From: Chrysochromulina tobinii
Lineage: Eukaryota; Haptophyta; Prymnesiales; Chrysochromulinaceae
Assembly: GCA_001275005.1 (NCBI GenBank)
Contig: JWZX01003173.1
Coordinates: 1-21,535 of the forward strand
Direction: 5' to 3'
Length of the DNA: 21,535 nucleotides
The notes below the pieces were generated by a model. That model was not told the origin of the DNA and did no database searches. It was given only the letters and a program-made list of their open reading frames with translations. A program made the translations under genes and the position numbers. The stretch's first letter is position 1. Each line of letters starts with the position of its first letter. Of this stretch, positions 1 to 21,535 are shown one piece after another.

Positions 1-1
1 C

Positions 2-1570
2 CCCCCTCCGCCGCCGCCGAGCCCGCCGCCGCCACACCCGCCGCCGCCGCCGCCACCGCCACCGCCTCCACCCTTGTCGCCCTCGCCGCCCGCGCCGCCG
101 CCGCTAATCGAAGTGGTGTCGCCGTGGTTCAAGATGGCCCTTGCGCTGGTCATCATCGCCGCCGCCGGATGGTACGGCGGCGGCGGGTTGCTCCGCTGCG
201 TGATGGGCCCTACTCTGCCCAAGCTGATGCCACCCTCGCAGCCTCCGCCAACCGACGGGCACACAGGGCTCAGCTGGCTGGCGGAGTGCCTCGGGGTGCG
301 CTCCCAGGCGGGCTCCGCTCAGCTGGAGGAGTCGATTGGCCGATTGGCCGAGCTGCGCCATATGTGGCTCACGGATGTGGACGATGATGCTGCGTACGCC
401 CTTGCGGAGGCGCTGCAGCCTGGGCGCGCACGTCGCCTTGAGATGCTCCGGATGGGAAAGGACGTGTACGCGGATGGTTGCGCGGCCATCGCCGAGGCTC
501 TTGGTCGCGGGGGTGCGCCGCGCTTGCAGGCACTGCACCTTAGCAATAACCTCTTGGGCGACGACGGCGCGATCGCCCTCGCCGATTTTCTGCTCCGGGC
601 GGGCGGCGCGCCGCGGCTTCGTGACCTGCATCTCAACCACTGCGATGTGGGCGACGAGGGCGCAGGTGCCATTGGCGACGCGTTGCGCGACGGCGCCGCG
701 CCCGCTCTCGAGAACCTCTGGCTGGGGGGCAACCTGATCGGTGACTACGGCGCAGAGGCCCTCGCACAGGCCATCACGCCTCGAGTGGGCTTCACAGCAA
801 GGGGCTTGCCCACAGGCTGCGCCCACAGGCTGCGCCGCCTCGGCCTGTACTCAAACGCCATCGGCGACACGGGCGCGCTCGCGCTCGCACGCGCCATCGA
901 GGCGCGCCATGAATTCAGGCATCGGTTGCGCGCGGAGCGCACGTACGACGTCGAGGGCGGCGCCGACGGCGCCGAGGGGGTCGACGGCGGGCTTGCCGTG
1001 CTCACCGTGATGCTCTTTGGGCACCAGGTCTCCGACGAGGCGACGATGCAGGCCATCCTGCGCGTGGAGGATCTCGGCGCGCAGATCGGAGGCGACCGTA
1101 TCGAGCTCTTCTCTCCGAGGGAGGAGGCCCAGGCGGGCTGGTCGCACACCTCGTCTCTGAACGCCTCACGCGACCCTTCCAACGAGCCCTCGCGCGACGC
1201 CTCGCCCGCGCGCGACGCCTCGAGACGCCCGTCGAATGCGCCCTCGCGCCACCCGTCGCGGCCGGGCTCGGAGCCGTCCTCGCCCAAGCGTGTATCCTCG
1301 CCCGGCGCGCGCGGCAGCTGGAGCTCACCCGTCTCGGCGAATATCTCGGCAGGCCACTTTGATGGCAGCTACGAGTACCTGCAACTGCCTCGGGCCACTG
1401 CCGAGGGCGAGGCGGCACCCACCGGCTACGAATACCACCTGCCGCAGCCGCAGCAGCTGCCGCCGCCTCACACCGACCCGGCCTATGGCGGCGTGTCCGG
1501 GCCGCCGAGCCGCGAGCGCACGGGCGACCCGTCGTTTTCGCGCTTTGGGAGCGGGAGCGAGATGTACTGA
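2..1570 (+). CDS. Membrane-anchored leucine-rich-repeat protein, 5' end missing
   Basis: The frame is open from the left edge of the window to the TGA at 1568-1570, so the true start probably lies outside. The first in-frame ATG is at 134, just before the hydrophobic segment, and remains an alternative start. Order: an almost pure proline stem (2-112, PPPPSPPPP style as in algal wall and surface proteins), one hydrophobic segment beginning MALALVIIAAAGWY (134-175), then about five ribonuclease-inhibitor-type LRRs (345-905) with the pattern LxLxxNxLGDDGAxALAxxL. A roughly 100-residue unrecognised segment follows, then a Ser/Arg/Pro-rich disordered tail (1150-1330) and a Tyr/Pro/Gln-rich end. 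The last LRR is preceded by an insertion of about ten residues containing a perfect 13-bp tandem repeat (808-833). The topology suggests a single-pass protein with the proline stem on one side and the LRRs on the other. The ligand and role are unknown; LRRs of this type bind proteins. Confidence 0.75.
   Translation, partial: PPPPPPSPPPPHPPPPPPPPPPPPLSPSPPAPPPLIEVVSPWFKMALALVIIAAAGWYGGGGLLRCVMGPTLPKLMPPSQPPPTDGHTGLSWLAECLGVRSQAGSAQLEESIGRLAELRHMWLTDVDDDAAYALAEALQPGRARRLEMLRMGKDVYADGCAAIAEALGRGGAPRLQALHLSNNLLGDDGAIALADFLLRAGGAPRLRDLHLNHCDVGDEGAGAIGDALRDGAAPALENLWLGGNLIGDYGAEALAQAITPRVGFTARGLPTGCAHRLRRLGLYSNAIGDTGALALARAIEARHEFRHRLRAERTYDVEGGADGAEGVDGGLAVLTVMLFGHQVSDEATMQAILRVEDLGAQIGGDRIELFSPREEAQAGWSHTSSLNASRDPSNEPSRDASPARDASRRPSNAPSRHPSRPGSEPSSPKRVSSPGARGSWSSPVSANISAGHFDGSYEYLQLPRATAEGEAAPTGYEYHLPQPQQLPPPHTDPAYGGVSGPPSRERTGDPSFSRFGSGSEMY
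808..833 (+). repeat. 13-bp perfect tandem duplication in LRR gene
   Basis: Two adjacent copies of GCCCACAGGCTGC lie in the loop before the last LRR. The unit is not a multiple of three, so the two copies are read in different frames. The surrounding LRR frame is nevertheless intact. Confidence 0.9.
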
Positions 1571-1863
1571 AGTCCGTCAAAGGACTGAAACTTGGATTCT
1601 GATTACGCTTTACGGTAACATCATGAACGGAATATAACTTTATCTTCATATTATCTACGTTCTACGAGACGCCTACGAGATACGAGTGGTCCGTTTCTTG
1701 TCATCTTGTATCCCCCCATCCCGCCATTCCCGCTAAACGCGTCCTGTCCGCGTGGACGCGCGGCGATCCGAGAAATGTTTGTGCCGAGGTGTCAGGAGGG
1801 GTACTATGTACGCGTTGATGAATAGTTTTCCCGCGGGACGGCCGACGGTTCGTCAAAACTGAC
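1571..1863. other. Intergenic region between LRR and kynurenine-fusion genes
   Basis: This stretch has clearly lower GC than the flanking genes, especially 1585-1700. It must hold the 3' UTR of the LRR gene and the promoter of the next gene. I see no convincing TATA box, polyadenylation signal or RNA gene. Confidence 0.5.
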
Positions 1864-4800
1864 ATGGCAGCCATCCGCTTCATGAGGCCCAACGCGAGGA
1901 CGGAGCAAGCCCGCTTTATGAGGCCCAAAGCGAGGACGGAGCAAGCCCTTCGTCATCACGGCCTGGCGCGGAGGGTGCGCTCGTACAGCAGCTCCAGTTC
2001 ACCACTCGTCGTCGACATGCACAGCCACTTCCTCCCAGCTCGATGGCCAGACTTTGCGGCGCGGCACGGGGGCGAGGCGTGGCCGTGGATGCGGCACTCA
2101 GGGCAGCCGGCGGGGACGTTCGGGTACGGCCGTCAATGCAACGCGATGCTCATGCAGGGCGAGCGCGAGTTCCGGCCGGTGACGCGCGCCTGCTGGGATG
2201 CGGCCGAACGCGTCGCCGACATGGATAAGGCATGCGTGGACCTGCAGCTCATCAGCGCCACGCCCATCCTCTTTCAGTGGCAGCGGCCGCCAAAGGTCGC
2301 ACTGGACGTGGCGCGCCACTTCAACGACGCCGCGCTCGAGATGTGCGCGTCCCGTGACGCGCAGGGCCGTCTGCTACCCCTGTGCCAGGTGCCGCTCCAG
2401 AGCGTCGACGACGCCTGCCTGGAAGTGGAGCGCGCGATGGCGGCTGGCCACGTGGGCGTGCAGATCGGCAACCACGTGGGCACCCGCGATCTGGACGCGG
2501 ACGAGCTGGTCGCCTTCTTGAGCCACTGCGCCTCCATCCGCGCGCCCGTGCTCGTCCACCCATGGGACATGGACGACCTTGACGGCCGGCTCACGAAGTA
2601 TATGATGGGTTGGACAGTCGGGATGCCGATGGAGACCCACCTCTCGATCACGGCGATGATCCTGGGCGGTGCCTTCGACCGGCTGCCGCGCGAGCTCGAC
2701 CTGTGCTTCGCGCACGGCGGCGGCGCCTTCGCGTTCCTACTCGGACGACTCGAAAACGCATGGCATCATCGAGAAAACGCCAAGGGGAAAGCAATTCACC
2801 CGCCCTCGCACTACCTCGATCGGTTCTCGGTCGACTCGGCCGTCTTCGACGCACGCGCGCTCCGCCTGCTCATCGACACCTTCGGCGCGCACCGTGTCAT
2901 GCTCGGCTCCGACTACCCCTTCCCACTTGGCGAGCAGCTCGTCGGCGACTTGGTGCGCACCGCCCCCACTCTCACCGAGACCGAGCGCCGCCTCATCCTC
3001 GGCACCAACGCGGCGAAATTCTTCCGTGTCGCCGACAAGCTCGTCCAGCAACAGCACGAGCACGAGCACGAGCACGAGCACCAGCACCAACAGCAACAGC
3101 AGCAGCAGCAGCACCCTACGAAGTACGCCGGACCACCGTCACTGGTCCCGCCCCCGCGCCCCGCCCCCGCGCCTGCGCCCACCGCTGCGCCCACCGCCGC
3201 GCCCACCGCCGCGCTCGGCGCGGACGAGCCCCTGCGAATCTGGTACAGCGGCCGGCTGTATGCCCAAGGGCACGGGCCAACGGCTGCATGGTTCGACCGC
3301 AACGGCGTTCTCGAGTCGTTGCCGTCGTCGTCGTTGGCGGGCTTACGCGCCGCTGTCGTGCCGTTCGAGGACATGTACAGCGGGCTCACTCTCAGCCAAG
3401 GCCACCGGGCGACAGCTTGCTGGTTCGACGAGGGTGTGCCGGCTGCGATGCTCGATGCTCCTCGGCCGCTGCCAAATCTGGCAACCCCTCGGGCGCTGCC
3501 TCCATCTCTCTCCCTCCATCTCCCTCGGCACTCGAACCTCATCCCCCTCTCCACACCACTTTCGAGGTGGGCGCCACCGTCCACGTTCGCCAGGTTCACG
3601 CCGCCCGTCGCGCACGCCGCCGCAGGGCGTAGCCGTGTGCCAGTCGTCTCGACGCTGCTGAGCGCCCAGCTACAGGGGCAGGGCACCACCACCACCACCA
3701 CCACCACCACCGGCTCTGGCGGCGGCATGTTGCAGAGCTCGCGCGGCGTGCACTCGCCGCCGACGCGAGGGGGGCACACGGCGCTCACGCGTGGTGCGGA
3801 CAAGACACCCTCGTCCCAGCCGTACACGCCGCCAGTGGCGCATGCAGCGGCCGGGCTCAGCCGCGTGCCCGTGCGCGCCGGTCGCACCGCTGTGCCCGTG
3901 CGCACGTGGTCCGCGCTCAGCCGCATGCCCAAGCGGAGCTATGCGACCGCCGCTGCCGCGTCCGGCGCGGGGGGGCTTTATCACGTGCTCAACTTCATTG
4001 ATGGGCAGCCGCTCGCCGCCACGGGCGGCTCGCTGCCTCTGATCGACGCGGCGACGGGGCGCGTCCGCGGCTCAGTGGCCGCCTCGAGTGCAGCAGACGT
4101 GGACGCCGCTGTCGATGCAGCAGGGCGAGCGCTCTCTCGCGGGGAGTGGGCCGCAACCTCGATGGCCGCGCGCGCGGCGGTCCTGCAGCGCGCGGCGGAC
4201 TTGCTCGACGCCGAGTCCGAGGCCTTTGCCCAGGCGGAGGCGGCGGATGTGGGCAAGCCCGTCGCGCTCGCACGTGCCCTCGACGTGCCTCGCGCCGCGG
4301 CGAATCTGCGCATGTTCGCGGGCCTGGTGTGCCATGGCGAGCTCTCGTCCGTGCGCCACGGCGGCGGCGGTGACCGGAGCGGCGGCCTCGACGACGCGCT
4401 CAACTACACGGTCCGCAAGCCCGTCGGCGTCGTGGGTCTGATCACGCCGTGGAATCTGCCCCTCTATCTGCTGACGTGGAAGTTGGCACCGGCGCTGGCG
4501 ATGGGCAACGCGGTGGTGGCCAAACCGTCGGAACTCACCCCCACGACCGCCTCGATGCTCGCGCGCGTGCTCGAGCGTGCCGGCCTGCCGCCGGGCGTCT
4601 TCAACGTCGTGCACGGAACTGGCGCCGCCGTGGGCGCCGCCCTTTGCGCGCATCCTCGTGTGGGTGCGATCTCCTTTACCGGCGGTACTGCGACGGGCTC
4701 CCTTGTCGCTGCGGCCGTCGCGCCGCGCTTTGCCAAGCTCTCTCTCGAGCTGGGCGGCAAGAACCCACTGCTCGTCTTCGCAGATTGTGATCTCGAGCTC

Positions 4801-6123
4801 GCGGTGCAGGGCGCGGTGCGCGCCTCCTTTCTCAACTCAGGCCAGATCTGCCTGTGCGCCTCGCGCATCCTTGTCGAGGACACCGCCGACGGCTTCTACG
4901 AGCGCTTCGCCGCTGCGTTTGCGAACGCGGCATCGGCGCTCAAGCTCGGCGCCCCCACCGACCCATCCGCCGACATAGGCCCCCTCGTATCCGCCGCCCA
5001 GCGCGACAAGGTGACTGCGCTCTACTGCGCCGCCGTGGGCACCGACGGCGTCCGCACACTCGCCGGCGGTCTCGAGGATCCTCGGGCAGTTGCCGCCCAC
5101 GGCGCGCACCAAGGGGGGCACTGGTTTGCGCCAACCGTGCTCGACGGGCTGCCGATGGACGCGCCGCTGCCGCAGACGGAGGCGTTCGGTCCGTTGGTCA
5201 CAATCCACCCGTTTACGAGTGAGGTGGAGGCGGTCGAGCTGGCGAACGCGACGCAGTACGGGCTCGCCGCCTCTGTTTGGACAGAGGACCTGAGTCGCGC
5301 GCACACGATCGCGTCGCGGCTGGAGGCGGGCACCGTCTGGGTCAACTGCTGGCTCCACAGGCAGCTCCACATGCCCTTTGGCGGCGTCAAAGCCTCGGGC
5401 GTGGCGCGCGAAGGCGGGATGTACTCTCTCGACTTTTTCTCGGAAGAGTCCACTATCTGCATGAAGTTCGGCAACCGCACGCCACCGCCCATGCCTGGCC
5501 GCGCCGCGCGCGCCGCCGCCGCCACCGTTGCGCCGCCGCCGCCGCGCCTCGCCGTTGGCGCCGCCGTCACCACTCTCTGCGGTGCCGCGACGGCGCGATC
5601 GAGCGGTGGCTTTGCACGCCAGGGCGGCGGCGTGCGGGCGCTCAACACCGGCGCCACCGGCTACGTGGCGAGCGCGCCCAAACCTATGGGCGCCTATGCG
5701 CATGCGCGCGAGGCAGGCGGGCTGCTCTTTCTGGCGGGCATCGGACCGCGCGACCCGGCGACGGATAGCGTGCCCGGCGGACCGGTCGAAGCGGCCGACG
5801 GCACGCTCAACGACTACGACGCGCGCGCTCAGACGCGCCAATGCATTCAAAACGTGCGCACGGTGCTGGAGGCGCATGGGCTTGGGCTGGATGCCGTCGT
5901 TGATGTGCATGCCTTCCTTGTCGACATGAAGCGCGACTTTGCCGCCTTCAACGCTGAGTATGCGGCCGCTTTTGGAAAGCTGCCGGAACCGCCTGTACGC
6001 ACCACTGTCGAGGTCGGCCAGTTGCTGCCGGGCGGTCGGATCGCGGTCGAGCTCAAGGTGGTCGCGAAAGCGCCATCTGTGTACTTTGTCCCAGGTGGGA
6101 TACCTGACTGTGTGAAGGAGTGA
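1864..6123 (+). CDS. Trifunctional kynurenine-pathway fusion: ACMSD + AMSDH + 2-aminomuconate deaminase
   Basis: One uninterrupted 1419-codon frame from the first ATG (1864) to TGA (6121-6123). Residues 1-50 are Arg/Ser-rich without acidic clusters and end RRVRSYSSSSS, which resembles a mitochondrial presequence. ACMSD occupies about residues 48-392, a low-complexity linker 393-704, an aldehyde dehydrogenase of the ALDH8A1/AMSDH type 705-1203, a second linker 1204-1269, and a RidA-fold deaminase 1270-1410. Family knowledge: these enzymes convert ACMS to 2-aminomuconate semialdehyde (releasing CO2), then to 2-aminomuconate (NAD+-dependent), then to 4-oxalocrotonate plus ammonia, in tryptophan or 2-nitrobenzoate catabolism (nbaD/nbaE/nbaF in Pseudomonas). 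All key catalytic residues I know for the three families are present, so each module looks active. Mitochondrial location and substrate channelling are inferences. I cannot exclude a cryptic intron inside the long first linker. Confidence 0.9.
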   Translation: MAAIRFMRPNARTEQARFMRPKARTEQALRHHGLARRVRSYSSSSSPLVVDMHSHFLPARWPDFAARHGGEAWPWMRHSGQPAGTFGYGRQCNAMLMQGEREFRPVTRACWDAAERVADMDKACVDLQLISATPILFQWQRPPKVALDVARHFNDAALEMCASRDAQGRLLPLCQVPLQSVDDACLEVERAMAAGHVGVQIGNHVGTRDLDADELVAFLSHCASIRAPVLVHPWDMDDLDGRLTKYMMGWTVGMPMETHLSITAMILGGAFDRLPRELDLCFAHGGGAFAFLLGRLENAWHHRENAKGKAIHPPSHYLDRFSVDSAVFDARALRLLIDTFGAHRVMLGSDYPFPLGEQLVGDLVRTAPTLTETERRLILGTNAAKFFRVADKLVQQQHEHEHEHEHQHQQQQQQQQHPTKYAGPPSLVPPPRPAPAPAPTAAPTAAPTAALGADEPLRIWYSGRLYAQGHGPTAAWFDRNGVLESLPSSSLAGLRAAVVPFEDMYSGLTLSQGHRATACWFDEGVPAAMLDAPRPLPNLATPRALPPSLSLHLPRHSNLIPLSTPLSRWAPPSTFARFTPPVAHAAAGRSRVPVVSTLLSAQLQGQGTTTTTTTTTGSGGGMLQSSRGVHSPPTRGGHTALTRGADKTPSSQPYTPPVAHAAAGLSRVPVRAGRTAVPVRTWSALSRMPKRSYATAAAASGAGGLYHVLNFIDGQPLAATGGSLPLIDAATGRVRGSVAASSAADVDAAVDAAGRALSRGEWAATSMAARAAVLQRAADLLDAESEAFAQAEAADVGKPVALARALDVPRAAANLRMFAGLVCHGELSSVRHGGGGDRSGGLDDALNYTVRKPVGVVGLITPWNLPLYLLTWKLAPALAMGNAVVAKPSELTPTTASMLARVLERAGLPPGVFNVVHGTGAAVGAALCAHPRVGAISFTGGTATGSLVAAAVAPRFAKLSLELGGKNPLLVFADCDLELAVQGAVRASFLNSGQICLCASRILVEDTADGFYERFAAAFANAASALKLGAPTDPSADIGPLVSAAQRDKVTALYCAAVGTDGVRTLAGGLEDPRAVAAHGAHQGGHWFAPTVLDGLPMDAPLPQTEAFGPLVTIHPFTSEVEAVELANATQYGLAASVWTEDLSRAHTIASRLEAGTVWVNCWLHRQLHMPFGGVKASGVAREGGMYSLDFFSEESTICMKFGNRTPPPMPGRAARAAAATVAPPPPRLAVGAAVTTLCGAATARSSGGFARQGGGVRALNTGATGYVASAPKPMGAYAHAREAGGLLFLAGIGPRDPATDSVPGGPVEAADGTLNDYDARAQTRQCIQNVRTVLEAHGLGLDAVVDVHAFLVDMKRDFAAFNAEYAAAFGKLPEPPVRTTVEVGQLLPGGRIAVELKVVAKAPSVYFVPGGIPDCVKE
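1876..1947 (+). repeat. 36-bp in-frame tandem duplication in presequence
   Basis: Two adjacent 36-bp units differ at two bases and encode RFMRPNARTEQA and RFMRPKARTEQA. The duplication doubles an Arg-rich, acid-poor segment of the probable mitochondrial targeting region. Confidence 0.9.
2005..3042 (+). other. ACMSD (amidohydrolase-fold decarboxylase) module
   Basis: This module resembles bacterial ACMSD most closely, with near-identical phrases such as GVQIGNHVG, LVHPWDMD, CFAHGGGAFAFLLGR and GSDYPFPLGEQ. The expected zinc ligands are visible: H53-x-H55 in MHSHF, H232 in HPWD and D350 in SDYPFP. The catalytic histidine is H284 in AHGGG. The FRPV...CWD segment, which supplies the substrate-carboxylate arginine in this family, is present near 2170-2200. 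The length (about 340 residues) is normal for the family. It ends in the usual GTNAAKFFRV before the linker. Confidence 0.92.
3043..3975 (+). other. Long low-complexity linker with internal repeats between ACMSD and ALDH
   Basis: About 310 residues, unusual for an interdomain linker. In order it holds a His-Glu/His-Gln/poly-Gln tract (3052-3111), a Pro/Ala stretch (3136-3222), two copies of a YSGxxxxQGHxxTAxWFD motif (3232-3309 and 3370-3441), a Pro/Leu/Ser stretch (3460-3590), a 17-residue duplicated segment (3595-3645 and 3823-3873), a poly-Thr tract (3685-3711), and an Arg-rich end with MPKRSYATAAAASG just before the ALDH. The last piece resembles the tail of a mitochondrial presequence. 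No catalytic domain is recognisable here. Confidence 0.7.
3595..3873 (+). repeat. Dispersed 51-bp repeat pair in linker
   Basis: Positions 3595-3645 and 3823-3873 encode FTPPVAHAAAGRSRVPV and YTPPVAHAAAGLSRVPV. Synonymous differences between the copies suggest an older duplication held at the protein level. Confidence 0.85.
3976..5472 (+). other. 2-aminomuconate-6-semialdehyde dehydrogenase (ALDH8A1-like) module
   Basis: A complete 499-residue ALDH. NAD-fold and catalytic motifs are visible: PWNLPLYLLTWK with N864, the Glu in SLELGGKNP (E962), and the nucleophile in NSGQICLC (C996). The C-terminal NCWLHRQLHMPFGGVK motif precedes the SYDFFTE-like end SLDFFSEES. Arginines in NYTVRKPVG (R851) and NCWLHR (R1166) sit where the AMSDH substrate-binding arginine pair lies (R120 and R464 in the Pseudomonas enzyme). 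This supports AMSDH specificity over generic ALDH activity. Confidence 0.9.
5671..6105 (+). other. RidA/YjgF-fold 2-aminomuconate deaminase module
   Basis: About 140 residues, normal for the family. It begins PKPMGAYAHAREAGGLLFLA and contains GPRDPATDSVPGG, QNVRTVLEAHG, DMKRDFAAFNAEY, PPVRTTVEVGQL and IAVELKVVA. These phrases are closer to bacterial aminomuconate deaminases (AmnD/NbaF) than to generic RidA. The family's conserved substrate-binding Arg is R1379 and the Glu in AVELK is E1396. A 15-residue tail follows. A generic enamine/imine deaminase role is the alternative, but the fusion partners argue for 2-aminomuconate. Confidence 0.85.
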
Positions 6124-6457
6124 GTGAGGGTCGTGCGGCGGGTGCAAGGCGAGGCATGAACACACGCATGGACGCACAGCACGGGGCTACCGTACGTTGC
6201 TCAACGCAATGGTGTATGCCTTTTGTGGGCCGGAGCTCGCAGTTTGGAGACCATGACCCTGGACGTGCGCATACTGTAGTTGCTGCTCTCACCGCACTTG
6301 CTCACTCGAGAGCTGCCGTGTGGTAGAGCGTTGCGGCTCGGGGGATCGAACGTGCCGGTCGCCGCAGCCGCTCGAAAAGCGAAAAGCGAAAATCCCAGAC
6401 CGGCGCAAACCGCAATTGTGGAAGTTGTGTTCTTGTAATCTTGAATCAGAATACGCG
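6124..6457. other. Intergenic region before MYND gene
   Basis: Spacer of 334 bp. The downstream frame is open from 6320 but without an ATG until 6458. A segment at 6309-6350 has fragments resembling tRNA A and B boxes, but their spacing is too short for a tRNA. A run of GAAAAGCGAAAAGCGAAAA lies at 6373-6391. No clear core promoter is seen. Confidence 0.45.
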
Positions 6458-7307
6458 ATGACGTTAGAATTCACACCAGATGCACATTCACGTTCACACC
6501 GTCGCCGAACGAAAATGTTAGACGGCGACTCCATCGTCGACGCAGAAAGCGAAACCAGTGATGTCGAATGCGCTTACAGCGAGGAGGATCTGCAAAGGAT
6601 TGCTTTGGCGCGCAAGCTAGCATATGAGAATCGAGCACGAAGGCAGCTAGAGGCTCAACAGGCAGCAGAACTCACAGCGCTACTCTTTGGCGGCGGCGGC
6701 GCCTTGGCCGAACTCGTGCCACTTCCACCAGAATCAGTCTCGCTAAGCTCTTGCGCCAAGTGCCGTCGGCCCGTATCCAATCCTCGTGTGTGCTCTGCAT
6801 GCCTTGCAGCCTGCTATTGCTCGATCGAGTGCCATCGCTCGGATATGCAGCACAGCAGGCAGTGCCGCTTGTGGAATGCCCAGGCGGCACGGCGAGTGTG
6901 CGTGGCCCTACCTTGCCGACCGACGTGGGTTGATGACTGCATGGAGCATCGTGGGAAGGCCAAAGATCGAGATGCTATTCTCACCAAGCTCGGGCTCACA
7001 AGCGGAGCTTATGCTGCCGCGTGCGGCTGCGCTGTGATCGACTCTCGCGCCAGTGTGCGATACGACGACGAGGACGTTGGTGACGTGAGCCCCACCGTCG
7101 TAGTGCCGACGGCAGTGGGACCACCACCACTGAGCGTGGCGTCGTGGTCAGACTATTACGGAGCTCGGAGGATCCCAACCTCGTCGCCTCTGGCGTTGCT
7201 GATGACAGTTCCAATGACGGTCTACCACGCTCTGGTGAACGTCTTGCAGATCGACGCGTTGCAGCCAGGCGGTGCAGAAAGAGCTCGGCTCAGAGGCGGC
7301 AAAGGCA

Positions 7308-7364
<57 letters not shown>

Positions 7365-9046
7365 GTGGCGTCGTACGCGTTCATGTGATAGGGGCGGAGC
7401 TGCGCGAGTTGGTCCTGGCGCCCCTCTATCGCGAGCTCGCACTCTTGCTGCCTGCCGCCCGCATTCAGATCGTGATGATTGGGCCAGAGCTGAGGCCGGC
7501 CGCTAAGAAGGCAGCCGAGCTTGGAGTCTTTCCGGCCACGTGGCGGCTCGATGACGGGGCGTGGGGACGAGCACCATTGCACACCTTTGAGGGCAGCCAA
7601 GGGGGGAGAGTCTCAGTCTGGCTCCATTGGGCCACTTACGACCGCGCTTGCTTGGCCGCTCTCGGCACTCCCCATTGCGCAATCGCCCTCAATGCAGGTC
7701 TTGGTGTGGCCACGTATCGATGGGCGGATGCCATTGAGATCCTCTCCGCGGCGCGAACGCCATTCATAGTGACCGACTACTACGAGGCGGGGCTGTGGAT
7801 CGGGTGCCAGCTGCCGGCCGTCAAACGGTCACTCGAGCTCACATATCCCATCACGCTCAATCCCTTCCGTCAGCCGCTTGTGTGGCCCGAGGCGACGGGA
7901 CGTGCCACAAGCATGCCTTGGATGTGTAATGGCTTCATCTGCGGCTTCCACACAGAGCCCTCTGCCGAGGCCATGCTCCATGATGGAGTGGCTGTGGAAG
8001 GCGTGACGGCGGCGACAGGTGTGGGGGCAGCGCAAGAGAGTAGTTTGGTGATGGGTGTGGTGGCGGCGAGCGAACTCCGGGTGTCGGCAGGCGAGGCGTT
8101 AGCGATAGAGAAGGAGGCGCAAGAGGCGTCGGGCAAGGTGGTGGTAGCGGGCGAGATGACGAAACCCCAATTGGAGCCCCGATTGGCTCGTGAAGTCCTC
8201 GAGATTTCATCTGCAGATCGGTCGAGATCGCTCGAGATGCTGCAGAGTGGGGCCGTAGTGGAGTTGGTGCTGCCGGGGGCGGCGGTGATCGACCGATCGG
8301 GTGGACGCGTGTGGAGAGCGAGTGAGGAGCTCGCCGCGTGGCTCGAGCGCTACTTCGAGCGCTGTCGTGGGCAGGCGCACGGGAGCTCAGCAAGCCCTAG
8401 TCCTCGAGATTTCATCTGCAGATCGGTCGAGATCGCAGCAAGCCCTAGTCCGGCCCGTGTGACCTCTGCGTGCCCCTGCGCACCCTTCGCCTCGGCTCTC
8501 GAGCTGGGCGCCGGCGTGGGCTACGCTTCGATCACGCTCGCAAGGCTTGGTGTGCAGCGTGTGGTGTGCACCGACGGCGAGCCTGCGTTGCCACCTCTTT
8601 GCCAATCAAATGCAGCTCGCAACGGGGTGAGTGCCGAGCAGCTGCAGGCGACTGAGTTCAGATGGGGCAATGCTGCGCAGATGGCAAGCGTGCTCGAGGC
8701 CGTCGGCGCGGGCGGACGGTGTGCGGAGCTCATCGTGGGCAGTGACATTCTGTACAGTGTGGACGAGGCCGGCTTCGCGACTCTCGAGCAGACACTGCGC
8801 GATCTCATAGCCCGAGGTGGCTGCCGGCTTGTGGCCATCTGCTGGCAGGTGCGACACTACAATGAGGAGCGCTTCCTACCGCGGCTCGCCGACCTCGGTA
8901 GCGTGCGCGTTGCTTGGCGCTCGCATGGCCTTTCACTTGAAGATGTTTGCCCCGCTCAGAATACGGCCGGTGCCGATGCGTGGCGCGCTCAGCACTCGAT
9001 GACGTGGGCGGTGGGAGTCTTGGAGATGCATGGTACTTTAGTGTAG
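6458..9046 (+). CDS. MYND zinc finger - MSS51-type domain - seven-beta-strand methyltransferase fusion
   Basis: 862 residues from ATG 6458 to TAG 9044-9046; ATG 6515 is an alternative start. A MYND finger at residues 99-136 has all eight ligands (C99, C102, C112, C115, C121, C125, H132, C136). Residues about 229-500 match the C-terminal domain of MSS51/ZMYND15-17 proteins, with SWSDYYGARRIP, SPLALLMTVPMTVYHAL, ALNAGLG, FIVTDYYE and LNPFRQP. A (GGE)n insertion interrupts it at 7310-7363. Residues about 590-862 form a class I SAM-dependent methyltransferase of the FAM86/METTL21 (Methyltransf_16) type: motif I ALELGAGVG at G684 and the acidic-aromatic motif GSDILYS at D763. Family knowledge suggests protein lysine methylation, but the target is unknown. 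Yeast Mss51 is a mitochondrial COX1 translation factor; no targeting peptide is evident here. Confidence 0.85.
7310..7363 (+). repeat. 9-bp tandem repeat x6 (Glu-Gly-Gly)
   Basis: Six perfect copies of GAGGGCGGC encode (EGG)6 inside the MSS51-type domain, between the TVYHAL helix and the VRVHVIGAEL strand. This is a surface loop in the family, so length variation should be tolerated. Confidence 0.95.
8194..8451 (+). repeat. 38-bp exact repeat, second copy set within a 16-bp direct repeat
   Basis: Positions 8194-8231 and 8399-8436 are identical over 38 bp and 205 bp apart, so they are read in different frames. The second copy lies between direct repeats of CAGCAAGCCCTAGTCC (8388-8403 and 8436-8451). 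The net effect is an in-frame 48-bp insertion of 16 residues just before methyltransferase motif I. Confidence 0.9.
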
Positions 9047-9537
9047 GTGACTTTGAGCGGCTGCGACGATCGTTCCCCCGAAAGAGCCCACAGCAACACG
9101 AACCATTCCATATTTTCCATGCCCTCAACAGCAAAAACGCACCGATACAGAACATCGCAATTGCCGAGGCTTTAGAGTTTCTAGTGCGGCTGTCATGGCG
9201 CCTGTGCAGCTGTGCACACAGCGGTAGGGAGTGACAGAACCCGCCGTCCCGCTCCCAAAAGAGGAGATTTCTCTATCCTGCGTTGTGCGCGGCATGCGAT
9301 GCCCTCAGGCACACCGAAGAGCAGCGTCGGTGTACTGCTCGCTGCGCCGCGCCCGTTGGGAGTGATACATGTATCAATAATCCTGCAACAACCCGTAACG
9401 CGAGCAGGGGAGCAGCGGTGAGCACTTCAGGCACTCCACCGCCACCATGGTGAGCACGCGGCGTGGATACTCTGTAATGTGCGTGCTAAAGCGAGTTTGA
9501 GATCTGCGCTCTCAATCTACGACCGCACCCATGGGTG
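9047..9537. other. Intergenic region before ABC transporter
   Basis: Spacer of 491 bp holding the 3' UTR of the MYND gene and the 5' region of the transporter gene. Apart from the short ORF at 9447-9500, I see no RNA gene or clear core promoter. ATGTATCAATAATCC near 9368 is locally AT-rich. Confidence 0.5.
9447..9500 (+). other. Short upstream ORF with strong Kozak context
   Basis: ATG 9447 sits in GCCACCATGG, a perfect metazoan-type initiation context. It opens a 17-codon frame ending at TGA 9498-9500, shortly before the transporter frame. It could be a regulatory uORF. It could also be the real first exon of the transporter, with TCT|GTAATG at 9474 as a possible donor. Neither reading is proven. 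Confidence 0.35.
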
Positions 9538-12500
9538 ATGGCTGCTGCCGTACTGTCTTTGGAGCGGGCTGGGAGCTGCTGTCGCACGCAGTGTTCCTGT
9601 AAGGCGCCTCGCGATATTATGGTGGCGAGGGCCAAAGCAGAAGCGAGCTTGTTGGGGACTGCAAGGGAGTTATCATGGAATTCTACTAGCTTCATCGCAG
9701 TTCGGAACCTGCATTCCCGAAGGCAGACGCGCCTGTGCCTGTTTGCGATCGGAGTTGATCTCAGATCGGAGTTGTCGATTCGCAAAGTTTCCTTAATATG
9801 GCAAGAGGTCGACGCCATGCGGGAGTTGTATGTTAAAGACACCATATCTGCTTTAACATACAAGTTTGGAGAGCCCAGGGGGAGCAACGGAGCAAGGCTA
9901 TCTGCGTACATCTCGTCGAAGTTCCGTTGGTGCAGAGGATTCCGAGAAGGCCTCTGTGGCGTCTGTGGCTTCGGAGGCCGTCGGGAAAGCGATAAAGTGC
10001 TTTCGATGTCGCTCTTCGAGCTACCGCCATACCACCCCATATCCCCATCGCTCTTTTGGAGAGATACGGGAGGCATCGCTGTGATCGCGTGCGCGATCGG
10101 AAGCTTCGCGATCAGCTTCGCAATCATGAGCCGATGCGCCATCGAGGTTCGCCAGGCACCGCTGATGCAGCTGCAGGAGGGCCTCCTTGTCACGGGGGGC
10201 GCCGCACTGCCTGCTGAAATGGAAGATGTCATCATGCCACGGACAAAGCTCTGCTCCAGCGCGATTGCGGCTCTCTGTTACGTGCTCGCGATCGGTGAGC
10301 TTCTTCAACTTTGGCTGGATGCCGCTGAATGGCCTCGGGCCTTGCGAGCCATCGCCTTCCTCACCATCGGCATCGCGACAGAGATTGAAGCCGGCCTGAA
10401 GCCGCCAGCGAGTGCACGGCTGCCTTCGAAGCTTTGGTGGCGCGGCCGAGCGCTCGTGCGGTTTGCGAGTGCATGCGCTCTTGCAGCGGCCCACTCCCTT
10501 CCCATTCTGGAACCAGGATGGGAGATGCAACCCGTGTCGGGATACAGCGCGGACTGGCAATGGGTGGACTTGGTGTTCGGCGGTTGCACGGCACTATTGG
10601 CGGGCGCAATCGCACTCGCCTTCGTCGCCGGCCCGCCGCTACTTGTGCCCGCCCCATCGCCGCCGCCGCCCATGCAGGTTGCTTGGCTCCTTCCCAAAAC
10701 ACTTTACTTGTTTTGGACGCCCGTCATGCTGGGGCTCTATCGTCGGATTATCACCAAGCCCGACGACCCTCTGAGCGTCGACAGCCTCCCTTGCATTGAC
10801 CCGACGATCGCAGCGGCCAGCGCGTGGGCAGAGGGTACTACGAGCCGCGCGCGGCGAGAAGCGAAGCAGAGGAAGTCCAATCTCGAGGCGAAGCAGAGGA
10901 AGTCCAATCTCGTGGTCTCGACGGAGTCGCCGCTGCCAGCCGCTCCCGCTCCCGCCTCGTTGCTCCCTGAGGTGTGGCTGGTGGTGCGGCTGGACGCCAT
11001 CATACAGTTCCTGTGGTGCTTCGCCGTGGTGTTCTTGGAGTATGCTGCCCCCTTCGGCATGCTCGGCCTCATCGGTTACATACAGTCGAACACCGGTGGC
11101 GCAGTGCCGCCCTCCGCCATCGTTTTCGGCGCCTGTGTTGCGCTGGGGCCGCTCGCACTGAACACGTGCCACGGCCAGGCCAACGCGTCAGGTTGGCGCA
11201 CCGGAACCAAGCTCAGGGCCTACTTCACTCGAGCGGTGTGCGAGAAGGCGTTGCGCTTCGACAGCGCGGCATCCAGCCAGTCGATCGGCCTGATGACCAA
11301 CCTGCTCGCCGTCGACACTCAGAACATTGTGGATTTTGCAGGGTGGGCGGCGTGGCTTTGGCTGGAGGGCATGCAGCTCGCCATGACGCTGGCGGCGCTC
11401 TTTTATCTGTTGGGGTATGCGGCCTTTGGCGGCCTGGGCGTCTGCCTCTTCGCCTTTCCTTTGAATGCGGTGGTCATGCGCCAAGTCAAGATTCTGCAAG
11501 ATCGGCTGATGGGCGAGAAGGACAAGCGGATGGCGCTGATCACCGAGGCCATCGGAGCCATTCGTGCCATCAAGCTACACGCTTGGGAGGACGAGTTTGA
11601 GAGACGCATTGCCAAGTTGCGCCACGACGAGGTGGCCACGCTCCTTGCATACCAGAAGTTGAACGCCATCACGTCGACCATGTGGCTGACCACCCCCACC
11701 ACGGCCGCTCTCGCCTCGTTCCTGATCAAGTCGCGTCTCATCCCTCCCTACCGAATCACGGCGGCAGAAGGCTTTACCGCCCTCACGCTCTTCCAGCTAC
11801 TCTCCGTCTCCCTCACGTTCCTGCCGTACATGATTAACTCCGCTATCCAGGCCAACGTCGGCCTTCGTCGCATCTCGCGATTCCTTGCGCTCGACGATGT
11901 CGAAGGACGGGACCACGGCCTTCAGCTGGGCATCGCGACGGGAGAGGTTGTCGTGCAGGAGGCATCGTTCAAGTGGACGTCGCCGCCGCCAGAGGAGAAG
12001 GAGCAGAGGATGGAGAAGAAGGACACGTCGGCGAAAGGAAGGCGCCGGTGGGGTATGAAGTGGGGCAGCAGCCAGCGTGCCCAGACCGAGGGCACGGCGA
12101 CATCTACCACGGCTCCTCTACTGGCTTCTGCGACACCGCCAGTTCCGACCACGCTGCCCGTGAGTTCCATGACGGGCTCATCCACCGACGGCATTCAGCC
12201 GATGAGCGCGGCTACGACTCCTAGCGTCACGCTCAGCAACGTATCGCTCGCTGTTCGCCCGGGCGAGCTTGCCATCATCTGCGGCCCAACTGGGTGCGGC
12301 AAGTCCTCCCTCCTCGCAGCCATGCTGGGGGACATGCCACGGCTCGGTGGACTCGCGGCCATTCGAGGTAAGATCTCGTACTGCCCGCAACGCTCGTGGC
12401 TTGCGAACGCGTCGCTGCGGGAGAACATCCTCTTTGGCTCCAAATTCGAATCCTCGAGGTATGAGGCCGTCCTCGACGCGTGCGCCCTGCGTGCGGACAT

Positions 12501-14925
12501 CGCCCTCCTCCCTAACGGCGATGCTACCGAGATTGGCGAGCGCGGGATCAACCTGAGCGGCGGGCAGCAGCAGCGTGTCAACTTGGCGCGCGCGTGCTAT
12601 GCTGACACAGACGTCGTGCTCCTCGATGATGTGCTGAGTGCCGTTGATGCCCACGTGGGGGCGCACATCTTCGATCAGTGCATTCTGGGCTTCCTCACCG
12701 GCCGCACGAGGGTGCTCGTCACCCACTCCGATGACCTCTGATGACCTCTGATTGACCTCCGACGATTGCCGCTGATGACCTCTGATTGCCTCCCTCATCA
12801 GGTGCTCGTCACCCACTCCGTGGCCCTCACCGTCCTACGCGCTGATAAGGTGATCGCCATGCATGCAGGCAGGGTGGTCGCCGTCGGCCCTCCCGACGCG
12901 GAGATCCGCGAGATTCAGGAGCTCGTCAAGCAGGCGACCGGCTCTTCGCAGCCCAATTCTCGAGCCGGCTCGCGCAACGCGTCGGTCGTGGATCTCTCCA
13001 CGGTGGCCGACGGCACCGAAGTGGTCGCCGGCCCGACCAAAAAGTCCGCTGCCATTTCTGAGGGCGGCGGCGGCGGGGGGGGCAGCAGCAAGATCACGAA
13101 GGAGGAGGAGCGCTCGAGAGGGGCCGCCAAGCTGGCAACCTACCTCTTCTACCTGCGCGCGGCCGGTGGGCTGCCGTTCGCTACCGCCTTCATGCTCGTG
13201 CTTGGCCTCTATTCCTCCATGGACCCTCTTCAGAGTCTTGCGCTGAAGCACTGGATGGATGAGATGGCGGGCGATGGAGCGACCAAGCCAGAAGCCCTGC
13301 TCGCCTGCGGCTCCTACACGCTTGCCGCGACGGGCCTGATCGCCGTCACGATGGTGCGCAACATCATTCTGCCGTACGCCTCAGTGGCTGCGTCCAAGAA
13401 GCTTCACGGGGGCATGGTGCGAAGTGTGATGCACGCTACCGTCTCGTGGTATGAGGCGACCCCCCTCGGGCGCATCCTCAATCGCTTCTCGGGCGATATC
13501 TCCAAGATCGACCAGTCGATCGCTTCTCAGTTCAAGGACGTCGTGGTGTTCGCCTTCAACCTGGTCGGTATTGCGCTCGTCTGCTCTCTCGGCACCGGAG
13601 ATCCCAAGGCACAAATCGTCGTCTTGAGCGCCGTGGCGCTGGCGACGATCTGCTCGTGGCTCGTCTACTCGATCTATCGGGTCGTGGCCCGAGAGCAGAA
13701 GCGGCTCGAGAGCGTGACCAAGTCGCCTCTGCTCGCCTTCTTTGCCGAGCTTGTTCAGGGCGCTGCAGTGGTGCGCGCCTTCGGTGAGCAGCAGCGCATC
13801 ATTGAGATCCTGGACGCGCGCGTCGATAACGCCAACCGGACCTTGTACAACCTCGAGGGGCAGACGAACCAATGGCTACGTGTGACGATGAATCTGATCG
13901 GATCGCTCGTCACCGCCTCGGTGGTGGCGGCCGTACTTTGGCAACGGGAGGACCTCGGGGGCGGTGATGCGGGCCTCACGCTGAGCTACTCGACGCAATT
14001 TGTGGGGGCGGTCAATGCCTTTCTCACCTTCAAGAGCATGCTTGAGATCTCGATGAACGACGTCGAGCGTGTGGGCGAGTACACCAAAGGCCTACCTGCC
14101 GAAGCCTACGAGGCCGATCCTCACGCTCCCTCTCCTCCGAAGGAGTGGCCCTCGGCCGGCGCCATCGACTTTCGGGATGTGCGGCTCAAGTACCCAACCG
14201 CAAGCACCCCGGTCTTCGAGGCGCTCTCATTCTCTGTGCCGGCGCGAACGCGTGTGGGTGTAGTGGGTCGCACGGGCGCCGGTAAGTCCTCTCTGGCCGT
14301 CGCCCTCTTCCGCACGGTAGAACTGTCGGCGGGGAGCATCGTCATCGACGGCATCGATGTGCGCCGCCTCTCTCTGCAGCAGCTGCGCAGCTGCCTCTCC
14401 ATCATCCAGCAGGAGCCCACCCTGTTCCAGGGCACCGTGCGATACAACCTCGCTCCGGTCACTGAGCACGCCGATGCGGAGCTGTGGGATGCGCTGCGTC
14501 GGTCGGGGCTCGACGCAAAGGTCGAGGCGATGTCGGGAGGGCTAGACGCGAGCATATCCGAGGGCGGCAGCAATCTCTCCGCCGGAGAGCGGCAGCTCCT
14601 GTGCATGGCGAGAGCAATGCTTCGACGCCGACCGATCCTTGTGATGGATGAGGCGACGGCGAGCGTCGACCATGTGACCGACACACACATCCAGCAGATG
14701 GTCAAGCGCGACTTCAAGGGAAATTGCACTGTCATCACGATTGCGCACCGGCTGCACACGGTGGCCTTCTACGACCGTATTCTGCTCCTCGGGGGCGGCA
14801 AAGTGCAGGAGTTTGACACGCCGCTTCGGCTACTCACAACTTCAAATAGCAGCTTCCGCAAGCTCGCGGAGGAGTCGGGAGACTATGAGAGCCTCCTGCA
14901 GGCGGCGAAGGAGGCTGAGGAGTGA
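9538..14925 (+). CDS. ABCC/MRP-type full ABC transporter (one 90-nt intron, 12712-12801)
   Basis: Two same-frame segments joined across the intron give about 1765 residues from ATG 9538, or about 1609 from ATG 10006. The later start fits MRP lengths better, and 9538-10005 has weak protein character. Five hydrophobic segments (10073-10650) form a TMD0 and are followed by the linker phrase DDPLSVDSLPCIDP. TMD1 spans 10970-11880. NBD1 has Walker A GPTGCGKSS (12283), signature LSGGQQQR (12553) and Walker B VVLLDDVLSAVDAHVG, with Asp where the catalytic Glu usually sits, as is normal for MRP NBD1. TMD2 spans 13140-14080. NBD2 has GRTGAGKSS (14266), LSAGERQ (14575), VMDEATASVD (14641) with the catalytic Glu, and the H-loop IAHR (14740). 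Family knowledge: ATP-driven export of glutathione conjugates and other organic anions, often across vacuolar or plasma membranes. The substrate here is unknown. Confidence 0.92.
9826..9863. repeat. 13-bp perfect inverted repeat
   Basis: TTGTATGTTAAAG (9826-9838) and CTTTAACATACAA (9851-9863) are exact reverse complements around a 12-nt loop. The element is AT-rich and lies in the doubtful 5' part of the transporter frame. It suggests that 9538-10005 is leader, intron or promoter rather than coding. Confidence 0.85.
10861..10914 (+). repeat. 27-bp in-frame tandem duplication
   Basis: Two nearly identical 27-bp units encode adjacent EAKQRKSNL-type copies in the basic cytosolic linker between TMD0 and TMD1 of the ABC transporter. 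The units differ only in the codon after CTC (GAG versus GTG). Confidence 0.9.
12712..12801 (+). other. 90-nt GT-AG spliceosomal intron in ABCC gene
   Basis: The intron starts GTGCTCGTC and ends CTCATCAG, phase 0, between AGG and GTG codons. Removing it restores the MRP NBD1 H-loop RVLVTHSV. Retaining it gives a TGA stop at 12739. A branch-site-like CTGAT (12782-12786) and a pyrimidine tract precede the AG. The sequence GGTGCTCGTCACCCACTCCG occurs at both borders (12711-12730 and 12801-12820), exactly 90 bp apart. The interior is built from repeats of TGACCTCTGAT. Confidence 0.85.
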
Positions 14926-15188
14926 GAGGGACATGTACTTGGCAGTAGAAATGTGGGTGTGCGCCAACCGCCGTGACCCCCTGTGACTCTATTGCAAACG
15001 CGTGGACCGGGTATGGGATAACGTTGTGGCTCCACTGTTGGTGCCCGATGCACCACTTGGCAGTGTGTGGCACATGCATACTATTATAATTCCTGGATCC
15101 ATGCTAAATCCAGCATGCATCCCTTTTCATAAAACTTGCATCGTCTCGCCGGCGCGGTTTCGTTATTGCAAGACCAAGTGTGCTCCTC
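14926..15188. promoter_or_regulatory. Spacer with AT-rich element and imperfect hairpin upstream of the EF-hand-like gene
   Basis: CTATTATAATTCC (15081-15093) is the most TATA-like stretch in the spacer, about 100 bp before ATG 15189. It is followed by GGATCCATGC (15095-15104) and GCATGCATCC (15113-15122), an inverted repeat with one mismatch and an 8-nt loop. A core-promoter role is a guess from position and composition only. Confidence 0.25.
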
Positions 15189-16094
15189 ATGGAGACGGCA
15201 ACGCCAAAGGTATCGCGGCACGTGGAGGTTCACATACCGTGCGCGCACAATCCCCCGGTCACATCTTTCGCCGACCGGCGCACCAGCACGGTCACCAGAA
15301 TTGCCGAGCAGCGCCGAGCTGAAGAAGAAAGGAAGGCCATGGCAATGATCAACAAATTCGTCGCTTCACGTCACCGATACACCTTTGCAGACGTTGTCGA
15401 TCGCGCACGTTCTCAGTTCCTGGACGATCGTGCGAGGGCGGCCGGTGCGCAGCATGGTCAATTCTATACGGACGCCGCGATGGTGACGCGTGCGGCGCTG
15501 CGTGTCGAGCCGGCCGTAATCGAGGCGATCGATCACGCTTGGCAATGCATACAAGCGGCGCGAATAAACACGGCGGTTGCAGCGCAGGCGCAGAGTCCAG
15601 GCAACCCCGCGTTCCGCATCATCCCGCTTTCCGATCCCATCAGATCGGGCGACGACGATCACATGAGCCGCACGGCGTACCGAACCATGATCCGCAAGCT
15701 CTATCTCGTCACGCACGAGATGTCGAGCGACGTGCGGATCGATGCACAGGAGGTGCGGACCTCAATAGATGAGGACTGGCAGCGAGATAGCGGCGGCAAG
15801 GGCAAGCTCTCTCGCGCCGCATTCCACCGGTGCTGGTTCGAGCTCTGCGACTTGCATACACGCTCGATCGAAGGAAATGAATACGTGCGCTGGATCCTGC
15901 GGGTGCTGCGGAGGTTACTCTCTTACGCTGGGGACGCGCAGCTCGTGCCGGCGCCAGGCGAGCCGATCGAGCTGCACAAGGTCGCGTGGCGGTCCGACTC
16001 ATCGCTGCTCGACGCGCTGCAACGGCGGGCCACGATAGGCAATGAGGATCCTCCCGGAGAAGAGGACCTGCTGAGGGGTCAAGGCTGCCGCTGA
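15189..16094 (+). CDS. Uncharacterised EF-hand-like protein, N-terminal part
   Basis: The first ATG of this frame is at 15189; the frame stops at TGA 16092-16094, about 301 residues. A coiled-coil-prone basic helix (RIAEQRRAEEERKAMAMINK) is near the start. The region 15660-15920 resembles the EF-hand-like module of algal and ciliary proteins, with the phrases IDEDWQRDSGGKGKLSRAAF, WFELCDLHT and GNEYVRWILRVLRRL. The loop DWQRDSGGKGKLSRAAF has several acidic and polar positions, but calcium binding is uncertain. The 3' end probably continues in the next frame from 16075 (see the frame-break finding). Function is unknown. Confidence 0.6.
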   Translation: METATPKVSRHVEVHIPCAHNPPVTSFADRRTSTVTRIAEQRRAEEERKAMAMINKFVASRHRYTFADVVDRARSQFLDDRARAAGAQHGQFYTDAAMVTRAALRVEPAVIEAIDHAWQCIQAARINTAVAAQAQSPGNPAFRIIPLSDPIRSGDDDHMSRTAYRTMIRKLYLVTHEMSSDVRIDAQEVRTSIDEDWQRDSGGKGKLSRAAFHRCWFELCDLHTRSIEGNEYVRWILRVLRRLLSYAGDAQLVPAPGEPIELHKVAWRSDSSLLDALQRRATIGNEDPPGEEDLLRGQGCR

Positions 16095-17253
16095 TTTGGC
16101 TGAGCTGCTGAGGGCGAAGGCTGCTGCTGCACTGCTGAGCAAGAAGGCAGCTGCTCATCCACACTGGAAGAATGCAGCAGCGTCCGATGCTGGTGCGCCT
16201 CCGGCCGCCGTCTTTGCCGCCTCCACCGCCGCTCCCGCCATCACGATGGCAGTAGCACCCACCCCTGCCGGCTTGGGGATTGTGGGTGCTGGCTACTCAC
16301 CCATGTTAGCACGAGTGGCACGGGCACACCAATTCAAAGCTGGGCGTCAGTCGTGGGAGGCTGCGATTGCAGGTGACCAGGCTGAGGCTGAGGTCGCTTT
16401 GCTGGCAGAGCAGCATTCACAGCAGCTTTCACGGCTTGCCGAGGGGCCATGGGGGATAGGGGACGTGCAGTTGTACCGTGGGGTGGCCGAACGTCACCTC
16501 CTGGCAACGGCCCCGAGCACGCGCCTGGCCGACAACGACCGATCGCTCTGGCACGCTCGCCCTACCAAGGCAACCATGGTGCCTGCTGGAACTGTGGCGC
16601 GCCCATACTCGCCCGCGTCCTTCTCGCAAACTTGGCGCCTGTCCGCTACCCCGCAGGAGTTACCGCAGGAAGGGCCGCTGCCGCCGCAGCAGCGGCAGCA
16701 TCGGCGGCCACATGTGATGCGGAAGGCGCCGCCCATGGCACACTACCGATGCGCTGCGGTACATCGTCAGCCGCCCATGCTTGCCGGTACGAAGAGCGTC
16801 CCTGTGGGAAATGGTGTCGGGAATGGTGTACACGTGGGCGCCATCCCCTACAGCTGCCGAGCACCCGATGGAGCAGGGCAAGGGCAGGAGCACGAGCTTG
16901 GCATGAAGAGGGGCTCTCTTCGCGCGCCCATCACGGCGCCTCTACGGGTGCCAGGTACCCACCATGCAGCGTCGCAGATACAGCTACCCGTGTGGGGCTC
17001 GCCATCACTACAGCAGCCGCAAGGTGGAGAAGTGGCGCCGCCGCCGCCGCAGCTCGCCGCCGCAGCAGCGAGCTTACGCCCCGCATCGTCGGCTGGTTCC
17101 ATATCGATACCATCAGCGACACGCAATGCATCTAGATCTGAGAACGCTTTTGCGCGCGCCGTCAGCCGCAGCCACAGCCAGCCCGGTATCTTCAGAGCGG
17201 GAGGAGGATGGCGCCCAGCCCCCAAGGGTCTCTTGGTTGTGCACGTGGGTTAG
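16075..17253 (+). CDS. Probable C-terminal continuation of the EF-hand-like protein
   Basis: This frame has no ATG near its beginning. It is open from 16075 to TAG 17251-17253 and overlaps the end of the upstream frame by 20 bases. Its first 25 residues (VKAAADLAELLRAKAAAALL and onward) would extend the upstream helix naturally, so I treat it as part of the same gene rather than a separate one. The next part has a charged helical stretch (16300-16440). The rest is rich in Pro, Ala, Gln and Ser, with low-complexity GNGVGNGV and PPPPQLAAAAAS tracts. No domain is recognised. The lower third could instead be non-coding. Confidence 0.4.
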   Translation, partial: GVKAAADLAELLRAKAAAALLSKKAAAHPHWKNAAASDAGAPPAAVFAASTAAPAITMAVAPTPAGLGIVGAGYSPMLARVARAHQFKAGRQSWEAAIAGDQAEAEVALLAEQHSQQLSRLAEGPWGIGDVQLYRGVAERHLLATAPSTRLADNDRSLWHARPTKATMVPAGTVARPYSPASFSQTWRLSATPQELPQEGPLPPQQRQHRRPHVMRKAPPMAHYRCAAVHRQPPMLAGTKSVPVGNGVGNGVHVGAIPYSCRAPDGAGQGQEHELGMKRGSLRAPITAPLRVPGTHHAASQIQLPVWGSPSLQQPQGGEVAPPPPQLAAAAASLRPASSAGSISIPSATRNASRSENAFARAVSRSHSQPGIFRAGGGWRPAPKGLLVVHVG

Positions 17254-17876
17254 GACGCATATGGGCCATGAAAGCGGGGCGGGGCTTAGGAGCATTCACA
17301 CCGGTCAGCTCTGAGGCAGACGATAAATCTACTACATGTGATTACACACAGAGCGAAGAGCGGGGCGCGCCTGCGGGCTGCGCTTGACGCTAAAGCCCCC
17401 TCGTGGACGTGGTGTCCCGCGTGTTCCCGGTGGTCCTTAGGCTTAGCTTGAAGGTGACCTTGTGGGGAAACCCTACTGTCAGTGTGGGGCGAAATTTTGT
17501 TTAAGAGTCTAGCACCGTGTTGGCGATCAATGACTACCGGCTTTAAGCTTCCATCATTGAGCAGTCTGTGTTGATTCACCTACTCCACAGCTTTCTTACT
17601 ATTTGAATGAAACCGACGTCTCGTCCACCTTCCAAAAACAACATACGAATTACTTCTTAATGTTGAAGGCCGCGAAACGGCGTTCGGTCAGTTCGGTCAG
17701 CGTGCGGTCAGTCGGGAGATTGAGAATTCCAAGAACCCAGAAAGGAAACGCGTCTCCAAAATGAAATTGATGACTTCCTAAACTTGGGGATGAAACTTGG
17801 GGCCTCTACTGTCTCTTCTAACATCTTCGACGTCCCCAGCTAGCTTGGAGCCGCCAGGTCAGACAAGAGAGGGAGC
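17254..17876. other. Intergenic region before the ion channel gene
   Basis: Spacer of 623 bp with visibly lower GC than the genes. It contains three CGGTCAG copies (17685-17711), a direct repeat AAACTTGGGG (17780-17789 and 17793-17802), and a plausible 3' splice site: branch-like CTAAC at 17818-17822, a pyrimidine-rich stretch and CCCCAG ending at 17839. No RNA gene is recognised. Confidence 0.5.
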
Positions 17877-20800
17877 ATGGCTGCTATGATTGCGAGAAGA
17901 TTGGGGTCTCATGGGTCGACAACGTCCTACTCTCTGCTGGACGCGATTGCCGAGCAACAATCTCGCATGCCCACACTTGACGCGCTGCAACGACCCGGGT
18001 TCAGGGGCAAGGAGGTGCTCGGCACAAGCGGCAAGGTGTATGCCGGCGTGCTCGGATGCTCACCTGGCTTGCCTGTTTGGCGCGAGCCTAGACGCAGCGC
18101 TATCCTGATTGTAGAGTCCAAGTGGTTCGACCCGTTCATCCTGGTCACTATTTTGGTGAATTGTTGCATGATGGCATATGAGTCGCCACTTGATCCGGAG
18201 GGCACACAAAAGGAAGCCATCCTTGGCGTGTTCGAGTGGGTCTTCCTTATCATCTTTACTCTCGAGCTCCTGAGTAAGGCGCTCGCCTACTCTCTTTTTT
18301 GGCACCGTGAGGCCTACCTGCGCGACCCGTGGTGCCAGCTCGACTTCCTCGTCGTCTCGCTCGCGTGGTTGCCCATCCTGTTCCCATCGATGGGTAATTA
18401 CTCCGCGCTACGAGCGTTTCGCGCACTGCGACCGCTGCGCGCGCTCAAGCGCATGCCGGGTATGCCCCTGCTCGTACAGTGGATCCTGTCGGTGCTCCCC
18501 AAGATGGGCAACGTGTTCGCGCTGGGCGGCTTCGTCTTCCTCATCTTCGGCATCGTGGGCATGGAACTCTTCAAAGGGTCACTGCACTACCGGTGCGCTC
18601 TGCCCGGCTTCGAGGAGACGCCCGGGCACCCAATCAGCGATGTGCGTCGCCGGTTGCTTGAGGCGCGCGTGGCTTCCGATGCTGGTGTTAGCGACATTGA
18701 CCAAACGGCTTGGGACACTGGTATCCCGTGCAACTCGCACCTCGATGACGCGCAGCAGTGCCCGGATGGGTCATCGTGCGCCTATTTCGACAAGGACCCA
18801 AATGATGGACTGACCTCGTTCGACTCAGTCGCCATCTTCTTCATCACCTTTTTCCAATCGATCACCTGCGACTTCTGGGCGACGTCCATGTACTCTCTCA
18901 TGGCTGCGTTCAGCCCTTGGGTGTGGATGTACTTCGTCCTGATCATCATGGTCGTTGGCTTCTTCGTAATCAACCTCTTCCTTGCGGTCATCTACCTCGA
19001 ATACTCCGACACGCGGGCGCAGATAAAGCTAGAGAGAAGCTCGACTGCTCAACCCGCTAGCTCCGTGCGCACGCAAAGCTCCGCACGCTCCACCGATACA
19101 GCTCTCGGTGCCGATGCACTCGGTGCCGATGGCAGCGAGGAGACTTGTTCCGATTCGGTCCTCGTCGACCGGAGTGCTGGCAAGGAAGAGCCGGCGACGC
19201 TGCTCGCGGGCGAGTCCGTGCTCTCAGACGGCACGACGAAACCACCTCGCAGCTTCTCGGGCAACTGTGCTGACTGCTCGCTGGACGGGCCGTGCCGTCG
19301 CCCGTTTAGGGTGATCGCGAACGCAGAGTGGCTCAACCACACCTCGACGGCGCTAGTGCTGGTCAACATGTTGTTGATGTGCATGGCCTATGAGGGCATG
19401 AGCGAAGAGTATGCTGCGGATCTGGAAAGTGCAGCCGCCGTCATCACGTGGTGCTTCATCATCGAGATGGGCATCAAGCTGATTGGGCTGGGCTGTGCGG
19501 CGTACTGGGCCGACGGCTGGAACTGCCTCGACGGCACGATTGTCATCCTCAGCATCATCGAGATGCTCGTCACGTGGCTCTCGACCGCAAGCGGCGCCAA
19601 CGTGTCCGCCTTTCGGGTACTTCGAATGCTTCGAATGCTTCGCGTGCTTCGCGTGCTGCGCCTTATGCGCAGCTGGAAAGGCCTGTACAAGATTGTCATC
19701 ACATTCATCCGAGCGCTTCCCCAGATGAAAAACCTCGTAGTGCTCGTGGTGCTCACGATGTTCATGTTCGCGCTGCTTGGTATGCAGCTAATTGGCGGCC
19801 TCTATACCCCGAAGACGGGCTACTCGCTCGAGCCTTGCCCCGGTGGGCTGTGCGCCGACGAGTCGCTCCAGGAGAAGCCCTACTATCATTTTGACTATTG
19901 TGGGCCGGCGATGATCACCGTCTTCATCTTGCTTACGGGCGAGTGGTTTGAGGCGCTGGAGCCGGCCGCGTACATCCTGGGCGCGCCCGTATCGCTCTTC
20001 TTCATCTTCGTGGTGATGCTCGGCAAGTTCCTTCTCTTGAATCTCCTCATAGCGGTGATCTTGAATGAGTTTGCCGAGGAGTCGTCCTCGCCACCGTCAA
20101 CGATCGCGCGGTCGGACACATCGCGCGACAGGTTCACGAGCCGTGCTAGAAACCCTTCCATCACGAGCCGCGACGCGGCGGAGGGCGACCACGCAAGCCA
20201 CGACGCGGACGCCCGTGACCACAACCGCAAGGCGCTGCTCGATTCAAATGCTACCGCTGACGCCGACCCACCGTGGCCCGAGGAGCACTCGCTCTACTAC
20301 TTTGGGCCACGCCACCCGCTCCGGTGCTTCTGCCGTGACCTCATCGCCAAGCCGCAGTTCGACCAGGTGATCATCGCCGCCATCATCGTCTCGTCGATCT
20401 GCCTCGCACTCGACTCGCCACGCCTCGACCCTGAATCCGACCTGGCGCACACGTTGCAGACAATGGACCTCTTCTTCACGGGCCTCTTCTTCGGCGAGAT
20501 GATGGCCAAAGTGATTACATTGGGCTTCCTCTTCACCAAGGACGCCTACCTCAAGTCCCCGTGGAACCAGCTCGACTTTTGTATCGTGATGATCTCGTTG
20601 ACTCTGCTGCTCGCCGAGTCGATACCGCAGCTGCAGCCGCTGCGCGTCCTGCGAATCACGCGCGTGCTGCGCCCGCTGCGTCTTGTCTCGCGTAACGCTG
20701 GAATGAGGCTCATCATCACCTCCCTCTTCAAGGCCATGCCTGACGTAAGCAATGTCGTCGGCGTCATCTTCGTCATACAGTTTGTCTTCGCCGTCGTCGG

Positions 20801-21535
20801 CATGCAGCTCTTCAGTGGCTCCTTCGGGAGCTGCAGCAACCCCAGCATCCTCACACGGCTTGAGTGCGACGACAAGGATTCGCGTTGGTCGAACCCGCCG
20901 ACGGGCTGCTTCGACGACTTTGGGCAGTCGATGCTCGCCCTCTACATTATGAGCACCGGCGACTCGTGGGAGAAGCCGATGTGGATCATGATGGGCGCGG
21001 CGGGCTCGGGCCATGCGGCAGTGCGCAACGACTTCTCGGCCGCGTCGATCTATGCGCTCGCGTGGATGCTTATGAGCTACATCTTTGCCATGAATCTCTT
21101 TGTGGGCGTCGTCGTGGACAGTTTCAGGCGCATCCAGCAGCAGGAGAGCGGTAGCGCAATCATGACCCTCGAGCAGCAGCAGTGGGCAAACACGATGAAG
21201 GCTCTCGCGCATGCGCTGCCTAGCAAGGCGTCGAGCCCACCAACGCATTGGTTTCGCCGTGCCTGCTACGATTTCATCATGACCCCGATCTTCGACAGCA
21301 TCATCACGTTTGTGATCATCGCCAACATCAGCGTGATGGCGTTGGACTTTTGGGGCATCGAGCAGGACGAGCAGCTATTCGGCTTTTATAATACGGCGAT
21401 GCAGTCATTCTCGTACATCTACTACATCGAGTGCATCCTGAAGATGGCTGCGATGGGTACTGACAACTACTTTGCCGATAACTGGTGCCGCTTCGACTTC
21501 TTCTTGGTGTGCACCTCGTTGCTCGACCAGTTCGC
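17877..21535 (+). CDS. Four-domain voltage-gated cation channel alpha subunit (NaV/CaV superfamily), 3' truncated
   Basis: Open from ATG 17877, the first after the in-frame TAG at 17841, to the window edge: 1219 codons without a stop. Domain I covers about residues 82-365, II 482-735, III 828-1086. Domain IV starts near 1139 and is cut in S3. Each complete domain has six hydrophobic segments, a charged S4 and a pore loop. S4 phrases are LRAFRALRPLRALKR (I), FRVLRMLRMLRVLRVLRLMR (II) and LRVLRITRVLRPLRL (III). Pore loops are ITCDFW (D332), LLTGEWFEAL (E689) and MSTGDSWEK (D1029). Cysteine-rich loops precede the pores. Family knowledge: plasma or flagellar membrane channels opened by depolarisation that carry Na+ or Ca2+, used in flagellates for action potentials and beat control. 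Ion selectivity cannot be settled without domain IV. Confidence 0.93.
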   Translation, partial: MAAMIARRLGSHGSTTSYSLLDAIAEQQSRMPTLDALQRPGFRGKEVLGTSGKVYAGVLGCSPGLPVWREPRRSAILIVESKWFDPFILVTILVNCCMMAYESPLDPEGTQKEAILGVFEWVFLIIFTLELLSKALAYSLFWHREAYLRDPWCQLDFLVVSLAWLPILFPSMGNYSALRAFRALRPLRALKRMPGMPLLVQWILSVLPKMGNVFALGGFVFLIFGIVGMELFKGSLHYRCALPGFEETPGHPISDVRRRLLEARVASDAGVSDIDQTAWDTGIPCNSHLDDAQQCPDGSSCAYFDKDPNDGLTSFDSVAIFFITFFQSITCDFWATSMYSLMAAFSPWVWMYFVLIIMVVGFFVINLFLAVIYLEYSDTRAQIKLERSSTAQPASSVRTQSSARSTDTALGADALGADGSEETCSDSVLVDRSAGKEEPATLLAGESVLSDGTTKPPRSFSGNCADCSLDGPCRRPFRVIANAEWLNHTSTALVLVNMLLMCMAYEGMSEEYAADLESAAAVITWCFIIEMGIKLIGLGCAAYWADGWNCLDGTIVILSIIEMLVTWLSTASGANVSAFRVLRMLRMLRVLRVLRLMRSWKGLYKIVITFIRALPQMKNLVVLVVLTMFMFALLGMQLIGGLYTPKTGYSLEPCPGGLCADESLQEKPYYHFDYCGPAMITVFILLTGEWFEALEPAAYILGAPVSLFFIFVVMLGKFLLLNLLIAVILNEFAEESSSPPSTIARSDTSRDRFTSRARNPSITSRDAAEGDHASHDADARDHNRKALLDSNATADADPPWPEEHSLYYFGPRHPLRCFCRDLIAKPQFDQVIIAAIIVSSICLALDSPRLDPESDLAHTLQTMDLFFTGLFFGEMMAKVITLGFLFTKDAYLKSPWNQLDFCIVMISLTLLLAESIPQLQPLRVLRITRVLRPLRLVSRNAGMRLIITSLFKAMPDVSNVVGVIFVIQFVFAVVGMQLFSGSFGSCSNPSILTRLECDDKDSRWSNPPTGCFDDFGQSMLALYIMSTGDSWEKPMWIMMGAAGSGHAAVRNDFSAASIYALAWMLMSYIFAMNLFVGVVVDSFRRIQQQESGSAIMTLEQQQWANTMKALAHALPSKASSPPTHWFRRACYDFIMTPIFDSIITFVIIANISVMALDFWGIEQDEQLFGFYNTAMQSFSYIYYIECILKMAAMGTDNYFADNWCRFDFFLVCTSLLDQF
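19620..19661 (+). repeat. 9-bp tandem repeats encoding the domain II S4
   Basis: Successive units CTTCGAATG, CTTCGAATG, CTTCGCGTG, CTTCGCGTG and CTGCGC encode (LRM/LRV) steps. With the flanks this gives seven arginines at every third residue (R580 to R598). Confidence 0.9.

Follow-up and report, generated by a model that had tools for sequence, protein, structure and literature searches.

A forward-strand gene in the window (the whole 21,535-nucleotide stretch analysed) encodes three enzyme modules in one frame; the modules retain conserved residues, the fusion is conserved, and motifs recur at its joints. The product is probably a mitochondrial polyprotein that mitochondrial processing peptidase (MPP) cuts into three enzymes, a precursor of the Arg5,6 type with new content. 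We favour this reading because MPP-cut precursors and engineered MPP sites are known and because near-identical cores stand at the joints of several relatives. The sequence has the features of an MPP precursor: one frame, at least two enzymes, a basic N-terminus and an internal MPP-type motif before a downstream enzyme.

Three modules in one reading frame

Positions 1864–6123 (+) translate as one frame of 1,419 amino acids with zero internal stops. The open stretch of this frame begins at 1822 and ends at 6123, and the first ATG of the fusion gene lies at 1864. Its features are as follows.

1864..6123, +: fusion ORF with presequence-like region, ACMSD, linker 1, AMSDH-type ALDH, linker 2 and RidA-type deaminase (ORF, Pfam)
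1864..2001, +: N-terminal presequence-like region, residues 1–46 (composition and motif)
1978..1992, +: putative processing site 1, RSYSS, residues 39–43; R39 is 8 residues ahead of the ACMSD module (motif)
2002..3039, +: ACMSD module, residues 47–392, metal and substrate residues present (Pfam, structure-relative alignment)
3040..3981, +: linker 1, residues 393–706, low complexity, coding-like composition (composition, relatives)
3934..3948, +: putative processing site 2, RSYAT, residues 691–695; R691 is 16 residues ahead of the ALDH module (motif)
3982..5472, +: AMSDH-type aldehyde dehydrogenase module, residues 707–1203 (Pfam, structure-relative alignment)
5473..5649, +: linker 2, residues 1204–1262, basic, zero acidic residues (composition)
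5635..5649, +: putative processing site 3, RALNT, residues 1258–1262; R1258 is 5 residues ahead of the RidA module (motif)
5650..6075, +: RidA/YjgF-type deaminase module, residues 1263–1404; best solved match 2-aminomuconate deaminase (Pfam, structure-relative alignment)

Pfam placed Amidohydro_2 at residues 50–388 (E 3e-35), Aldedh at 722–1197 (E 2e-148) and Ribonuc_L-PSP (RidA/YjgF) at 1270–1401 (E 3e-22), and the resulting order of ACMSD, AMSDH-type ALDH and RidA is the reaction order. A sequence-only reading had described three modules in one frame, in reaction order and with intact active-site residues; the ORF, the Pfam matches and the alignments to solved relatives bear this out. Linker 1 looks coding rather than intronic because its GC3, at 81%, is close to that of ACMSD (86%), ALDH (84%) and linker 2 (83%), with RidA at 76%, whereas the flanks on either side of the gene have 49% and 52%. 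Within linker 1 the middle third dips to 74%, and the last 15 codons of the frame have 53%. Linker 1 of the window's protein (P0001) is 90% identical to that of relative P0003; the alignment has 40 gap columns, and the frame is open in both proteins. An Rfam search gave zero matches across the window.

The best solved relative of the first module was 2hbv, a bacterial-type ACMSD (E 2e-99, 337 bits), and 2wm1, the human ACMSD, scored lower at 228 bits. By hand count on the 2hbv alignment, the key ACMSD residues H9, H11, R51, H177, H228, R239 and D294 are all present. These residues and the close solved match support the identification of this module as ACMSD. The ALDH module matched AMSDH 4u3w best (E 4e-133), at 448 bits compared with 365 bits for the best match of any other molecule name. 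AMSDH residues R120, N169, E268, C302 and R464 are all present by hand count on the 4u3w alignment, with Arg810, Glu962, Cys996 and Arg1166 of the fusion corresponding to R120, E268, C302 and R464 of the P. fluorescens enzyme. Roles for C302, E268 and the substrate arginines R120 and R464 are described in the available text of PMC4286809. The residues and the best solved matches argue for AMSDH as the identity of the second module. Against TIGR03216, the 2-hydroxymuconic semialdehyde dehydrogenase equivalog, the module scored 526.7 bits, under the curated cut-off of 693.25, although this was its top NCBIfam match; the ALDH of one bacterial locus (L030) scored 815.8 bits. For the RidA module the best solved relative was 2-aminomuconate deaminase 6izh (E 2e-19), by a slim margin of 73 to 67 bits, and the Arg of the RidA 'RTT' stretch is present in the 6izh alignment.

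The fusion in relatives and its likely bacterial-type ancestry

A search for proteins holding all three domains, which the sequence-only reading had proposed, found them together in 15 of the 120 protein-database matches listed (530 were above threshold): P0002–P0010 and P0013–P0018. P0004 is a Chrysochromulina 'OHIO' gene model with 99% identity over 64% of the query. Four three-domain proteins (P0009, P0010, P0013 and P0014) carry transcript-style names (TRINITY, INCI), and two of these, P0010 and P0013, miss the start of ACMSD. The order ACMSD–ALDH–RidA was common to the relatives mapped. By these sequences the three-enzyme fusion is conserved and not confined to the window. We ruled out an assembly artefact as its source because the fusion recurs in at least 15 proteins, all among the matches listed, from several sources. 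That earlier reading knew of no described fusion of all three, and we likewise found no earlier description of an ACMSD–AMSDH–RidA fusion in the open-access literature, a scope with subscription journals mostly outside it.

A whole-protein search of the own genome (53 Mb, 2,253 contigs) gave 11 matches, and the ACMSD module was covered by the window alone. The other 10 were ALDH parts with 24–45% identity. Elsewhere this genome has six further Amidohydro_2 places and six further RidA-domain places.

We scanned for bacterial ACMSD with two peptide patterns, which can miss other lineages, and found 25 loci, all in Pseudomonadota and 35–59% identical. At 19 of the 25, ACMSD is preceded on its own strand by the ALDH and RidA genes, and every one of these loci reads ALDH–RidA–ACMSD; the three are directly adjacent, with gaps of less than 80 bases between matches, in 7 of the 19. 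The remaining loci had RidA only (2) or neither (4), some on short contigs. Locus L030 also carries a gene for 3-hydroxyanthranilate dioxygenase, placed between those for RidA and ACMSD. Rotating the bacterial order ALDH–RidA–ACMSD gives the order of the fusion. The bacterial nba/amn genes, for ACMSD, AMSDH and 2-aminomuconate deaminase, resemble the fusion in having the same three activities by homology, on one strand within an 8-kb flank at 19 of the 25 proteobacterial loci. They differ in being separate genes in another order, and the fused ALDH and RidA fall outside the operon clades.

Trees were built from 84 of 158 extracted rows for ACMSD and 97 of 153 for ALDH, by a quick search with SH-aLRT as the only support measure. 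In the ACMSD tree, 14 fused and 13 standalone sequences clustered together (SH-aLRT 99) amid bacterial-type sequences; some of these standalone ACMSDs may be fragments of fusions. In the ALDH tree, 23 of 26 fused or part-fused sequences grouped with 6 standalone ones (99), apart from 18 operon ALDHs (100), and the ALDHs of P0011, P0326 and P0357 were placed elsewhere. The best-scoring named bacterial ALDHs came from Myxococcota and Holophagaceae. A branch of 1.2 separates the RidA modules from the operon RidA proteins. We set aside as unsound a further RidA tree, from which P0326 was omitted and which included paralogues of the own genome, since one of these (L020) was apparently read from the opposite strand and others formed very long branches. 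The trees suggest that the eukaryotic fusion likely had one origin from bacterial-type genes. The proposal that it descends from a bacterial operon has only partial support: 19 of 25 loci do carry all three genes, but their order differs and the fused ALDH lies outside the operon clade.

Processing-type motifs at the joints

We defined a broad motif, R-x-[FYLIM]-x-[ST], and a strict one, RX[FYLI][SA][ST]. The latter is the plant ICP55 consensus RX(F/Y/I/L)|(S/A)(S/T), which follows an MPP -2R site (PMC8847149, available text). The fusion protein has exactly three broad matches, at residues 39, 691 and 1258, each shortly before one module; site 3 (RALNT) fits the broad motif only. When the three segments were shuffled, 6 of 20,000 trials placed each motif no more than 28 residues from the end of its own segment. 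Whole-protein shuffles gave a mean of 2.2 motifs against the 3 observed; it is the placement that is raised and not the count. Residues 1–46 contain 11 K/R against 2 D/E and include the tandem repeat RFMRPxARTEQA, and by eye the N-terminus lacks a hydrophobic signal-peptide core. This composition and the motif point to a targeting role for the N-terminal region, with a plastid address of the chain as a possible alternative. Among relatives and standalone ACMSDs, the motif was found at only 3 of 13 N-termini (P0001, P0003 and P0006), and K/R exceeded D/E in all 13.

Linkers were counted after near copies had been dropped (20 to 16 for linker 1, 22 to 20 for linker 2), and P0004 was left out because its gene model is spliced. 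Of the 16 linkers 1, between ACMSD and ALDH, 12 had the broad motif (shuffle mean 3.0) and 9 the strict motif (0.71). In linker 2, between ALDH and RidA, the counts were 17 of 20 (2.3) and 11 of 20 (0.49). None of these four counts was reached in 2,000 shuffles, which hold composition and not shared ancestry, the relatives being non-independent samples. The broad motif lies within 60 residues of the RidA module in 16 of the 20 linkers 2. The 30 residues ending at the last site carry a net positive charge in 11 of 12 site-bearing linkers 1 and in all 17 site-bearing linkers 2. Folded modules have the broad motif 18 times in 17,650 amino acids, or 1.0 per 1,000.

Linkers range from 8 to 314 amino acids among relatives, linker 1 of the window being 314, and those bearing motifs span 18–314. 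Most have one motif match each. Sites before ALDH, in relatives and the window, read KRSYAT, RRRSYAT, RRGLST, MRGFST and RRAFSS; those before RidA in relatives read RRGLHT, RRNFSS, RRSFSS and RRAYST. Site 2 is absent from four relatives with a short linker 1 of 22–35 amino acids (P0008, P0009, P0010 and P0246). The linker 2 site is absent, as counted, from P0011, P0357 and P0018, the last showing RGMCT by eye, clipped by the boundary. In P0017 the linker 1 site is preceded by a stretch with 6 D/E. We modelled relative P0006 (1,198 residues) with AlphaFold from a 20-sequence alignment, using only the confidence along the chain (mean pLDDT 69, pTM 0.48, 720 of 1,198 residues at pLDDT of at least 70). 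Low-confidence stretches at 361–494 and 1010–1060 are the linkers holding sites 472 and 1028, and further, shorter ones lie inside modules. The P0006 counterpart of linker 1 is predicted to be disordered.

Several linkers have features of their own. P0011 (873 amino acids) is an ALDH followed by three tandem RidA repeats, with an 8-residue ALDH–RidA linker without a processing motif. P0326 and P0357 represent a separate ALDH–RidA two-domain fusion with long, acidic-rich linkers and no site near the RidA module, the single broad match in P0326 lying 140 residues upstream of it. A short 'WFD' element, reading 'GHxxDA[ST]WFDD' in P0005 and P0007, occurs in linker 1 of P0001, P0005, P0007, P0017 and P0018, whose linkers are otherwise unlike. 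We considered it as a shared docking motif and rejected this; DAxWFD had 5 matches genome-wide against 3 for a reversed control.

Natural precursors that MPP cuts internally are reported for yeast Arg5,6 and rice RPS14-SDHB (available text of PMC8847149 and PMC10450427). With these and other tandem precursors (Atp25, Rsm22-Cox11), as described there, the fusion shares one frame, an N-terminal presequence (here presequence-like) and an internal, presequence-like linker with an MPP motif before a downstream protein. It differs in comprising three catabolic enzymes with two internal putative sites, in algae, with cleavage predicted from sequence. According to the accessible part of PMC10450427, MPP in yeast mitochondria cuts artificial polyproteins that contain doubled RGGGRRAFHT or RGGGRRAFST peptides, and Nif, violacein and isobutanol enzymes joined by 'RRAFHT' or 'RRAFST' were cut there. 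Joints of relatives resemble these engineered sites (RRAFSS in P0015, RRAYST in P0285 and RRGLHT in P0005); the engineered sequences are artificial and doubled, and the window's own internal sites read KRSYAT and VRALNT.

Probable cleavage, competing readings and pathway context

In our picture the gene is nuclear, belongs to a Chrysochromulina-like haptophyte and would encode a mitochondrial polyprotein, whose chain the N-terminal presequence would carry into the matrix. There MPP would cleave at an R-x site ahead of each of the three modules, and Icp55 would perhaps trim the residue exposed. The products would be ACMSD, still carrying linker 1 at its end, AMSDH and 2-aminomuconate deaminase, at 1:1:1 in one compartment. 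We estimate roughly 68, 60 and 17 kDa for these pieces (residues 42–693, 694–1260 and 1261–1419), less for the first should linker 1 be trimmed, against about 148 kDa for the uncut chain. From ACMS the enzymes would form, in turn, 2-aminomuconate semialdehyde, 2-aminomuconate, and 4-oxalocrotonate with release of ammonia. We infer import, cleavage and the activity of the products. The fusion would act like an operon, giving equal dose and a single address, and passage through the 35-s intermediate would be sped by co-location and not by a joined chain.

The earlier reading had proposed instead that the chain stays intact, as a trifunctional enzyme that channels unstable ACMS-derived intermediates and limits picolinate and quinolinate. 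Module order does equal reaction order in the relatives mapped, the half-life of 2-AMS, which decays to picolinate, is 35 s (PMC4286809, available text), and in the four short-linker-1 relatives without a site ACMSD and ALDH could stay joined. Yet the window's linker 1 is 314 residues of low complexity, and the P0006 linkers are low-confidence in the model. ACMSD, ALDH and RidA oligomerise differently, which would make a fixed three-way assembly awkward. We consider intact channelling unlikely because presequence-like MPP/Icp55-type sites stand in both linkers in most of the family. The linkers' resemblance to presequences of the downstream module would also suit a history in which three presequence-bearing genes fused by stop loss, leaving motifs as relics that are no longer cut. 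Uncut relics should decay, however, and the motifs persist in relatives 52–76% identical to P0006 over the alignment, in linkers of 18–314 amino acids, which makes this history very unlikely in our view.

That the gene is spliced into other products seems extremely unlikely. The P0004 model does skip two in-frame stretches with a GT start and a CAG end, and lacks residues 'VRT' to 'MLQ' and 'VNC' to 'ARQ', but the skipped stretches hold the ACMSD C-terminus and the ALDH substrate arginine R464. GC3 is coding-like, and the three domains occur together in four transcript-named proteins, though P0010 and P0013 are without the ACMSD start. We take the P0004 model as wrong or a minor splice form. 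Points against the cleaved polyprotein itself include the following: a cut at site 2 would leave a tail of about 300 residues on ACMSD, and single copies of the engineered sites are cut less well than doubled ones (PMC10450427, accessible part), which counts against it because most linkers here have a single match.

We lean towards seeing here a natural three-enzyme polyprotein with two internal MPP cuts that supplies the enzymes of a catabolic stretch at a constant ratio, doing for a eukaryote what an operon does. The four relatives without site 2 may keep an ACMSD–AMSDH two-enzyme unit; if so, nature has already run the comparison of cut and joined forms among relatives. If the polyprotein reading is true, a three-enzyme catabolic route joins the few known MPP-processed precursors, and in algae; its linkers are natural MPP linkers of the type engineers built by hand; and ACMSD, the step competing with NAD synthesis, is placed in mitochondria. 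More generally, a fused gene in a protist is not necessarily a fused enzyme.

Two IDO-like places (contigs C2018 and C1076) and a quinolinate phosphoribosyltransferase (nadC) were found in the own genome, and quinolinate synthase (nadA) had no match there (control positive in 12 of 14). A kynurenine route to NAD is reported for haptophytes in the available text of PMC4217691, and IDO and nadC without a nadA match fit such a route. The claim that the fusion suppresses quinolinate outright sits poorly with these findings. Should NAD derive from ACMS, an ACMSD located in mitochondria could keep the breakdown route apart from NAD synthesis. Searches of the own genome for upstream enzymes read exons singly in a possibly incomplete assembly, and non-detection in them is not absence. 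For 3-hydroxyanthranilate dioxygenase, neither TIGR03037 (control 1 of 14, below cut-off) nor PF06052 (control 0 of 14) had a match at E 0.001, and a bacterial protein query gave a best E of 0.028 in a repetitive frame, which we judged chance. Kynureninase (control 9 of 14, 2 over cut-off) and tryptophan dioxygenase (control 2 of 14) had no match.

Further frames follow on the forward strand of the window. One ORF at 6257–9046 (+) unites an MSS51 C-terminal domain (residues 319–544) with Methyltransf_16 (681–877), an unusual pairing. At 9490–14925 (+) an ABC transporter with two membrane and two ATPase domains is spread over two frames, with a break at about 12741–12745 flanked on both sides by 'VLVTH'. 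The break is probably an intron or an assembly fault, and introns may therefore occur in this genome. A four-repeat voltage-gated cation channel (Ion_trans, 4 stretches) at 17844–21533 (+) runs past the window end.
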